A stretch of 64,000 nucleotides of DNA. It comes from Sphingopyxis sp. OPL5. Its GTDB lineage: Bacteria > Pseudomonadota > Alphaproteobacteria > Sphingomonadales > Sphingomonadaceae. The stretch lies in the NCBI RefSeq assembly GCF_003797775.2, contig NZ_CP060725.1:1-64000 (forward strand). Direction: 5' to 3'. This document shows, piece after piece, positions 1 to 64,000 of the stretch. The translations under genes and the position numbers were made by a program. The notes beneath the pieces are model-generated. The model saw nothing but the letters and a program-made list of their open reading frames with translations. It ran no database searches and was not told where the DNA came from. Positions within the stretch are counted from its first letter, which is position 1, and every line of letters starts with the position of its first letter.

Positions 1-14
1 CAGGGAGGATCAGT

Positions 15-713
15 TCAGGGCGTATCGCCCAAAATCCAGTCCACCCCTGCCGCGACATGGATGCGCGTGGTGTCATAGACCGGCAGCACATTGGCATCGG
101 GATCGACGAGCATCACCAGTTCGGTGCTGGCGAGCACCAGCGCCTGGACATCCTGTTTCGCGATGTCGGTGATGAAGGTCTTCATCGTGCGGCGCGAATT
201 TTCGGTGACCTTGCCCTGCATCAGCTCGTCATAGATGATGTTGTCGATCGCCTCGGCGCGTTCGGCATCATAGGGCGCGAGTGTCAGTCCGTAGCGCACC
301 AGATTCTGGCGGAACCATGGCTCGGTCATCACATTGCGGGTGCCGATGACCGCCGCAGACTTGATTCCGTCGGCCTTTAATTTCTCGCCCGTCTCATCGA
401 CGATATGAATCAGCGGAATCGACAGCGCGCCCTCGATATCCTTGGCGATCCGGTGCATCGAATTGGCCGCGATCATCAGCGCGGTCGCGCCCGCGGCCTG
501 GAGCCGCAGCGCCGAGGAGATCAGCACGAACTTCGCATGGTCCCATTGCTCGGGCGTCGTCAGCCGCGACAGCTCACAATAATTCAGGCTTTCGAGGATG
601 ATCGGCGCCGAGCAGGCGGTACCGATGCGCTTTTGCACGCCCTTGTTGAGGTGGCGGTAATAAAGCTCGGTCGATGCCCAGCTGATGCCGCCGATCAGGC
701 CGATTTTGCGCAT
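15..713 (-). CDS. Aspartate/glutamate racemase family protein (YgeA-like) with substituted catalytic residues
   Basis: The 232-residue protein matches the YgeA branch of the Asp/Glu racemase superfamily along its whole length: an N-terminal IGLIGGISWAST segment, a central AANSMHRIA, a GTRNVM segment and a C-terminal VLPVYDTTRIH. Members are cytosolic, cofactor-independent two-base racemases. In E. coli YgeA the catalytic pair is Thr in CTNTMH and Cys in FGCTE. Here both positions are Ser (ANSMH, LASTE), so the usual thiol is gone. Fold assignment is firm; racemase activity is doubtful. It lies 165 nt after pntB on the same strand, separated from it by a palindromic repeat, so it is probably a separate unit. 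Confidence 0.85.
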   Translation of the reverse strand: MRKIGLIGGISWASTELYYRHLNKGVQKRIGTACSAPIILESLNYCELSRLTTPEQWDHAKFVLISSALRLQAAGATALMIAANSMHRIAKDIEGALSIPLIHIVDETGEKLKADGIKSAAVIGTRNVMTEPWFRQNLVRYGLTLAPYDAERAEAIDNIIYDELMQGKVTENSRRTMKTFITDIAKQDVQALVLASTELVMLVDPDANVLPVYDTTRIHVAAGVDWILGDTP

Positions 714-730
714 AAGGTCCCTTTAAAACA

Positions 731-869
731 CGTCGCCCCCGCGAAGGAGTGAAGGGTCGGATTGTCCCCCGGACAATCCTTGGACATGCTGGGGGCATGT
801 CCAACCCTTAACTGGCCGCTATCGAGGCAGCGCGAGGCCGCCAGCGGCCCCTGCTTCGCAGGGGCGACG
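731..869. repeat. Intergenic palindromic repeat, 'cgtcgccccc' family
   Basis: Outer arms at 731-747 (cgtcgcccccgcgaagg) and 850-869 form an inverted repeat. Two further hairpins lie inside, around 761-777 (attgtcc/ggacaat) and 781-803 (tggacatg/catgtcca). The same arm, including the preceding aaaaca, recurs at about 10106-10129, so this is a dispersed repeat family. It fills the gap between pntB and the racemase-like gene and could act as a terminator or processing site, but there is no clear U-tract. Confidence 0.6.
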
Positions 870-877
870 ATTCTTGT

Positions 878-2389
878 CTAGTGCCCGCTGCCGCTCAGCG
901 CCTTGACGATGTCGTCGGCCATCTTCTTGGCATCGCCGAGCAGCATCATCGTCTGGTCCATATAGAAGACGTCATTGTCGACGCCGGCATAGCCGACCCC
1001 GCCCATCGAGCGCTTCACGAACAGCACGGTCTTGGCATTGGCGACATCGAGGATCGGCATGCCATAGATCGGCGACGTCTTGTCGGTCTTCGCCGCCGGG
1101 TTGGTCACGTCGTTCGCGCCAATGACGAAAGCGACGTCGCATTGCGCGAATTCGCCGTTGATGTCCTCGAGCTCGAACACCTCGTCATAGGGCACATTCG
1201 CCTCGGCCAGCAGCACGTTCATATGGCCCGGCATGCGTCCCGCGACCGGATGGATCGCATATTTGACGTTGACGCCTTCCTTCTTGAGCTGGTCGCCCAT
1301 CTCGCGCAGCGCGTGCTGCGCCTGCGCCACCGCCATGCCGTAGCCGGGGACAATGATGACATTCTCGGCCTGGCTCATCAGGAAAGCGGCGTCTTCGGCG
1401 CTGCCGGGTTTCCACGGCCGCTGTTCCTTCGACCCGCCCGAGCTTGCCGCCGCATCGTCGCCGCCGAAACCGCCCGCGATCACGCTGATGAAGCTGCGGT
1501 TCATCGCGCGGCACATGATGTACGACAGGATCGCACCCGACGAGCCCACCAGCGCGCCGGTGATGATCATCGCGGTGTTGCCGAGCGTGAAGCCCATCGC
1601 CGCCGCCGCCCAGCCCGAATAGCTGTTGAGCATCGACACCACGACCGGCATGTCGGCGCCGCCGATCGGGATGATCAGCAGGAAACCGATCGCGAAGCTG
1701 AGGCCGGTGATCGTCCAGAACACCCAGGGCGACTGGTCCTGCGTGAAATAGGCGGTCAGGCCGACGATCGCGGCGAGCGTGCCAAGGTTGATGATGTGCC
1801 GTCCCGGCAGCATGATCGGCGAACCCGACATATTGCCGTTGAGCTTGAGGAAGGCGATAACCGAGCCCGAGAAGGTGATCGCACCGATCGCGATGCCGAG
1901 CCCCATTTCGATGCGGCTGACGACATGGATCTGCCCCGCCGCATCGGCAATGCCGAAAGCGAGCGGGTTGAGGTAGGCCGCCGCAGCGACCGCGACCGCC
2001 GCCAGGCCGACGAGGCTGTGGAACGCCGCGACGAGCTGCGGCATCGCGGTCATCGCGATCCGGCGCGCCATGACGATACCGATGACGGCACCGATAGCGA
2101 TCGCGACGAGAATCTCGATCAGGCCGACGGTGTCGAGGGTGAAGGCCCAGCTGTCATGCCCGGTGCTTACCCGCGTTCCCGGCGCATGCGTCAACAGCGT
2201 GGTGACGACCGCGATCGTCATGCCGGCCATACCAAAGCGGTTGCCGCTTTGCGCCGTCGCCGGGCTCGAAAGCCCGCGCAGCGCCATGATGAAGAGAACG
2301 CCCGCAACCAGATATGCTAGGGCCGCCCAGGGGTTGACCGCGAGGCCATGACCGCCGGTCGCGGCGGAGAGGATCGATTGCACGTCCAT
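878..2389 (-). CDS. pntB: NAD(P) transhydrogenase subunit beta
   Basis: PntB is the membrane and NADP(H)-binding subunit of proton-translocating transhydrogenase, which uses the proton gradient to reduce NADP+ with NADH. The 503-residue product has the multi-helix domain II (about residues 20-290) and a C-terminal NADP-binding domain III with VPGYGMAVAQAQ, GRMPGHMNVLLAEA, the IGANDV loop and KRSMGGVGYAG. It begins one base after the pntAB stop, so the two are translationally linked. The N-terminus is about 20 residues longer than in Rhodospirillum PntB, and an internal start is possible. Together with pntAB and pntAA it completes the three-subunit bacterial enzyme. Confidence 0.96.
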   Translation of the reverse strand: MDVQSILSAATGGHGLAVNPWAALAYLVAGVLFIMALRGLSSPATAQSGNRFGMAGMTIAVVTTLLTHAPGTRVSTGHDSWAFTLDTVGLIEILVAIAIGAVIGIVMARRIAMTAMPQLVAAFHSLVGLAAVAVAAAAYLNPLAFGIADAAGQIHVVSRIEMGLGIAIGAITFSGSVIAFLKLNGNMSGSPIMLPGRHIINLGTLAAIVGLTAYFTQDQSPWVFWTITGLSFAIGFLLIIPIGGADMPVVVSMLNSYSGWAAAAMGFTLGNTAMIITGALVGSSGAILSYIMCRAMNRSFISVIAGGFGGDDAAASSGGSKEQRPWKPGSAEDAAFLMSQAENVIIVPGYGMAVAQAQHALREMGDQLKKEGVNVKYAIHPVAGRMPGHMNVLLAEANVPYDEVFELEDINGEFAQCDVAFVIGANDVTNPAAKTDKTSPIYGMPILDVANAKTVLFVKRSMGGVGYAGVDNDVFYMDQTMMLLGDAKKMADDIVKALSGSGH

Positions 2390-2390
2390 C

Positions 2391-2672
2391 TCAGCGCACC
2401 TTCTTCTTGTACATCGCCAGCATGCGCGCGGTGACCGCGAAGCCGCCGAAAATGTTGATGCTGGCCATCACGACAGCGGCGAGGCCGAGCCATTTCGAGG
2501 TCGCCGAACCGGCGGCCGCGCTGGCGATCAACGCCCCGACGATGATGACCGACGAAATGGCGTTGGTCACGCTCATCAACGGCGTGTGCAGCGCCGGGGT
2601 CACCGACCAGACGACAAAATAACCGACGAAGCACGCCAGGACGAAAATCGAAAAAATACCGATGAAATCCAC
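2391..2672 (-). CDS. pntAB: NAD(P) transhydrogenase subunit alpha part 2 (PntAB)
   Basis: This 93-residue protein is the separate membrane part of the transhydrogenase alpha subunit, the portion carrying the transmembrane helices of domain II contributed by alpha. It has about three hydrophobic helices with the family segments [13 protein letters not shown] and [14 protein letters not shown], ending in a basic KKK tail. I chose the GTG start at 2672 because GGGGAG lies 8 nt upstream and the protein then begins right at the first helix; the reading frame stays open further upstream without family similarity. A strong hairpin with a U-tract lies only about 75 nt upstream, between this gene and the fasciclin gene, so pntAB-pntB probably has its own promoter or depends on readthrough. 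Confidence 0.93.
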
Positions 2673-2747
2673 GGCGAGCTCCCCTGCTGATTCCGCGAGC
2701 GCACCTCTTGCCGCGCCGCCGCCACCCTGTCGACTCCTAAGACGCGC

Positions 2748-2791
2748 AAAAAGACGGGCCCGCAATCGCCGGGTGGCGGATTGCGGGCCCG
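2748..2791 (-). terminator. Rho-independent terminator between fasciclin gene and pntAB
   Basis: On the minus strand a 13-bp perfect stem (2791-2779 pairing with 2767-2755, GC-rich with an AATC end) is followed directly by TCTTTTTG at 2754-2747. This is a textbook intrinsic terminator for transcription coming from the fasciclin gene that ends at 2817. It would insulate pntAB-pntB from the upstream genes. Confidence 0.85.
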
Positions 2792-2816
2792 TGCGGCAAT
2801 TAAATGTCGCGGGCGA

Positions 2817-3431
2817 TCAGCTCGCGGGGGTCGCTTCCGCCGGCGCCGCGGCATCGGCTGCGGGCGCTGCGGGCGGCGTGATCGTCGGGATCAGCACGCC
2901 GTTCAGCACATGGACCATGCCGTTCGACTGCGCGACGTCGGAGCGGGTAATGTAGCCCGAGCTGCCCTGCGTGCCGTCGACCTTGATATTGCCCTGCACC
3001 TCGGTGAACGAGATCTCCTGGCCCGCGACGGTGGTCAGCTTCGCGGTGCCGCCACCGGCCTTGATCTTCTTGTACAGATCCTCGGCGGTGATCTGGCCGG
3101 GCACGACATGATAGGTCAGGACCTGCTCCAGCGCCCATTTGTTGGCGGGGGCCATCAGATAGTCGGTCATCGGCTGCGGAACCGCGGCGAAAGCGGCGTC
3201 GGTCGGCGCAAAGACGGTGTAGGGGCCGGCGCCGTTGAGCGTATCGCCAAGTCCGGCGGCCGAAATCGCCTGCGCCAGCGTCGTCAGATCGGGGGTGTTG
3301 GCGGCGGCCTGCGCGACGGTCGTGTCGGGCGCGGCTTCGGCGGCCACTTCGTCGGCCCAGGCATGGGCAGGAACGGCAAGCGCGGTGGTCAAGGCAAGAA
3401 GGGGGGCAACAAGAAACTTGGCACGCAACAT
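2817..3431 (-). CDS. Exported fasciclin (FAS1) domain protein
   Basis: The 204-residue product has a Sec-type signal peptide (LRAKFLVAPLLALTTALAVPAHA) and one FAS1 domain at about residues 45-180 with the diagnostic GPYTVFAPTDAAF and the YHVVPG and VHVLNGVLIP segments. The tail is Ala/Pro-rich. FAS1 domains mediate adhesion or matrix contact in the periplasm or at the cell surface; the partner is unknown. The start at 3431 is preferred over one 36 nt upstream because it has GGAGAA 8 nt before it and begins at the signal peptide. The gene is followed by a strong terminator. A second FAS1 gene lies upstream on the same strand. Confidence 0.92.
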   Translation of the reverse strand: MLRAKFLVAPLLALTTALAVPAHAWADEVAAEAAPDTTVAQAAANTPDLTTLAQAISAAGLGDTLNGAGPYTVFAPTDAAFAAVPQPMTDYLMAPANKWALEQVLTYHVVPGQITAEDLYKKIKAGGGTAKLTTVAGQEISFTEVQGNIKVDGTQGSSGYITRSDVAQSNGMVHVLNGVLIPTITPPAAPAADAAAPAEATPAS

Positions 3432-3650
3432 CAGACATTTCTCCGGATAAGGAAAGGACGGGGTCAAACCCTCGGCCCCATCCTAAGCAAGAACATTGTC
3501 ATGAAAAGGCCATAATCGGCCATTTTCTATCAATTTTCCCACGAACCGTGCTTCGCTGGCGATAGTCCGCCAAGGGAAACAGGCCCGCGGCGCCATCCAG
3601 ACGGCATCGCGGGCCCGATTCGTCGGCATCGCGGTCGGCGCGCCTCAAGC

Positions 3651-4280
3651 CTACATCTTCGGCGTCAGCACCCCGTCGACGACATGGATCACCCCGTTCG
3701 ACTGGTTGACGTCGGCCTGCGTCACCGTCGCCTTGCTGCCGTCGGCGCCGGTCAGGGTAATGACATTGCCCGCCATCGTCGCGGTCAGATCCTGCCCGTT
3801 GACGGTCTTGAGCACCGCCTTGCCGCCGCCGGCGGTAATCTTGGCGGCGAGATCGGCTGCGGTCAGCTTGCCGGCGACGACATGATATTTCAGCACGTCG
3901 GCAAGCACGCTTTTCTGTGCCGGACGCATCAGGCCGTCGAGCGTCGCCTTCGGCACCTTGGCAAAGGCGTCGTCGGTCGGCGCGAAGACGGTGAACGGAC
4001 CCGCGCCCTTCAGCGTGTCGACCAGTCCGGCCTGCGTCACCGCGGCGACGAGCGTCTTGTGGATCGGCGAGGCGATCGCATTGTCGACGATCGTCTTGGT
4101 CGGGAACATTTCGGCGCCGCCGACCATCGGGTTGGTGCTCGGCGCCATGGTATCGGCGGGCACCGCGTCGCCTTCGGCGACGGTCGTGGTTTCGGTGGCG
4201 GGCGGCGCGTCGGTCTTGCTGCAAGCCGAAAGGCCGAGCGCGGCGACCATGGCCGCCGTCGTCAGATAGCTGATTTTCAT
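3651..4280 (-). CDS. Fasciclin (FAS1) domain lipoprotein
   Basis: This is a 209-residue lipoprotein: MKISYLTTAAMVAALGLSAC gives a signal peptide with lipobox LSAC. A Thr/Pro-rich linker follows, then one FAS1 domain (about residues 75-205) with GPFTVFAPTDDAF, KYHVVAGKLT and GVIHVVDGVL. It is a paralogue of the neighbouring FAS1 gene but anchored to a membrane. The start at 4280 has GGAG upstream and begins at the signal peptide; the frame is open further upstream. The two FAS1 genes sit between pntAA and pntAB, an unusual place. A GC-rich hairpin at about 3581-3616 follows the gene and may be a weak terminator. Confidence 0.92.
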   Translation of the reverse strand: MKISYLTTAAMVAALGLSACSKTDAPPATETTTVAEGDAVPADTMAPSTNPMVGGAEMFPTKTIVDNAIASPIHKTLVAAVTQAGLVDTLKGAGPFTVFAPTDDAFAKVPKATLDGLMRPAQKSVLADVLKYHVVAGKLTAADLAAKITAGGGKAVLKTVNGQDLTATMAGNVITLTGADGSKATVTQADVNQSNGVIHVVDGVLTPKM

Positions 4281-4461
4281 GACATCATCTCCAGAGATCG
4301 GGGGGATGTCCCCCTCTCCCTGCATGACTCCCACGGCGACAGGATCGTTCCAGCGGGTCGCTCGTTTGCGACGAATGGAGTGCGGGTCACGCGACGCGTG
4401 GCGGCACAAATTGCCCGGCTACGCTTGGCCTAGCAAGCGAAGCGAACCTTGCTGCCCGTGG

Positions 4462-5216
4462 TCAAGGGGCCGGCGCTACGAGACCGCCGCGCACGAAGAC
4501 CATCTTGTGCGGATCGCGGATCATGCGGATGTTCAATCGCCCGTCGGCCAAAAGGGCGAAGCCATATTCGCCGCCCACGAACTCCACCGTCTGCTCGGTC
4601 GCCATCGGCTCGATCTTCGGACCATTGGTCAGGCAAGTATAGCCGAGGCCGATACAGTAGGTCAGCCTGCCGCCGACATAACGCAGCGCATACACCGTCC
4701 AGGGTTCAAGGTCGTCGACCTGTTCAGGGGTAAGGCGCGTCGCCGCAATCGGTCCGATAGGATAGATGTCATCGCGCTGGATATTGCCGTGATATTCGCT
4801 CCAGATCGTGGCGACGCTGCTCCGGAACCATGAATCGAGCACACCGTCCCGGTCGTAATCGATCAGGCAAACCGACGCCTTGCCACCGCCGAAAAGGCCG
4901 GCGGTGACCGACAGACCCTGCTGACACGCGATGAAATAACTGTTCGTCGCAATGGACAGCGGCAGGCCCTTTTCGAGGACCGCCTTGGTTTTCGGAATGG
5001 CAACCGGCGCATCAAGCACGACCGCGCCTGCGGGCACGGCCTTGCCGACGAACCAGGCGTCCTTCTTGTCTACCGTGTGCGTCCGCTCGGCGGGGTCCCG
5101 GGGACCAGCAACGTATCAAATCCATAACGGATCGACCCGGCGTCGGCCTCTTTGGCATCCGCCGAAGACGTCGCAATTGCCAGCGCCAGTGTCGCGACGC
5201 ACGCGTAGCGCCGCAT
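4462..5216 (-). CDS. Exported protein of unknown function, coding sequence split by an apparent frameshift
   Basis: An ATG at 5216 sharing its A with the pntAA stop (TGATG) opens a 48-codon frame with a signal peptide (RRYACVATLALAIATSSADA); it stops at 5070-5072. The frame that continues the protein is open from 5115 down to 4462 and encodes about 215 residues with no recognised domain, including SYFIACQQGLSVTAGLFG, an acidic IDYDRDGVLDSWF (as in calcium-binding or EF-like loops) and three Cys in the second half. The two frames differ by one base around the C/G runs at 5090-5105. Read through, they give ...TLLVP-RDPAERTHTVDKK..., a natural protein. It may be a pseudogene, a sequencing error or a slippage-regulated gene. 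The only start in the downstream frame alone is a GTG at 5037. Confidence 0.6.
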
Positions 5217-6337
5217 CACCCCAGCAAACGCTCGTGCACCACCTTGCCGCCCTGTGTCAGCCGCACCGCAGTGCCGATTTCCTCGTCGAGCACCGGTTTG
5301 CCGGCTTCCTTGTCCCAGAAGGCCGAGAGGAAGTTGAACAGGTTGCGGCTGAACAGCGCGCTGGTATCGGCGGGCATCAGCGCCGCGATATTCTTCGCGC
5401 CGATCACGGTGACACCGTGGATCTTCTTCGCCTCGCCCGAGACCGCACCCTCGACATTGCCGCCGCTTTCGGCCGCCATGTCGACGATCACGCTGCCGGC
5501 GCGCATCGTCGCGAGTTGCGCGTCCGAAATCAGCCGCGGCGCAGGGCGCCCCGGGATCAGCGCGGTGGTAATGACGATGTCCTGCTTGGCGATGTGCGAC
5601 GAGACCAGCTCGGCCTGCGCCGCCTTATATTCGTCGGACATTTCGGTGGCATAGCCGCCCGCGCCCTCGCCCTCGATGCCGGCGACGGCCTCGACGAAGA
5701 TCGGCTTGGCGCCGAGCGACATGATCTGTTCCTTGGTCGCCGAACGTACGTCGGTCGCGCTGACCTGCGCGCCCAGGCGGCGCGCGGTGGCGATCGCCTG
5801 CAGCCCCGCAACGCCGACGCCCATCACGAACGCCTTGGCGGCGCTGACGGTGCCCGCCGCGGTCATCATCATCGGAAACGCACGGCCATAGGCGTTCGCC
5901 GCCATCAGGACCGCCTTATAGCCCGCGAGATTCGCCTGGCTGGACAGGATATCCATCGACTGCGCGCGGGTGATGCGCGGCATGAACTCCATCGCCAGCG
6001 CCTCGATACCGAGCGCGGCATAGGCATCGACACGGTCGCGCTCGCCGAACGGGTTGAGCCCCGCCGCCAGCCAGGCGCCGTCGGCCATGCCCGTCAGCCC
6101 CTTGGGATCGGGTCCCTGGATGGCGAGGACGATGTTCGCGCCCTTCAGCACATCGGCGCGCGATCCGACCGTCGCGCCCGCGGCGCTATAATCGGCATCG
6201 GCGATCGACGCGCTGTCGCCCGCCCCCGATTCGACGGCAAGTTCAGCACCCAGGCCAATGAATTTCTTCACGGTTTCCGGGGTCGCGGCGACGCGGGTCT
6301 CGCCGGGGGCGAGCTCCTTCAGGACGGCGATGCGCAT
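5216..6337 (-). CDS. pntAA: NAD(P) transhydrogenase subunit alpha part 1 (PntAA)
   Basis: PntAA is the peripheral NAD(H)-binding domain I of the proton-translocating transhydrogenase. The 373-residue protein starts with RIAVLKELAPGETRVAATPE, typical of the alanine dehydrogenase/PntA N-terminal domain. It then carries the QANLAGYKAVL loop and the nucleotide-binding MGVGVAGLQAIATARRLGA followed by a TDVR acidic position. It ends before any membrane helix, as expected for the split alphaproteobacterial form. It lies 10 nt after the aa3-oxidase subunit IV-like gene and overlaps the next, frameshifted gene by one base. Its partners pntAB and pntB are separated from it by about 2.5 kb. Confidence 0.96.
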   Translation of the reverse strand: MRIAVLKELAPGETRVAATPETVKKFIGLGAELAVESGAGDSASIADADYSAAGATVGSRADVLKGANIVLAIQGPDPKGLTGMADGAWLAAGLNPFGERDRVDAYAALGIEALAMEFMPRITRAQSMDILSSQANLAGYKAVLMAANAYGRAFPMMMTAAGTVSAAKAFVMGVGVAGLQAIATARRLGAQVSATDVRSATKEQIMSLGAKPIFVEAVAGIEGEGAGGYATEMSDEYKAAQAELVSSHIAKQDIVITTALIPGRPAPRLISDAQLATMRAGSVIVDMAAESGGNVEGAVSGEAKKIHGVTVIGAKNIAALMPADTSALFSRNLFNFLSAFWDKEAGKPVLDEEIGTAVRLTQGGKVVHERLLG

Positions 6338-6347
6338 GCCGGTTCGG

Positions 6348-6467
6348 TCAGGAGATCAGGAGGACGACGAGGACGACGACGACCGCGGTGATGATCGACC
6401 CGACCTTGAACAGGCTGATGAAACCCGAATAGGTGTCTTCCGCTGCCTTCATTTCCTGCTGTGCCAT
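6348..6467 (-). CDS. aa3-type cytochrome c oxidase subunit IV family protein
   Basis: This small 39-residue gene starts MAQQEMKAAEDTYSGFISLF and ends in one hydrophobic helix rich in Val, Leu and Ile. The acidic N-terminus, the TYSGF(I/V) motif and a single C-terminal helix are the pattern of the bacterial aa3 oxidase subunit IV family (COX4_pro_2), usually about 40-45 residues. Such genes are commonly found directly before pntAA in sphingomonads. The start has GGGGAAAG 4 nt upstream. It is 10 nt from pntAA and likely leads that transcript. Whether it binds the oxidase here is inference. Confidence 0.8.
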   Translation of the reverse strand: MAQQEMKAAEDTYSGFISLFKVGSIITAVVVVLVVLLIS

Positions 6468-6666
6468 GGCTCTTTCCCCTTTGTCGCTGCCGAAAGCCGA
6501 GCGGGCGCGCCGCGCCCGGCCCGGAATCGGCCTTCGCGCCGGTCTTAGCCATGCCTCCCGCGATGCTCAATAGATGGTTTTGCGATAAGTCGCCCGCCGC
6601 AAAAGCCCGACGCGCTTAATCGCCCTTTTACCCCTTTCGCGTAGATCGGCGGTTCGACGCGGAACA

Positions 6667-6686
6667 GGTGGCAGAAAACTGCCGCC
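6667..6686. promoter_or_regulatory. Palindrome upstream of response regulator gene
   Basis: GG-t-GGCAG-AAAA-CTGCC-g-CC forms an imperfect 20-bp dyad with an A-rich centre, 22 nt before the start of the response-regulator gene at 6709. Its size and position fit an operator, perhaps for autoregulation. It does not match the -24/-12 sigma54 consensus. The rest of the 240-bp gap between 6467 and 6709 shows nothing else clear. Confidence 0.4.
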
Positions 6687-6708
6687 CAATGGGGGCATAT
6701 TCACACCG

Positions 6709-8142
6709 ATGGCAAGCGCGCGCGACACCCGAATGGTGATGATCGTCGACAGCGAACCGGCGCAACAGCGCTTCCTGTCGGCGCTCGTGTCGCGTGGCGG
6801 CTGGCGCAGCGTGATCGCCGGCGACACCGACACCGCGCTCGCCAAGCTCGGCACCCAGGAAGGCATGGCGCTCGACGCCGTGCTTGTCGACCAGGGCACG
6901 CCGGGCATGGATATGGCCGAATTCGTCGCCGAACTGCGCCGCTGGCGCCCCGCGCTGCCGCTGATCGTCATCACGATGCGCAACGGGGTCGAGGTCGCGG
7001 TCAGCGCGATGCGCGCCGGGGCAAGCGATTTCGTCCAGAAACCGATCGCCCCCGACCGCCTGCTCAACGCGCTCGACCGGATCACCGCGACCAGCGGCCC
7101 GCAGGGCGAACTCCGCCCGCTCACCGAAAAGCTGCGCGCGCCGCTGGCGTTCGAGGAAATCATCGGGTCGAGCCCCAATTTCCGCAGCGCGCTCGCGATC
7201 GCCGCCAAGGCGGCGCGCGCGCGCGTGCCGGTGATGATCAACGGCAAGCCCGGCACCGGCAAGGAAGTCTTTGCCCGCGCGATCCACAGCGCCAGCCCGC
7301 GCGCCCGCGGCGGGCTGGTGATGGTCGATTGCTCGGCGGTGTCGCCGGGGCTGATCGGATCGGGGCTGTTCGGCCACGAACGCGGCGCCTTTCCCGGCGC
7401 CTTCGACCGCCAGGTCGGCCGGCTGGTCCAGGCCGACGCGGGCAGCATCATCATCGACCATGTCGAGTGCATCCCGCTCGAGACGCAGGCGAAGCTCGTC
7501 GAATTCCTCAACACCGGCGAAGTCCAGATGATCGGCGGCAGCATCCGCCAGAGCGTCGATGTGCGCATCATCGCGACCAGCGCCAGCCCGCTCGACAAGC
7601 TGATCGAGGCCGGTCATTTCCGCGAAGACCTGTTCTATGCGCTGTCGAGCGCGCAGTTCACCCTGCCCTCGCTCTCGGAACGCCGCGGCGACGTCGGTCC
7701 GCTCGCGCGCCATTTGCTCGCGCGCATCGGCGGCCTGCCGGGCATGGGACCGATCGGAGTCACCGACGACGCGCTGCGCCTGCTCGCCGCCTATGCCTGG
7801 CCGGGCAATGTCCGCCAGTTGCAGGACGTGCTGTTCCGCGCCGCGGTCGGCAGCACCACTGATGTGCTCACCAGCGCCGATTTCCAGGCGCTCGAGGCGA
7901 CGCTCGCCGGCGGCAGCATGGTCGGCCAGGGCGATGTCGCGATCAACGGCGAAGCGATCGGCGTCACCCTCTACCTGCCCGACGGCAACCTCCGCCCGCT
8001 CGAGGAGATCGAGGCCGACGTGATCCGCCTCGCGATCGGCCACTATCGCGGCCGGATGAGCGAAGTCGCCCGAAGGCTCGGGATCGGGCGCTCGACGTTG
8101 TATCGCAAATTGAGCGACCTCGGGATCGACACGGCGGCCTGA
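6709..8142 (+). CDS. Response regulator of the NtrC/sigma54-activator type with degenerate AAA+ motifs
   Basis: The 477-residue protein has a receiver domain (about 8-125; putative phospho-Asp in AVLVDQGTPG, conserved Lys in VQKPIA), an AAA+ domain (about 145-385) and a C-terminal Fis-type helix-turn-helix (MSEVARRLGIGRSTLYRKL). The Walker A region is GKPGTGKE. The sigma54-contact loop GAFTGA is changed to GAFPGA, and the Walker B region reads SIIIDHVE instead of LFLDEVGE, so the catalytic Glu is replaced by His. PrsR in the same window has the canonical motifs. It probably does not remodel sigma54 holoenzyme in the usual way and may act as a DNA-binding regulator of sigma70-type promoters. 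No sensor kinase lies next to it. Confidence 0.88.
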   Translation: MASARDTRMVMIVDSEPAQQRFLSALVSRGGWRSVIAGDTDTALAKLGTQEGMALDAVLVDQGTPGMDMAEFVAELRRWRPALPLIVITMRNGVEVAVSAMRAGASDFVQKPIAPDRLLNALDRITATSGPQGELRPLTEKLRAPLAFEEIIGSSPNFRSALAIAAKAARARVPVMINGKPGTGKEVFARAIHSASPRARGGLVMVDCSAVSPGLIGSGLFGHERGAFPGAFDRQVGRLVQADAGSIIIDHVECIPLETQAKLVEFLNTGEVQMIGGSIRQSVDVRIIATSASPLDKLIEAGHFREDLFYALSSAQFTLPSLSERRGDVGPLARHLLARIGGLPGMGPIGVTDDALRLLAAYAWPGNVRQLQDVLFRAAVGSTTDVLTSADFQALEATLAGGSMVGQGDVAINGEAIGVTLYLPDGNLRPLEEIEADVIRLAIGHYRGRMSEVARRLGIGRSTLYRKLSDLGIDTAA

Positions 8143-8151
8143 CCGCTAACC

Positions 8152-8958
8152 TTACCAGATCGGCAACGACCCCGCGAAATCGCGCTGCGGCGTGCACAGC
8201 GCATGGTCGACATATTCGTCGCCCTCAAACCCGCGCTCGAACAGCCGTCCGCGATAGGAAAAATGCAGCCCGCCGCCCGCAGGGAAGATCAGCAGCGCGT
8301 GCTGGTTGCGCAAGCTCGGCACCTCGGTCGCGCGCATCAGCAGCGGCGAAAGGTCGAGCATCGTGCGCGCGGGGCGATAGTCGCGGTCGCCGTCGCCGAT
8401 CATGATGCAATAGGGCTGGCCCGCCGCGCGATCCTCGGCCGCGCGCGCGACGATGGGCGGCCAGCTCAAGATGGCCGCGATGCCCAGAAGGATCGTGGCG
8501 CCGATGCTCGCCAAGACCCAGCGGCCCCGATCCGCGCGCCAGCCGAGGACGAGCAGGAAGATCGCCGCCGCCCCGCCCGGCAGTAGCACCGGCCAACCCC
8601 CGAGCCAGCGCGCGAGCGGCGCGGCGAACCACCAGCCGCACCAGAAGGTGCCGGCGATCGCGAGTGCGGCCCGAAACGGCCGGTAATCGATCGGGTCGAC
8701 CGGAAATTTGCGCGAGACGATGAAGTCGATCAGCGCGCGCAGCGCCCAAGCCGCCAGCCAGATCAGTATGGCCCCCGTCGCGAGCATGCGGCCAAGCGCG
8801 CCCCAATCCTCGCTCATGCTCAGCGGCCGGCCGCTCTCCCACGCCAGCCATGTGGTCGCGAGCACGAGGACCGCCAGCGTCCAGCCATAAAGATTGCGCG
8901 GGGTGACGAGCAGCAGTACCGGCAGCGCGATCAGCAGCAGCTCGAACAGCGCCGCCAC
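8152..8958 (-). CDS. Integral membrane protein of unknown function
   Basis: The 268-residue protein starts at a GTG 6 nt after the folP stop and has about six hydrophobic segments in its first 175 residues (for example LLLIALPVLLLV and LASIGATILLGIAAILSW). An exported-looking C-terminal part of about 90 residues follows (PYCIMIGDGDRDYRPART, ending in CTPQRDFAGSLPIW). I recognise no family. Its coupling to folP suggests cotranscription, but a role in folate metabolism is not implied. It ends 9 nt from the convergent response-regulator gene. Confidence 0.7.
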   Translation of the reverse strand: MAALFELLLIALPVLLLVTPRNLYGWTLAVLVLATTWLAWESGRPLSMSEDWGALGRMLATGAILIWLAAWALRALIDFIVSRKFPVDPIDYRPFRAALAIAGTFWCGWWFAAPLARWLGGWPVLLPGGAAAIFLLVLGWRADRGRWVLASIGATILLGIAAILSWPPIVARAAEDRAAGQPYCIMIGDGDRDYRPARTMLDLSPLLMRATEVPSLRNQHALLIFPAGGGLHFSYRGRLFERGFEGDEYVDHALCTPQRDFAGSLPIW

Positions 8959-8964
8959 GCCGGA

Positions 8965-10095
8965 TCAGGCGGTCAGCGCCGCATCGCGCAGCCCGCGCCA
9001 CACGCGCAGTGCCTGCCGGTTTTCGGCGATATCGTGGACGCGCAGCAGTTGCGCGCCCTGCGTCGCCGCCTGATAATGCAGCGCCACCGTGCCGCCGAGC
9101 CGCTGGTCGGCGGGCGCTTCATTGTCAAGCGCGCCGATCATCCGCTTGCGGCTCGCGCCGAACAGGATCGGGCAGCCAAGGCTGTGAAACAGCGCGAGGC
9201 CGTTGATCAGCGCCAGATTGTCGCCGATGCCCTTGCCGAAGCCAAGCCCCGGATCGACGATGATCTTCGCGGGGTCGACCCCCGCCGCGATGCACGCCGC
9301 GACGCGCTCGGCGAGCAGGTCATAGACGTCGAACAGGACATGGTCGTAATCGCCGCCCTCATGCGGGTCGCTCTTCGCCGCGGGCGCGTGCATCAGCACG
9401 ACCGGGCAGCCCGCCTTGACGACGACCTCCATCGCGCGGTCGTCGTAACGCAGCGCCGACACATCGTTGACGATCGTCGCGCCGGCGGCCAGCGCCGCCT
9501 CCATCACCGCCGCCTTGCGCGTGTCGATCGACACCGCGACGCCGCCCTTGGCCAGCCCCGCAACGGTCGCCTGCACGCGCTCGATCTCGTCGCCTTCCCA
9601 GACGAGCGGCGCACCGGGCCGGGTCGACTCCCCGCCGACGTCAATGATCGCCGCGCCTGCCGACGCCATCGCGAAGCCCGCGTCGATCGCCGCGGCGCTG
9701 TCGACATGTTTACCGCCGTCGGAAAAGCTGTCGGGGGTGATGTTGAGGATGCCCATCAACTGCGGCTCGTTCAGCCGCACAATGCGTTCGCCAAGCTGCA
9801 GCGCGCCGCGCGGGCGCAGCACGCCGGCGCGCTGGGCGGCGGCCATGGCGACGAGAGGGTCGGGCATCGCCGCGACCCAGTCGGCGAGTTCGGGAACGGT
9901 GACGATCGCCGATTTGACCACACCCGCGTCGCGCATGCTGACATGCCAGGCGGCGAACCAGACCATGGAGTCGGCGATGCGCAGGCAGGCGTCGTCGAGT
10001 TCGTGCGGGCGGTCGACGAAGCAGGCCGGGCGGCAATAGAGCCGCGCGTCGGATGATGCGTTGCCGAGGTCGGGCTTGGTCAGTGGTTGGAACAT
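8965..10095 (-). CDS. folP: Dihydropteroate synthase
   Basis: FolP condenses hydroxymethyl-dihydropterin pyrophosphate with p-aminobenzoate to dihydropteroate in folate synthesis. The TIM-barrel motifs are complete: LMGILNITPDSFSDGG, IDVGGESTRPGA, IVNDVSALR, VDPGLGFGK and FGASRKRMIG. The 376-residue protein has about 115 residues before the first motif, longer than the E. coli enzyme (282 residues). The extension MFQPLTKPDLGNASSDARLY is continuous and not repetitive, and similar long forms occur in alphaproteobacteria. I chose the start at 10095; a start six codons earlier is possible. A palindromic repeat separates it from ccrM. Confidence 0.95.
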   Translation of the reverse strand: MFQPLTKPDLGNASSDARLYCRPACFVDRPHELDDACLRIADSMVWFAAWHVSMRDAGVVKSAIVTVPELADWVAAMPDPLVAMAAAQRAGVLRPRGALQLGERIVRLNEPQLMGILNITPDSFSDGGKHVDSAAAIDAGFAMASAGAAIIDVGGESTRPGAPLVWEGDEIERVQATVAGLAKGGVAVSIDTRKAAVMEAALAAGATIVNDVSALRYDDRAMEVVVKAGCPVVLMHAPAAKSDPHEGGDYDHVLFDVYDLLAERVAACIAAGVDPAKIIVDPGLGFGKGIGDNLALINGLALFHSLGCPILFGASRKRMIGALDNEAPADQRLGGTVALHYQAATQGAQLLRVHDIAENRQALRVWRGLRDAALTA

Positions 10096-10112
10096 GCCTC
10101 TTCCCCAAAACA

Positions 10113-10190
10113 CGTCGCCCCCGCGAAGGCGGGGGCCGTTGTCGGCCTTGCGCTACCTCTCCATCGACCCCCGCCTTCGCGGGGGCGACG
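10113..10190. repeat. Intergenic palindromic repeat, 'cgtcgccccc' family (second copy)
   Basis: Arms at 10113-10137 and 10166-10190 are almost perfect reverse complements (cgtcgcccccgcgaaggc and its mirror), each containing its own short hairpin. It fills the gap between the ccrM stop and the folP start and shares its arm sequence with the repeat at 731-869. It could act as a terminator-like or mRNA-stabilising structure after ccrM. Confidence 0.7.
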
Positions 10191-10195
10191 GCCTT

Positions 10196-11524
<1,329 letters not shown>

Positions 11525-11549
11525 AGTGCCGAAAAAAATCTCAAATTCC

Positions 11550-11682
11550 ATCCTCCCTGTAGCGAAGCCATGGAGAGGTGGCAGCGCGGAGCGCTGACGG
11601 AGGGGCTATAGCGTAACGTCGCGGCCCCTCCACCACCGCTTCGCGGCGGTCCCCCTCCCCATCGCTACGCGACAGGGAGGAT
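11550..11682. repeat. Intergenic inverted repeat, 'atcctccctgt' family
   Basis: The arms atcctccctgtagcgaagcc (11550-) and the mirror ending gcgacagggaggat (-11682) bound a 133-bp element with further self-complementary sequence inside (ggcccctcc/ggaggggc, gcttcgcggc). A short form of the same family is at 29279-29309. It lies between the DUF2804 gene stop and the ccrM GANTC cluster and may terminate transcription of the former. With the GANTC cluster it accounts for the 370-bp gap here. Confidence 0.7.
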
Positions 11683-11708
11683 TGACGGGTCAACCTGGAC
11701 GCTGGCTG

Positions 11709-12731
11709 CTACCAGCGGCTCCAGACCTTCTCGGCGAAGCCCGGCAGGTCGCGAACGGTCATCGCGGTGCCGTCGTCGAGGATCACGCGCCCCGAAAACC
11801 AGCCGAAGACCTGGTCCTGTTCGGTCCTGACCATCCCGGCATCGACCTTGGCCCAGCGATTGACGGCGGGAGCGAAGTCGAGTTCGAACCGCCCGTCATT
11901 GCTCGAAAAGCGCCAATTTCCGCTGTCGGGCGGGCCTTCGGGCATATGGAATGTCACCTCGTCGAGCTTGTGCGCATGGTCGTCGACGAACAGCATATTC
12001 TCGCTCGCCGCCGAGGTGTCGCCGAAACCATAGCCGATGTTGAAACCGAAGCGCCGACCGTCGACCAGCCCCGATGCCGACCCCCAGTACCAGACATTGT
12101 CATAGGTCCAGACGCCGCGCCCCCAATCGAGCACCGCAAGCGCATTTTCCGACAGGAAATCATGGGATTCGTCGCCGACCTTCACGCGCCCTCGCGCCGG
12201 CATGCAGTTGATCTTCTGATTATAGTAAAAGGCATGCGGATCGTCGGCGAAGGGGGTCGCGATCACCATCCGGTCCATCGCGGGCTGGTCGAGCCAGATC
12301 TCGCCCGACAATCCGCGTCCATCGGCGAAGCCCGGCGCATGGACGGTCAGCCGGCGCCCTCCGGCCTCGTGTCGGAACGCCAGTTCCATTCCGTCCGCCG
12401 CCTGCACGATATTGCCGCGATCGGCGCTGGCCGGCAGGGCCATGCGCCCCATCGGTTCGGGGATCAGCACGCCGTGATTGACGAAGTTCCCGGCCCGCAA
12501 ATCCATCCACGACACCCCCAGAAAGCCGGCATAGGCGTTGTCCGCGACGGTCAGCGCCAGCGCCAGATCGGCGTTCATGACGCAATAATAGTCCCATTCC
12601 TTGATCCGCACCGCTTCGGCGCCGATCGCGGCACGATCGTACCGGCGCACCTCGCGCGTGGCATAGCCGGGATCGATCAGCCGTCCCGCATCATCGTGCA
12701 GCGGCCCTTCGCCCATCACATGCTGACCCAT
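11709..12731 (-). CDS. DUF2804 family protein
   Basis: The roughly 340-residue protein matches the DUF2804 family pattern: an N-terminal GPLHDDAGRLIDPGYA, central DYYCVMN and AFYYNQKINCMP, and the late WGRGVWTYDNVWYWGSASG and FGFNIGYGFGD. The family has a lipocalin-like beta-rich fold with no assigned reaction. Three ATGs lie close together (12743, 12731, 12716); the middle one has GGGGGG four bases upstream and is used here. It follows the SDR gene at a 31-bp distance, so the two are probably cotranscribed and may share a small lipophilic substrate, which is a guess. Confidence 0.82.
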   Translation of the reverse strand: MGQHVMGEGPLHDDAGRLIDPGYATREVRRYDRAAIGAEAVRIKEWDYYCVMNADLALALTVADNAYAGFLGVSWMDLRAGNFVNHGVLIPEPMGRMALPASADRGNIVQAADGMELAFRHEAGGRRLTVHAPGFADGRGLSGEIWLDQPAMDRMVIATPFADDPHAFYYNQKINCMPARGRVKVGDESHDFLSENALAVLDWGRGVWTYDNVWYWGSASGLVDGRRFGFNIGYGFGDTSAASENMLFVDDHAHKLDEVTFHMPEGPPDSGNWRFSSNDGRFELDFAPAVNRWAKVDAGMVRTEQDQVFGWFSGRVILDDGTAMTVRDLPGFAEKVWSRW

Positions 12732-12762
12732 CGCACCCCCCATTCCATACGGTCTTTGCCGC

Positions 12763-13659
12763 CTATATCCCCGGATCGACCCCGGTCAGTTCCACTGACC
12801 GTTCCCACAATTCGCGCCCCAGCTTCGGATCGCGCGCGGTACGGGTCGCGCGGGCCGGGCCCGAGCGTCCCGATATCTCGCCCAGCCCCTGCGGCCCGAG
12901 ATAATCCCCGCCCTGGACATGCGCGCCGGTCGCCGCCTGCAGGGTCGGCCAGGCGCCCTGCGCGGCGCTGTTGAAGAAGGGCGCCGCGAGCGGTGTCATC
13001 GTGCGCAGCGGCAACGGCAAATGCCGCGTCAACTCGGTCAGCGCGACCCCGGGATGACACCCGATCGCCTGCGTCGAGCGCCCCGCGGCGCTCAGCCGCC
13101 GGTCGAGTTCGAACATATGGAGCAGGTTCGCGAGCTTGCTCGCCTGATAGCGTTGCCAGTTGTGATAGCTCCGGCTCGCCGAGAGGTCGCTGAAATCGAT
13201 TTCGCCGCCCTTGTGCGCGATGCTGCCGGTGATGACGATACGGTCGTCGACATGGGGGTGGATCAGTCCCGTCAACGCGAAAGTGCCGAGATGGTTGACC
13301 CCGAATTGCAGCTCAAAGCCCTGTTTGGTCAGCGTCTTGGGCGGGATCATCACCCCGGCGTTGTTGACCAGCACGTCGATCCGCGGCCCCGCCAGCACCG
13401 CCTCGGCCGCCTCGCGCACCTGGTCCAGATCGGCGAGGTCGAGCGGCTGGAACGACAATTCGGCCGCCGGCACGTCGGCGCGAATGCGGTCTATCGCCGC
13501 CGCCGCCTTGCCCGCGTCGCGGCACGCGAGGATGACATGCGCGCCGCGCGCCGCCAGCACTCGCGACACCTCGAAACCCAGCCCGGCATTGGCACCGGTG
13601 ACAAGGAAGCTTCGGCCCGTTTGCGCGCCGACGTCGTCGGCCGTGAAACCCTTGCGCAT
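12763..13659 (-). CDS. Short-chain dehydrogenase/reductase family oxidoreductase
   Basis: The 298-residue protein is a classical-type SDR. It has the NAD(P)-binding TGANAGLG at about residues 21-28, the NNAG motif near 99, the catalytic Ser in VITGSIAH and the YQASK catalytic Tyr/Lys pair. Arg in the ACRDAGK segment after beta-2 favours NADP(H). Overall it resembles the retinol dehydrogenase/protochlorophyllide reductase-like SDR subgroup, but the substrate cannot be read from the sequence. It sits between rnhB and the DUF2804 gene on the same strand. Confidence 0.9.
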   Translation of the reverse strand: MRKGFTADDVGAQTGRSFLVTGANAGLGFEVSRVLAARGAHVILACRDAGKAAAAIDRIRADVPAAELSFQPLDLADLDQVREAAEAVLAGPRIDVLVNNAGVMIPPKTLTKQGFELQFGVNHLGTFALTGLIHPHVDDRIVITGSIAHKGGEIDFSDLSASRSYHNWQRYQASKLANLLHMFELDRRLSAAGRSTQAIGCHPGVALTELTRHLPLPLRTMTPLAAPFFNSAAQGAWPTLQAATGAHVQGGDYLGPQGLGEISGRSGPARATRTARDPKLGRELWERSVELTGVDPGI

Positions 13660-13686
13660 CGCCGTCTCCCCTTTACGGATATTCGG

Positions 13687-14241
13687 TCAGACCAGCTGCA
13701 ATTGAGCGACCGGGGCAAAACTGGTCCGATGGAGCGGCGTGGGACCATGCTGACGCAGCGCCGCTAGATGACGGGCGGTACCATAACCCATGTTGGTTTC
13801 CCAGCCAAAGCCGGGGAAGTCGCGCGCCGCCGCGACCATGAAGCGGTCGCGATGCTCCTTGGCGATGATGCTGGCGGCCGAGATGCAGCCATGCGTCGCG
13901 TCGCCGCCGATGATCGCGCGCGCGGTGTAGCGCCAGCGCGGCAGGCGGTTGCCGTCGACGAGCACCTCGGCGGGTTCGATCCCCAACGCCTCGACCGCGC
14001 GGGTCATGGCGAGGAAGGTCGCCTGCAATATGTTGATGCGGTCGATTTCCTCGACGCTCGCCTCGCCGATGCCCCAGCGGCAGCGCGCCTTGATCTCGAT
14101 CTCGAGTTCGGCGCGGCGTTTGGCGCTGAGTTTTTTGCTGTCGTCGAGCCCGGCGATGCCGCCGTCGCAGAGCAGCACTGCGCCCGCGACGACGGGGCCG
14201 GCGAGCGGTCCGCGCCCGGCCTCGTCGACGCCGACGATCAT
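13687..14241 (-). CDS. rnhB: Ribonuclease HII
   Basis: RNase HII cleaves RNA in RNA-DNA hybrids and removes single ribonucleotides from DNA. The 184-residue protein has the family motifs [39 protein letters not shown] and [12 protein letters not shown], including the Asp-Glu-Asp-Asp metal ligands. The start at 14241 gives the usual length; the frame is open upstream but only over the repeat-rich junction with thiD. It lies 30 nt after thiD in a minus-strand run glmM-DUF1272-thiD-rnhB. Confidence 0.96.
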
Positions 14242-14270
14242 CGGTCCCACTCCCTCTTGCGGGAGGGGAG

Positions 14271-15533
14271 CTAGGCCCGCCACGGCGGATATCTCCGATA
14301 TTCGCCCGCCTGGTACAGGCACAGCCGGTTCCCCGCCGGATCGCTCAGCCGCGCCTCGCGCCAGCCCCATTCCTCGTCGGCCGGCATCTGCTCGAACTGC
14401 ACCCCGCGCCGCGCCAGATAGGCGACCCACGCGTCGAGCGCGCCGCTTTCCAGATAGGTCACAGGCCCCTCTTCTCCCCTCCCGCTTGCGGGAGGGGTCG
14501 GGGGAGGGCTTGTCCTGTTGGACGACGTGGATGACACGCCCTCCCCTAGCCCCTCTCGCAAGCGGGAGGGGGACAAGTGGATCGACAGCGTGACGCCGTT
14601 GATCGCCTCGAACCTTGCATATCCATTGTCTGCGCTATCGACGATCTGCGTCAGACCCATCTGTTTGTAAAAGGCAACCGACGCCGCATAATCCTTCGCC
14701 GGCAAGGTGATCTGGTTGAGCGCCGGGCCGGTGAACAGCCCGTCGTTGCGCACCAATTGCTGCCCCATCGGGCCGTGCCCCTGCCCCAACCCCGGCGCAT
14801 CGAGCAGCGCCAGCCGCACGAAATCGCGCGCGCGCGCGACCGCGGGTTCGAGCGGCATGCCCTGCGCCAGCCCGGTCGCAATTGCGCTCGCCAGCGTACA
14901 GCCGGTGCCATGGGTGCTGCGGGTGTCGATCCGCGGCGCTTCCCACAGCGCGATCGTGCCATGGCCGGTGACCAACCGGTCGATGACCGTCTCGCCCCCG
15001 CCATGGCCGCCCTTGGCGAGCACCGCGGCCTCGACCTTTTGCGCATAGGCGACCGCTTCGGCCTCGACCGTGTCGGCGGTGATCGCCGCACAGCCGCGCA
15101 GCGCGGCGAGCTCGGGCCAGTTCGGCGTCACGACGGTGCTCAGGTTCGCGAGCAGTTCCATCGCGTCGACCGTCTTGGGATCGGCGAGCATCGCACCGCT
15201 GGTCGCGACCATGACGGGATCGAAGGCGAAGGATTCGCCGTAAACGCCCGAGATCAGTTCCTCGGCGACCGCCATCGCGGTGTCGGCGCTGCCGAGCATC
15301 CCGATCTTGACCGCATCGACCCCGATGTCCTCGGCGACGCAGCGCATCTGCTGCACCACCATCTCGGTCGGGATCGCATGGACGCCCTCGACCCCCAGCG
15401 TGTTCTGCGCCGTGATCGCGGTGATCGCGGTCATCGCATGGCCGCCGAGCATCGTGACCGTCTTGATATCGGCCTGAATCCCCGCGCCGCCCCCGCTATC
15501 GGAGCCGGCGATGATCAGGACGCGTGCGGTCAA
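14271..15533 (-). CDS. thiD: Hydroxymethylpyrimidine/phosphomethylpyrimidine kinase fused to a VOC (glyoxalase-like) domain
   Basis: Residues 1-260 are ThiD, which phosphorylates HMP and HMP-P for thiamine synthesis: [42 protein letters not shown] and the [14 protein letters not shown] anion hole with catalytic Cys. Residues about 270-420 are a VOC-type domain ([18 protein letters not shown] ... [18 protein letters not shown]) with no stop or start between them. A palindromic repeat is inserted in frame in the VOC part (about residues 319-356). The TTG start at 15533 overlaps the stop of the DUF1272 gene. The fusion is seen directly; the function of the VOC part is unknown. Confidence 0.88.
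14465..14576. repeat. Palindromic repeat inserted in frame inside thiD-VOC
   Basis: Two arms of about 34 bp (around 14476-14509 and 14538-14571; cccctcccgcttgcgggagg and its mirror, about 90% identical) flank a short spacer. On the coding strand they are translated as [12 protein letters not shown] ... [14 protein letters not shown]. This is the look of an intergenic repeat, yet it lies within the VOC domain between two predicted strands and keeps the frame. A small relative (ctccctcttgcgggaggggag) lies at the rnhB-thiD junction near 14250. Confidence 0.8.
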
Positions 15534-15754
15534 ACCTTGTACTTCCGCACCGTCGAGCCGGGATATTTCGCGAGGATCGCGCCCTCGCGCAGCGGCCGGT
15601 CGAGCAGGTCGCCACCGCAATTGGGGCATTGCTCGTCCATCCGGTCGGCACAATTGGCGCAAAAGGTGCACTCCATCGAACAGATGAAGGCGCCGTGCAT
15701 GTTCGCGGGCAGGTCCTTGCCGCACTTTTCGCAATCGGGTCGCATTTCCAACAT
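15530..15754 (-). CDS. DUF1272 domain protein, small zinc-ribbon-like
   Basis: The 74-residue protein [19 protein letters not shown]... has eight cysteines in paired patterns (CxxC, C-x3-C-x2-C-x2-C and CPNCGG), as in the DUF1272 family, which probably binds zinc. The role is unknown. Its start overlaps the glmM stop (TAATG) and its stop overlaps the thiD TTG start, so the three are translationally coupled. Confidence 0.88.
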   Translation of the reverse strand: MLEMRPDCEKCGKDLPANMHGAFICSMECTFCANCADRMDEQCPNCGGDLLDRPLREGAILAKYPGSTVRKYKV

Positions 15755-17091
15755 TAACTTACTGCCTTTCTGACTGCGTCGCAGATACTGTCGACGACGC
15801 TTTCTACCTGGGATGCGTCATCGCCTTCGGCCATGACACGGATGAGGGGTTCGGTGCCCGAAGCGCGGATGACGAGGCGCCCGCGCCCGGCGAGCGCGGC
15901 CTCGCCGTCGGCGATCGCGGCTTTGACATGGGCATCGTCGAGCGGCGCACCGCCGGCGAAGCGGACATTTTTGAGCAATTGCGGCACAGGATCGAACTGG
16001 TGGAGCAATTCGCTCGCGGGCTTGCCCGACGCGACTAGTTCGGCGAGCACCTGAAGCCCCGCCAGCGTGCCGTCGCCGGTGGTCGCATGGTCGGACAAGA
16101 TCATATGCCCCGACTGTTCGCCGCCGACGTTAAAACCGCCCGATTTCATGCGTTCGAGCACGTACCGGTCGCCGACCTTGGTCCGCTCGAGCGTCAGGCC
16201 CTGGCCTTCGAGAAAGCGTTCGAGGCCGAGGTTCGACATCACCGTCGCGACGACCCCGCCGCCCTTCAGCCGGCCTTGTCTGGCCCAGCTCGCGCCGATC
16301 AGCGCCATGATCTGGTCGCCATCGACGATCGCGCCCTTTTCGTCGACGACGATCAGCCGGTCGGCATCGCCATCGAGCGCGATTCCGATGTCGGCGCCGC
16401 TCGCGACGACGGTTTCCTGCAGCAGGCCGGGCGCGGTCGAGCCGCATTTGTCGTTGATGTTGATGCCGTTGGGGGTGACCCCGATCGCGACGACATCGGC
16501 GCCGAGTTCCCAGAACACCGTCGGCGCGCTGTTGTACGCGGCGCCATTGGCGCAATCGAGCACGATCTTCAGCCCGTCGAGGCGCACCGATTCGGGCAGA
16601 CTCTGCTTCACCGCATGGATATAGCGCCCGCGCGCATCGTCGATGCGCTTCGCGCGGCCGATCTGTGCGGGTTCAGCGAGCTTCGGTTCGCTCGCGAGCA
16701 ACAGCTCGATCTGTGCCTCGTCGGCGTCGGACAGCTTGTAACCATCGGGCCCGAACAGCTTGATGCCGTTATCGTAAAAGGGATTGTGGCTGGCCGACAG
16801 CATCACGCCGAGGTCGGCGCGCATCGACCGGGTCAGCATCGCAATCGCGGGAGTGGGCATCGGCCCCACCTGCACCACGTCCATGCCGACGCTGGTGAAC
16901 CCCGCGACGAGCGCATTTTCAAGCATATAGCCCGAAAGCCGCGTGTCCTTGCCGATCACCACCCGATGCTTGTGGTCGCCGCGCAGGAAATGCGCGCCCG
17001 CCGCCATGCCGACGCGCATCGCGACCTCGACCGTCATCGGGATCTGGTTGGTCAGGCCGCGGATGCCATCGGTTCCGAAAAACTTGCGCAT
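15754..17091 (-). CDS. glmM: Phosphoglucosamine mutase
   Basis: GlmM interconverts glucosamine-6-phosphate and glucosamine-1-phosphate on the way to UDP-GlcNAc for peptidoglycan and LPS. The 445-residue protein has the N-terminal [10 protein letters not shown], the phosphoserine loop [17 protein letters not shown] (active Ser near residue 100), the metal-binding ALDGDADRL, the sugar-binding GGEQSGH and the phosphate-binding [12 protein letters not shown]. The start at 17091 gives the standard N-terminus. It heads the glmM-DUF1272-thiD-rnhB run and is divergent from the symporter gene. Confidence 0.97.
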
Positions 17092-17210
17092 ACCACCTCT
17101 GCTACCTAAGCCGGGATGAAGACAGAGCCTGCCCCGGCGTTCCTGGGATGGCCCTAGGTTACGCCGTTTTGCTTGGCAAGCTGGCCAGCGTTCCTTTGGG
17201 GGATTTGAAC

Positions 17211-18464
17211 TTGAAATCGGCATGGATCATCCTTGGGGCGCTCGTCGCCGGCATGCTGCTCGGGATCGCGGTCGAGGGCGTTTCGCTCGCCGCCGCGACC
17301 GCCTCGCTACCCTTTATCGAACCGATCGGCCTGCTGTGGCTCAACGCGCTCAAGATGACGATCGTGCCGCTGGTGGTCGCGCTGCTCATCACCGGGATCA
17401 CCGCGACCGCCGACGCCGCGCGCGCGGGCCGGCTCGCGGCGCGCTCGGTGATGATCTTTCTTGCCGCGATCTTCCTGTCGGGGACGATGTCGCTGTTGAT
17501 GACGCCGCTGCTGTTGCGGCTCTTCCCGCTCTCGGCCGGGGCCGCCGAAGCGCTGCGTCACGGGCTTGGCGGCACGGCAACCGCCGGACCGTCGCCGACC
17601 TTCGCCGATTTCCTGCTCTCGCTGATCCCGACCAACCCGATCGCCGCGGCGGCCGAAACCGCGATCCTGCCGCTCATCGTCTTCACGACGATCTTCGCCT
17701 TCGCGATCACCAAGCTCGAACCCGTGCAGCGCGCGACGCTGTCGGGGCTGTTCAAGGCGCTGGGCGATGCGATGCTGATCGTCATCGGCTGGGTGCTCGC
17801 GCTGGCGCCGATCGGCGTCTTCGCCCTGGGCTATGCGCTCGCCGTCAAGGCCGGGGTCGCGGCGTTCGGCGGGCTCATCCATTATGTGCTGATCCTGATG
17901 GGAATCGGCGTCTGCTGCCTGATCCTCGGGCTCTTGCTCGCCTGGCTCGTCGTCGGCATTTCGCTGCCGCGCTTCGTCCGCGCGATGGTCCCGACCCTCG
18001 CGGTCGCAATCAGCACCCAAAGCTCGCTCGCCAGCCTGCCCGCGATGCTCAAATCCTCCGAAGAACTCGGCGTCGATCCCAAGAAGGCCGATGTCGTCCT
18101 GCCGCTCGCGGTCGCACTGTTCCGCTTCACCAGCCCGGCGATGAACCTCGCGGTCGTCGTGTATGTCGCCTGGCTGTTCGGCATTCAGCTCACGCCGTGG
18201 GAGATGGCGGTCGGGCTGGGGGTCGCGATGGCGGCGGCGCTGAGTTCGGTCAGCCTGCCCGGGTCGATCAGCTTCGTCACCTCAATCGCCCCGATCGCGG
18301 TGTCGATGGGGGTGCCCGTCGCGCCGCTGGGGCTGCTCGTCGCGGTCGAGACCTTCCCCGACATCTTCCGGACGCTCGGCAATGTTATCGGCGACGTCGC
18401 CGCGACGAAATATGCGGCAGACGGCATCGACGACGACACGAAATCAGCAGGAGAGACGCCATGA
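17211..18464 (+). CDS. Dicarboxylate/amino acid:cation symporter (SDF/DAACS family)
   Basis: This membrane protein has eight or more hydrophobic segments and the family's signature regions: [19 protein letters not shown] near the N-terminus, the serine-rich reentrant loop [35 protein letters not shown] and the final SSVSLPGS loop. Such carriers take up C4-dicarboxylates, glutamate/aspartate or neutral amino acids with Na+ or H+. The TTG at 17211 has a GGGGG run 8 nt upstream and begins the first helix. An ATG at 17148 in the same frame is the alternative. Its stop overlaps the next start (ATGA). Confidence 0.88.
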
Positions 18465-19456
18465 AATATCGCAAGCTCGGCCACGGCCTCGAAGTGTCCG
18501 CCATCGGCATCGGCTGCATGCCGATGATCAAGGGCGGCAATATCCTCTATGGCGAGGCCGCCGACCTCGACGAATCGACCGCGACGATCCACCGCGCGAT
18601 CGACCTCGGCGTCACCTTCTTCGACACCGCGCAAATCTATGGCCCGTTTTCGAACGAGGAACTGCTGGGCGCGGCGATCAAGGGCAAGCGCGAGGGCCTC
18701 GTCATCGCGACCAAGTTCGGCTTCAAATTCGATGGCAACCAGATCGTCGGGGTCGACGGCTCGCCCGCCAACGCCCGCGCCGCCTGCGAAGGCTCGCTCC
18801 AGCGGCTCGGCATCGACACGATCGACCTTTTCTATCAGCACCGCGTCGATCCCGCGATCCCGATCGAGGAGGTGGTCGGCGGCATGATGGACCTGGTCAA
18901 CGAAGGCAAGGTCCGCCACATCGCCCTGTCCGAGGCCGGCCCCGAGACGATCCGCCGCGCCGCCAAGGCCGCGCCGATCACCGCGCTGCAGAGCGAATAT
19001 TCGATCTGGGAACGCGACGTCGAGGCGGAAATCCTGACCGCGTGCCGCGAAAATGGCATCGGCTTCGTCCCTTATTCGCCGCTCGGCCGCGGTTTCCTCG
19101 CGGGCGCGGTGCGCAGCCGCGACGAGTTGCCCGAGGAGGACTGGCGCCGTAACGACCCGCGCTACAGCGAGGAAAACTTCCCCGCCAACCTCGCGATCGT
19201 CGACGCGATCGGCGCGGTCGCCGACAAGCATGGCGCCTCGAAAGCCCAGGTCGCGCTCGCCTGGCTGCTCGCGCAGGGCGACGACATCGTCCCGATCCCC
19301 GGCACCAAGCGCCGCGTCACGATGGAGGACAGCGTCGCCGCCGCCGAGCTGACGCTCACCCCCGACGACCTCGCCGCGATCGCAGCGGCGGCGCCGATGG
19401 GCGGCACCAGCGGCCCGCGCTATGGCGAACAGGGCATGCGGATGGTGCGGCTCTAG
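18461..19456 (+). CDS. Aldo/keto reductase
   Basis: The 331-residue protein is an NADPH-dependent aldo/keto reductase of the YajO/AKR13-like type. It has the N-terminal YRKLGHGLEVSAIGIGCM, FFDTAQIYGPFSNEELLG with the catalytic Asp and Tyr, the catalytic Lys in IATKFGF, FYQHRVDP with the active His, and PIPGTKRRVTMEDSVAA for the NADP phosphate. It overlaps the symporter stop by 4 nt. Its stop and that of the convergent ATPase gene share one CTAG. Confidence 0.95.
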   Translation: MKYRKLGHGLEVSAIGIGCMPMIKGGNILYGEAADLDESTATIHRAIDLGVTFFDTAQIYGPFSNEELLGAAIKGKREGLVIATKFGFKFDGNQIVGVDGSPANARAACEGSLQRLGIDTIDLFYQHRVDPAIPIEEVVGGMMDLVNEGKVRHIALSEAGPETIRRAAKAAPITALQSEYSIWERDVEAEILTACRENGIGFVPYSPLGRGFLAGAVRSRDELPEEDWRRNDPRYSEENFPANLAIVDAIGAVADKHGASKAQVALAWLLAQGDDIVPIPGTKRRVTMEDSVAAAELTLTPDDLAAIAAAAPMGGTSGPRYGEQGMRMVRL

Positions 19457-22400
19457 GAGAGGTCGGCATCGACCTCGCGCTGGTCCTGCACCAGCGCGAG
19501 GAGGTCGGCGAACATCTTGGCGAGGCCGGTGTCGGCATAAGCGTCGGCGCACGCCGCGCCTGCCTCGGCAATCCCGTCGGCGCCATCGGGCATCCGGCGC
19601 TTGACGAAGGCCATCGCCGCCATGAAGCCTTCGAGCATCGCCTGCTCGGCGGCTTCGGCGTCGAGCGGCGGGTCGAGATGCGGGGCGAGTCCCAGCATCG
19701 TCAACGCCGACTGATACAGCGGCGTCAGCAACTCGTGGGGAATCTCCCGGTCATAGATCGGAGCGACCGCGGCCACCGCGGCGCGAAACGCCGCGAAGGC
19801 ACCCGCAATATCGCGCCGTTCGAGCAGCATCTGTCCCATCGTCGCCAGTTGCGGGGCACTCCGCGCGTGATCCGTCGCGACATTGCGGATCGCCGCCGCG
19901 ACATCGGCGCGCGCCGCATCGTTCATCAATCGCGCCTCGGCCTGCTTCAACAAATCGAGTGCCTCGGCCAGTTCGTCCGCCGACGATTCCTCGCGCTGTC
20001 GCAGCACGCGCGCGCGGACGGTCAACGCCGTCGCCAGATCCCTCAGCCATGCCACGCGCGGTGCCTCGGCAACCAACGCGCGCATGATCGCGACGCTCTC
20101 ATCGCTTGCCGCCAGCGCCGCATCGGCATCGCTCGTTCGCGTCCGGTCGGCGCGGCTGTTCAGCGCCGCCGACAGGTCGCGCCGCGCGTCGCCGTCGCCC
20201 CGCTCGACCAGCTTGCGCGCGATGGCCTCGGCTTCGGCCAAGCTCGCCTCGATCATCGGCCGACGCGCCGCCTGCGCGCGCATCCGGGCGCGAATATCCC
20301 CGCCGGATCGCGCCGACCGATGATCGCGACGCATCAGCATATGCCCGCGCAGCGACAGGGTCGCACCGCGCCGGTAATCCGCCTCGTCGCCGGTCAGCAC
20401 AGCCTGGTCCCGCGCCCAGCCGATAATGTCGAACAACAGGTCGATCCGTTCGTCGGCCTTGGCATAGGATCCGGTCATGTCGTCGTCGCCCGCCGTCAAG
20501 GTCAGCACGTCCTGAATCCCGTCGAGGATCGCCCGCGACGGCTCGGTCGACAGCGCATCGCGGTACAGGGCGATGGCTTCCTCGAAACAGGCGGCCGCTT
20601 CGTCGAACGCGCCCGCACCACCGTGGATCACGCCGCGGCCCTTCAACCAGATCGCCAGTTCGTACCGCTCGCGCGATGAGGTTCCGCCCGCCTTGCGCAG
20701 CGCGGATATGCGCAGGTCGGCCAGCCGCGCGATCGCCTCTTTCCGGTCGAACAACCGGGCATTCGTCACCGCCGTCACCAGCGGTTCGTGCGGCATCGCC
20801 GCGATCGTCGCCGCCTGCTCGGCATCGTCGCCCCCCGCGATCGTGCTCAGAAACCGATCGAGCAGCGCGCGGATCGCCTCGGGCTCATCGCTCGCCTCCA
20901 TGCGTGTGGCGGCCGCGGTCGCGACCAGGCGGCGCGCGGCGGCATCGCCGGCATCCTCTACAAGCCGGAGCGCCACCGACGCCGCCGCGTCACGCGTCGC
21001 GGCATCCGCGTCCGGATCGTCGAGCATCGTCTGGATCGCCGGGATCAGCGCCGCCTTCACCGCCGCCTCGTCGTGCAGCCCCTTGATGTTGCGCCGCAAC
21101 TGCGCCGCCGCCTGGAGGAACAGGCGCTCGGTAAAGCTGCCGACCGCGCCGCCGCTCTCGAATGCCATGACGCTGAACGGGTCCTGCCCGCGCAGCAGCG
21201 GCTCGCCGAGGTCGTGGCCTAGCAGTGACCGCCCCGCCGCCTCGACCACCTCGCGAACCACCTGCATGCCCTGCACGCTCGCCAGCGCCAGCGCCTCGCG
21301 AACCTCGGGCGCCACCTGCGCCGACGTCAGCCGCGCCAGCACCACCTCGTGCACGCGCTGCGAGCGCGACAGCGCTTCGGCCAGCCCCTCGGCGGTGAGA
21401 GCGCGCGCCGGATCGAAATCGTCGAACAGCCGCGGCTCGCCGCGCAGATAGGCGATGATCTGTTCCAGAAAGCGCGGATTGCCGTCGACCGCGTCCAGCA
21501 GTGCGCTGCGCTGGTCGGCGGGCAGGCCCGGCAAGGCGGTCCGCAGCGCGGGATCGAGATCGTTCAGCTTTGCCAGCCGGATCTCGTGATAATTTTCGCT
21601 GTTGAGATAACCGCCGAATATCCGCGAGATCGGCCCCGGCTCGTCGCTGCCGCCATGGCGCGCATGATGGACCAGCGTCGCGACCGACCGGCCGCCGCGA
21701 TCGCCTTCGAGCGTCCATTCGGTCTGCCAGTGCGTCATCACGATCATCACCGGCCAGCGCTGCGTCATCGCGGCATGGGTCAGCCGCTCGACGAAGCGCA
21801 GCAGGCCCGGATCGGCGGCGGCGAATTGCGCATCATCGATCAGGATCATCGCCGGCACCCGCGCATAGCCCAGCCGTGCGGCGGGGTTCAGCACCTGTTC
21901 GAGGTCGGCGAGCAGCGCATCGACGCGGTTCTTCACCAGCGTGTCCCCCGCCAAGGCCTGCGCCGCGCCCTTGCCGATCTCGCCCTGCAGCAGCTTGACC
22001 GAATCCAGAAAGGCACCGCCGACCGACAAGATCGTGTCGACCTGCAACGCGCCGGCCAGCGCATCGACGCCGGCCCCCGCCCAGATTTTTGCCAGCGAAA
22101 CGCCGGTGCCCGCCATGCGGGCGCGCATCGACATCGCGACGAGGTGCGGCGCGAGGAAGCGATCGTGGAGCGCGACGCTGTCGCCGCCCTCGGCCTGCGC
22201 CGCGATGCCCCACCACAGGAACGGTATCGGCCGGTCGAAGCGGCATTGGTCGGGCGGAAAATTCAGATGCAGGCGATCGGACACAAGGCCCGCGGGATCG
22301 GGCCAATAGCCCGGCTGATCGGTGAGGCCCGCGATTTGCCGGCGCAGGAATTCGAGCACCAGCCGCGTCTTGCCCACCCCCGGCTCGGCGGCGAGCAGCA

Positions 22401-22503
22401 CCAGCTGTGGCTGCGGGGCATCCGCATTCGACGCCAGTCGCCAACATTCGCCGAGGGTAGCCAGCTCGACCTCGCGGCCGCAAAAAGACAGGTCGGTGGT
22501 CAT
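19453..22503 (-). CDS. Large STAND-like ATPase with TPR-type helical C-terminus
   Basis: The 1016-residue cytosolic protein has an AAA_16/STAND-type NTPase domain in its first 400 residues: Walker A AAEPGVGKTRLV near residue 40 and a Walker B with the STAND-style MILIDDAQFA near 225. The remaining 600 residues are alanine-rich alpha-helical, with tetratricopeptide-like stretches such as AFDEAAACFEEAIALYRDAL. The layout recalls MalT/LuxR-type signal-sensing ATPases but there is no helix-turn-helix and no recognisable effector domain at either end. Function is unknown; signalling or an interaction scaffold is the best guess. A DUF1003 gene lies 25 nt upstream on the same strand. Confidence 0.8.
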   Translation of the reverse strand: MTTDLSFCGREVELATLGECWRLASNADAPQPQLVLLAAEPGVGKTRLVLEFLRRQIAGLTDQPGYWPDPAGLVSDRLHLNFPPDQCRFDRPIPFLWWGIAAQAEGGDSVALHDRFLAPHLVAMSMRARMAGTGVSLAKIWAGAGVDALAGALQVDTILSVGGAFLDSVKLLQGEIGKGAAQALAGDTLVKNRVDALLADLEQVLNPAARLGYARVPAMILIDDAQFAAADPGLLRFVERLTHAAMTQRWPVMIVMTHWQTEWTLEGDRGGRSVATLVHHARHGGSDEPGPISRIFGGYLNSENYHEIRLAKLNDLDPALRTALPGLPADQRSALLDAVDGNPRFLEQIIAYLRGEPRLFDDFDPARALTAEGLAEALSRSQRVHEVVLARLTSAQVAPEVREALALASVQGMQVVREVVEAAGRSLLGHDLGEPLLRGQDPFSVMAFESGGAVGSFTERLFLQAAAQLRRNIKGLHDEAAVKAALIPAIQTMLDDPDADAATRDAAASVALRLVEDAGDAAARRLVATAAATRMEASDEPEAIRALLDRFLSTIAGGDDAEQAATIAAMPHEPLVTAVTNARLFDRKEAIARLADLRISALRKAGGTSSRERYELAIWLKGRGVIHGGAGAFDEAAACFEEAIALYRDALSTEPSRAILDGIQDVLTLTAGDDDMTGSYAKADERIDLLFDIIGWARDQAVLTGDEADYRRGATLSLRGHMLMRRDHRSARSGGDIRARMRAQAARRPMIEASLAEAEAIARKLVERGDGDARRDLSAALNSRADRTRTSDADAALAASDESVAIMRALVAEAPRVAWLRDLATALTVRARVLRQREESSADELAEALDLLKQAEARLMNDAARADVAAAIRNVATDHARSAPQLATMGQMLLERRDIAGAFAAFRAAVAAVAPIYDREIPHELLTPLYQSALTMLGLAPHLDPPLDAEAAEQAMLEGFMAAMAFVKRRMPDGADGIAEAGAACADAYADTGLAKMFADLLALVQDQREVDADLS

Positions 22504-22528
22504 CGTCGCAGCGCCCCATTCCGCTTGG

Positions 22529-23038
22529 TCAGGGCTGTACTTTCAACGCCTTCACCGCCTCCGTCAACTGGTCGACCTTCTCGTGCAGCCGCATGATCTC
22601 CAGCTCGGCGCGCAGGTTGATTTCATAGTCCAGCCCGGCCGCGATGCGATCCTTCGCCGCCGCCCGGTTCTGGCTCATCATGATGATCGGCGCCTGCACC
22701 GCCGCCAGCGTCGACAGCATCAGGTTCAGGAAAATGAACGGATAGGGGTCGAACGCCATTCCCCAGCGCGCCAGCACGTCCGAATTGAGCAGCATCCAGC
22801 CGAGCAGCACGGCGGTGAACAGGATGATGAAACTCCACGACCCGCCGACCGCCGCGACCTTGTCGGATAGCCGCGCGCCGAACGTGGCCTCGGCATCGTC
22901 GAGGTCGGCGGCATCGCGGCTGATCAACTGGCGGTTGGCGATCGCCGCGATCACCCGGCATTCGTCGGGGTCGAGGTCCGCATAGGGCCGCCCGAGCAAT
23001 CGCAGCGAGAGGTCCGAAAGATGCGCCTCGCCGTTCAT
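22529..23038 (-). CDS. DUF1003 family membrane protein
   Basis: The 169-residue protein has the DUF1003 signature: GGSWSFIILFTAVLLGWM (helix 1), DPYPFIFLNLMLSTLAAVQAP (helix 2), IIMMSQNRAAAKDRI and a C-terminal coiled-coil-like ELEIMRLHEKVDQLTEAV. The family is of unknown function; some members are annotated as cyclic-nucleotide- or stress-linked. The start at 23038 fits the family length. It sits 4 nt after the NnrU gene and 25 nt before the STAND-like ATPase gene. Confidence 0.9.
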   Translation of the reverse strand: MNGEAHLSDLSLRLLGRPYADLDPDECRVIAAIANRQLISRDAADLDDAEATFGARLSDKVAAVGGSWSFIILFTAVLLGWMLLNSDVLARWGMAFDPYPFIFLNLMLSTLAAVQAPIIMMSQNRAAAKDRIAAGLDYEINLRAELEIMRLHEKVDQLTEAVKALKVQP

Positions 23039-23042
23039 CCGA

Positions 23043-23744
23043 TCATCCCACCCAGCGCCAGATGCCGGCGACCATGTAACCGAGCGCGCCATGCGCCCAG
23101 GTCGCGGCGACCCACAGGAGGATGCCGCCGAACAGCGCGTGCGGCCGCGGGATCGTGTCGATCCACGACCCGCGCCCGCCAAGCTGCCTCGCAAACGGCA
23201 CGAAGCTCGTCCGCGCCGCCCAGTGGCGCCAGGCATCGCCCATCAGCCGCGCCTTCTTGACGTCCTGCCCCGCCGACCCGGCAAGCGCGAGAAAGGCGAT
23301 GATCGCCGACAGGACGATCTGCCCCGGCGTCGGCATCACCAGCGCATGCGCCAGCGCCCACAAAGTGAAGCCCCACATCATCGGGTGGCGCGTGATCGCG
23401 AACACCCCACGCGGTGCGCCCTGCGCCGCCGCGGCGGCGTTCGGCGCCGGCAGTGCCGGATTGCCGATCAGCGAGCCCATGAACAATATGCTCGCGAACA
23501 GCACCAGCAGCGACGCGAGCATCCACAGGCCGTCGCCGACCGCCCACAGCGGCGGTTCGGGCGGCATGCCGCGCCACGCCTGCACCAGCAGGACGAAGGT
23601 CGCGATCGCGACGACCGAATAGACGATCAGGAACGCCCTTTCGCCCATCCGTCCCGCCAGCGGCGCGCGCAGCGGGTGCGACAGGGCAAAATGGGTGCCG
23701 ACGAACAGCGCGCCGGTGGTGATCAACAGCGTCATCGGTTGCAT
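23043..23744 (-). CDS. NnrU family membrane protein
   Basis: The 233-residue protein has about six membrane segments and the NnrU-type pattern (HFALSHPLRAPLAGRMGERAF and FAITRHPMMWGFTLWALAHAL), related to isoprenylcysteine methyltransferase-like membrane proteins. NnrU was first noted near nitric oxide reductase genes, but none lie here. It begins a minus-strand run with DUF1003 and the large ATPase. Confidence 0.9.
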   Translation of the reverse strand: MQPMTLLITTGALFVGTHFALSHPLRAPLAGRMGERAFLIVYSVVAIATFVLLVQAWRGMPPEPPLWAVGDGLWMLASLLVLFASILFMGSLIGNPALPAPNAAAAAQGAPRGVFAITRHPMMWGFTLWALAHALVMPTPGQIVLSAIIAFLALAGSAGQDVKKARLMGDAWRHWAARTSFVPFARQLGGRGSWIDTIPRPHALFGGILLWVAATWAHGALGYMVAGIWRWVG

Positions 23745-23798
23745 GGAGTTCTCCTCTCCGTTTCCCCGGTCCGCCGCTTGGTCATCAGGCGCGGGCGA

Positions 23799-25100
23799 TT
23801 ACCTGTCGTAAGCCTTCGGCAGATTGCCTTCCTGCGGCGTCAGGTAACGGTCGCGCAGGCGATCCTGCCTGGTCACCAGCGACTGCGCCTTGCCATCGAT
23901 CCACACGGCGGTCGGGCGGCTGCCGAGTTCGAGCGGATCATTGTCCCAGATCACGACGTCGCCGACCCGGCCCGCACGGAGCGAGCCGATGCTGGCGTCC
24001 ATGCCGACCGCGCGCGCCGGGGCGCTGCTGATCGAGGCGAAGGCCTGGTCCCAGCTCATCCCGCTCGCGCCCGGCAGCTTCGCCAGCCCGACGAGGTTGC
24101 CCGCATATTGCGTCGCATAGCCCATTTTGTGCGCGTCGTCGTCGTCGAACACCCCGACCGACACCGGCACCCCGGCGGCGGCGAGCCGTCCGGCATTCGA
24201 CTGGGTCGCGCCGAGCTGTTCGAAACTGCCCGGCAGGTCGGTGAGCGGCGACACCAGCACCGGCACCCGCGCCGCGGCGATGTCGTTCGCGACCAGCCAG
24301 CCCTCGGTCGCGCCGACCAGCACCAGCTTGAGCGCCGGAAACTCGGTCTTCAGCTTGAGCACGTTGAGGATGTCGGTCGCGCGGTCGACGCGCACGAACA
24401 GCGGCGTCGTGCCGTCGATCACGCGCACCAGCGCATCGGCGTCGGCGCGCTGGATCAGCGCGTCGCTGCCCCATTCGGCGAGCGTCGCGGGATTGCGCGC
24501 ATAGCTGCGCGCCGCGAGCAATTGTTCGCGGAACAGCAGGAACAGCGCGGCGCGGCTGCCGCCGGCCTTTGCCGATCCATCCTCGCCGAACGCGACATAT
24601 TGCAGCGCGCGGGGCTTGGTCACCATGTCATTGTCGTCGGCGAGGTCGACCACCGCGCCCTGCCCGGCGAACAAATTGCCGCTCGATCCCGGCGCGACGA
24701 TCGCGCGGGTGACCCCGTTGGCGCGGTTGACCGCGATCGGCGATCCCATCGGATTGAGCGCCGGGGCGATGTCGAGCCCCGCCGAGAACCGCGACTTGTT
24801 CGCCGACCGGTCGTTGGTGCCGCTGACGGCATCGACCTCGGTCAGCCCGACGCGGCTGAACGCCGCGACGATGCCGGGGGTGACCCAGCGGCCGCCCGCA
24901 TCGACGCGTTCGATACCCGCCGGCACGGCGACGCCGGCGCCCGCCGCGACGACCTTGCCGCCGCGCACGACGACGGTGCCGCCCTCGATCGGGGCGCTGC
25001 CGTCGCCGATGACGAGCTTGGCATTGGTGATCGCGACATCCTGCGCCGCGACGGGAGCCGCGATCAGCGCGGCGGCGGAAAGGAGGAGCGCGCGCATCAT
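23799..25100 (-). CDS. Exported amidohydrolase-fold protein lacking the metal-binding HxH
   Basis: The 433-residue protein has a signal peptide (RALLLSAAALIAAPVAAQ) and the amidohydrolase layout: an early beta domain (AKLVIGDGSAPIEGGTVVV), a TIM-barrel core and the closing GSLRAGRVGDVVIWDNDPLE. At the place where metal-dependent members have TPGLID-HxH, it reads TPGIVAAFSRVGLTEVD, so the metal-binding His pair is missing. It overlaps the upstream, intact amidohydrolase gene by 4 nt. It may be a noncatalytic partner of that enzyme or have a changed chemistry. Confidence 0.88.
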   Translation of the reverse strand: MMRALLLSAAALIAAPVAAQDVAITNAKLVIGDGSAPIEGGTVVVRGGKVVAAGAGVAVPAGIERVDAGGRWVTPGIVAAFSRVGLTEVDAVSGTNDRSANKSRFSAGLDIAPALNPMGSPIAVNRANGVTRAIVAPGSSGNLFAGQGAVVDLADDNDMVTKPRALQYVAFGEDGSAKAGGSRAALFLLFREQLLAARSYARNPATLAEWGSDALIQRADADALVRVIDGTTPLFVRVDRATDILNVLKLKTEFPALKLVLVGATEGWLVANDIAAARVPVLVSPLTDLPGSFEQLGATQSNAGRLAAAGVPVSVGVFDDDDAHKMGYATQYAGNLVGLAKLPGASGMSWDQAFASISSAPARAVGMDASIGSLRAGRVGDVVIWDNDPLELGSRPTAVWIDGKAQSLVTRQDRLRDRYLTPQEGNLPKAYDR

Positions 25101-26503
25101 TTCACATCCCCTTCGCCCGGCTGGCCGAGCTCGAAATCGCTCACCGGCCGCAATTTGGGGTTCATCGTGTCATACATCATCGCGCCGTCGATCCACACCT
25201 TCTCAGGCCGGGTATAGGCGCTGAACGGATTGCCGTTCCACAGCACGACGTCGGCCATCTTGCCGGGCTTCAAACTGCCCGTCTTGTCGCCGATGCCCAG
25301 CGCCTTGGCGGGATTGTACGACAGCCAGGTCCAGGCCTGTTCGTCGCTGATCTGCATGCCCATGCGGCGGCCCGAGGCGAGCGCCTTCGCCGCCTCCTGG
25401 TTCAGCCGCTGGATCTGGTTGGCATCGTCCGAATGGACGATCGTGCAGGCGCCGGCCTTGTACACGAGCGGAATATTCTCGGGCACGCTGTCATAGGCTT
25501 CCATCTTGAAGCCCCACCAGTCGGCCCACATCGCCGAACAAATGCCCTCTTTCGCGAGGATATCGGCGATCTTGTAGCTTTCGACCGCGTGGTGGAAGGT
25601 CGACACCTTATAGCCGAATTCCTTCGACATATCGATCACCAGCGCCATTTCGTCGGCGCGGTAGCAATGATTGTGGACGAGAATCTCGCCTGACAAGACG
25701 CCCGCGAGCGTTTCCATCGCGAGGTCGCGGTCGACGACCTTCCCCTCGTCCATCTTCTTCTTGTAGGCGGCCGCCTTCTGCCAGGTCGCGCGGTTGACCG
25801 CGAAATTGCCCATGCGGGTCGAGGGCATCCGCCCCTTGCTGCCATAGACGCGCTTCGGATTCTCGCCGCACGCCATTTTCAAGCCATAGGGCGCGCCGGG
25901 GAATTTCATCCCCTGCACCGTGCGCGAGGGCACATTCTTGAGCGTGATCGAGCGCCCGCCCATCAGGTTCGCGCTGCCGGGCAGAATCTGGAGCGACGTC
26001 ACGCCGCCATTGGCCAGCGCGCGGCTGAACCCCGGGTCCTGCGGCCAGACGCTATGTTCGGACCAGACTTCGGGGGTGGTCGGCGAGGTCGCCTCATTGC
26101 CGTCCGAATGCGCCTCGACGCTGGGCGACGGATAGTCGCCGAGGTGGCTGTGGATGTCGATGACCCCGGGGGTGAGGAACTTGCCGGTGCCGTCGACGAC
26201 ATCGGCGTCGGTGGGCAATTCCATATCGGGACCGCCTACCGACAAGACCTTGCCGCTCGACAGGACGATCGACCCATTGTCGATCCGCCCGCCCTCGCCG
26301 TCGAAGATGGTGACGTTCCGCACGACGGTCAGCCGCGTCGGATATCCCTTGTACGTCGACGGATAGGGATCCTTGTTAAACTTCACCGGCTTCTCGGCGG
26401 CGGGCTTGCTGCTCACCGTCTCCACCTCGCCGCCGTTCGCGGTGCAACCCGCGAACGCCAGCGACACCGCGGCCAAAAGGCCGGCTTTCACGCCCCGGAT
26501 CAT
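25097..26503 (-). CDS. Exported metal-dependent amidohydrolase
   Basis: The 468-residue protein has a lipoprotein-type signal (LLAAVSLAFAGCTANGG, lipobox FAGC), then an amidohydrolase domain with TPGVIDIHSHLGDYPSPS (metal-binding HxH), the barrel His in EILVHNHCYRADE and STFHHAVE, a late Asp in TIVHSDDANQ, and the closing GSLKPGKMADVVLWNGNPF. Imidazolonepropionase/dipeptidase-like members hydrolyse amide bonds in small molecules or peptides. It follows the peptide-transporter gene by 3 nt, so a role in periplasmic peptide or amide breakdown is likely but inferred. Confidence 0.92.
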   Translation of the reverse strand: MIRGVKAGLLAAVSLAFAGCTANGGEVETVSSKPAAEKPVKFNKDPYPSTYKGYPTRLTVVRNVTIFDGEGGRIDNGSIVLSSGKVLSVGGPDMELPTDADVVDGTGKFLTPGVIDIHSHLGDYPSPSVEAHSDGNEATSPTTPEVWSEHSVWPQDPGFSRALANGGVTSLQILPGSANLMGGRSITLKNVPSRTVQGMKFPGAPYGLKMACGENPKRVYGSKGRMPSTRMGNFAVNRATWQKAAAYKKKMDEGKVVDRDLAMETLAGVLSGEILVHNHCYRADEMALVIDMSKEFGYKVSTFHHAVESYKIADILAKEGICSAMWADWWGFKMEAYDSVPENIPLVYKAGACTIVHSDDANQIQRLNQEAAKALASGRRMGMQISDEQAWTWLSYNPAKALGIGDKTGSLKPGKMADVVLWNGNPFSAYTRPEKVWIDGAMMYDTMNPKLRPVSDFELGQPGEGDVK

Positions 26504-26506
26504 CGA

Positions 26507-28090
26507 TTATGCCCCCTTGGGTTCGGGATGGACGCCCGCAGCCTGCGGCTCGGCCAACTCGTTCTGGCCAGCCAGATCGTCGGCATCGCGCAGCGTGTCG
26601 AGATGCATCAGCTTCTTGATCAGCGGCGACACGACGATCACCAGGATACCGAAACCGACCGCCCACAGGCCGATCGTGCCATAGACGTCGAGGACGAGCG
26701 CCTTGCCTGCCCCCTCGCCGCTCGCCTTTTCGGACCCCGTCGCCGCCGCGATCAGGCCGGCGGCGAAGTTGCCGGTTGCCGATGCGAAGAACCAGGTGCC
26801 CATGATCAGGCTCGCCATATGCGCCGGCGCGAGCCGGTTCATCGCGCTGAGACCGACGGGCGACAGGCACAGTTCGCCGGTCGTGTGGAAGAGGTAGATC
26901 AGGAAGATGAAGAGCACCGGGGTGGCATTTTCCATGCCGACCGCCGCCGCGCCCCATTTCAGCGCATAGAAACCAAGTCCGAGCTGCAGCATCGCAAGGC
27001 CGAACTTGACCGGTGTCGACGGCTCCATGCCGCGGCGTCCGAGCCAGGTCCAAAGCCCCGCGAACAGCGGTGCGAGCAGGACGATATAGATGGCGTTGAC
27101 CGACTGGAACACCGATGCCGGCACCCCGCCGCGGTCGACATAACGGTCGGTGAACAGGTTGAGCGACGACCCGGCCTGTTCGAACAGCGCCCAGAACAGG
27201 ATCGAACCGAGAATCAGGAACATCGCGGCAAAGATACGATCGCGGTCCTCGGCGGGCAGCTTGATGACCGCGGTGCCGATGACATAGGCGACAAGGATCG
27301 CACCCGCACCGCCGAGCAGCGTACCGACGATCGCCTGATTCTGGACCAGCCACCAGCAGACGACGACGGCGACGAGGCCGACGAGATAGAGCAGCCATTC
27401 GAACGGCACGCCGAACTTCTTTTCGGTGAGCAGCGCCGGATTCTCCGGCTCGCCGCGGCCGAGCAGCAGCGGCTTGAACACCACGAAGACAATCAGGCCA
27501 AGCAGCATGCCGAAGCCGGCGGCGCCAAAGCCATAGGCCCAGCCATAGACTTCGCCGAGATAGCCGCAGAGCAGCGAACCGAGCGCCGCGCCGAGGTTAA
27601 TACCCATGTAGAAGATCGTGTAGGCGCCGTCGCGGCGCACGTCGGTACGCGGATAGAGCTGGCCGACGATCACCGAGATATTGGCTTTCAGGAAGCCCGA
27701 GCCGACGATGATGAAGGCGAGCGCCAGCCAGAAGATGTTGAGGCTGGTCGGATCCTGTCCGCCATCGCCCTCGAATCCCATCATGAAATGCCCGAAGGTC
27801 AGCAACACGGCGCCATAAAGCACCGCCTTTCGCTGCCCCAGCCATCGGTCGGCGAGATAGCCGCCGAGCACCGGGGTGATATAGACCAGCGCGGTATACG
27901 CCCCATAGATGACACCCGATTCACTGTCCGAGAACAGCCAGTGCTTGGTCAGGTAGAAAATCAGGAGCGCGCGCATCCCGTAATAGGAAAAACGCTCCCA
28001 CATTTCGGCGAAGAACAGAACAAACAGGCCCTTCGGATGGCCGAGAAACGTCCCGGCAGCATCCCCGTGCTGGGCATAGGCTTTGGTCAT
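26507..28090 (-). CDS. Proton-dependent oligopeptide transporter (POT/PTR family)
   Basis: The 527-residue inner-membrane protein has the POT signature EMWERFSYYGMRALLIFYL (ExxERFxYY, proton coupling) near residue 30 and the second motif FYMGINLGAALGSLLCGYLGE. About 14 hydrophobic segments follow. It imports di- and tripeptides with protons. It starts the operon with the two exported amidohydrolases. Confidence 0.95.
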   Translation of the reverse strand: MTKAYAQHGDAAGTFLGHPKGLFVLFFAEMWERFSYYGMRALLIFYLTKHWLFSDSESGVIYGAYTALVYITPVLGGYLADRWLGQRKAVLYGAVLLTFGHFMMGFEGDGGQDPTSLNIFWLALAFIIVGSGFLKANISVIVGQLYPRTDVRRDGAYTIFYMGINLGAALGSLLCGYLGEVYGWAYGFGAAGFGMLLGLIVFVVFKPLLLGRGEPENPALLTEKKFGVPFEWLLYLVGLVAVVVCWWLVQNQAIVGTLLGGAGAILVAYVIGTAVIKLPAEDRDRIFAAMFLILGSILFWALFEQAGSSLNLFTDRYVDRGGVPASVFQSVNAIYIVLLAPLFAGLWTWLGRRGMEPSTPVKFGLAMLQLGLGFYALKWGAAAVGMENATPVLFIFLIYLFHTTGELCLSPVGLSAMNRLAPAHMASLIMGTWFFASATGNFAAGLIAAATGSEKASGEGAGKALVLDVYGTIGLWAVGFGILVIVVSPLIKKLMHLDTLRDADDLAGQNELAEPQAAGVHPEPKGA

Positions 28091-28273
28091 GGCGACCCTT
28101 CCCTGGGTATGGTGTTGGTCCCGAAAACGGGACAGATGGACGTAACACTAGCGTCAAAATTGCGTATGGGAAGAATCTAATTGCGCGTGAAACCATCGCA
28201 ATCGGGCCGAAATAGTGTTGCGAACGATTCGCAACACTTGCGCAAACGCTCGGAAACCGCCACATGGCTGGCC

Positions 28274-28855
28274 ATGTTCAACGACACCTCCTCGCTCCGC
28301 GCCCACCTCGCCACCCGCCGTTCGGGCAAGGCCCGCGACATGGTCGCGCCCGGCCCCGACGCCGCGACGCTGCACGACATCATCGCACTCGCGCTGCGTA
28401 CCCCCGACCATGGCAAGCTCGCCCCCTGGCGCATCGTCACGGTCGCGGAGGACCAGCGCGAGACGCTCGCGACGCTGCTCAAGCAGGCATGGGTGAAAGA
28501 GAATCCGGGCGCGGCGGGTCTCGACCTCTCCGCGCTCGACCAGTTCGCACATCAGGCGCCAACCCTGCTCGTCCTCCTGTCGACTCCGGTCGAAGGATCG
28601 AAGATCCCGCTATGGGAACAGCAGATGTCGGCGGGCGCGGTCGGCATGAACCTGCTCCACGCCGCCCACGCGCTTGGCTTCGTCGGCAGCTGGCTCACCG
28701 GCTGGGCGGCGTACAGCCCCGACGTCGCCGCGGCGTTCGGCGCGCGCGTCGGCGACACGATCGTCGGCTATTTCTTCCTCGGCACCGCCGGCGCCAACCT
28801 CTCCGAACGCCCCCGTCCTGAATATGACGACGTCGTTCGCGACTGGGACATTTAA
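28274..28855 (+). CDS. Nitroreductase family protein
   Basis: The 193-residue protein matches the small FMN-dependent nitroreductases of the YdjA/RutE type: LRAHLATRRSGKARDMVAP, LALRTPDHGKLAPWRIVTV (FMN contact) and a C-terminal GDTIVGYFFLGTAG. The start at 28274 gives the usual length; the frame is open further upstream. It is divergent from the peptide-transporter gene, with 183 bp of AT-richer promoter DNA between them. Confidence 0.9.
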   Translation: MFNDTSSLRAHLATRRSGKARDMVAPGPDAATLHDIIALALRTPDHGKLAPWRIVTVAEDQRETLATLLKQAWVKENPGAAGLDLSALDQFAHQAPTLLVLLSTPVEGSKIPLWEQQMSAGAVGMNLLHAAHALGFVGSWLTGWAAYSPDVAAAFGARVGDTIVGYFFLGTAGANLSERPRPEYDDVVRDWDI

Positions 28856-28925
28856 TTTCAAACTCCACTGCACATCGATAATATTGTGATTTGACTGTGC
28901 TGCTGTCTTATGGCATTAAGGCGGC

Positions 28926-29273
28926 ATGCTCGATCAGTCCAAACCCGTGTACCAGCGTCTGCGCGATGTGATCGCCAACGCCATCCTCGACGGCAGCTTC
29001 GGCGACGGCGACATGCTCCCGTCGGTGCGCAGCCTCGCTGCCGAAGAGGGCGCCAACCCGCTCACCGTCGCCAAGGCGTACCAGACCTTCCAGGACGAAG
29101 GCCTGGTGACCGTAAAGCGCGGGGTCGGCATGTTCGTCGCCGACGGCGCGACCGAGCGCCTGCGCACGTTGATGCGCGAAGATTTCCTGGCCAATGTGTG
29201 GCCCCCGGTCGCCGACCAGATGCGCCGCATCGGGCTGGATGCGCGGACGTTGCTGGATCTGACCGAGGCCTGA
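28926..29273 (+). CDS. GntR family transcriptional regulator, YtrA subfamily
   Basis: The 115-residue protein has a GntR winged helix-turn-helix (PVYQRLRDVIANAILDGSF ... LPSVRSLAAEEGANPLTVAKAYQ) followed only by a short helical tail, as in YtrA regulators. YtrA-type genes usually precede ABC transporter genes; none is present here. A TTGACT element at 28891-28896 could be its -35 box; the -10 is unclear. It is followed by a bidirectional hairpin. Confidence 0.92.
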   Translation: MLDQSKPVYQRLRDVIANAILDGSFGDGDMLPSVRSLAAEEGANPLTVAKAYQTFQDEGLVTVKRGVGMFVADGATERLRTLMREDFLANVWPPVADQMRRIGLDARTLLDLTEA

Positions 29274-29278
29274 GAAAA

Positions 29279-29309
29279 ATCCTCCCTGTGGCGAAGCCAT
29301 GGGGAGGAT
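29279..29309. terminator. Bidirectional hairpin between convergent genes
   Basis: Stem ATCCTCCC (29279-29286) pairs with GGGAGGAT (29302-29309), preceded by AAAA and followed by TT, between the convergent GntR and prsT genes. It is a short form of the 'atcctccctgt' repeat seen at 11550-11682 and probably terminates from both sides. Confidence 0.6.
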
Positions 29310-29316
29310 TTCGAAA

Positions 29317-31155
29317 CTACCGCCCCACCTGCTCCATCTTCTCGCGCAAATCCGCCGCGCCCCGCGCGTTTCCGCCCTCAGCGAGCAGGTCGGCATAGAG
29401 CCGCATGACCTCGCCGTTCAGGGGCTGCAGCCGGTACGCCAGCGCGATCAGCCCGGTCGCGCGTGCGCGATCGCCTCTGGCCGCATAGGCCTTCGCCAGT
29501 TCGCGCAGTACCACGACGTCGCGATTGCCGATCCGCTGGCGCACGCGCTCGAAATGGGTGATCGCATCGTCCCAATGCTCGATGTCCATCGCCAGCGATC
29601 CCGCCAGCCGGTCGGCGGCGATGCTCGACGGCTGGCTGTCGCGCAGCGCGAGGATCGTCGCCCCCGACCCCGCGATGTCACCGGCCCGGAACAGGGCATT
29701 CGCGAGCCGAAGCGTCGTCCGCTCGCCTGCGTCGAGGTCGCGCGCGGCGCGGAAACTCTGCACCGCCTGGCCATATTCGCCCGCCGCCAGCGCCGCGTCG
29801 CCATATAGGATATGCGCATCGGCGACGCCGCGATTGGCGTCGCGCAGCCGTGTCGCGCGCTCCAGCGCCCGCGTCGCATTGCCGCCCGCCATCTCGGCCT
29901 CCATCGCCGGGATGACCTTCGCCGGGTTGAGCGGGTCGGCATCGGCCGCGGCCGACAGCGCATAGCCATCGGGGCGGAAGGGCGCCGCCTCGCCCGGCGC
30001 AAGCGCGGCAGCGCGCGCCAGATAATCGGCCGAATCGGTCGCCCGACCCAGTTCGGCGGCGACCCGCGCGGCGAGCAACAGCGACCAGCTGTCGGCATCG
30101 GTGCGCGACACGATCGGCGCCAGCGCCTCGGCGGCACCATCGGCATCGCCCCCGGACCATTCGGACACCGCCAGGATGCGCCGCGCGGTCAGATTGTGCG
30201 GCTGTTCCTCGATCAGCCGGTCGGCCCAGGTCGCCGCCACCGCCTCGCCGCCGAGTTCGAGCTCGACGATCGCGCTGAGCAGCATGAACGCCGGTTCCTC
30301 GTCCATTCGCCCGCGCGTGCGCTGGAGCAGGCTGCGCGCAAGTCGATAGTTGCCGGCGCGCGCCGCGACCACCGCCTGCAGATAATAGAGGCGCGGCTCG
30401 CCCGGCACGAGTGTCGCGGCGTGGCGCAGCGATACGAGCATGTCTTTGTACCGCCCCAGATCGCCGAGCGTCGCGGCGCGGTCGATCAGCGCCCCGGCAT
30501 TGTCGGGATCGGCCTCCAGCGCACGGTCGTACCAGGGCAGCGACGCGGTCAGCCCCAGCTGGGTGCGCACCAGGTTCGCCTTGTACGCCAGCGCCGCGCT
30601 GCTCGCCTTGTCGAGTTCGATCGCATAGTCGATCGCATCGCGCGCGCCGAGCGCATCGGCATTGGCGTCGCGAAAGCGCGCGACGTCGACCCACAGGTCC
30701 GAACTACGCGGCAAATCCTGCACCGCGCGGTCGAACGCATCGCGCGCCGAGGCAAGGTCGCCATTGCCCAGGTGGACATTGCCCGCGACCCACGCCGCCT
30801 CGCCGATCATCTCGGGCGCGATCGGCCCGGCGTCGAGGATGCGGAAGGCGCGGTCGCCCTCGCCCTGCATCGCCGCGGCTTTCGCCGCCAACGGGCGCAG
30901 CGCCGCCGCGTCGCCCCCCGCACCGAGCGCCGCCTGCACCGCGGCCTCGGCCCCGACACCGTCGCCGAGCTTGAACAGGATGCGCGCCAGCTCGACCTGC
31001 GCCGCAAGCTGCCTCGGATCGTCGGCGAGCGATTGCTGCAGTTCGACGCGCCGCTGTTCAAGATCGGCGCGCGGACTCGCCGGGCGCGGCCCGTCGCACC
31101 CTGCCAGCAACAGCGCACCGAACAGCACCCCGGTCAAGATGCGCAGGCGCCGCAA
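29317..31155 (-). CDS. prsT: PEP-CTERM/XrtA system TPR-repeat lipoprotein (PrsT-like)
   Basis: The 612-residue protein is a lipoprotein (ILTGVLFGALLLAGC, lipobox LAGC) made almost wholly of tetratricopeptide-type helical repeats. It is the last gene of the exosortase-associated set with prsR, prsK and the sugar transferase, where PrsT proteins are found. Its length is below the roughly 900 residues of the long PrsT family. The start is TTG at 31155, 1 nt after the prsR stop. Its role is probably scaffolding in exopolysaccharide assembly or export. Confidence 0.82.
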   Translation of the reverse strand: MRRLRILTGVLFGALLLAGCDGPRPASPRADLEQRRVELQQSLADDPRQLAAQVELARILFKLGDGVGAEAAVQAALGAGGDAAALRPLAAKAAAMQGEGDRAFRILDAGPIAPEMIGEAAWVAGNVHLGNGDLASARDAFDRAVQDLPRSSDLWVDVARFRDANADALGARDAIDYAIELDKASSAALAYKANLVRTQLGLTASLPWYDRALEADPDNAGALIDRAATLGDLGRYKDMLVSLRHAATLVPGEPRLYYLQAVVAARAGNYRLARSLLQRTRGRMDEEPAFMLLSAIVELELGGEAVAATWADRLIEEQPHNLTARRILAVSEWSGGDADGAAEALAPIVSRTDADSWSLLLAARVAAELGRATDSADYLARAAALAPGEAAPFRPDGYALSAAADADPLNPAKVIPAMEAEMAGGNATRALERATRLRDANRGVADAHILYGDAALAAGEYGQAVQSFRAARDLDAGERTTLRLANALFRAGDIAGSGATILALRDSQPSSIAADRLAGSLAMDIEHWDDAITHFERVRQRIGNRDVVVLRELAKAYAARGDRARATGLIALAYRLQPLNGEVMRLYADLLAEGGNARGAADLREKMEQVGR

Positions 31156-31156
31156 T

Positions 31157-32554
31157 TCAGGCCGCCTGCATCCGATATTGCTTGAGCAGATCGTACAGCG
31201 TCGGGCGGCTGATCCCGAGCAGCTTCGCCGCGAGCGAGATATTGCCCTCGCTCTGCATCATCGCGCGGCGGATCGCGACCCGGTCGGCCGCCTCGCGCGC
31301 GCTGCGCAGGTTGAGCCAGGCTTCCTCGTCGCCCGGTCCATGGGCGCCATCGGCGCTTCCGGCGATATCGAGATCGCCCTTCGTCACCAGCTTGCCGTCG
31401 GCCATGATCACCGCGCGCTTGATGCGGTTTTCCAGTTCGCGGACATTGCCCGGCCAGCGTGCTTCGTCGATCGCCTGCAGCGCGTCGGGGGCAAAGCCGC
31501 GCACCCCGGGGTTCATCTCGGGCGCATATTGGTGGAGGAAATGCCGCGCCAACAGCACCGCATCGCCTGGCCGTTCGGCGAGCGCCGGAATTTTCACCAC
31601 CATCTCTGCGAGCCGATAATAAAGATCGTCGCGAAAGCTTTGCGCCGCGATCATCGCGTCGAGGTCGCGGTGCGTCGCGCAGACGATCCTTGTATCGACT
31701 GCGATCGGCTTGCGCCCGCCGATCCGCTCGATCGTGCGTTCCTGCAGGAATCGCAGCAATTTGACCTGCAGCGGCAGCGGGATGTCGCCGACTTCGTCGA
31801 GGAACAAAGTGCCACCATGCGCAAGCTCGATCTTGCCCTCGGTGGTCTTCACCGCACCGGTGAAGGCGCCCTTCTCATGCCCGAACAATTCGCTTTCGAG
31901 CAGATTCTCGGGGATCGCGGCGCAGTTGATCGCAACGAAGGCGCCGTCGCGCCGCCCGCTCGCCTCGTGCAGCCCGCGCGCCAGCAACTCCTTGCCGGTG
32001 CCGCTCGCGCCGAGCAGCATTACCGATACGCCCAGATTGGCGACGCGCTCGATCGTCCGCGCGACCTTCAGCATTTCGGGCGCCCCGGTAATCATCCCGC
32101 CGAGTACGCGGTTGTCGTTCGTCCCCTGCTCCGCCAGCCGCGCATTTTCGACCTCGAGTTCGCGAACATGGAACGCCCGCCGCACGATCAGCCCCAGCTC
32201 CTCGATATCGATCGGCTTCTGGTAGAAATCCCACGCGCCCTGAGCGATCGCGTTCAACGCGCTGGCGCGCTCGCCGTGCCCCGACACGACGATGACCTTG
32301 GTGTCGGGCTTGATCTCCAGGATCGCCTTCAGCGTCCGGAATCCCTCGCGCGTCCCGTCGGGATCGGGCGGCAGGCCCAGGTCGAGCGTGACCACATCGG
32401 GTTCTTCGGCACGCAGCAGGTCGATCGCGCTGTCATGGTCGCCCGCGATCAGCACCGCATAGCCGTCATAGGCCCATTTGAGCTGCGTCTGCAGCCCCGG
32501 GTCGTCCTCGACCACCAGCAGTTTGCGCGGTGCTTCGGCGCCGTCGTTCTTCAT
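31157..32554 (-). CDS. prsR: PEP-CTERM system sigma54 response regulator PrsR
   Basis: The 465-residue protein has a receiver domain (LLVVEDDPGLQTQLKWAYD, phospho-Asp in VVTLDLGLPP), an intact sigma54 AAA+ domain (GASGTGKELLARGLH, GHEKGAFTGAV, GGTLFLDEVGDIP, RWPGNVRELEN) and a Fis-type DNA-binding end (NISLAAKLLGISRPTLYDLL). PrsR activates sigma54-dependent exosortase-linked genes in response to PrsK. The start at 32554 overlaps the prsK stop (ATGA). Confidence 0.93.
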   Translation of the reverse strand: MKNDGAEAPRKLLVVEDDPGLQTQLKWAYDGYAVLIAGDHDSAIDLLRAEEPDVVTLDLGLPPDPDGTREGFRTLKAILEIKPDTKVIVVSGHGERASALNAIAQGAWDFYQKPIDIEELGLIVRRAFHVRELEVENARLAEQGTNDNRVLGGMITGAPEMLKVARTIERVANLGVSVMLLGASGTGKELLARGLHEASGRRDGAFVAINCAAIPENLLESELFGHEKGAFTGAVKTTEGKIELAHGGTLFLDEVGDIPLPLQVKLLRFLQERTIERIGGRKPIAVDTRIVCATHRDLDAMIAAQSFRDDLYYRLAEMVVKIPALAERPGDAVLLARHFLHQYAPEMNPGVRGFAPDALQAIDEARWPGNVRELENRIKRAVIMADGKLVTKGDLDIAGSADGAHGPGDEEAWLNLRSAREAADRVAIRRAMMQSEGNISLAAKLLGISRPTLYDLLKQYRMQAA

Positions 32555-34689
32555 GATGCCACTTTCATCCAGTCGTTGCCCCGCCCCGCCGCACCGCCTT
32601 CGCCCGCGGCGGGCAACCACAGGGTGAAGCGGCTTCCCTTGCCCGGCTCGCTCGCGACATCGATCGTGCCGCCCATCGCCTGCGCAATCTGCAACGCTTC
32701 ATAGGCGCCAAGCCCGAACCCCGCTTCCTTTGTCGAAACGAAGGGCTTGAACAATTCGTCGCGGATGAACTCGCGGGTCATCCCGCATCCCTGGTCGAGC
32801 ACGTCGATCCGCACCCGCCCCGCCTCGCGCGCCGCGATCAGCTGCACCGATCCGTCGGCGGACGAGGCGTCGATCGCATTGGTCGCAAGATGCTCGAGGA
32901 TCTGCCGCACCGATCCGCTATCGGCCCAGGCGGCGAGCCCGGCGTCGCAGCCGATCGACAGCGTCCGGCGCGGCCGCATCTGCGCCGCGACGGCGTCGAG
33001 CAGCGGTTCGATCGCCACGCGCCCGGCCTCCGCCGCGCGCCCGCGCTCGCGCGGCGACAGGCGCGCCAGCAGGTCGGACAACCGTCCCGCAGACAGCTTC
33101 AGCGTCTCGACCATATCGGCGCGAAACGCCGGATTGTCGGCATGACGCTCGGCATTGCGCGCGAGCAGCGCCAACTGGCTCGCCAGATTCTTGATGTCGT
33201 GCATGATGAAGGCGAAGCGGCGGTTGAACTCGTCGAAACGCTTCGCTTCCGACAAGGCCTGCTGGCTGTGCGATTCGGCGAGGTAGCTCGCCGCCTGCCG
33301 TCCCGCGATGCGCAGCACGTCGAGATCTTCCCAGTCGAGCGCGCGCGTCACCGGCGGACGGTGCAGCACCACCACCGCGATCATGCGCTGAAAATGGAGC
33401 ACCGGCACGACGACCCACGCGCGCGTGTCGGCGACCAGCCAGTCGGGGATCGCGAGGTCGTGCCCGCCCGCGACCGTCGTCGCGCCGCGGCGCACCGCAT
33501 CGAGGTCGACGATATGGCCGGTGTCCTGCAGCATGAAGGCCGAGCGCAGCGACAATATCGCATCGGCCTCGACCCCGCCTTCCCAATGCCAGCGGTCGGC
33601 GACGCGATAGCTGCCCTGCGGGTCGGGCAGCATCAGCAGCGCGCCCGGACTTCCGGTCAGTTCGGCGAGCGCCTTGGCGACGCGGCGGTACAGGTCGCCT
33701 TCCCCCTTGTCGGCGCTCTTGTCGGCGTCGTCGCCGGCACGCGCCAGCGTCGCGGTGAAGCGCATCCATTCGGCGCGATAGTCATAGCGATGCTCGAAGA
33801 AATGCTTGGAAATCATTACCGACAGCCACGCCCGCGCGCGGCCCGAGGCGAGCAGCATCCCGCCGGCGCCGAGCGCGACGACCAGCGACAGCCCCTGTGC
33901 CAGTTCGCCGTAATTGCCGCCGACCATCCGCGCCACCGCGCCAGCCAGCCCGATCAGGACCAGATACGCGGCGCCGCCGATCAGCAGCAAGGTCCGCGTC
34001 GCCGCGGTGCGCGACAGCCGCATCCGTTCGCGCCCGACATCCATCGCGGCAACGACGAAGGTCGGCAACGCGAGCAGTGCGACCGCCGGCAGCAACAGGA
34101 TCAGCGTCGTCGCCGCCGACCCGGTCAGCGCGGCGATCAGCTGGATGTTGAGTTCATAGGCCCAGAGCATCGCAAAGCCCCCGGCGACCGCGAGCACCGG
34201 CATGCGCAGCCCGGCGCTGCCGTGGCGCACCCCGCTGTCGATGAGCAGCAGCCCGCCCGATGCGGCGATCATCGCGACCAGTTCAAGCCCCGGCCCCGCC
34301 CATTCGTCCGACAGCCCGCCCTGGCGCAGCCACACCGCGCTGCCGAACGACAGCGCGACGACGCAGAAGGTGACGAGCATGCGCTGAATCAGCCGCAGCG
34401 GCCGCGACATCGGCGCACGCTCGTTCCAGAAGGTCGCGCCGAGCCAGCCGAGCAGGGCGATGTTGCGCAGCGCCCGCCCGACAAGCGCCTCGGCCGATCC
34501 GGGACCGAAGACATAAGCTGCGGCGCACCACAGCGTCATCGCCGCCGCCGCGGCGACCAGCCAGCCGAAACCCGGCATCAGCGTTGCCATGCGCGCGCGC
34601 GGCCGCATCAGAAGCCACAAGGTGACGCCGGCGAAACCCGCCAGCGCCAGGCCGCCGAGGATCGCCGAAAGACCGGTGAGCGCGCCCAT
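32551..34689 (-). CDS. prsK: PEP-CTERM system histidine kinase PrsK
   Basis: The 712-residue protein has about eight N-terminal membrane helices (residues 1-290), a GAF-like region and a kinase core: the H-box RFAFIMHDIKNLASQLALL (phospho-His), the N-box ATNAIDASSADGS and the G-boxes DQGCGMTREF and AGFGLGAYEA. The HDIKN form of the H-box is typical of PrsK. It pairs with PrsR (4-nt overlap) and follows the sugar-transferase gene with a 1-nt gap. Confidence 0.93.
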   Translation of the reverse strand: MGALTGLSAILGGLALAGFAGVTLWLLMRPRARMATLMPGFGWLVAAAAAMTLWCAAAYVFGPGSAEALVGRALRNIALLGWLGATFWNERAPMSRPLRLIQRMLVTFCVVALSFGSAVWLRQGGLSDEWAGPGLELVAMIAASGGLLLIDSGVRHGSAGLRMPVLAVAGGFAMLWAYELNIQLIAALTGSAATTLILLLPAVALLALPTFVVAAMDVGRERMRLSRTAATRTLLLIGGAAYLVLIGLAGAVARMVGGNYGELAQGLSLVVALGAGGMLLASGRARAWLSVMISKHFFEHRYDYRAEWMRFTATLARAGDDADKSADKGEGDLYRRVAKALAELTGSPGALLMLPDPQGSYRVADRWHWEGGVEADAILSLRSAFMLQDTGHIVDLDAVRRGATTVAGGHDLAIPDWLVADTRAWVVVPVLHFQRMIAVVVLHRPPVTRALDWEDLDVLRIAGRQAASYLAESHSQQALSEAKRFDEFNRRFAFIMHDIKNLASQLALLARNAERHADNPAFRADMVETLKLSAGRLSDLLARLSPRERGRAAEAGRVAIEPLLDAVAAQMRPRRTLSIGCDAGLAAWADSGSVRQILEHLATNAIDASSADGSVQLIAAREAGRVRIDVLDQGCGMTREFIRDELFKPFVSTKEAGFGLGAYEALQIAQAMGGTIDVASEPGKGSRFTLWLPAAGEGGAAGRGNDWMKVAS

Positions 34690-34690
34690 T

Positions 34691-36079
34691 TTAGCGCGCG
34701 CCCTCGGGCCACAGCACGACGCGTACCGTCTGGAGGAGGATCAGCAGGTCGAGGAAGGGCGAATAATTTTTGGCGTAATAGAGATCATATTCGAGCTTCA
34801 CCCGCGCATCCTCGACCGACGCGCCATAAGGATAGTTGATCTGCGCCCAGCCGGTCAGCCCCGGCTTCACCATGTGGCGCTCGGCATAATAGGGCAGTTC
34901 CTCGGTCAGCTCCTCGACGAAGCTCGGCCGTTCGGGGCGCGGGCCGACAAAGCTCATCTCGCCCTTCAGCACGCACCAGGTCTGCGGCAGTTCGTCGATG
35001 CGCAGCTTGCGGATGATGTTGCCGACACGGGTGATCCGCGGGTCGTTCGCGCTCGCCCACACCGCCTTGCCCGCGGCCTCGGCATCGGTGCGCATCGAGC
35101 GGATCTTGACGATATTATAGGTTTCGCCGAACAGCCCGACGCGCGGCTGGCGATAGAAAATCGGCCCCTTGCTGTCGATCCGCACCGCGATCCCCGCGAT
35201 GACGATCAGCGGCAGGCCGATCACCAGCACGGCGAGGCTGGCAAAAATGTCGAACAGCCTTTTGCTGACCTTGCCGATCCGCTGCCCCGCCGAAAAGCCG
35301 TCCGAAAAGATCAGGAAACTCGGGTTCGTCGTCGCCAGGTCGACGCGGCCGGTCTCGCGCTCGAGAAAGCTCGCGATGTCGTTGACATGCACCCCGGTGG
35401 TCTTGACCCGCAGCAGGTCGGCAAGCGGCAGCGACCCGCGCCGTTCCTCCATCGCCAGCACCACCTCGCCCGCCCCCAGCGCGACGGCATGGTCGGCGAG
35501 GTTCGCGACATCGCCGCGCGGCACCGCGTCGGCGATCGCCGTTTCGCCATCGGCCATCGCGACATAGCCGGTGATCGTCAGCCCGCTGCCCGGCTCGTCG
35601 GCGAGCACGCGCAGCCGCGCCGCGCGCGGCCCCGCACCGAGGATCAGGATCCGCCGCCGGAACTGGTCGGCCCCCGCGGTCTGGGTCACCGCCAGCCGGA
35701 TCAGGAACAACAGCGCGATCGCGAACGCCATCGCGTAAACGCTGTTCGCGCGCCACAGGGTCGCGTCGGGGAGTAGGAAGCCGGTGAGCGACAGGAAGAT
35801 CACGCCGAGCGAAATCGCCGCGAGCAGCCGCGCGGTGGCGAAACCCATCGAGCGCAGCGCCTCGGTCCCGTACATGCCGACCGCCATCATCGCCAGCGCG
35901 TTGGACACCGCAAAGGTCAACAGCGGCAACCAGCGGTCGGCAAGTTCGCCGGCGTCGAAACCGGCCTGGTGCGCATAAAGATGCCACGCCCCCTCGGCCG
36001 AGCCGAGCAGCGCGAAAAACTCGATCAGCGCCAGCCAGACGACGGCGTGCGGGACATAATGTTTGAACAGTCGGAACAT
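34691..36079 (-). CDS. XrtA/PEP-CTERM-associated sugar transferase (TIGR03013-like)
   Basis: This is a polyprenyl-phosphate hexose-1-phosphate transferase that starts exopolysaccharide repeat units at the inner membrane. It has N-terminal helices, a CoA-binding-like middle (RRILILGAGPRAARLRVLA) and the WcaJ/WbaP-type catalytic end: KRLFDIFASLAVLVIGLPL, YRQPRVGLFGETYNIVKIRSM, RIDELPQTWCVLKGEMSFVGPRP-type core, and KPGLTGWAQINY. The 462-residue length and operon with prsK/prsR fit the PEP-CTERM-associated group. The start at 36079 has no strong ribosome site; a GTG 27 nt upstream is possible. Confidence 0.92.
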   Translation of the reverse strand: MFRLFKHYVPHAVVWLALIEFFALLGSAEGAWHLYAHQAGFDAGELADRWLPLLTFAVSNALAMMAVGMYGTEALRSMGFATARLLAAISLGVIFLSLTGFLLPDATLWRANSVYAMAFAIALLFLIRLAVTQTAGADQFRRRILILGAGPRAARLRVLADEPGSGLTITGYVAMADGETAIADAVPRGDVANLADHAVALGAGEVVLAMEERRGSLPLADLLRVKTTGVHVNDIASFLERETGRVDLATTNPSFLIFSDGFSAGQRIGKVSKRLFDIFASLAVLVIGLPLIVIAGIAVRIDSKGPIFYRQPRVGLFGETYNIVKIRSMRTDAEAAGKAVWASANDPRITRVGNIIRKLRIDELPQTWCVLKGEMSFVGPRPERPSFVEELTEELPYYAERHMVKPGLTGWAQINYPYGASVEDARVKLEYDLYYAKNYSPFLDLLILLQTVRVVLWPEGAR

Positions 36080-36159
36080 GGGAAAGTGGCGCCCTTTCAG
36101 GCGCACACCTAGCTGTGAGGGGTGAAGTGTCGGTTAACTTTACACACAGGTTGGCGCCG

Positions 36160-36252
36160 ACCGCTCTGGATTGCTTCGCTTCGCTCGCAATGACGAGCCT
36201 CCAAATGCTCCGTCATTGCGAGGAGCGAAGCGACGCGGCAATCCAGAGCGGT
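36160..36252. repeat. Intergenic palindrome, 'cgtcattgcgag' type
   Basis: Arms at 36160-36195 (accgctctggattgcttcgc) and 36211-36252 are near-perfect reverse complements, meeting at the common tgacg/cgtca core. This type of 'ttgcgag ... gcaatccag' palindrome is widespread between genes in alphaproteobacteria. It lies between the divergent sugar transferase and manC genes; the remaining bases of the 245-bp gap show no clear promoter. Confidence 0.75.
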
Positions 36253-36323
36253 TCAAGGCCAGCCTTGCACCATTAACCCATTCAAGGGATGACCATTCCG
36301 TCCGAAAGGCTTAGACCGTCTCC

Positions 36324-37358
36324 ATGACCCTTCAGATTCAACCCGTTATCCTGTGCGGCGGCGCCGGCACGCGGCTGTGGCCCGAATCGCGCGGGGATCG
36401 CGCCAAGCAGTTCCTCCCGCTCACCGGCGCCGACAGCCTGTTCCAGCAGACCGTCGCGCGCACCCCCGCCGGCGAACATTTCCTGCCGCCGGTCATCCTG
36501 TGCGGCGACGGCCATGTCGCGACGGTGCGCGACCAGATGGGGGCGCATGAGGCCAGGCTGCTCGTCGAACCGATGCCGCGCAACACCGCCGCCGCGATCG
36601 CCCTTGCCGTTGCGCAGGCCGATGCCGACACCTTGCTGCTGGTGATGCCCAGCGACCATGTCATCGCCGACGTCCCCGCCTTCCACGCCGCGATCGCCAA
36701 GGCGGCACGGCTCGCGCAGGCGGACTGGCTCGTCACCTTCGGCATCACTCCCGAGCGCCCTGACACCGGCTTCGGCTATATCGCCAGCGGCGCCCCGATC
36801 GGCGAGGATGGTTTCGCGGTTGACCGTTTCGTCGAGAAGCCGCCGCTCGAAACCGCCGAGGCGATGCTCGCGGCGGGCGGCTACAACTGGAACGCGGGTA
36901 TCTTCCTGTTCCGTGCCGGGCGGATGCGCGATGCGATGCTCACCCATTGCCGCGCGATCTTCGAGGCCGCCGACAAGGCCGCGGCCGCCGGGATGCGCGA
37001 TGGCGACGCGCTCTACGCCGACGCGCTGCTGTTCGAAACCGCGCCGTCGGATTCGATCGACTATGCGGTGATGGAAAAGGACGACCGCGTCGCCGTCGTC
37101 CCTGTCGCGATGGGCTGGTCCGACCTCGGCAGCTGGCAGGCGGTCCATGCCCTCGCCGCGTGCGACGAGGCCGACAATGCGACCGTCGGCGACGTCTTCC
37201 TCCACGACAGCCTCGGCAACCTGATCCGCGCCGGCGGCAAGCGCGTCTCGGTCGTCGGCATGGAGGGGGTCGCGGTGATCGTCGACGGCGACGACATCCT
37301 GGTCATGCCGCTCAAACGCTGCCAGGACGTCCGCGCCGCCGCGAAGGCGCGCGAATAG
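36324..37358 (+). CDS. Mannose-1-phosphate guanylyltransferase
   Basis: The enzyme makes GDP-mannose from mannose-1-phosphate and GTP for polysaccharides. The 344-residue protein has the nucleotidyltransferase motif ILCGGAGTRLWPESR, KQFLPL, LLVMPSDHVI, FVEKPP, YNWNAGIFLF and a SDLGSW end, typical of the N-terminal ManC/CpsB unit without the isomerase domain. It lies next to the sugar transferase locus, suggesting joint work in exopolysaccharide synthesis. An AraC-type gene follows after 4 nt. Confidence 0.94.
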   Translation: MTLQIQPVILCGGAGTRLWPESRGDRAKQFLPLTGADSLFQQTVARTPAGEHFLPPVILCGDGHVATVRDQMGAHEARLLVEPMPRNTAAAIALAVAQADADTLLLVMPSDHVIADVPAFHAAIAKAARLAQADWLVTFGITPERPDTGFGYIASGAPIGEDGFAVDRFVEKPPLETAEAMLAAGGYNWNAGIFLFRAGRMRDAMLTHCRAIFEAADKAAAAGMRDGDALYADALLFETAPSDSIDYAVMEKDDRVAVVPVAMGWSDLGSWQAVHALAACDEADNATVGDVFLHDSLGNLIRAGGKRVSVVGMEGVAVIVDGDDILVMPLKRCQDVRAAAKARE

Positions 37359-37362
37359 CCGC

Positions 37363-38073
37363 ATGACCGGGTCGCACCGCTTTGCCGATGCGCCGCTCGG
37401 GCTGCTGCAGCATCGCCCGCTCGAACGGCGCGCGCGCCATTGCCACGACAACGCCTTCGTCGCGGTGGTGCTCGAGGGCGGCTATCAGGAGGCGGGGGAC
37501 GAAGGCCGCTTCGACGTCGGTCCCGGCGACGTCCTGATCCATCACGCGTTCGAATCGCATCTGGGCCGCATCGCGGCGCGCGGCGCCCGCGTCCTCGTGC
37601 TCGACCTGCCGCCCGCGCTTGCCGCCACCGCGCATGTCCGCGGCCATGTCCGCGACCCCGACCGCCTCGTCCGCCTCGCCGCGCGCGACCGCGACGCCGC
37701 CACCGCCGCGCTCGCCGGGGATTTCGTCGCCGCGCCGCCGTCGGCGCTCGACTGGCCCGACCTGCTCGCCGGCGACCTCCGCCGCCTCGACCCCTTCGCG
37801 CTGTCCGCCTGGGCCGAGAGCAAAGGCGTGCGCGCCGAAACTCTCAGCCGCGGCTTCCGCGCCGCCTATGGCTGCACACCCAAGGCGTATCGCGCCGACG
37901 TCCGCGCCCGCGCCGCGCTCGCGGCGATCCGCACCACTGGTGAGGCGCTGACCGCGATCGCCCATCGGCTCCACTTCACCGACCAGGCGCATATGACCCA
38001 CGCCGTCGCGCGGCTCACCGGTGCCACCCCGGGTTTCTGGCGGCGAGGTCAATTGGCTACAAGACCCGCCTGA
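37363..38073 (+). CDS. AraC family transcriptional regulator
   Basis: The 236-residue protein has a cupin-like N-terminal sensing domain (RHCHDNAFVAVVLEGGYQE, GPGDVLIHHAFESH) and a C-terminal double helix-turn-helix AraC domain (about 165-230: ETLSRGFRAAYGCTPKAYR, TAIAHRLHFTDQAHMTHAV). The ligand is unknown. It follows manC by 4 nt and precedes a DUF885 gene by 48 nt, either of which may be its target. Confidence 0.9.
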   Translation: MTGSHRFADAPLGLLQHRPLERRARHCHDNAFVAVVLEGGYQEAGDEGRFDVGPGDVLIHHAFESHLGRIAARGARVLVLDLPPALAATAHVRGHVRDPDRLVRLAARDRDAATAALAGDFVAAPPSALDWPDLLAGDLRRLDPFALSAWAESKGVRAETLSRGFRAAYGCTPKAYRADVRARAALAAIRTTGEALTAIAHRLHFTDQAHMTHAVARLTGATPGFWRRGQLATRPA

Positions 38074-38121
38074 TCCGATCGTGTAGGGCTGGGACAACAC
38101 ACCTCGTCCGGAGACCTCCCC

Positions 38122-39942
38122 ATGCTCGACCGCCGCACGCTTCTCGCCACGCTCGCCGCGACCTCGGCGCTCGCCGGCGCCCGCGCGCACGCGATGCTCG
38201 CCGAACCCGCCAGCGAGGGCGACAGGCTGACCGCGCTCTACGAACGCATCTACGACCGGCTGATCGACGAAAGCCCCGAATTCGCCGCCGCGCTCGGGCT
38301 CGACAAGGGCGAGCGCGCGGCACTCAAGGCCAAGCTCGACGACCGTTCACCCGCGGGGATCAAGAAGAACCACCAGCTCTATCGCGACGGCCTCGCCGAC
38401 CTCAAAAAGATAAACGTATCAAAGCTTTCGGGCATGGACCTCGTCAATTACGAAACCTTCCGCGGCCCGTGGGAGGGCTATGTGAAGGCCTATGACACAT
38501 TCTCCTACGGCCTCCACAGCTGGCCCGAACCGCATCCGGTGACCCAGTTGTCGGGCGCCTATCGCGCGGTCCCCGATTTCCTGATCAACCAGCATGCAAT
38601 CGCCGGGGCCGCCGATGCCGAAGCCTATCTGGCGCGCTGCGCCGACTTCGCGGTCCAGCTCGACAACGAAACCGGGCGGCTCAAGGCCGATCATGCCAAT
38701 GGCATCATCCCGCCCGACTTCGTCATCGACCGCACCCTCGGCCAGTTCGACCGCATCTGGGCCCCCGCGCCCGACGCCAACGGCCTGACCACCAATATTG
38801 CGGCGAAGACCAAGGACATCCCCGGCGACTGGGCGGCGCGCTGCGCGGCGCTGATCGAGGACAAGATATACCCAGCGATGCAGCGTCAGGCCGCCGAACT
38901 TCGCGCGGTGCGGCCAAAGGCGACGCACGATGCCGGCGTCTGGCGCCTGCCGCAGGGCGAGGATTATTACGCCTATGCGCTGCGTTTCGCGACGACGACG
39001 GGCATGTCGGCAGAGGAGGTGCACAAGCTCGGCCTCGACCGCGTCGCCGACCTGTCGGCGCAGGCCGACGCGATCTTCAAGGCGCAGGGCATGACCAAGG
39101 GCAGCGTCGCCGAACGGATGCGCGCGCTCGGCAAGGACCCGCGCTTCCTCTATCCCAACACCGACGAAGGCAAGGCGAAGCTGATCGCCGAGCTCAACAA
39201 CCAGATGCAGGCGATGCAGGCCCGCCTGCCCGAAGCCTTCGGCCGCCTGCCCAAGGCGAAGGCCGAAATCCGCCGCGTCCCCGCCGATATCGAGGATGGC
39301 GCGACCGGCGGCTATTATCAGGTCCCCGCGCTCGACGGTTCGCGCCCCGGCGCCTATTATATCAACCTGCGCGATACCGCCGAAAACCCCAGCTGGACGC
39401 TACCCACGCTGACCTATCACGAGGCCTCGCCGGGCCATCACCACCAGATCGCGCTGGCGCAGGAAGCGACCGGCATCCCGCGCCTCCGCCGCCTGCCCGC
39501 TTACTCGGTCTATACCGAGGGCTGGGGCCTCTATGCCGAACAGCTCGCCGACGAGATGGGGGTTTATGAAAACGACCCGTGGGGCCGGCTCGGATATCTG
39601 CAAAGTTACATGTTCCGCGCCGCCCGCCTCGTCGTCGATACCGGGCTCCACCATTATCGCTGGACCCGCGAGAAGGGCATCCAATATTATAACGAGACGC
39701 TCGGCACCCCCGAACCGTCGAACGTCACCGAGATCGAACGCTATTGCGTCTGGCCCGGTCAGGCGACGAGCTACATGGTCGGCCAGACCCGGTGGGTGGC
39801 GATCCGCGAAAAGGCGAAGGTCGCGCTCGGCGACAAATTCGACCTTCGCGCCTTCCACGACACCGCGCTGTCGGCGGGCGCGATGCCGATCGAGGTGCTC
39901 GCGGGACTGATCGAGCGCTGGACCGCGGCGCAACTGGCCTAG
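38122..39942 (+). CDS. Exported DUF885 family protein, probable metallopeptidase
   Basis: The 606-residue protein has an RR-type signal (LDRRTLLATLAATSALAGARAHA, Tat-like) and the DUF885 fold. A metal-binding LTYHEASPGHHHQIALAQE (HExxPGHH) lies at about residues 432-450, with SVYTEGWGLYAEQLADEMG after it giving the third ligand Glu. Such proteins are exported zinc peptidases of the M3/M32-like gluzincin group with poorly known substrates. GGAGACCTCCCC before the ATG is a reasonable ribosome site. Confidence 0.9.
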   Translation: MLDRRTLLATLAATSALAGARAHAMLAEPASEGDRLTALYERIYDRLIDESPEFAAALGLDKGERAALKAKLDDRSPAGIKKNHQLYRDGLADLKKINVSKLSGMDLVNYETFRGPWEGYVKAYDTFSYGLHSWPEPHPVTQLSGAYRAVPDFLINQHAIAGAADAEAYLARCADFAVQLDNETGRLKADHANGIIPPDFVIDRTLGQFDRIWAPAPDANGLTTNIAAKTKDIPGDWAARCAALIEDKIYPAMQRQAAELRAVRPKATHDAGVWRLPQGEDYYAYALRFATTTGMSAEEVHKLGLDRVADLSAQADAIFKAQGMTKGSVAERMRALGKDPRFLYPNTDEGKAKLIAELNNQMQAMQARLPEAFGRLPKAKAEIRRVPADIEDGATGGYYQVPALDGSRPGAYYINLRDTAENPSWTLPTLTYHEASPGHHHQIALAQEATGIPRLRRLPAYSVYTEGWGLYAEQLADEMGVYENDPWGRLGYLQSYMFRAARLVVDTGLHHYRWTREKGIQYYNETLGTPEPSNVTEIERYCVWPGQATSYMVGQTRWVAIREKAKVALGDKFDLRAFHDTALSAGAMPIEVLAGLIERWTAAQLA

Positions 39943-40102
39943 CGCCCGACGTCGCGCCGCCTTGCAAAAAGCGGTCGGCGCAGCTAAAGGCCGCGCCAGC
40001 CAAATCCCGGCCACAGTCTGAAACGGAAAGGAGAGATCATGCGAACCGCTGTTCACACACACCGCATCCTAACTTTCCACCGTCATCAGGATTCTGTGAC
40101 AT

Positions 40103-40118
40103 GGGCACTTTGCTTGCA
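40103..40118 (+). promoter_or_regulatory. Predicted sigma54 (-24/-12) promoter of the RNA-repair operon
   Basis: GGGCAC-TTTGC-TTGCA matches the sigma54 consensus TGGCAC-N5-TTGCA at every informative position except the first T. The invariant GG (40104-40105) and GC (40116-40117) are at the correct 12-bp phase. Transcription would start near 40129, about 93 nt before the GTG of the first gene. In E. coli the related rtcBA operon is sigma54-dependent through RtcR. No RtcR gene lies in this window. Confidence 0.65.
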
Positions 40119-40221
40119 GGCGGCACCGCTCGCCTGACCCTTTCGCGCCGTACCGGCACGAGCCACTATTTCATTACCAAAGGCGCCGCATCGGCTGCTT
40201 CCCTCGCGGGGGAGCTTCGTC

Positions 40222-40710
40222 GTGCGCGCTGATATGTTCAAGGTCATCGTCGAACGCCCGCGCTGCGGTTCGCGACATGTACCATCCGTCAAACTCAAGA
40301 GGAGCGATCCCGGCATCCATTTCGTCGGCCACAAGCGCCAGGTCAAAACCGAGGCACGCTATTACAAGGACCTCAATGAAAATTTCGCCCCGCTGATCCG
40401 CTTCCTGCGGAGCCGGCGCGGTCGCCGCTGGGACGATGTGTTCAGCGAAATCTGCGCCGGGCTCGACACCGGCAGCACGGTGAAGATGCACGTCCGCGCT
40501 CATCTCGACGATTTTATCGCCTCGCGCATCTCGATCGGACGCGACGGCGAATGGATGATGGACGGAGAGGTCCTGGGCCGCAAGGGTCGGTGGAGTTGGC
40601 GTCGCTGGCACTTCTTCGTCGATCCGACCGACGGCATCCTGCGCGACGCGGCCGAACTGGAACGCCGCCTGCCGCCCGCCAACCGCGCGGCGAAAGGCGG
40701 TGGACGATGA
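40222..40710 (+). CDS. Uncharacterised first gene of the RtcB2-PrfH operon
   Basis: The 162-residue basic cytosolic protein has no domain I can name. Notable parts are FKVIVERPRCGSR at the N-terminus, the DLNENFAPLIRFLRSRRGRR-WDDVFSEICAGLD block in the middle and VKMHVRAHLDDFIASR, then a Trp/Arg-rich WRRWHFFVDP near the end. The many Arg/Lys residues and the W(D/N)-VFSEI block suggest an RNA- or ribosome-binding protein. I recall similar proteins beside rtcB2/prfH in other bacteria, which a neighbourhood search should test. The GTG start has GGGGGAG at the right distance; an ATG at 40234 lacks one. It overlaps rtcB2 by 4 nt. Confidence 0.8.
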   Translation: MRADMFKVIVERPRCGSRHVPSVKLKRSDPGIHFVGHKRQVKTEARYYKDLNENFAPLIRFLRSRRGRRWDDVFSEICAGLDTGSTVKMHVRAHLDDFIASRISIGRDGEWMMDGEVLGRKGRWSWRRWHFFVDPTDGILRDAAELERRLPPANRAAKGGGR

Positions 40711-41813
40711 GCGATACTCCGTTCCACCTCGTCGGCGCCGACCCGCGCCTGTTCGATCCGGTCGCGCTCGACCAGCTCGAACGCACCGCCGCGCTGCCCG
40801 GCATCGCGCGGGTCGTCGGGCTTCCCGACCTCCACGCCGGACGCGGCATTGCGGTCGGCGCGGCCTATTGGTCGCCGACGCATATCTATCCGCACCTCGT
40901 CGGCGGCGACATCGGCTGCGGCATGGCGCTTTGGCAAACCGGAGGAGCCTTGCGCAAATTCCGCCCCGATGCCGCCGAGCGCAAGCTCCACGGCCTCGAC
41001 GGCCCGTGGGACGGCGATGCGGCGGCGGTGCTTGCGGCTGCGGGCCTTCCCGCCGACCTCGCCGACGCCTCGCTCGGCACGATCGGCGGCGGCAATCATT
41101 TCGTCGAGTTGCAGCGGGTCGAGGAGGTGGTCGATGCCGAACGCTTCGCGGCGCTCGCCCTTCATCCCGACCGCGTCTGGATGATGGTGCACAGCGGCTC
41201 GCGCGGGCTCGGTCAGGCGATCCTCGACACCTGGACCGCGCGCGGCGCGCTGGCCGGGCTCGTCGCCGACAGCGAAGATGGCCGCGCCTATCTGGCCGAT
41301 CATGACCGCGCGATGGGTTGGGCGGTCGTCAACCGCGACGTGATCGCCGCGCGCTTTCTCGCGGCGCTCGGTCTCGGCGGGCGGCGGCTGCTCGACATCT
41401 GCCACAACAGCGTCACGGCGCTGAGCGGCGGCTGGCTCCACCGCAAGGGGGCGGCTCCCGCCGATCGCGGGCTGGTCGCGATCCCCGGCTCGCGCGGCGA
41501 CTTCAGCTATCTCGTCGAGCCGCTGGAGGGACGCGCCGACGAAGCTCTCCATTCGCTCGCGCATGGCGCCGGACGCAAATGGAGCCGCGGCGATGCCCGC
41601 GCGCGGCTGTCGGACCGCTTCAAGGTGGCCGAACTCGAACGCACCGCGCTCGGCAGCCGGGTGATCTGCGAGGATCGGCAATTGATCTTCGAGGAAGCGC
41701 CGCAGGCTTATAAGGATATCGCGCGCGTGATCGCCGACCTCGAACAGGCGGGCCTCGTCCGCGTCGTCGCGCGGCTCCGCCCGCTCATCAGCTACAAGGT
41801 GAGGCGCGCATGA
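40707..41813 (+). CDS. RNA ligase RtcB family protein (RtcB2, release-factor-H-coupled)
   Basis: RtcB joins RNA 2',3'-cyclic phosphate and 5'-OH ends with GTP and Mn2+. The 368-residue protein has the family metal and guanylation motifs: GLPDLHAGRGIAVG, HLVGGDIGCGMALW (metal Asp and Cys), GGGNHFVELQ, VHSGSRGLGQ and the SLAHGAGRKWSR containing the guanylated His. It is shorter than RtcB1 (about 408) and belongs with the RtcB2 type coupled to PrfH. In E. coli ATCC 25922 the RtcB2-PrfH pair is known to repair ribosomes cut in the 16S decoding centre. It overlaps both neighbours by 4 nt. Confidence 0.92.
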   Translation: MSDTPFHLVGADPRLFDPVALDQLERTAALPGIARVVGLPDLHAGRGIAVGAAYWSPTHIYPHLVGGDIGCGMALWQTGGALRKFRPDAAERKLHGLDGPWDGDAAAVLAAAGLPADLADASLGTIGGGNHFVELQRVEEVVDAERFAALALHPDRVWMMVHSGSRGLGQAILDTWTARGALAGLVADSEDGRAYLADHDRAMGWAVVNRDVIAARFLAALGLGGRRLLDICHNSVTALSGGWLHRKGAAPADRGLVAIPGSRGDFSYLVEPLEGRADEALHSLAHGAGRKWSRGDARARLSDRFKVAELERTALGSRVICEDRQLIFEEAPQAYKDIARVIADLEQAGLVRVVARLRPLISYKVRRA

Positions 41814-42430
41814 CCGAAATCATCCTCCACCTGTCGTCGGGAAGCGGCCCCGCCGAATGCCGCTGGGTCGTCGCCCGCCTCGCCCGCGCCTTCATCCGCG
41901 AGGCGCGGGGCTGCGATGTCGAATGCGAACCGCTGGAGGTGCCCGACGACGATCCGGCCTCGCTGCTGCTGCGCGTGTCGGGATCCGGCGCCGAATCCTT
42001 TGCGCAGCAACGGACGGGGACGATCCTGTGGACCGGGCAAAGCCCCTTCCGGCCAACGCACAAACGCAAGAACTGGTTCGTCGGCGTCGCGCCCGTCGGG
42101 CTGGCCGAAGAGACCGACGAAATCCGCGATGCCGACATCGACTATCAGGCAATGCGCGCGAGCGGTCCGGGCGGCCAGCATGTCAACAAGACCGACAGCG
42201 CGGTGCGCGCGACCCACCGCCCGACCGGCCTGGTCGCCGTATCCCAGGAGCAAAGGTCGCAGCACGCCAACCGCAAGGTCGCGCGGCTAAAGCTCGTACT
42301 GCTGCTCGCCGAACGGCGCGAAGCCGCTGCAGGCGATGCCCGGCGCGACGCATGGGACCGCAATCAGGGTCTCGAACGCGGCAATCCGGTGCGGACCTAC
42401 GCCGGCGCGGATTTCCGCCTCAAGCGGTGA
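41810..42430 (+). CDS. prfH: Peptide chain release factor H (PrfH)
   Basis: The 206-residue protein is a release-factor homologue with the catalytic GPGGQHVNKTDSAVRATH (GGQ near residue 120) and the following basic ARRTHRPTGL-like and RSQHANRKVARLKL stretches. It lacks the long stop-codon-recognition domain 2 of RF1/RF2 and has its own N-terminal segment, as in PrfH. PrfH releases nascent peptides from ribosomes damaged in the decoding centre so that RtcB2 can reseal the RNA. Its end overlaps the convergent kinase gene by 11 nt. Confidence 0.93.
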   Translation: MTEIILHLSSGSGPAECRWVVARLARAFIREARGCDVECEPLEVPDDDPASLLLRVSGSGAESFAQQRTGTILWTGQSPFRPTHKRKNWFVGVAPVGLAEETDEIRDADIDYQAMRASGPGGQHVNKTDSAVRATHRPTGLVAVSQEQRSQHANRKVARLKLVLLLAERREAAAGDARRDAWDRNQGLERGNPVRTYAGADFRLKR

Positions 42431-43754
42431 TGACGGGCGGGTTTTTCGGCAACACCAGTCGCGCCGCCAGCCCGCCCAGCCCGCTCTCGCCCAGTTCGAG
42501 CGCGCCGCCCATCGCCTGCGCCGCCTTCGCCGCCGACGCCAGTCCCAGCCCGGCGCCCCCGGCGTCGCGCGCCCGCGCATCGTCGAGGCGCCGGAACGGC
42601 AATAGCGCCTCGGCGCGCTGACCCGGCGCGATGCCCGGCCCGTCGTCCTCGACCGCCACGACGAACCGGTCGGGCGCCGCCTCGGCGAGGATCAGCTCGA
42701 TCCGCTCGCCGTGCCGCCGCGCATTGTCGATCAGGTTCGCGATGATCCGCTTGATCGCCAGCGGCCGCCCCATGACGAGCAGTTCGTCGGGGCCGCGATA
42801 GGCGATCGCGGCGCCCAGGTCGGCGGCGTTGTCGGCGGCGGTCGACACCAGCGCCGCGACGTCGATCAACCGCACCGCCTCGTCCTCGCCGCTGCGGACA
42901 TAGGCGAGCGTCGATTCGATGAAATGCTCCATCTCGACGAGATCGGCGGCGATCGCGTCGCGTCCCTCGTCGTCATCGAGCAGCGAGGCGCGCAACCGAA
43001 GCCGCTGGATCGGGGTGCGCAAATCGTGCGACACCGCGACCAGCGCATGCGTATGGTCCTCCATCGCATCGAGCAGCCGGAGCTGCATCGCGGCAAAGGC
43101 GGTGGCGACGCGTCGCACCTCGGGCGGCCCCTCGACCGCCAGCACGCCGACTTGGCCCTGCCCCGTCGCGTCGGCGGCTTCGGCAAGGTTGCGCAAGGGG
43201 CGCACCAGCGCATGCACCATGATCAGCGCCAGACCGAGCACCGTCGCGATCAGCAACAGGTGCATCGCGATCACCGCCCCCGGCGACGGCGGCGCCCCCA
43301 GATAGGGGCTGATGCGAAAGGTGATATAACTCTGGTCGGCGAGTTGCAGCGCCCCGATCAGGTCGCGCTCGCCCGCCGCTTCCGACGGGATCAGCGTCAG
43401 CCTGAGCTCGCGCCCCGCGAGGCCCGGCGCCGCGCGGACGAGCCGCGCGCGCATCGTGCCGAGCTGCTCGAAGGACGCGCTGTAATCGGTGATGACGCTG
43501 CGCGGCACCCAGTTCAGCGACAGGCCCCTGGTGGCGAGACGGTGCATCGCACGCTCGCGCCGGTCCACCGGATTCGCCAGCGCCGTTCGTTCGGCCTCGA
43601 CCAGCTGCGCTGCGATCCGCTCGACCTGTTCGACCGGAAGCAGTTCGCGTTCCTGCCAGCGATGCAGCGCGACATTGCCGACGAGCTCGAGAACGACCGC
43701 GCAGATGAGCACCAGCGCGATGCGCGCGACCATGCCCAGCGGACGGCGGCCCAT
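42420..43754 (-). CDS. Sensor histidine kinase
   Basis: The 444-residue inner-membrane kinase has a first helix (ARIALVLICAVVLELVGNV), a periplasmic loop of about 120 residues, a second helix (AMHLLLIATVLGLALIMVHAL), a HAMP linker and a kinase core: ALVAVSHDLRTPIQRLRLR (phospho-His), IIANLIDNARRHGE (N-box), VEDDGPGIAPGQ and GGAGLGLASAAKAAQ. It partners the response regulator encoded just upstream (2-nt gap). The stimulus is unknown; the divergent iron-regulated receptor hints at metal or siderophore sensing. Confidence 0.93.
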   Translation of the reverse strand: MGRRPLGMVARIALVLICAVVLELVGNVALHRWQERELLPVEQVERIAAQLVEAERTALANPVDRRERAMHRLATRGLSLNWVPRSVITDYSASFEQLGTMRARLVRAAPGLAGRELRLTLIPSEAAGERDLIGALQLADQSYITFRISPYLGAPPSPGAVIAMHLLLIATVLGLALIMVHALVRPLRNLAEAADATGQGQVGVLAVEGPPEVRRVATAFAAMQLRLLDAMEDHTHALVAVSHDLRTPIQRLRLRASLLDDDEGRDAIAADLVEMEHFIESTLAYVRSGEDEAVRLIDVAALVSTAADNAADLGAAIAYRGPDELLVMGRPLAIKRIIANLIDNARRHGERIELILAEAAPDRFVVAVEDDGPGIAPGQRAEALLPFRRLDDARARDAGGAGLGLASAAKAAQAMGGALELGESGLGGLAARLVLPKNPPVITA

Positions 43755-43756
43755 GG

Positions 43757-44530
43757 TCAGGCGACGCTGACGTCGGCGGCGAACATATATCCGACGCCGC
43801 GGATGGTGCGGATCAGCGGGCGCGTCTTGCGCCCGTCGCCCAGCTTGCGGCGCAGCCGGCTGATCAGCACGTCGATGCTGCGGTCGGTCGGGGTCGCGAT
43901 CCGGCTGCGCGCCAGTTCGAGCAACCGCTCGCGCCCGATCATCCGCTGCGGATAGCGCAGCAGCGCGAGCAGCAGTTCATGCTCGGCGGCGGTCAGGTCG
44001 ACCTCGGCCCCCGACGGCGCGATCAGTTCGCGGCGGCGCCCATGATAGGACCAGCCGGCGAAGTCGAAACGCTCGGGCGCCGGAATGTCGAGCGGGACAT
44101 GCGTGTCCGCCGCGCGCCGCAACACCGCGCGCACCCGCGCCAGCACCTCGGGCCGCCCGAACGGCTTGGCGATATAATCGTCGGCGCCGAGGTCGAGCCC
44201 GGTCACCCGGTCGCTTTCCTGACCGCGCGCGCTGATCATGATGATCGGCACCCCGCTGCGCGCGCGGATCATCCGGCACAGATCGAGCCCGCTCGCCCCC
44301 GGCAGCATGATGTCGAGCAGCACCAGGTCGACCTGCCGCTCGGCGAGCGCGGTTTCCAGTTCGCCGCCGTCGGCGGCGCCGGTGACGTCATAGCCGCATT
44401 CGCGCAGGATCCGCGACAACAGCGTCCGCACCCCGGCATCGTCGTCGACGACGACGATATGCTGCGGGATCGCCGGGGCCTGTGGAGCCTGCAGGGTTCC
44501 AGGCCGGTCGATGATTGCCAATTGTGACAA
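43757..44530 (-). CDS. OmpR-family response regulator
   Basis: The 257-residue protein has a receiver domain (HIVVVDDDAGVRTLLSRIL, phospho-Asp in LVLLDIMLPG, Lys in YIAKPFG) and a C-terminal winged helix (RSIDVLISRLRRKLGDG, IRTIRGVGYMF). I place the start at a TTG at 44530, seven bases after AGGAG. The frame is open to 44626, but that would run into the Fur box and lacks a ribosome site. It is divergent from the TonB receptor gene and coupled to the kinase gene. Confidence 0.92.
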   Translation of the reverse strand: MSQLAIIDRPGTLQAPQAPAIPQHIVVVDDDAGVRTLLSRILRECGYDVTGAADGGELETALAERQVDLVLLDIMLPGASGLDLCRMIRARSGVPIIMISARGQESDRVTGLDLGADDYIAKPFGRPEVLARVRAVLRRAADTHVPLDIPAPERFDFAGWSYHGRRRELIAPSGAEVDLTAAEHELLLALLRYPQRMIGRERLLELARSRIATPTDRSIDVLISRLRRKLGDGRKTRPLIRTIRGVGYMFAADVSVA

Positions 44531-44608
44531 AGTGTTGCTCCTGCGCCCGGCGGGCGTCTTCGCGATTGACCCAGGGCCCCGTCCGCACCAGTTCGCCCCC
44601 CGAATGTC

Positions 44609-44630
44609 AATGATAATCATTCGCATTATC
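44609..44630. promoter_or_regulatory. Fur box
   Basis: AATGATAATCATT (44609-44621) is a 13-bp palindrome at the core of the Fur consensus, and an overlapping 19-mer at 44612-44630 matches GATAATGATAATCATTATC at about 13 of 19 or more positions. It lies 10 bp before the receptor start codon and between divergent genes, so iron-bound Fur would repress the receptor and perhaps the two-component genes. Confidence 0.8.
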
Positions 44631-44640
44631 GGGGGTAACC

Positions 44641-46998
44641 ATGAACACGCCTTTCTTCGCTCCTTCGTCCAGCGCCAGCCTCGTCGCGATCGCCGCCCTT
44701 CTCGCCATGCCCGCCGCAGCGTTCGCCGAAGAGGGCGAAGCGCCGGGCGGCGATATCGTGGTCACCGCCACGGGCTATGAGCAGAAGATCACCGATGCGC
44801 CGGCCAGCATCACCGTGGTGACCGCGGACGAATTGCGCCAGCGCCCCTATATCACCCTGATCGACGCGGTCCGCGATATCGAGGGCGTCGACGTCGGCGA
44901 AACCTCCGACAAGACCGGCCAGCGCACGATCAGCATCCGCGGCATGGGGTCGGACTATACGCTGATCCTGATCGACGGCCGCCGCCAGAACAACCATGGC
45001 GACATTTATCCCAACAGCTTCGGCGGCAACCAGTTCAACCACATCCCACCGCTCGACACGATCGAGCGGATCGAGGTCATCCGCGGCCCCGCCTCGACGC
45101 TCTATGGCGCCGACGCGCTCGGCGGCGTCATCAACATCATCACCAAGAAGGTGCTCGACCGCTGGACCGGCTCGGCGACCTTTGGCCGCAGCATCCAGGA
45201 AGACACCGACTTCGGCGACGACATGACCTTCGACGCCGCGCTCAGCGGCCCGATCGTTCCCGGCATCATCGGGATGAAATTGCGCGGTTCCTATTACAAG
45301 CGCTACCCGTCGGAGCCCGATTTCGCGCCCGTCGTCGATCCCGCCGGCGTGTCGCACGTCCGCGGCCTCGGCTTCGGCGGCGGCGGCAAGACGGTCAGCA
45401 ACACCAACCGCGCCTATGGCGGCTCGCTGACCTTCACCCCCTCGCCCGATCACAGTTTCATCTTCGACATCGACTATTCGAAACAGGTCTATGACAACAC
45501 GCCGATCGTCGATCCCGACACCGGGGTGATCACCTATCCGCTCGGCACCCTCGACGGCATCGAGAGCATCTGGCGCGCCACCGGCGGCGTCGTCCAGCCG
45601 CGCGTCGGCTATACCCAGGAACAGGTGTTCGACCGCCTGTCATGGGCCGGCACCTATAATGGCGACTTCGGCTTCGCGCGTGCCTTCCTGTCGTTCGCCT
45701 ATATCGAGACGAACAACAAGGGCCGCACCATGCCCTTCTCGGTCGCCGAACGGCTGCTGTTGCAACAGATGTTCAGCGGCACCGGTCCCTATGCGGGCAT
45801 GCCCACCGCCGAACGCCGCGCGCTCGCCGAACGCACCTTTCTGCCGCGCCCGATCCGCACCCTCGAAAGCGCGCAATATACCGTCGACGGCCGCATCGAC
45901 ATCCCGGTCGAAAATCTCGCCGGGCGGCATAATTTCGTGATTGGCGGCCAATATATCGACGGCACGCTCGACGACGGCGTCTTCGGGCTCGAAGCTGCCG
46001 TCGGCGGGGTCGAGGCGGTGCAGGACCACCGCATCTGGTCGCTGTTCGCCGAGGACAATTGGACCCCCTTCGAAGGCTTCAGCATCACCGGCGGCGTCCG
46101 CTACGACAATCACAATCTGTTCGGCGGCCGCTTCAGCCCGCGCCTCTACGCCAATTACACGATCAGCCCGACGCTGACGGTCAAGGGCGGGGTGAGCACC
46201 GGCTACAAGACTCCCAAAACCACCGACCTTTACGACGGCATCCGCGGTTTCGGCGGCCAGGGCACCAGCCCCTTCATCGGCAACCCCGACCTCAAGCCCG
46301 AAACCAGCGTCAACAGCGAGATCGCGCTCTACTGGAACCCGTCGGCGGCGAGCGGCCTCAACGTCACGCTGTTCCACAACAAGTTCAAGGACAAGATCGA
46401 CACGACGATCGTCGAGCCGTGCGCGCTCACCAATTTCGTGCGTCCCTGCGCCAATCTCGGCGATTATTGGGAAGTGCTCGGACTCGGCCGGACGATCAGC
46501 ATTCCGTTCAACGTCGACAAGGCGCGGATCAAGGGCGCCGAGGTCGCGGGCCGCTATGAAATCTTCGCCGGCCTGTCGATCCGCGCCAACTACACCTACA
46601 CCGACAGCAAGCAGCAGACCGGGGCATCGGCGGGCCAGCCGCTGACCCAGTCGGCGAAGCATATGGCCAATGCGACACTCGACTGGCAGCCGCTCGACGG
46701 CCTGTCGGCGCAGCTGTCGACCGAGCATCGCTCGCGCCGCTATCGCGGCGTCGCGACCAACGGCGATCATCTCTATTACAGCAGCTACACCGTGCTGAAC
46801 TTCGGCGCGCAATATCGCCTGAACGATCATCTGACGATCAGCGGCCGGGTCAACAACCTGCTCGACCGCGACTTCCGCGCCTATGACGTCGATTTCGGCG
46901 ATCCGGTCGGCGGCGCCTACACCCCGACCTACATCGATCACTATAACAACAAGGACAAGGCGCGCAGCTATTGGGTCAGCGTCAACGCGCGCTTCTGA
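44641..46998 (+). CDS. TonB-dependent receptor, CirA-like (catecholate siderophore)
   Basis: The 785-residue outer-membrane receptor has a signal peptide (VAIAALLAMPAAAFA), a TonB box region (DIVVTATGYEQ), a plug (TITVVTADELRQRP, DYTLILIDGRRQN, IERIEVIRGPASTLYGADAL) and a 22-strand barrel ending in aromatic RF. Its plug resembles E. coli CirA (ISIRGMGSDYTLILIDG, GGVINIITKKVL). CirA imports catecholate iron complexes. The Fur box just before the gene supports iron control. Confidence 0.93.
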   Translation: MNTPFFAPSSSASLVAIAALLAMPAAAFAEEGEAPGGDIVVTATGYEQKITDAPASITVVTADELRQRPYITLIDAVRDIEGVDVGETSDKTGQRTISIRGMGSDYTLILIDGRRQNNHGDIYPNSFGGNQFNHIPPLDTIERIEVIRGPASTLYGADALGGVINIITKKVLDRWTGSATFGRSIQEDTDFGDDMTFDAALSGPIVPGIIGMKLRGSYYKRYPSEPDFAPVVDPAGVSHVRGLGFGGGGKTVSNTNRAYGGSLTFTPSPDHSFIFDIDYSKQVYDNTPIVDPDTGVITYPLGTLDGIESIWRATGGVVQPRVGYTQEQVFDRLSWAGTYNGDFGFARAFLSFAYIETNNKGRTMPFSVAERLLLQQMFSGTGPYAGMPTAERRALAERTFLPRPIRTLESAQYTVDGRIDIPVENLAGRHNFVIGGQYIDGTLDDGVFGLEAAVGGVEAVQDHRIWSLFAEDNWTPFEGFSITGGVRYDNHNLFGGRFSPRLYANYTISPTLTVKGGVSTGYKTPKTTDLYDGIRGFGGQGTSPFIGNPDLKPETSVNSEIALYWNPSAASGLNVTLFHNKFKDKIDTTIVEPCALTNFVRPCANLGDYWEVLGLGRTISIPFNVDKARIKGAEVAGRYEIFAGLSIRANYTYTDSKQQTGASAGQPLTQSAKHMANATLDWQPLDGLSAQLSTEHRSRRYRGVATNGDHLYYSSYTVLNFGAQYRLNDHLTISGRVNNLLDRDFRAYDVDFGDPVGGAYTPTYIDHYNNKDKARSYWVSVNARF

Positions 46999-47012
46999 CC
47001 CGTTCGCCGCGG

Positions 47013-47078
47013 CGGCGAAGGCCGACTGTCGACGCGGCGAAAGCCGATTGCCACCCCGGCGAAAGCCGATTGCCGGAC
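47013..47078. repeat. Three 22-bp tandem repeats after the receptor gene
   Basis: Units begin at 47013, 47035 and 47057, each starting cggcgaa(a/g)gccga(c/t)tg. The last two share 17 of the first 18 bases or more. The array sits in the 125-bp gap between the TonB receptor stop and the MFS gene. A hairpin (ttcgccgc/gcggcgaa) at 47003-47019 overlaps the first unit. Confidence 0.85.
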
Positions 47079-47124
47079 TCGCGCTCGTGTGAAATGAAGC
47101 CCCTTCGGGAGAGGGAGCCCTTCA

Positions 47125-48711
47125 TTGAGCGAAACCATCAGCACGACCGGCGGCGACCGGCGCCTCTGGGCCTTTGTCCTCGGCGTCGCCGCCGTCACCA
47201 TCGGCGTCCTTCTCCACCTGCCGATGTTCTGGATGGGCCGCGACATGGGGTTCCGCATGGTCGGCATGCCGATGGACAGCGGCATGATCGCGGGCATGTA
47301 TCTGATCGTCGCCGGGATCGCCGTCGCCGCCTATGGCCTGTTGCCGCGAAACCTGTCGCAACAGATCGCGGCGTCGAGCCGGATCGCGGTCTCGGCGCCC
47401 GAGGACGCGCCGCTGTCGTGGGCGCATTGGCGGCTGATGGGGGTGCTCGTCATCGCGCTCGTCATCGACATCATGAAACCCGCCAGCCTAGGCTTCACCA
47501 TTCCCGGAATGATCGACGAATATGGCGTGCCACGCGCGACGGTGTCGCTGGTGCCGTTCGTCGCGCTGGTCGGCACCGTGCTCGGCTCGTTCGTCTGGGG
47601 CTGGGTCGCCGACATCTATGGCCGCAAGGCGTCGATCTTGCTGTCGGCAGTGATGTTCGTCGGCACCTCGATCTGCGGCGCGATGCCCTCGCTCGCGTGG
47701 AATATCGGCATGTGTTTCATGATGGGCGCTGCGGCGGGCGGCATGCTGCCCGTCACCTATGCGCTGCTCGCCGAAATGATGCCGAGCCGCCATCGCGGCT
47801 GGAGCCTCGTCCTCGTCGGCGGATTGGGCGCGGTCGGCGGCTATGCCGCGGCCAGCCTGATCGCCGCCTGGCTCGAACCGATCTACAGCTGGCGCATCCT
47901 GTGGCTCGCCAACCTGCCGAGCGGGTTGATGCTCGTGGTCCTCGGCACCTTCATCCCCGAATCGGCAAAGTTCCTGATGGCGCGCGGCCGCCGCGCCGAG
48001 GCGCAAAAGGTGATGACGCAATTCGGGTCGACGATGCATCGTATCGTCCCCGACGAGCCCGCCGCGCCGCGCGGGCCGACCTCGGCGCCGATCGGCCGCG
48101 CCTTTGTCGGCAAGCTCGCGGCGCTCAGCCTGACCGCGATCGGCTGGGGCCTCGTCAATTTCGGGCTGCTGCTGTGGCTCCCCGTCGAACTGATCGCGCG
48201 CGGCTACAGCATGGAGGTGTCGAGCCGGCTGCTCGCCGCCTCGGCGCTGATCGCGCTGCCGACCGTCTTCCTCGTCGCATGGATCTACAGCGCGTGGAGC
48301 GCGAAGAAATCGCTGCTCGCCGCGATCGCCGTCTCGCTGCTCGGCCTCGCCGGGGTGTTGTGGCTGGCGCTCAGCGACCATGCCTCGCCCGTGCTTCCCG
48401 TCGCGCTGCTGATCATCGGCAGCAACGGCATCATCGCGATGCTGCTGCCCTATGCCGCCGAAAGCTTCCCGCTGCGCATCCGTGGCCGCACCACGGGCTG
48501 GGTCGCGGCGTGCAGCAAGGCGGGCGGCGTGCTGGCACAGGCGCTCGCGATCCTCGCGATCGTGCCCACCCTCGCCGCCAGCGCGCTGATGATCGCGGTG
48601 CCGATGGCGCTGTCGCTCCTGCTGGTCTGGCGCTTCGGCCGCGAGACGCGCGGCGCCGACCTGCGCGACCTCGACCCCGAGGGGCATGTCTTCGACAAAT
48701 CGGGGTTTTAG
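47125..48711 (+). CDS. MFS transporter
   Basis: The 528-residue protein has about 12-14 membrane helices and the MFS loop motif GWVADIYGRKASIL between helices 2 and 3 of the core, with the second-half PLRIRGRTTGWV. The first 110 residues hold an extra pair of helices before the core. The TTG start at 47125 has GGGAG upstream. The place after a Fur-controlled siderophore receptor suggests transport of the imported siderophore or its products across the inner membrane, which is inference. Confidence 0.88.
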   Translation: MSETISTTGGDRRLWAFVLGVAAVTIGVLLHLPMFWMGRDMGFRMVGMPMDSGMIAGMYLIVAGIAVAAYGLLPRNLSQQIAASSRIAVSAPEDAPLSWAHWRLMGVLVIALVIDIMKPASLGFTIPGMIDEYGVPRATVSLVPFVALVGTVLGSFVWGWVADIYGRKASILLSAVMFVGTSICGAMPSLAWNIGMCFMMGAAAGGMLPVTYALLAEMMPSRHRGWSLVLVGGLGAVGGYAAASLIAAWLEPIYSWRILWLANLPSGLMLVVLGTFIPESAKFLMARGRRAEAQKVMTQFGSTMHRIVPDEPAAPRGPTSAPIGRAFVGKLAALSLTAIGWGLVNFGLLLWLPVELIARGYSMEVSSRLLAASALIALPTVFLVAWIYSAWSAKKSLLAAIAVSLLGLAGVLWLALSDHASPVLPVALLIIGSNGIIAMLLPYAAESFPLRIRGRTTGWVAACSKAGGVLAQALAILAIVPTLAASALMIAVPMALSLLLVWRFGRETRGADLRDLDPEGHVFDKSGF

Positions 48712-48718
48712 CGGCGCC

Positions 48719-49999
48719 TCAGGACAGGATCGCACCGACGACGCGGTGGCGCACGGCATCCCATTCGTCGAAGCGCCAGAACCCGGGGCTGTCGCGCCCG
48801 ACGACATGCGGCGCGCGCCCCGACGGGGCAAAGCTGCGATCGGCGGGTTCGACCTCGGTCAGCGTGTCGCAATCGAAGAATATCCGCACGATCATCGCCT
48901 CGCCGCTCGCGCCGCCGCTGCCCATGACGATGCCGAGGTGCCCGTCGGACACCCGCACCAGCGTGCCGACCGGCCAGATGCCCAGGCTGTCGGCGAAACG
49001 ATCGAGCAGGTCCGGGTCGAAATGCCCGGTCCAGCCCCGCATCGCGGTCAGCGCCTCGCACGGCGTCCACGCCGCCTTGTACGGCCGGTCCGACGTCACC
49101 GCGTCGTAAACGTCGCAGATCGCCCCCATCCGCGCGTGGAGCGACAGCGCGTCGCCGCCCAGCCGGTCGGGATAGCCGGTGCCGTCGATCTTCTCATGAT
49201 GGTGCAGCGCGACCTCCAGTGCCGCCGCCGGGATATCCGCCGACTGCGCCAGCAGCGCGTGTCCGGCGACCGGATGATGCTCGACCATCGCGCGCTCGCG
49301 GGCGTCGAGCGAGCCGGGCTTGAGCAGCACAGCGTCCGAAATCGCGACCTTGCCGACATCGTGGAGCAGCCCCGCGACCCCCAGCTGCTGCACCTCCTCC
49401 TCGTCGAGTTTCAGGTGGCGCGCAAAATTGATCATCAGCGCGCACACCGCGACCGAGTGGAGATAGGTATATTCATCCTTCTGCTTGAGCCGCACGAGGC
49501 CCAGCAGCGCGCGCGAATGGCGCTCGATCGAATCGCCGATCGAGCGCGCCAGCGGCGCCAGCTTCGCGACCTCGACCGCGCGCCCCAGCCGCGCGCTCTC
49601 GAACATGTCGACGACCGCCTGCTTCGACTTGCCGATCACCCGCTCGGCGCGGCGCCGTTCCTGCGCATAGCTGGCGGGGCGCGTCTGGCGGATGTGCTGC
49701 GATGCTGCCGCGATCGCCCGCGCCGCTGGCCAGACGCTGCGCCGCTCGGGACCGAGCAGCGGAATGTCACGCACGCGCCGCTCGGGAAGCGCGGCATCGG
49801 GCGTGCCGTCCGCCGCCATGCGGCTCCGGCTGCGATCGATCACCAGCGCATCGACCCCCGACGCCCGGATCCGCTCGAGCTGTTCGGCGGTCTCGACCAG
49901 AAACCGGCTGCGCCAGAAGGGGTGATCGATCCACCGCCCTTCAAAGGCGTGGATGAACATCCCGATCTGGACTTCCCCCGGATTGACGCGAAACAACAT
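48719..49999 (-). CDS. HD-GYP domain protein with DUF3391 N-terminus
   Basis: The 426-residue protein has a DUF3391-type N-terminal region (VNPGEVQIGMFIHAFEGRW) and an HD-GYP domain (about 165-335): HSVAVCALMINFAR, GLLHDVGKVAISD with the HD pair, HHPVAGHALL and HHHEKIDGTGYPDRL with GYP. HD-GYP proteins degrade cyclic di-GMP and so affect motility or biofilm. The start at 49999 begins the DUF3391 part. It is divergent from the membrane-ATPase operon, with 250 bp of AT-richer DNA between them. Confidence 0.93.
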   Translation of the reverse strand: MLFRVNPGEVQIGMFIHAFEGRWIDHPFWRSRFLVETAEQLERIRASGVDALVIDRSRSRMAADGTPDAALPERRVRDIPLLGPERRSVWPAARAIAAASQHIRQTRPASYAQERRRAERVIGKSKQAVVDMFESARLGRAVEVAKLAPLARSIGDSIERHSRALLGLVRLKQKDEYTYLHSVAVCALMINFARHLKLDEEEVQQLGVAGLLHDVGKVAISDAVLLKPGSLDARERAMVEHHPVAGHALLAQSADIPAAALEVALHHHEKIDGTGYPDRLGGDALSLHARMGAICDVYDAVTSDRPYKAAWTPCEALTAMRGWTGHFDPDLLDRFADSLGIWPVGTLVRVSDGHLGIVMGSGGASGEAMIVRIFFDCDTLTEVEPADRSFAPSGRAPHVVGRDSPGFWRFDEWDAVRHRVVGAILS

Positions 50000-50249
50000 G
50001 CGATCGCTGGTCCTTGATACGCGCGACCGAAGGCCGCCTACGGCATTTACGACGAACAAAACGCTGATTTAAAATCATTTCGTCGCAAATATCGTCAACG
50101 ACTTGCCAGAAACGCGCCAGACACGACCATCGGCGTCCGCGAAGCCCATGCGCCTTCATCTGGCGTCTAATTGCGCAGCGACAAATATTGGCGCTTTGCG
50201 AGCGGGATTTCCAAGCTACAACTGGATCGAATGGCCTGAGGGGGTAATA

Positions 50250-50987
50250 ATGGCTGCGGAATTTCCGAATCACAAGCTCAGCATGACGCGACTTTCGTGG
50301 GCCTGCCTTGTGTTTTTTGTGGTCTATGTCGGCATCCATTTCATCCTCAACGTAACGGCGCAAGGCACAGCCCCGCCGCCGTCCTTCTGCGCTCTTCTGG
50401 AACAATATGCTTCGATCATCTTCAGCAAGAAGATGATGGTCAATCTTGCCGGTCCCATTACCATCAGCATATGCTCTTCCCTGCTGCTCTTTTCTTTCGG
50501 AACCTTTCTGATCCACGGGATCGAGCATATCTCCGTTTCCGAACCAAGCGCGTTCATCCGGGCTTTCATGATTTTCATTTACGGGCAGGTCGCGGTCCAG
50601 ATAACCGGTCATATGGAGATATATATTCTGAACAGCAGTAGCGACCTGTCGGGAATACCTTGGTATGGCTATCTGGCGGTTGCGCCTTCCTACCCGATCG
50701 CCTTTTTCTTTCTCTTTCTTCTCGAAAATTACTCGGCACGCGTGTTTAGCGCGCTGAAGCATCAGCTTCCCGCTTCCGAACTGCCCCACGCCTCCAACGC
50801 CCGGCATTTCGCGTTGATCACGGTGATCTCCATCGCGATCCTGGTCCTCAAACCACTGGTATTGCTGGTCAGCGGGACGGAATCGAAATTCGGCGTCACG
50901 CTCGTCACGCTGTTATTGGAACTGGCACTCGTTGTTTACGTCGTCGGCCGGGCCGCGGCACAATCCCATCGAAAGGCTGCGGCATGA
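50250..50987 (+). CDS. Membrane protein of unknown function, first gene of ATPase operon
   Basis: The 245-residue protein has about six hydrophobic helices (LSWACLVFFVVYVGIHFIL, ISICSSLLLFSFGTFLI, AFFFLFLLEN and two near the C-terminus), with short charged loops. I recognise no family. The ATG at 50250 follows GAGGGGGTA and gives a start before helix 1. Its codons are less GC-rich than those of neighbouring genes. The stop overlaps the ATPase start (ATGA), so the two products are probably made in a fixed ratio. Confidence 0.8.
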   Translation: MAAEFPNHKLSMTRLSWACLVFFVVYVGIHFILNVTAQGTAPPPSFCALLEQYASIIFSKKMMVNLAGPITISICSSLLLFSFGTFLIHGIEHISVSEPSAFIRAFMIFIYGQVAVQITGHMEIYILNSSSDLSGIPWYGYLAVAPSYPIAFFFLFLLENYSARVFSALKHQLPASELPHASNARHFALITVISIAILVLKPLVLLVSGTESKFGVTLVTLLLELALVVYVVGRAAAQSHRKAAA

Positions 50988-52528
50988 AAATCATGTCCTT
51001 GACGCCCCAGTCGGGGCCGTTCGAAACCCAAAGCTTTGCCTTTTGCCCTGGAATCAACGTCATTCGCGGACAAAATGGTATCGGCAAGACCATGATCCTC
51101 GAATATGCGTCTCTGCTCGGCCATTTGTCGGCGCTTGAGATCAAATCTCCGCTCGATGCCGGAGACCTGTTGATGCAGGTCAAGCTGTCCGCAAAGGATG
51201 TTGAGTTTCTCGACGGCCTCGATCGATTGACGGATCGGGGTGAGGCCGCTTCGGCCTTCCACGACGCGCTGGCTTCGATTTCGGCGAACCTGCCCGGCCT
51301 CAAGCTGGCGTGGAAGGCGATCAAGGACAGCAAAGCATCGACCGGCCCGTTCGAAATCCGTTTCACCTTTTCGAACCGCGAGCACGGTGTACTCAAGGAA
51401 ATGTTGGCGGACGAAGCCAGGCTGAATGCCGGCGTATCGCTTTCGGGTGACGCCAACCAATTACTCGTCCTGCGCGCACTCAACCTCTGGTCGCGTCCGC
51501 GCGCGCACGACAAGGGCTATCTGCCGACGCCGCGATTCATTCAGGACAATGGTCGATCGCCGGATTGGGCAAGCCCGGCGACATCTTTTTACGTCAATAC
51601 CGACATGTACGACTTCGGAATCGGCCTCGACATCCGCGAAAGCCCCAAGGATCTGAAGAAGAACATGACCGAGGTGTTTCTCGAACGCCTCCAACTCGTT
51701 CAATGCGAGCCGTCAAAAATCTCTATCAAACGGCGAGTTGCCGCGGCCTACACGATCAACGAAGGACGGCCGTTGCTGTGCGATATGGCGCTGAAGTCGG
51801 AATATGATACGACGGGGGAGGTCAAACGGATCGGCGCCTGGTCGCGGGTGTTTCGCGATCCTAATGGCATTGCCGGGTCGGAGCGCGAAGATCAGGGGGG
51901 CCGGGGATATAAGTCCGGGAAGGTGTTTCGCCGTTCGGACACGGCCGCCAGCGGCGGCGACATCGATCATGACTTCCGTTGGGCCTTCCATATCGGCGAC
52001 AGGCAGGATGTTGCCGAATTCGTCAGTTCGGGAGAAAATCAGGCACTCTTCATCCTGTCGGTTCTTCATGGCCTCGCCAAGCAGGGTTCCTGCATGATCT
52101 TCGACGAACCCGAACTGCACCTGACCTTCGGTGCCGGCACCTCGCTGATGGACGAAATATTCGATCATGCGAACCGGGCGCAGGCGCAAGCGATCATCGT
52201 GACCCACCTTCCCCATCTCCACCGCGATCGCGTCGAAGATGGACTGGAAACCGGCTTCGATGACGAAGCAGCCTTCGATTATGACAAGGTGCACATGATC
52301 TTCCTCCGCCGGGGCGGCGATCTGATCATTCACGCGGGCCTTGACGCTGTGAACGAAGCGGCGCGCTCCTCCCATTATGATGTGATGCGACTGGTCAGCG
52401 GACTGAGGCTCCGCGAGCCGGTACCCTCGCTCCCGAAATGGCTCGAGAATTGGCTTAGGATCATGACGGTGCCCGCGCTACGCCGCCTCTCCATCCCGGC
52501 GGCGAAGGAGGATGCAACCAGACCTTGA
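50984..52528 (+). CDS. SMC/ABC-type AAA ATPase (OLD-like ATPase without Toprim domain)
   Basis: The 514-residue protein has the split ABC/SMC ATPase: Walker A RGQNGIGKTM near residue 30, the signature SSGENQALF near 347, Walker B CMIFDEPELHL near 372 with the catalytic Glu, and the switch His in IIVTHLPHL near 405. Between them lie about 300 residues that may form an insertion or coiled-coil arm. This arrangement is like OLD and RecF-type ATPases, but there is no C-terminal Toprim nuclease; the last 90 residues match nothing I know. It is coupled to a membrane protein on each side (4-nt overlaps), suggesting a membrane-linked complex. Confidence 0.9.
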   Translation: MKIMSLTPQSGPFETQSFAFCPGINVIRGQNGIGKTMILEYASLLGHLSALEIKSPLDAGDLLMQVKLSAKDVEFLDGLDRLTDRGEAASAFHDALASISANLPGLKLAWKAIKDSKASTGPFEIRFTFSNREHGVLKEMLADEARLNAGVSLSGDANQLLVLRALNLWSRPRAHDKGYLPTPRFIQDNGRSPDWASPATSFYVNTDMYDFGIGLDIRESPKDLKKNMTEVFLERLQLVQCEPSKISIKRRVAAAYTINEGRPLLCDMALKSEYDTTGEVKRIGAWSRVFRDPNGIAGSEREDQGGRGYKSGKVFRRSDTAASGGDIDHDFRWAFHIGDRQDVAEFVSSGENQALFILSVLHGLAKQGSCMIFDEPELHLTFGAGTSLMDEIFDHANRAQAQAIIVTHLPHLHRDRVEDGLETGFDDEAAFDYDKVHMIFLRRGGDLIIHAGLDAVNEAARSSHYDVMRLVSGLRLREPVPSLPKWLENWLRIMTVPALRRLSIPAAKEDATRP

Positions 52529-53312
52529 ACGAGATCGCGCCGGCTTTTTCCTATCTGATGGCATCCGGCCTGCTCGGTGCAGGCATTGCGGTCGATGTCG
52601 CGATGGCGACGCTTGCCATGGGGCGCTGGCTGATCGATCGCGACAATGCGCGCTATTGGGTGCGCGCGGTGACGGCGACCCACATCGTCTTTCCCATGAT
52701 CGGCTATTATGGCTTCGCATGGGCATATCATGACCTCCCTGCGGTCCGCGCGGTCCTGGGGGTATTGGCACTGCTTCTGGTGGCATGGTTTCTCTTCGGA
52801 CAGTTCCGGTCGTGGATAAACGCGGACCATGCGGCGGCGGCCGATCAGACAATCAGCTTTGTCGCCATACTCGCCGTATCCTGGGACGCACTGTGGTCGG
52901 GGCCTGCCAAATCCGCCCAGGCGATCGCCTGGTCGACCGAAGCGATCCTCTTCTCCTTCGTTATCGCCGGTGCCGTCGTCGGCGCTGTCGCGATCGCGGC
53001 GACGCGCTTTGCGGCACATCTCTATCCCAGCCTGGTCGACGAGGCGACACGCAAGCGACAAGCGCGCCGGGACTTCGTCGCGCTATGGATCGAATTTTCG
53101 GTCATCGCCTATTTCGGCGTGCTCGCCTTCGCCCGTTATGTCGCGCTCTCGCCGATAACATGGCCGATATTGCTCGCGATCGTCGCTGCGGCGAGCTTGC
53201 TTTTGTTCCTGCCCTTTCGCGACAGGATTCTCCGCGTCCGAAGTCTGATCTATCAGCCGCACCTCGGCGAGGATCCGGGTGGGCGACGCATCGACCAACC
53301 GGACATTCCCCT

Positions 53313-53316
<4 letters not shown>
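52525..53316 (+). CDS. MntP-like (LysE superfamily) membrane protein, third gene of ATPase operon
   Basis: The 263-residue protein has about eight helices. The first six form two similar halves, each with an acidic motif near the start (GAGIAVDVAMATLAMGR and ILAVSWDALWSG), as in the MntP manganese exporters. The resemblance is distant, and two extra helices follow (LWIEFSVIAYFGVLAFA, ITWPILLAIVAAASLLLFL). The start is a TTG that overlaps the ATPase stop (TTGA). A metal or small-solute transport role is a guess. It ends with a 4-nt convergent overlap with the regulator gene. Confidence 0.75.
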
Positions 53317-54701
<1,385 letters not shown>

Positions 54702-54861
54702 GAATGTAACTTTCTTTACTGATTTACACGCACACTACCACCAAACCGCCATATTTCACAAAACTTATTGACAAAGCTTTTCACTTTTGGCGCCCGTGGC
54801 GGCACATCTTGCCCATCACCCGGCCGCTCTCCCCGACTGGCCGCACCGAAAGGACGATATC
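54702..54861. promoter_or_regulatory. Shared regulator-aceA promoter region
   Basis: This 160-bp gap between divergent genes is AT-richer than its surroundings. TTGACA at 54768-54773 could be a -35 element for aceA, with no convincing -10. The nearby CACAAAACTTATTGACAAAG stretch is a possible operator for the divergent regulator, but I cannot identify a clear dyad. Confidence 0.4.
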
Positions 54862-56454
54862 ATGGGCTATCAGGAAGACATGGCGCAGGCAGGCCGCCTC
54901 ATCCGCGATTATGACGGCACCTGGGACGGCATCAGCGGCGAGAGCATCGCCCGCATGCGCGCCCAGAACAAGTTCAAGACCGGCCTCGACGTCGCCCGCT
55001 ACACCGCGCGCATCATGCGCGCCGACATGGCCGCCTATGACGCCGATCCCGCGAACTACACCCAGTCGCTCGGCTGCTGGCACGGCTTCATCGCGCAGCA
55101 GAAGATGATCTCGATCAAGAAGCATTTCGGCACCGTCAAGGGCCGCTACATCTATCTCTCGGGCTGGATGATCGCCGCGCTGCGCAGCGAATTCGGCCCC
55201 CTGCCCGACCAGTCGATGCACGAAAAGACCAGTGTTCCGGCGCTGATCGAGGAAATCTACACCTTCCTGCGTCAGGCCGACGCCCGCGAGCTCGGCGGCC
55301 TGTTCCGCGATCTCGACGCCGCGCGCGCCGAGGGCGACGAGCTCAAGGCGAAGCAGATCCAGGCCGCGATCGACAATCACGAAACGCATGTCGTGCCGAT
55401 CATCGCCGACATCGACGCCGGCTTCGGCAACGCCGAGGCGACCTATCTGCTCGCCAAGAAGATGATCGAGGCCGGCGCCTGCGCGCTCCAGATCGAAAAC
55501 CAGGTCTCGGACGAAAAACAGTGCGGCCATCAGGACGGCAAGGTCACCGTTCCGCACGAGGATTTCATCGCGAAGATCCGCGCCTGCCGCTATGCCTTCA
55601 TGGAACTGGGCGTCGAGGACGGCATCATCGTCACCCGCACCGACAGCCTCGGCGCGGGCCTGACCAAGCAGATCGCCTTCTCGAAGGAAGCCGGCGACCT
55701 TGGCGACCAGTATAACAGCTTCCTCGATTGCGAAGAGGTCACCGGCGCGGGCAATCCCGGCGACGTGCTGATCAACCGCGACGGCAAGCTGATGCGCCCG
55801 AAGCGCCTGCCCTCGAACCTTTACCAGTTCCGCCCCGGAACCGGCGAGGACCGCTGCGTCATGGATTGCATCGCCAGCCTTCAGAACGGCGCCGACCTGC
55901 TGTGGATCGAGACCGAAAAGCCGCATATCGAACAGATCGCGGGCATGGTCGACCGCATCCGCGAAGTCGTCCCCAATGCGAAGCTCGCGTACAATAATTC
56001 GCCGAGCTTCAACTGGACGCTGAACTTCCGCCAGCAGGTGTTCGACGCGTGGGAGAAGGACGGCAAGGACGTCGGCGCCTATGACCGCGCCCGGCTGATG
56101 AGCGTCGATTATGACGGCACCGAACTCGGCGACGAAGCCGACAACCGCATCCGCTCCTTCCAGCGCGATTCGGCGAAGCGGGCGGGTATCTTCCACCACC
56201 TGATCACCCTGCCGACCTATCACACGGCCGCTTTGTCCACGGACAATCTCGCCAAGGAATATTTCGGCGACGAAGCGATGCTGGGTTACGTGAAGGGCGT
56301 CCAGCGCGCCGAAATCCGCCAGGGCATCGCCTGCGTCAAGCACCAGAATATGAGCGGTAGCGACATCGGCGACGACCATAAGGAATATTTCGCCGGCGAA
56401 GCGGCGCTCAAGGCCGCGGGCAAGGACAATACCATGAACCAGTTCGCCGCGTAA
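54862..56454 (+). CDS. aceA: Isocitrate lyase
   Basis: AceA splits isocitrate into succinate and glyoxylate, the first step of the glyoxylate shunt for growth on acetate or fatty acids. The 530-residue protein is of the long Pseudomonas-type: NQVSDEKQCGHQDGKVTVP with the catalytic Cys in KQCGH, IADIDAGFGNAEATYLLA, VTRTDSLGAGLTKQIAF, YNNSPSFNWTLNFRQQVF and IACVKHQNMSGSDIGDDHKE. The ATG at 54862 follows AAAGGACG. A strong terminator lies about 75 nt after the stop. Confidence 0.97.
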   Translation: MGYQEDMAQAGRLIRDYDGTWDGISGESIARMRAQNKFKTGLDVARYTARIMRADMAAYDADPANYTQSLGCWHGFIAQQKMISIKKHFGTVKGRYIYLSGWMIAALRSEFGPLPDQSMHEKTSVPALIEEIYTFLRQADARELGGLFRDLDAARAEGDELKAKQIQAAIDNHETHVVPIIADIDAGFGNAEATYLLAKKMIEAGACALQIENQVSDEKQCGHQDGKVTVPHEDFIAKIRACRYAFMELGVEDGIIVTRTDSLGAGLTKQIAFSKEAGDLGDQYNSFLDCEEVTGAGNPGDVLINRDGKLMRPKRLPSNLYQFRPGTGEDRCVMDCIASLQNGADLLWIETEKPHIEQIAGMVDRIREVVPNAKLAYNNSPSFNWTLNFRQQVFDAWEKDGKDVGAYDRARLMSVDYDGTELGDEADNRIRSFQRDSAKRAGIFHHLITLPTYHTAALSTDNLAKEYFGDEAMLGYVKGVQRAEIRQGIACVKHQNMSGSDIGDDHKEYFAGEAALKAAGKDNTMNQFAA

Positions 56455-56528
56455 ATCGCGTCACCAGTTCGGCGCGGGGCGTTCCCCGGCCCGCGCCCAC
56501 CGAGCTTTCCTGGGGAGGAAAGCCTGTC

Positions 56529-56568
56529 CGTCGGAAGCCTCCGGGCTTCCGGCGGGCATTTTTTTTGG
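56529..56568 (+). terminator. Rho-independent terminator after aceA
   Basis: A 12-bp stem (CCGTCGGAAGCC/GGCTTCCGGCGG with one G-U pair, 56529-56540 and 56545-56556) closes a TCCG tetraloop and is followed by a run of eight T at 56560-56567. It ends the aceA transcript and separates it from the TonB-receptor operon. Confidence 0.9.
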
Positions 56569-56712
56569 GGCGGGGCAGACTCCCTCCTTCAATGCGTGCG
56601 TTGCCAAACTTTCTGACGGACCAATGCGCGGCGCAATAGCGGCGGATACCCGAGTCCGGCCACGGCGGACCACGTCTGACTGCGAGCGACAGGGCAGCGC
56701 GTGGCCATAATA

Positions 56713-56724
56713 TAGTCTTGACTA
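56713..56724. promoter_or_regulatory. Palindrome upstream of TonB receptor operon
   Basis: TAGTC-TT-GACTA is a perfect 12-bp dyad 44 bp before the receptor start and overlaps a TTGACT that could be a -35 box. It may be the operator of the receptor operon. The other bases of the 313-bp gap after aceA hold the terminator and no clear further feature. Confidence 0.45.
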
Positions 56725-56767
56725 TTAGATAGCGATAGATACCCATTGTTGAAAATGGGAGGCCGAC

Positions 56768-59203
56768 ATGATGACGACAAGCAGGCTTGCATGGCTCGCA
56801 GCGACCGTGGCGATCGGCGTGGCGCCAACGGTGACGATGGCACAGGACAGCAGCGCTTCGCCGGCGACCGATTCAGGCAGCGACGCCGGACGGGTATCGG
56901 AGATCGTCGTCACCGCGCAGCGGCGCGAACAGTCGTTGCAGGAAGTGCCCATCAGCGTCACCGCCTTTAACACCGCCGGCCTGGAGGCGCTCAATGCCCA
57001 GTCGATCGGCGATCTCGACACCTTCACCCCCGGACTGACGATCAACGACACGTCGGTGACGCAGCCGAGCTATACGATCCGCGGCGTCGCGACCGACGAT
57101 TTTGGCATCGGCACCGATCCGTCGGTCGGCATCTTCATCGATGGCATTTATTCGGGCAGGTCGGGCGCCTCGCTGATCTTTTTCAACGACATCGACCGCG
57201 TCGAAATCCTGAAAGGGCCGCAGGGCACCTTGTTCGGACGTAACACCTCGGCCGGCGCTATCTCGATCATCACCAAAAAGCCCGTCGATGAATTCGGGGG
57301 TTCGGCGACGCTGCAATATGGCAATTTCGACACCGTCCGCGCCGACGCCACCGTCAATATCCCACTGACCGACACGCTCTATTTTCGCGCCAACGGAGTC
57401 GTCAATCATCGCAACGGCTATTTGAAGGACGCGGTGACCGGCGAGGACCGCGAGCGCGAGAACAATGTGTCGGCGCGTGCGGCGCTGCGCTGGGCGCCGA
57501 ATGCCGACACCGACTTCATCCTGACCTACGATCATGATGATACCGACAAGGACGGCCCGGCGTCGGTCGGAATCAGCAATTTCGCGCTGAGCCGCAGTCC
57601 CTTCGGCCCGTTCACCAACGACGTCATCGACGACAGGGAAACGCGGATACTGAACGCGGTATCGTTGACCGCGACGCATAATGCCGGGCCGCTGACCGTC
57701 ACCAGCATCAGTTCGTTCAAGAAGTTCGAGACGCACAATCGCGAGGACGAGGATGGCACCGGCGACCCGACGCGCTATCTCGACACGGAGAATATCGAGA
57801 AGAACAAGAGCTTCTATCAGGAACTGCGGCTCGGATACGACGACGGCCCGCTGAACGCGATCGCGGGGGTCAGCTATTTTCACGAGCGTGGGCGTCAGAC
57901 GAGCGCGGTGACGCTGCTCAGCGATTCGGCGGACCGGCTGCTTGGGGAACTCGCAGGCTTCCCGATCTTCACCATCCTCGACAGCGTCGGGCTTCCCGTA
58001 TTCGGCGAGCAGATGCGCGAGGACATGAACAACCGCGTCGCGAACAACAGCTTCGCCGCCTTTGCCGACGCGACGTTCGAAGTGACCCCGCGCCTGAAGC
58101 TGACTGCGGGCATTCGCTACACCCGCGATAAAAAGGACTTCACCTGGCTCAACGGCGGATTCGACGGCCATGGCCTCGAGACGACGACCGCTCCGGGCGC
58201 GCTGTACAACGCGATCCTTGGCGTCCCTGCCTTTCCCGACGATGCCCAGATCAGCGTTGCCGATTTCTATCGCGCGACGGTTGGCCCCAACGGGTTGATT
58301 TTCGATGAGGGCGCGCTCGAAGGCGTGCCTTTCACCCGACGCGCGAAATTCAGCGACGTCAGCCCGCGCTTTGTCGTCCAATATGACGCGACCGACAATG
58401 TCCATCTCTATGCGTCGGCCTCGCGCGGGTACAAGGCAGGCGGATTCAATTCGGTCCAGATCAACTCCTTCTTCTCGCCCGAAAATGTCTGGAATTTTGA
58501 AGGCGGCTTCAAATCGGAGTTGTTCGATCGCCGCGTGCGCTTCAACGCCTCGGCCTATTATTTCAAATACCGCAATCGCCAGTCGATCAGCCTCGAACCC
58601 AGCACCAATCCCGCCTGTCAGATATCACCGCCACCGGCAGGCACCGTGTGCCTGCCGCAATATCTCACCCGCTCGGGGGATTCGCGCGCCTATGGCATCG
58701 ATCTCGATGCCCAGTTCGTCGTGTCGGACGATTTCTCGATCTCGGCGACGGCAGGCTATATCGACAGTAAATGGTCGTCGCGGGTCGAACAGGGCATCGA
58801 CATTTCGGGGCAGCCGACGGGCGAACCGAGCTTCCGCGGCATATTGGGCGCCCATTATCTGCACGACACGGGCAGCGGCGCGCTGTTCGCCGATGTCAGC
58901 TACAGCTACACCACGCATCAGCGGATCAACGACGCGGTGCGCTTCACAGATGCCGCGATCGCCCCCTTCGTCGATTTTTCGCAGCTTGGCCGGCTCCGTT
59001 CGGCGCGCAATATCGTGAACGCCAAGATCGGTTATCGCTTTGGCGAAGACCATCGCTTCTCGATCGCGGCCTATGCGGAAAACCTGCTCAACAAGAAATA
59101 TCTGCGGACGCTCAACACGATTTCGGCCGATGTGTTCCAGACGCCGTATGTGCGCCGCGACCGACCCGCTTTCTATGGGGTCGAGCTTGGCTTCAAATTC
59201 TGA
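56768..59203 (+). CDS. TonB-dependent receptor
   Basis: The 811-residue outer-membrane receptor has a signal peptide (ending VTMAQD), a TonB box (SEIVVTAQRREQSLQEVPIS), a plug (DPSVGIFIDGIYSGRSG, VEILKGPQGTLFGRNTSAGAI) and a barrel ending in aromatic GFKF. The plug is of the common sphingomonad class, which takes up diverse organic molecules rather than siderophores only. It heads an operon with a flavin oxidase, a PLP enzyme, an MFS transporter and a glycoside hydrolase, suggesting uptake of an organic substrate. Confidence 0.92.
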   Translation: MMTTSRLAWLAATVAIGVAPTVTMAQDSSASPATDSGSDAGRVSEIVVTAQRREQSLQEVPISVTAFNTAGLEALNAQSIGDLDTFTPGLTINDTSVTQPSYTIRGVATDDFGIGTDPSVGIFIDGIYSGRSGASLIFFNDIDRVEILKGPQGTLFGRNTSAGAISIITKKPVDEFGGSATLQYGNFDTVRADATVNIPLTDTLYFRANGVVNHRNGYLKDAVTGEDRERENNVSARAALRWAPNADTDFILTYDHDDTDKDGPASVGISNFALSRSPFGPFTNDVIDDRETRILNAVSLTATHNAGPLTVTSISSFKKFETHNREDEDGTGDPTRYLDTENIEKNKSFYQELRLGYDDGPLNAIAGVSYFHERGRQTSAVTLLSDSADRLLGELAGFPIFTILDSVGLPVFGEQMREDMNNRVANNSFAAFADATFEVTPRLKLTAGIRYTRDKKDFTWLNGGFDGHGLETTTAPGALYNAILGVPAFPDDAQISVADFYRATVGPNGLIFDEGALEGVPFTRRAKFSDVSPRFVVQYDATDNVHLYASASRGYKAGGFNSVQINSFFSPENVWNFEGGFKSELFDRRVRFNASAYYFKYRNRQSISLEPSTNPACQISPPPAGTVCLPQYLTRSGDSRAYGIDLDAQFVVSDDFSISATAGYIDSKWSSRVEQGIDISGQPTGEPSFRGILGAHYLHDTGSGALFADVSYSYTTHQRINDAVRFTDAAIAPFVDFSQLGRLRSARNIVNAKIGYRFGEDHRFSIAAYAENLLNKKYLRTLNTISADVFQTPYVRRDRPAFYGVELGFKF

Positions 59204-59227
59204 CGATCAACGGGCGGGACAGAATAG

Positions 59228-60481
59228 ATGAGCTGGTCAAACTGGTCGGGCAGCGTCAGTGCGACGGGGGCAGTGCTGCGTCCGCGCACCGAGGTCGAAC
59301 TCGGTGCCGGGGTTCGCGATGCCCGCGCGGTGCGCGCGACGGGTGCGGGGCACAGCTTCATGCCGCTGTGCGCATCCGACGGGCTGATCGTCTGCCTCGA
59401 GGATATGGCGGGGGTGATGACGATCGCGCCCGACCGCAAGACCGCGCGCATTCCGGCGGGATGGAGCATCAAGCGGCTGACGGCCGCACTCGCCGACGAA
59501 GGCCTCGCGCTCGCCAATCAGGGCGACGTGAACCCGCAGAGCCTTGCCGGTGCGATGGCGACGGGAACGCACGGGACCGGTCTCGATCTCGGCAATCTCG
59601 CAACCTTCGCGCGTGGTTTTCGGCTGATCGGCGCCGACGGCGAGGCCCGATGGTGCGACGCGCAGACCAATCGCGAACTGTTCGAGGCGCAGCGCCTGTC
59701 GCTGGGACTGTTCGGGATCGCGACCGAAATCGAATGCGATATCGTTCCGGCCTATTATCTTGCCGAGCGGGTCCGGAAGATGCGCTGGGATGAAGCGCGC
59801 GAACGCTTCGATACGCTGACCGGTGAACATCGCCACGTCGAATTCTGGTTCTTTCCCCACGCCGATCACGTCATCCTGAAGACCCTGTCGCTGATCGACC
59901 CCTGCGAGGCGCCACCGAGCACGAGCGACATCGACGAGGCGCCCTTTCGCCGCGTGCTGGGGATCGGCGCGAAGCTGCCTTTTCTGATTCCCAGCCTGCA
60001 GCGGATGATGATGAAGACGGGCTTCGAGGGTGGCCGGCGCGGTCCCGCGCATGCGATTTTTCCGTCCGATCGGACGATCCGCTTCGAAGAGATGGAATAT
60101 GAGATGCCGCACGCGGTCGGCCTCGAAGCCTTGTCCGCGGTCGTCGACTGGATCCGCAAGAAACGCCTGCCGGTGTCCTTCCCGTTCGAATATCGCACCG
60201 TCGCCGGCGACGATATCTGGATGAGCCCGATGAACCGGGGACCCGTCGCCGCAATCTCGATGCACCAATATGCGCTGATGCCTTGGCAAAGCCTGTTCGC
60301 CGATGCCGAGGCGATTTTCCGCGACCATGGCGGGCGACCGCACTGGGCAAAGCGCCACACGCTGTCGCGCGCCGATGTCGATACGCTCTATCCGATGGCC
60401 GAACGCTATCGCGAAGTGCGCCGCGCCGTCGATCCCGACGGCAAATTCCTCAATGCCCATATGGCGGAGCTGTTCAGCTGA
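59228..60481 (+). CDS. FAD-linked oxidase of the alditol/aldonolactone oxidase type
   Basis: The 417-residue protein has an FAD-binding (VAO/PCMH) domain with ATGAGHSFMPLCASD, where His is the covalent FAD attachment in this family, GDVNPQSLAGAMATGTHGTG and a C-terminal ALO domain with HFW-like ISMHQY and VDPDGKFLNAH. Known members oxidise alditols, L-gulonolactone or D-arabinonolactone using O2. The substrate is unknown. It begins 24 nt after the receptor stop and its stop overlaps the next start (TGATG). Confidence 0.92.
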   Translation: MSWSNWSGSVSATGAVLRPRTEVELGAGVRDARAVRATGAGHSFMPLCASDGLIVCLEDMAGVMTIAPDRKTARIPAGWSIKRLTAALADEGLALANQGDVNPQSLAGAMATGTHGTGLDLGNLATFARGFRLIGADGEARWCDAQTNRELFEAQRLSLGLFGIATEIECDIVPAYYLAERVRKMRWDEARERFDTLTGEHRHVEFWFFPHADHVILKTLSLIDPCEAPPSTSDIDEAPFRRVLGIGAKLPFLIPSLQRMMMKTGFEGGRRGPAHAIFPSDRTIRFEEMEYEMPHAVGLEALSAVVDWIRKKRLPVSFPFEYRTVAGDDIWMSPMNRGPVAAISMHQYALMPWQSLFADAEAIFRDHGGRPHWAKRHTLSRADVDTLYPMAERYREVRRAVDPDGKFLNAHMAELFS

Positions 60482-61623
60482 TGGACGATATCGAACTTCA
60501 TGGCGCCCTGATCGGCCAACAGGGCTCGCGCGCCGCACTCAACACGCCGGTGCTGGTCCTCGATCTCGATATTCTCGACCGCAACATCGCCGCGATGGCG
60601 GCACTGGCGAAAGCCCATGGCGTGACGCTGCGCCCGCACGCCAAGACACACAAGAGCGTCGACATCGCCAGGCGCCAGCTCGCGGCGGGCGCGGTCGGAC
60701 TGTGCTGCGCCAAAATCGGCGAGGCCGAGGTGCTCGCCGACAGCGAGATCACCGGACTGCTGATCACGTCGCCGGTCAGCGCCCCCGCCGCGATCGTGCG
60801 GCTGGCATCGCTCGCGAAAAGGAGCGCCGGCCTCATCGCGACCGTCGACAACCCCGCCGTCGTCGCACGGATCGCGCGGGCGCTGACCGACGCGGACGCA
60901 TCTCTCGACGTGATGATCGACATCGATCCGGGCATTCGCCGCACCGGCGTCGCCTCGCCCGAAGCCGCGGTCGAACTGGCTGAGGCGATTGCCGCCGCCG
61001 GGAATCTCCGCCTGCGCGGGGTGCAATATTATTGCGGGATGCAGCAGCATGTCGAGGATTATGCCGAACGCCGCGCCGCGATCGTCGAGCGCACCGATTA
61101 CCTCCAAAGCGTGATCGCCGCACTGACCGAGGCGGGCCACGCGCCCGAAATCGTCAGCGGATCGGGCACCGGTACGCACCGCATCGACCTCGATCTCGGG
61201 GTCTTCACGGAATTGCAGACCGGTTCCTATGCGCTGATGGACAAGCAATATCTCGACTGCGATCTGACCGGCGATGCGACAATCCCCTTCGCGCCGTCGC
61301 TCGGGGTCGATGCCCGCGTCGTCAGCGCCAATCACGACGCGCTGGTGACGATCGACGCCGGGTTCAAATCGCTGTCGACCGACGGTGGGGTTGCGGTGGT
61401 GACACGCGGCGCGCCGGCCGAGACGATGTTCGTTTTCATGGGCGACGAACATGCCGCGCTGATCGGCCCCGACATCGGGTCGCGCCTTCGGCCCGGCGAC
61501 CCTGTGAGCCTGACGGTGCCGCACTGCGACCCGACGGTGAACCTCTATGATCATTATCATGTCGTGCAAGGCGACACGCTCGTCGCGATCTGGCCGGTAA
61601 GCGCACGCGGCCGCGCGCGTTGA
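60481..61623 (+). CDS. DSD1-type PLP-dependent enzyme (D-threonine aldolase/D-serine dehydratase-like)
   Basis: The 380-residue protein has the alanine-racemase-type barrel with the PLP lysine in TLRPHAKTHKSVDIAR near residue 55 and a C-terminal beta domain (VVTIDAGFKSLSTDGG, PHCDPTVNLYDHYHVV). The HCDPTVN segment near the end contains the metal ligands His and Cys typical of DSD1/D-threonine aldolases, which act on beta-hydroxy D-amino acids. It is coupled to the oxidase gene (1-nt overlap) and to the MFS gene (TTGA overlap), so all three should serve one pathway. Confidence 0.92.
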   Translation: MDDIELHGALIGQQGSRAALNTPVLVLDLDILDRNIAAMAALAKAHGVTLRPHAKTHKSVDIARRQLAAGAVGLCCAKIGEAEVLADSEITGLLITSPVSAPAAIVRLASLAKRSAGLIATVDNPAVVARIARALTDADASLDVMIDIDPGIRRTGVASPEAAVELAEAIAAAGNLRLRGVQYYCGMQQHVEDYAERRAAIVERTDYLQSVIAALTEAGHAPEIVSGSGTGTHRIDLDLGVFTELQTGSYALMDKQYLDCDLTGDATIPFAPSLGVDARVVSANHDALVTIDAGFKSLSTDGGVAVVTRGAPAETMFVFMGDEHAALIGPDIGSRLRPGDPVSLTVPHCDPTVNLYDHYHVVQGDTLVAIWPVSARGRAR

Positions 61624-62771
61624 CCGCGCCGGCCGCCTTCACCGCCCGCCAGACCGCCGCGGTGATGGTCGTCGGCGTCATCGGGGTGCTGATCCCGGGA
61701 CTACAGCCGCAATTGCTGGGCGCGCTGCTCGCCGAAGCCAAGCTATCGACGAATGCGCTCGGCCTGCTGGCGACGGCGGAATTGCTCGCGATGGGGATCG
61801 CCGCTGGAACCGCCGGATTACTGCTCTCGGTCGGTCGGCTGCGCCTGATTGCCGCGGCTGCCCTGATGGCGACAGCCGCCCTCGACCTTGGCACGCCTTT
61901 TGTGTCGGGCGGTGGATTGTTCGCTGCTCGCATCGCCGCAGGCCTTGCCGAAGGGGTGCTGATTTGGATCGCCATCGGCCTGATCGTCCGCGCGCGCCGA
62001 CCCGAGCGCTGGTCGGGCATCTATCTGGCACTGCAGACGGTCGCGCAACTCGCGCTCGCGACGGCGATGGGTCTGGCGGTCATCCCGCGGTTCGGATCGG
62101 CCGGGGGCTTCACCCTGCTTGCGCTGGTAACGGCGCTCGGCCTTGCCGCGCTGCCATTGCTTCCGCGCGCCTATGCCGATCTCGATCATGGCGATGCGGC
62201 GGGATCCGCCCTGCCCGCGCGCGGCATCATCGCGCTCGCCGGGGTGACGCTCTATCTCGCGTTCATCGTCTCGGTGTGGGTCTATATCGAGCCGCTCGGG
62301 CTGCAACGTGGCATCGATGCCGCCACCGTCCGGCTGGTCGCGCCGCTGTCGCTGGCGATGCAGGTGGCGGGCGCCGCTGTGGCGGCGATGCTGGCCGGGC
62401 GCCTGCCCGCGCGCGCGGTCGTCAGCGCCATTGCGATGGCCAACCTCGTCCTGCTGGCAGTCATGGCCGCCCCGCCGTCGGCTTCCGCCTTTGTGATCGC
62501 CACCGCGCTGTTCGGCTTTCTCTGGCTGTTCGCGATGCCGTTTCAGGTCCCGATCCTGATCGCGGCCGACCCCAGCCGCCGCGCCGCGATGCTGATCGGC
62601 GGTGCACAATTGATCGGGTCGAGCCTCGGGCCGTTCATCGCGGCGTTTCTCGTCAGCGACCGCGACGTCGGGCCCGTGCTCTGGTTCGGTGCGGCCTGCG
62701 CCGCGGCAGGTACCATCGCATTGGTCGGTGCGCGGGTGGGCCGATCGGCGGCCGCCCCGCGGCCGGCGTGA
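61620..62771 (+). CDS. MFS transporter
   Basis: The 383-residue protein has about 12 hydrophobic helices, short loops and the basic RARRPERWSG between helices, fitting the small MFS drug/sugar transporter type. The TTG start overlaps the stop of the DSD1-type gene. It probably moves the substrate or a product across the inner membrane after the TonB receptor has brought it into the periplasm. The exact substrate is unknown. Confidence 0.9.
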   Translation: MTAPAAFTARQTAAVMVVGVIGVLIPGLQPQLLGALLAEAKLSTNALGLLATAELLAMGIAAGTAGLLLSVGRLRLIAAAALMATAALDLGTPFVSGGGLFAARIAAGLAEGVLIWIAIGLIVRARRPERWSGIYLALQTVAQLALATAMGLAVIPRFGSAGGFTLLALVTALGLAALPLLPRAYADLDHGDAAGSALPARGIIALAGVTLYLAFIVSVWVYIEPLGLQRGIDAATVRLVAPLSLAMQVAGAAVAAMLAGRLPARAVVSAIAMANLVLLAVMAAPPSASAFVIATALFGFLWLFAMPFQVPILIAADPSRRAAMLIGGAQLIGSSLGPFIAAFLVSDRDVGPVLWFGAACAAAGTIALVGARVGRSAAAPRPA

Positions 62772-62840
62772 TGGCGGATCGCGGGATATGACTTTTTCGC
62801 GATTTTCCTTGCCGACATGGACTGTTAGAGAGGTCGAGAC

Positions 62841-64000
62841 ATGCTTTCACGTCGTCATTTGATCGCCGCCGGCATTGTATCGGCTGGACTGGGATCGAGT
62901 GCGACCGCGCGCAAACTGGCTCAGCTGGACAATGTGTTGGCGCCCTTCCCCGCGAATTTCGCCTTCGGCGCCGCGACCTCGGCCTATCAGATCGAAGGGG
63001 CGGTCGATGAGGATGGCCGCGGCGCATCGTCATGGGATCGTTTCTGCGCCGAACCAGGACGCGTGAAAGGTGGCGCCAGCGGTGCGGTCGCCGACGACCA
63101 TTATCATCGTTTCGGCGACGATGTGGCGTTGATGAAAGCGCTCGGGCTGACCCACTACCGCTTTTCGATCGCCTGGCCGCGGATCGTACCGACGGGGTCG
63201 GGCGCCTCCAATCCCAAAGGGCTCGATTTCTACGACCGGCTGATCGATGCCTTGCTCGCCGCGGGAATCAAGCCCGTCGCGACCTTGTTCCATTGGGACA
63301 CCCCGGCGGCGCTCGAGGATGCGGGGGGCTGGATGGTCCGCGATACCGCGCTCCGCTTTGCCGATTATGCCGCGCTGGTTGGAGAACGATACGCCGACCG
63401 CGTCGCGATGTGGATGCCGCTCAACGAACCGCTATCGCTCACGTCGATGGGATATATGCTGGGCCTCCACGCCCCCGGCAAGCAGCTGGGCATGGCCGCG
63501 TTGGCGGCGGCGCACCATCAGCTACTGGCCCATGGCCTGGGCGTCGGCGCGCTGCGCGCTGCCGGGGCGAGCGCGATCGGAATCGCCAACGTCCACGCTC
63601 CCACATGGCCTGCCAGCGCGGCATCCGCAGACGTGGACGCGGCGAAAATATACGACGATCTGGTCAACTGGACCTTCGCCGACCCCCTGTTGGCCGGCAC
63701 CTATCCGGCAGGCGTGGCGGAGTTGATGCCGGTGCAAGCGGACGATCTGAAGATCATCGCGGCGCCGCTCGACTGGTACGGCGTAAATTATTACAATCCG
63801 ACCCGCGTCGGCGCTCCCGACGGACGCGCCGCGATTATCGATGGTGCAGCCATAGCGGCGCAACCGCTCTTTTCGATTCAGGACATCGCAGGCTATCCCC
63901 AAACCGACTTCGGATGGCCGGTCATTCCCGCCGGGCTGGAAGAAATTCTCACGCAATTGCAGGCCCGCTACGGCGCGAAATTGCCGCCGATCTACATCAC
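62841..64000 (+). CDS. Glycoside hydrolase family 1 (beta-glucosidase-like), 3' end cut by window
   Basis: At least 386 residues are present and the frame is open to the window end. The protein has an RR signal (LSRRHLIAAGIVSAGLGSSATA, Tat-like) and the GH1 barrel: FAFGAATSAYQIEGA, YRFSIAWPRI, ATLFHWDTPAALED, MPLNEPLSLTSMGY with the acid/base Glu of NEP, and DWYGVNYYNPTRVG. The nucleophile segment (usually TENG) would lie past the end. It probably cleaves a beta-glucoside in the periplasm. The ATG follows AGAGAGGTCGAGAC. It lies 69 nt after the MFS gene. Confidence 0.9.
   Translation, partial: MLSRRHLIAAGIVSAGLGSSATARKLAQLDNVLAPFPANFAFGAATSAYQIEGAVDEDGRGASSWDRFCAEPGRVKGGASGAVADDHYHRFGDDVALMKALGLTHYRFSIAWPRIVPTGSGASNPKGLDFYDRLIDALLAAGIKPVATLFHWDTPAALEDAGGWMVRDTALRFADYAALVGERYADRVAMWMPLNEPLSLTSMGYMLGLHAPGKQLGMAALAAAHHQLLAHGLGVGALRAAGASAIGIANVHAPTWPASAASADVDAAKIYDDLVNWTFADPLLAGTYPAGVAELMPVQADDLKIIAAPLDWYGVNYYNPTRVGAPDGRAAIIDGAAIAAQPLFSIQDIAGYPQTDFGWPVIPAGLEEILTQLQARYGAKLPPIYI

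Follow-up and report, generated by a model that had tools for sequence, protein, structure and literature searches.

An RNA leader and an uncatalogued RtcB-associated protein in a putative ribosome-repair operon of Sphingopyxis

INTRODUCTION

How does an rtcB2-prfH operon detect ribosome damage, and what does an additional gene at its head contribute? The RtcB2-PrfH pair protects Escherichia coli from colicin E3 (PMC9223846). In Sphingopyxis sp. OPL5, both genes follow a third one, here called X, within the window, i.e., the whole stretch of DNA that was analyzed (64,000 nucleotides; positions 1 to 64,000 of contig NZ_CP060725.1, assembly GCF_003797775.2). We consider it reasonably probable that leader, X, rtcB2, and prfH form a ribosome-repair operon that is putatively switched by its leader, with X as an RtcB accessory factor. 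Such a leader would offer a possible answer to the question of damage detection and would tie these operons to the studied PA5471.1-armZ leader of Pseudomonas aeruginosa.

RESULTS

Operon layout. Analysis of the reading frames confirmed the three-gene arrangement described in an earlier note on this sequence, adjacent genes overlapping by 4 nt (ATGA) at 40707-40710 and again at 41810-41813 (Table 1). The identities assigned there to RtcB2 and PrfH also held, since both proteins score above the NCBIfam curated cutoffs. RtcB2 reached 470.7 bits against NF007153/PRK09588 (cutoff, 407) and 428.2 bits against TIGR03073 (cutoff, 271.8), and PrfH, encoded directly 3' of rtcB2 with the overlap at 41810, reached 211.1 bits against TIGR03072 (cutoff, 166.65).

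Table 1. Features of the operon and its leader (positions in the window)
Feature	Positions	Strand	Remarks
Possible sigma70-type promoter	39962..39990	+	TTGCAA, 17 nt, TAAAGG; weak assignment; predicted start
Strong Shine-Dalgarno (SD) of uORF1	40025..40033	+	GGAAAGGAG
uORF1	40039..40137	+	32 aa, MRTAVHTHRILTFHRHQDSVTWALCLQAAPLA
uORF2	40101..40232	+	43 aa; stop overlaps X codons 3-4
Sigma54-like match	40104..40118	+	claimed in the earlier note; judged coincidental
HP1 hairpin	40118..40135	+	3' end of uORF1, extends into uORF1 stop codon
HP2 hairpin	40142..40162	+	shuffle test
HP3 hairpin	40197..40215	+	pairs SD of X
X	40222..40710	+	GTG start; 162 aa; short form of an RtcB-associated, uncatalogued protein
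rtcB2	40707..41813	+	RNA ligase RtcB family, PRK09588/NF007153
prfH	41810..42430	+	peptide chain release factor H; GGQ visible in translation

The X family. X had been read as a protein without a recognized domain, and searches agreed: no Pfam or NCBIfam family was found, and the PHROG match was at chance level (E value, 9.3). The relatives of X likewise matched no significant family in Pfam, NCBIfam, or PHROGs (best E value, 0.023, for one member only), and fold searches of X yielded no usable match, the VIA rows spanning mainly residues 160 to 245 of the long form, L027. The block NEN..APL..FL...W(D/N).V.SEI, which looked conserved from the single sequence, is indeed conserved across the relatives, and the family has many conserved basic residues. 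Homologues reach well beyond the genus, so the refutation that the earlier note tied to their absence there does not apply; within the family of the host, X is sporadic (5 of 199 genomes).

The gene order was counted as the earlier note had suggested. In 27 of the 29 loci that were informative, almost all of them alphaproteobacterial, the gene next to X on its 3' side is rtcB2. L033 and L035, at contig ends, were left out of this count, whereas L030 and L032, whose rtcB2 is cut off by the end of the contig, were included. prfH comes next in 24 of 27 loci (L030, L032, L033, and L035 left out). The order rtcB-X-rtcA occurs in all six loci of one sampled group from another class, and X lies directly 3' of rtcB in three of four loci of a second sampled nonalphaproteobacterial group. 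X is also present in large viruses, on viral contigs. G363 carries X with no rtcB match within about 7 kb. A further match to X (G325; 41 residues, E value of 2e-6) was not counted as X. In 65 rtcB2 loci collected by way of rtcB2 or prfH, X was not found. The proposed tie of X to rtcB2-prfH thus survives as an association with RtcB-type repair but not as specificity for the pair, because X also sits between canonical rtcB and rtcA. Judged by gene order, X is an RtcB-associated protein. Because it adjoins two different RtcB types, we infer that it may assist RtcB-family ligases as an accessory factor, working with the enzyme or with its RNA substrate. The suggestion of a new component of a known system is thereby borne out to the extent that an uncatalogued conserved family joins RtcB-type RNA repair in two distinct operon contexts.

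The leader of X. Comparison of X loci indicates that the conserved element upstream of X is an RNA leader composed of uORF1, HP1, HP2, an SD-hiding hairpin (HP3), and uORF2. Of the 31 X leaders scanned, 27 have an SD-led ORF of 29 to 34 aa that overlaps uORF2, and the other four (L031, L032, L035, and L037) carry a 14-aa ORF ending before uORF2. The AGGAG part of the uORF1 SD is near invariant (alignment A2, 25 leaders). ATGGGC is found in 33 of 33 X leaders; uORF2 was located by this pattern, hence its MG start is by construction. In 31 of 32 leaders, the uORF2 reading frame stays open up to and into X (exception, L011), and its frame relative to X is held at each of 12 different spacings (all are 1 mod 3). 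The substitution pattern over codon positions is flat in uORF1 and uORF2; selection at the peptide level was therefore dropped, and what is conserved in uORF1 would be the RNA or the track for ribosomes, not the peptide. TTGCAA/TAAAGG is the best -35/-10 match in the window leader, and in 13 of the 33 X leaders, near-duplicates included, the best match has a similar position (-127 to -143 relative to uORF2).

Folding tests supported all three hairpins, with shuffle counts that overstate independence because the leaders are mutually related. The energy sum over 23 leaders was -198.8 for HP1 (shuffled, -105.5; standard deviation [SD of shuffles], 8.9) and -286.3 for HP2 (shuffled, -187.2; standard deviation, 10.9), values reached by 0 of 300 shuffles each, and the control stretch between HP2 and HP3 was matched by 65 of 300 (10 leaders of sufficient length). 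Covariation in HP1 (25 leaders) gave paired cells and a score reached in 0 of 500 shuffles, with two-sided changes in four of seven pairs (16/500) and further pair types at 27/500. For HP3, the forced pairing of the X SD summed to -236.0 over 27 leaders (shuffled, -127.6; standard deviation, 28.1; 0/300); 21 of the 27 pass singly, and 6 are without pairing for the chosen SD core. The mean SD pairing was -8.74 for X versus -1.24 for 82 other genes of the same loci. The leader of the window, taken in its entirety, shows no folding advantage over shuffled sequences (z, -1.0; 32/200).

Two further pairings were tried and rejected. Pairing of the uORF2 SD with uORF1 was unsupported (z, +1.5; 281/300), and a long-range pairing between the uORF2 and X starts proposed by RNAalifold was set aside, both sides being nearly invariant with zero two-sided changes. 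The uORF1 SD pairs within uORF1 in 14 of 23 leaders, the window's own, with a forced core, not being among them. An Rfam search over 39900-42500 returned weak matches only, far below the gathering scores and none in the leader.

Operons without X and the origin of uORF2. The RtcB2-PrfH operons of E. coli ATCC25922 and others resemble the window in having rtcB2 followed by prfH, the gene ends being close or overlapping (PMC9223846, PMC1586002), but they are without X, and their rtcB2 starts at the ATGGGC that is only uORF2 in the window. An SD-led leader ORF of 15 aa likewise precedes rtcB2 in L085, a plasmid-borne copy from E. coli. Such an ORF was found upstream of 55 of 63 X-less rtcB2 genes versus 44 of 511 other genes, and a strong-SD uORF of 8 to 20 codons was found upstream of 50 of 63 versus 6 of 511. 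The 63 do not include L097 (scant upstream sequence) and L103 (unclear rtcB2 start); among the eight loci without a uORF, L124 and L125 carry a truncated rtcB2.

Pairing was counted in 35 leaders hand-chosen from the 55, near-duplicates omitted, after the segments had been placed in each sequence separately. This four-segment set does not include the X-less leaders of Alphaproteobacteria (L081, L082, L086, L098, L099, L101, and L102). Segments 2 and 3 pair six of six in 32 of 35 leaders versus a shuffle maximum of 12, and since segment 3 was chosen as the best complement, the shuffle control was made with the same choice. The 1:2 and 3:4 pairing sums exceeded those of 200 of 200 shuffles when pairing was forced; two 1:2 registers exist, and 3:4 failed in 11 of 34 leaders. 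Compensatory changes are present in the segment pairings. RNAalifold returned no structure for the X-less alignment A3. Mutually exclusive pairings are supported in the 35 chosen X-less leaders; for the window-type leader, the candidate looked for, the uORF2 SD with uORF1, was not found.

X-less RtcB2 proteins begin with MG[NTKR] in 52 of 60 cases, a count favored by the preference for ATGGG/ATGGA with which the rtcB2 starts of L104 to L147 were picked; for four annotated records with an MG start (L085 to L087 and L102), the annotation agrees. uORF2 resembles RtcB2 N termini also at positions 4 to 14. Because uORF2 resembles the usual rtcB2 start, X was probably inserted so as to part the start of rtcB2 from its body, and uORF2 would be a relic of the ancestral start.

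DISCUSSION

Proposed mechanism. From the arrangement of leader ORFs and hairpins, stalled ribosomes probably switch the repair genes on. Healthy ribosomes would traverse uORF1 without a halt, so that uORF2 and X stay closed. Ribosomes stalling on uORF1, e.g., those cut in the decoding center, would alter the RNA fold such that uORF2 is translated; uORF2 ribosomes would then melt the X hairpin and move on to X through termination-reinitiation, with coupled synthesis of the three proteins of the operon. PrfH would release the jammed ribosome and RtcB2 would reseal the RNA, as reported for relatives. We infer that the operon may be induced by ribosome damage, and the earlier suggestion of X as a damage sensor notwithstanding, the RNA leader is the more likely sensor. 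Substrate delivery, the other role that the note suggested, would be a candidate function of X.

Translational attenuators of the erm type have a leader ORF and a paired SD of the downstream gene. The window leader is like them in its leader ORF and paired downstream SD, and alternative pairing is supported in the X-less leaders tested; the signal differs, being a drug there and putatively a broken ribosome here. Stalling on the leader PA5471.1 is reported to switch on armZ in P. aeruginosa (PMC3516279, PMC13041342, PMC12057347), and PA5471 is assigned there to PRK09588, the cluster matched by the window RtcB2 (PMC3516279). One X-less leader (L142; 13 aa, Q3 F4, 254 nt upstream) fits PA5471.1. 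PA5471.1-armZ(PA5471)-PA5470 resembles the window in a leader ORF (13 aa there), an RtcB-like PRK09588 protein, and a predicted release factor; however, no X is reported for it, and the system is cast as transcription attenuation and efflux pump induction, not repair. The window leader also differs in its longer overlapping uORFs and other hairpins. The features of stalling leaders of the PA5471.1 and erm types present in the window are the short SD-led uORF1 and the sequestered X SD (HP3).

Alternative explanations. The leader might work by transcription attenuation at a terminator, or through Rho, instead of hiding ribosome-binding sites. PA5471.1 is described as attenuating transcription by means of a 3:4 terminator (PMC13041342), but U-rich stretches come, by eye, only several nucleotides after HP1, and the paired X SD together with the frame keeping of uORF2 into X fits translational control; we hold attenuation to be unlikely, while giving it real weight. 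It is quite improbable that X is an RNA-binding autorepressor whose rRNA or ligase-substrate target is mimicked by the leader hairpins, with damaged RNA titrating X as for ribosomal proteins. The conserved basic residues of X, hairpins that keep structure while their letters change, and the leader retained at two X genes without rtcB2-prfH (L015 and L021) would suit such a repressor; yet rtcB2-prfH operons without X also have leader ORFs, and the window-type leader was not seen 5' of X in L046, nor in L047 (X after rtcB).

Control by RtcR and sigma54, as claimed earlier, seems very improbable and was dropped. The consensus GGCAC-N5-TTGCA is matched exactly, and the genome does encode RtcR. The match lies inside uORF1 and at the uORF2 start, however; its -24 GG comes with ATGGGC, and GG-N10-GC is kept in only 11 of 33 X leaders, the window's own included, the -12 GC missing from the other 22. 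Transcription starting there would delete uORF1, whose SD is near invariant, and rtcR is not in the window: the only RtcR match of the genome (C1:1809833) lies elsewhere, about 2.6 kb from a canonical rtcB. The idea of X as a passenger, or as a gene resembling toxin-antitoxin genes, without any part in repair would accord with its sporadic occurrence and with viral contigs that carry X without rtcB in the stretch examined, but it is made highly improbable by the repeated adjacency of X to rtcB2, with overlapping ends, and to rtcB-rtcA.

Wider context. Beyond the stalling-switched leader preferred here, a family-wide reading is possible, if short of probable: a leader ORF would gauge ribosome integrity throughout rtcB2-prfH operons, armZ being one case, and X would be a general RtcB cofactor or substrate-handling subunit, recruited at least twice (X-rtcB2-prfH and rtcB-X-rtcA) and carried by large phages. 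A 2025 review states that leader-peptide regulation of an anti-repressor appears unique to MexXY (PMC12057347). The RtcR-controlled rtcBA operon (PMC7790460) shares with the window an RtcB-family ligase, and some genomes have X between their rtcB and rtcA; the rtcBA operon differs in its RtcR/sigma54 control and tRNA fragment signal, the window having no supported sigma54 promoter. Two accessory proteins of RFH-RtcB systems, numbered (3) and (4) in their description (PMC6514570), are likewise uncharacterized charged proteins encoded beside RFH-RtcB. One is described with zinc ribbons and the other as without detectable homologues, whereas X has many; X may nevertheless be identical with accessory protein (4).

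Organization of the operon and the X protein family

The rtcB2 and prfH genes are preceded in the window by the gene of X, an uncatalogued RtcB-associated protein. Together with the leader 5' of X, these genes constitute a sound, partly new system, seen in its gene order, family ties, leader open reading frames (uORFs), hairpins (HP1 to HP3) and kept frame. As proposed in the earlier note, X, rtcB2 and prfH form a three-gene operon on one strand, joined by two 4-nt ATGA overlaps.

Features of the operon, its leader and a nearby ORF in the window
Feature	Position	Strand	Description
Small ORF	36115-36276		ALDCFASLAMT stretch
uORF1	40039-40137		leader
uORF2	40101-40232		leader
sigma54 consensus match	40104-40118		not supported as promoter
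HP1	40118-40135		at uORF1 end
HP2	40142-40162		3' of HP1
HP3	40197-40215		pairs SD of X
X	40222-40710	+	GTG start, 162 aa
rtcB2	40707-41813	+	passes NF007153/PRK09588 and TIGR03073
prfH	41810-42430	+	passes TIGR03072

Searches of Pfam, NCBIfam and PHROGs with the window protein and the relatives tried revealed no significant match, in agreement with the earlier description of X as lacking a recognized domain. Sequence comparison nevertheless indicates that X is a real family. Two length forms were found, one of 155 to 166 aa (window type) and one of about 245 to 265 aa, with a C-terminal part that ends near QLSKKELKKHGLKN. The 32-row alignment revealed five invariant residues, K50, P58, W71, H91 and H95 (numbering of the L027 protein), and an M-R-x-D-M...E-R-x-R start in nearly all rows. 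Nearly all homologues examined start with ATG (TTG in L028) at the position of the window GTG, so this GTG is likely the correct start. AlphaFold2 models of the window protein and the long form (pLDDT of 70.5 and 78.3, respectively) gave no usable match in a comparison with the PDB.

The stretch in the small ORF upstream of the operon presumably recalls a dispersed repeat of alphaproteobacteria.

Leader of the X operons

A uORF1 with a strong SD was present in all 31 X leaders scanned. It encodes 29 to 34 aa and overlaps uORF2 in 27 of them, and it is separate and encodes 14 aa in the other four. ATGGGC was found in 33/33 leaders, 60 to 175 nt before X. The distance from the uORF2 ATG to the X start took 12 values (85 to 151 nt), all 1 mod 3; the chance of this would be about (1/3)^11 for free and independent spacings, but the leaders are related. 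The uORF2 frame runs on into X without interruption in 31 of 32 leaders (exception, L011). Substitutions in both uORFs were flat over codon positions, and X had the usual third-position excess. The flat pattern and the kept spacing indicate that the frames are kept and the peptides are not.

Pairing was compared with that in 300 shuffles; these statistics count related leaders as separate, which overstates confidence. HP1 (0/300), which also displayed covariation, HP2 (0/300) and HP3 (0/300 for the summed energies; pairing in 21 of 27 leaders for the chosen SD core) gave clear signals. The interval between HP2 and HP3 gave no structure signal (65/300; 10 leaders long enough). Pairing of the uORF1 SD within its own ORF was seen in 14 of 23 leaders (sum, 0/300) and not in the window leader when the SD core was forced.

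The earlier note had given the operon a sigma54 promoter, and the consensus match is exact. This reading is not supported: the match falls within uORF1, where uORF2 begins, the -12 GC occurs in 11/33 leaders, and the RtcR gene of this genome is located elsewhere, about 2.6 kb from the canonical rtcB. Inspection by eye revealed a sigma70-like hexamer pair upstream of uORF1 in many leaders, and a formal promoter scan placed its best match at this site in 13/33. These hexamers are a candidate promoter whose site is weakly assigned. The earlier operon reading was correct on the protein, overlooked the leader and misinterpreted the promoter.

Leaders of operons without X and the relation to armZ

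An SD-led ORF of 8 to 40 codons was detected within 260 nt upstream of rtcB2 in 55/63 X-less loci; the background, taken from other large ORFs in the loci retrieved, was 44/511. When a strong SD and a length of 8 to 20 codons were required, the counts were 50/63 and 6/511. These leader ORFs mostly encode 10 to 16 aa, and an LCR or LCG motif is frequent among them. In 35 X-less leaders picked from loci resembling those of E. coli, Klebsiella, Proteus and Pseudomonas, four segments were distinguished: SD1, a segment within the ORF, a downstream segment and the rtcB2 SD. Segments 2 and 3 were fully paired in 32/35 (shuffle mean, 5.9; maximum, 12), with three positions changed on both sides. The pairing sums of segments 1:2 and 3:4 exceeded all 200 shuffles, and 3:4 pairing failed in 11 of 34 leaders with a chosen SD core. 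By its sequence, this layout is that of a leader reading ribosome stalling.

PMC3516279 assigns PA5471 (armZ) of P. aeruginosa to PRK09588 and relates it to RtcB; the gene is described as sharing a transcript with the release-factor gene PA5470 and is tied to ribosome disruption via the 13-aa leader PA5471.1, about 250 bp upstream. Stalling on the leader switches armZ on, and Q3 and F4 take part in this under one condition (PMC13041342). The X-less locus L142 encodes a leader of 13 aa that carries Q3 and F4 and lies 254 nt upstream of rtcB2; from its length, residues and distance, we take it to be PA5471.1 itself or closely related to it. A literature search, mostly without subscription papers, returned none that connects such a leader with the rtcB2-prfH family as a whole and none that names X.

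Origin of uORF2 and proposed control

The RtcB2 N terminus reads MG[NTKR] in 52/60 X-less loci, with a start choice that favoured MG for part of them. In uORF2, located via ATGGGC, the next residue is N, T or K in 33/33. Positions 4 to 14 of uORF2 gave a mean score of -3.1 versus -11.6 for 125 further ORF starts in these leaders; the mean for true RtcB2 N termini over these positions was 16.3. In the window and seven other loci examined, the RtcB2 next to X lacked the MG-type start. These observations are explained most simply by an entry of X into rtcB2, between its start and its body; the former start would have survived as uORF2 because it opens HP3 and provides coupling to X.

Among relatives, RtcB2-PrfH is reported to protect E. 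coli against colicin E3 (PMC9223846), and PA5471.1 to respond to stalling (PMC13041342). In the X operon, damaged ribosomes would open the leader, control would be translational, and X may help the ligase.

Distribution and neighbours of X

A contig scan revealed X in 31 loci, nearly all with alphaproteobacterial labels; L013 is labelled Planctomyces, and the X it encodes is almost the same as in L017. The earlier claim that X precedes rtcB2-prfH held: rtcB2 follows in 27/29 loci with enough sequence (exceptions, L015 and L021), mostly with an ATGA or GTGA overlap, and prfH in 24/27, being missing also in L029, where the rtcB2 match stops short. The two exceptions, probably remnants of lost operons, hold X and the leader without rtcB2-prfH; a PLP-dependent enzyme gene is next in L021 (6001-6489), and in L015 (6001-6498) inspection by eye showed a LysR-type regulator on the opposite strand. 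In the Novosphingobium plasmid locus L045, X and rtcB2 matched over nearly full length, and the prfH match (6571-7187) is split between two frames; this prfH may be broken or misread.

X is sporadic. It occurred in 5/199 genomes of the window's family, and at least three further genomes from the genus in this sample lacked it. With wider alignments, it was found in 5/398 genomes of the phylum, one match (G325) being too weak to count as X, and, outside the class, in 6/111 genomes of one order (that of G348) and 4/97 of one family (that of G363). In all six of the former, it lies between canonical rtcB and rtcA, with rtcA partial at the contig end in L150 and a stop within X in L151. In three of the latter four, rtcB is directly upstream, the match in L157 being limited to the last 60 residues. 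The rtcB-X loci L047, L182 and L183 also contain rtcR, and a MAG contig holds rtcB, rtcA and X within about 4.2 kb. The canonical rtcB of the window's genome (L179, 465-4885; C1, about 1.806-1.810 Mb) has rtcR nearby and is without X.

X is also encoded by Myxococcus phage Mx1 and on 21 viral contigs, some near-identical; the stretches examined of these 21 contained no rtcB, rtcA, rtcB2 or prfH match. On a 71-kb viral contig (L168, 5001-6165), X overlaps a 137-aa ORF whose HHCTLKFG stretch we take to recall 2H phosphoesterases, for which Pfam gave no support, and a further 2 kb or so along is a zeta-toxin/AAA_33-type gene.

rtcB2-prfH operons without X

A search from the rtcB2/prfH side identified 11/398 phylum genomes, overlapping the X list only in the window's genome, and rtcB2-prfH was present in 24/198 genomes of each of two other families. 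TIGR03072 matched above the cut-off in 5/385 genomes of the class, with X adjoining in the window's genome and G730 and not in G531, G771 and G878. Of 32 plasmid records with rtcB2-prfH, 10 were examined: a Novosphingobium plasmid with X and nine without. A profile search of 65 rtcB2 loci from this side detected no X at E 0.1. X is thus an addition in one branch of these operons and not a core part.

A conjugative Klebsiella IncC plasmid carries rtcB2-prfH in the same stretch as qnrA6 and sul1, which means that the repair pair can move together with resistance regions. A Skermanella plasmid carries a second RNA-repair module, a polynucleotide kinase-phosphatase gene, about 2.2 kb upstream of rtcB2-prfH, and a Shinella plasmid has another RtcB-family gene just upstream of the pair, across a gap of about 230 nt.
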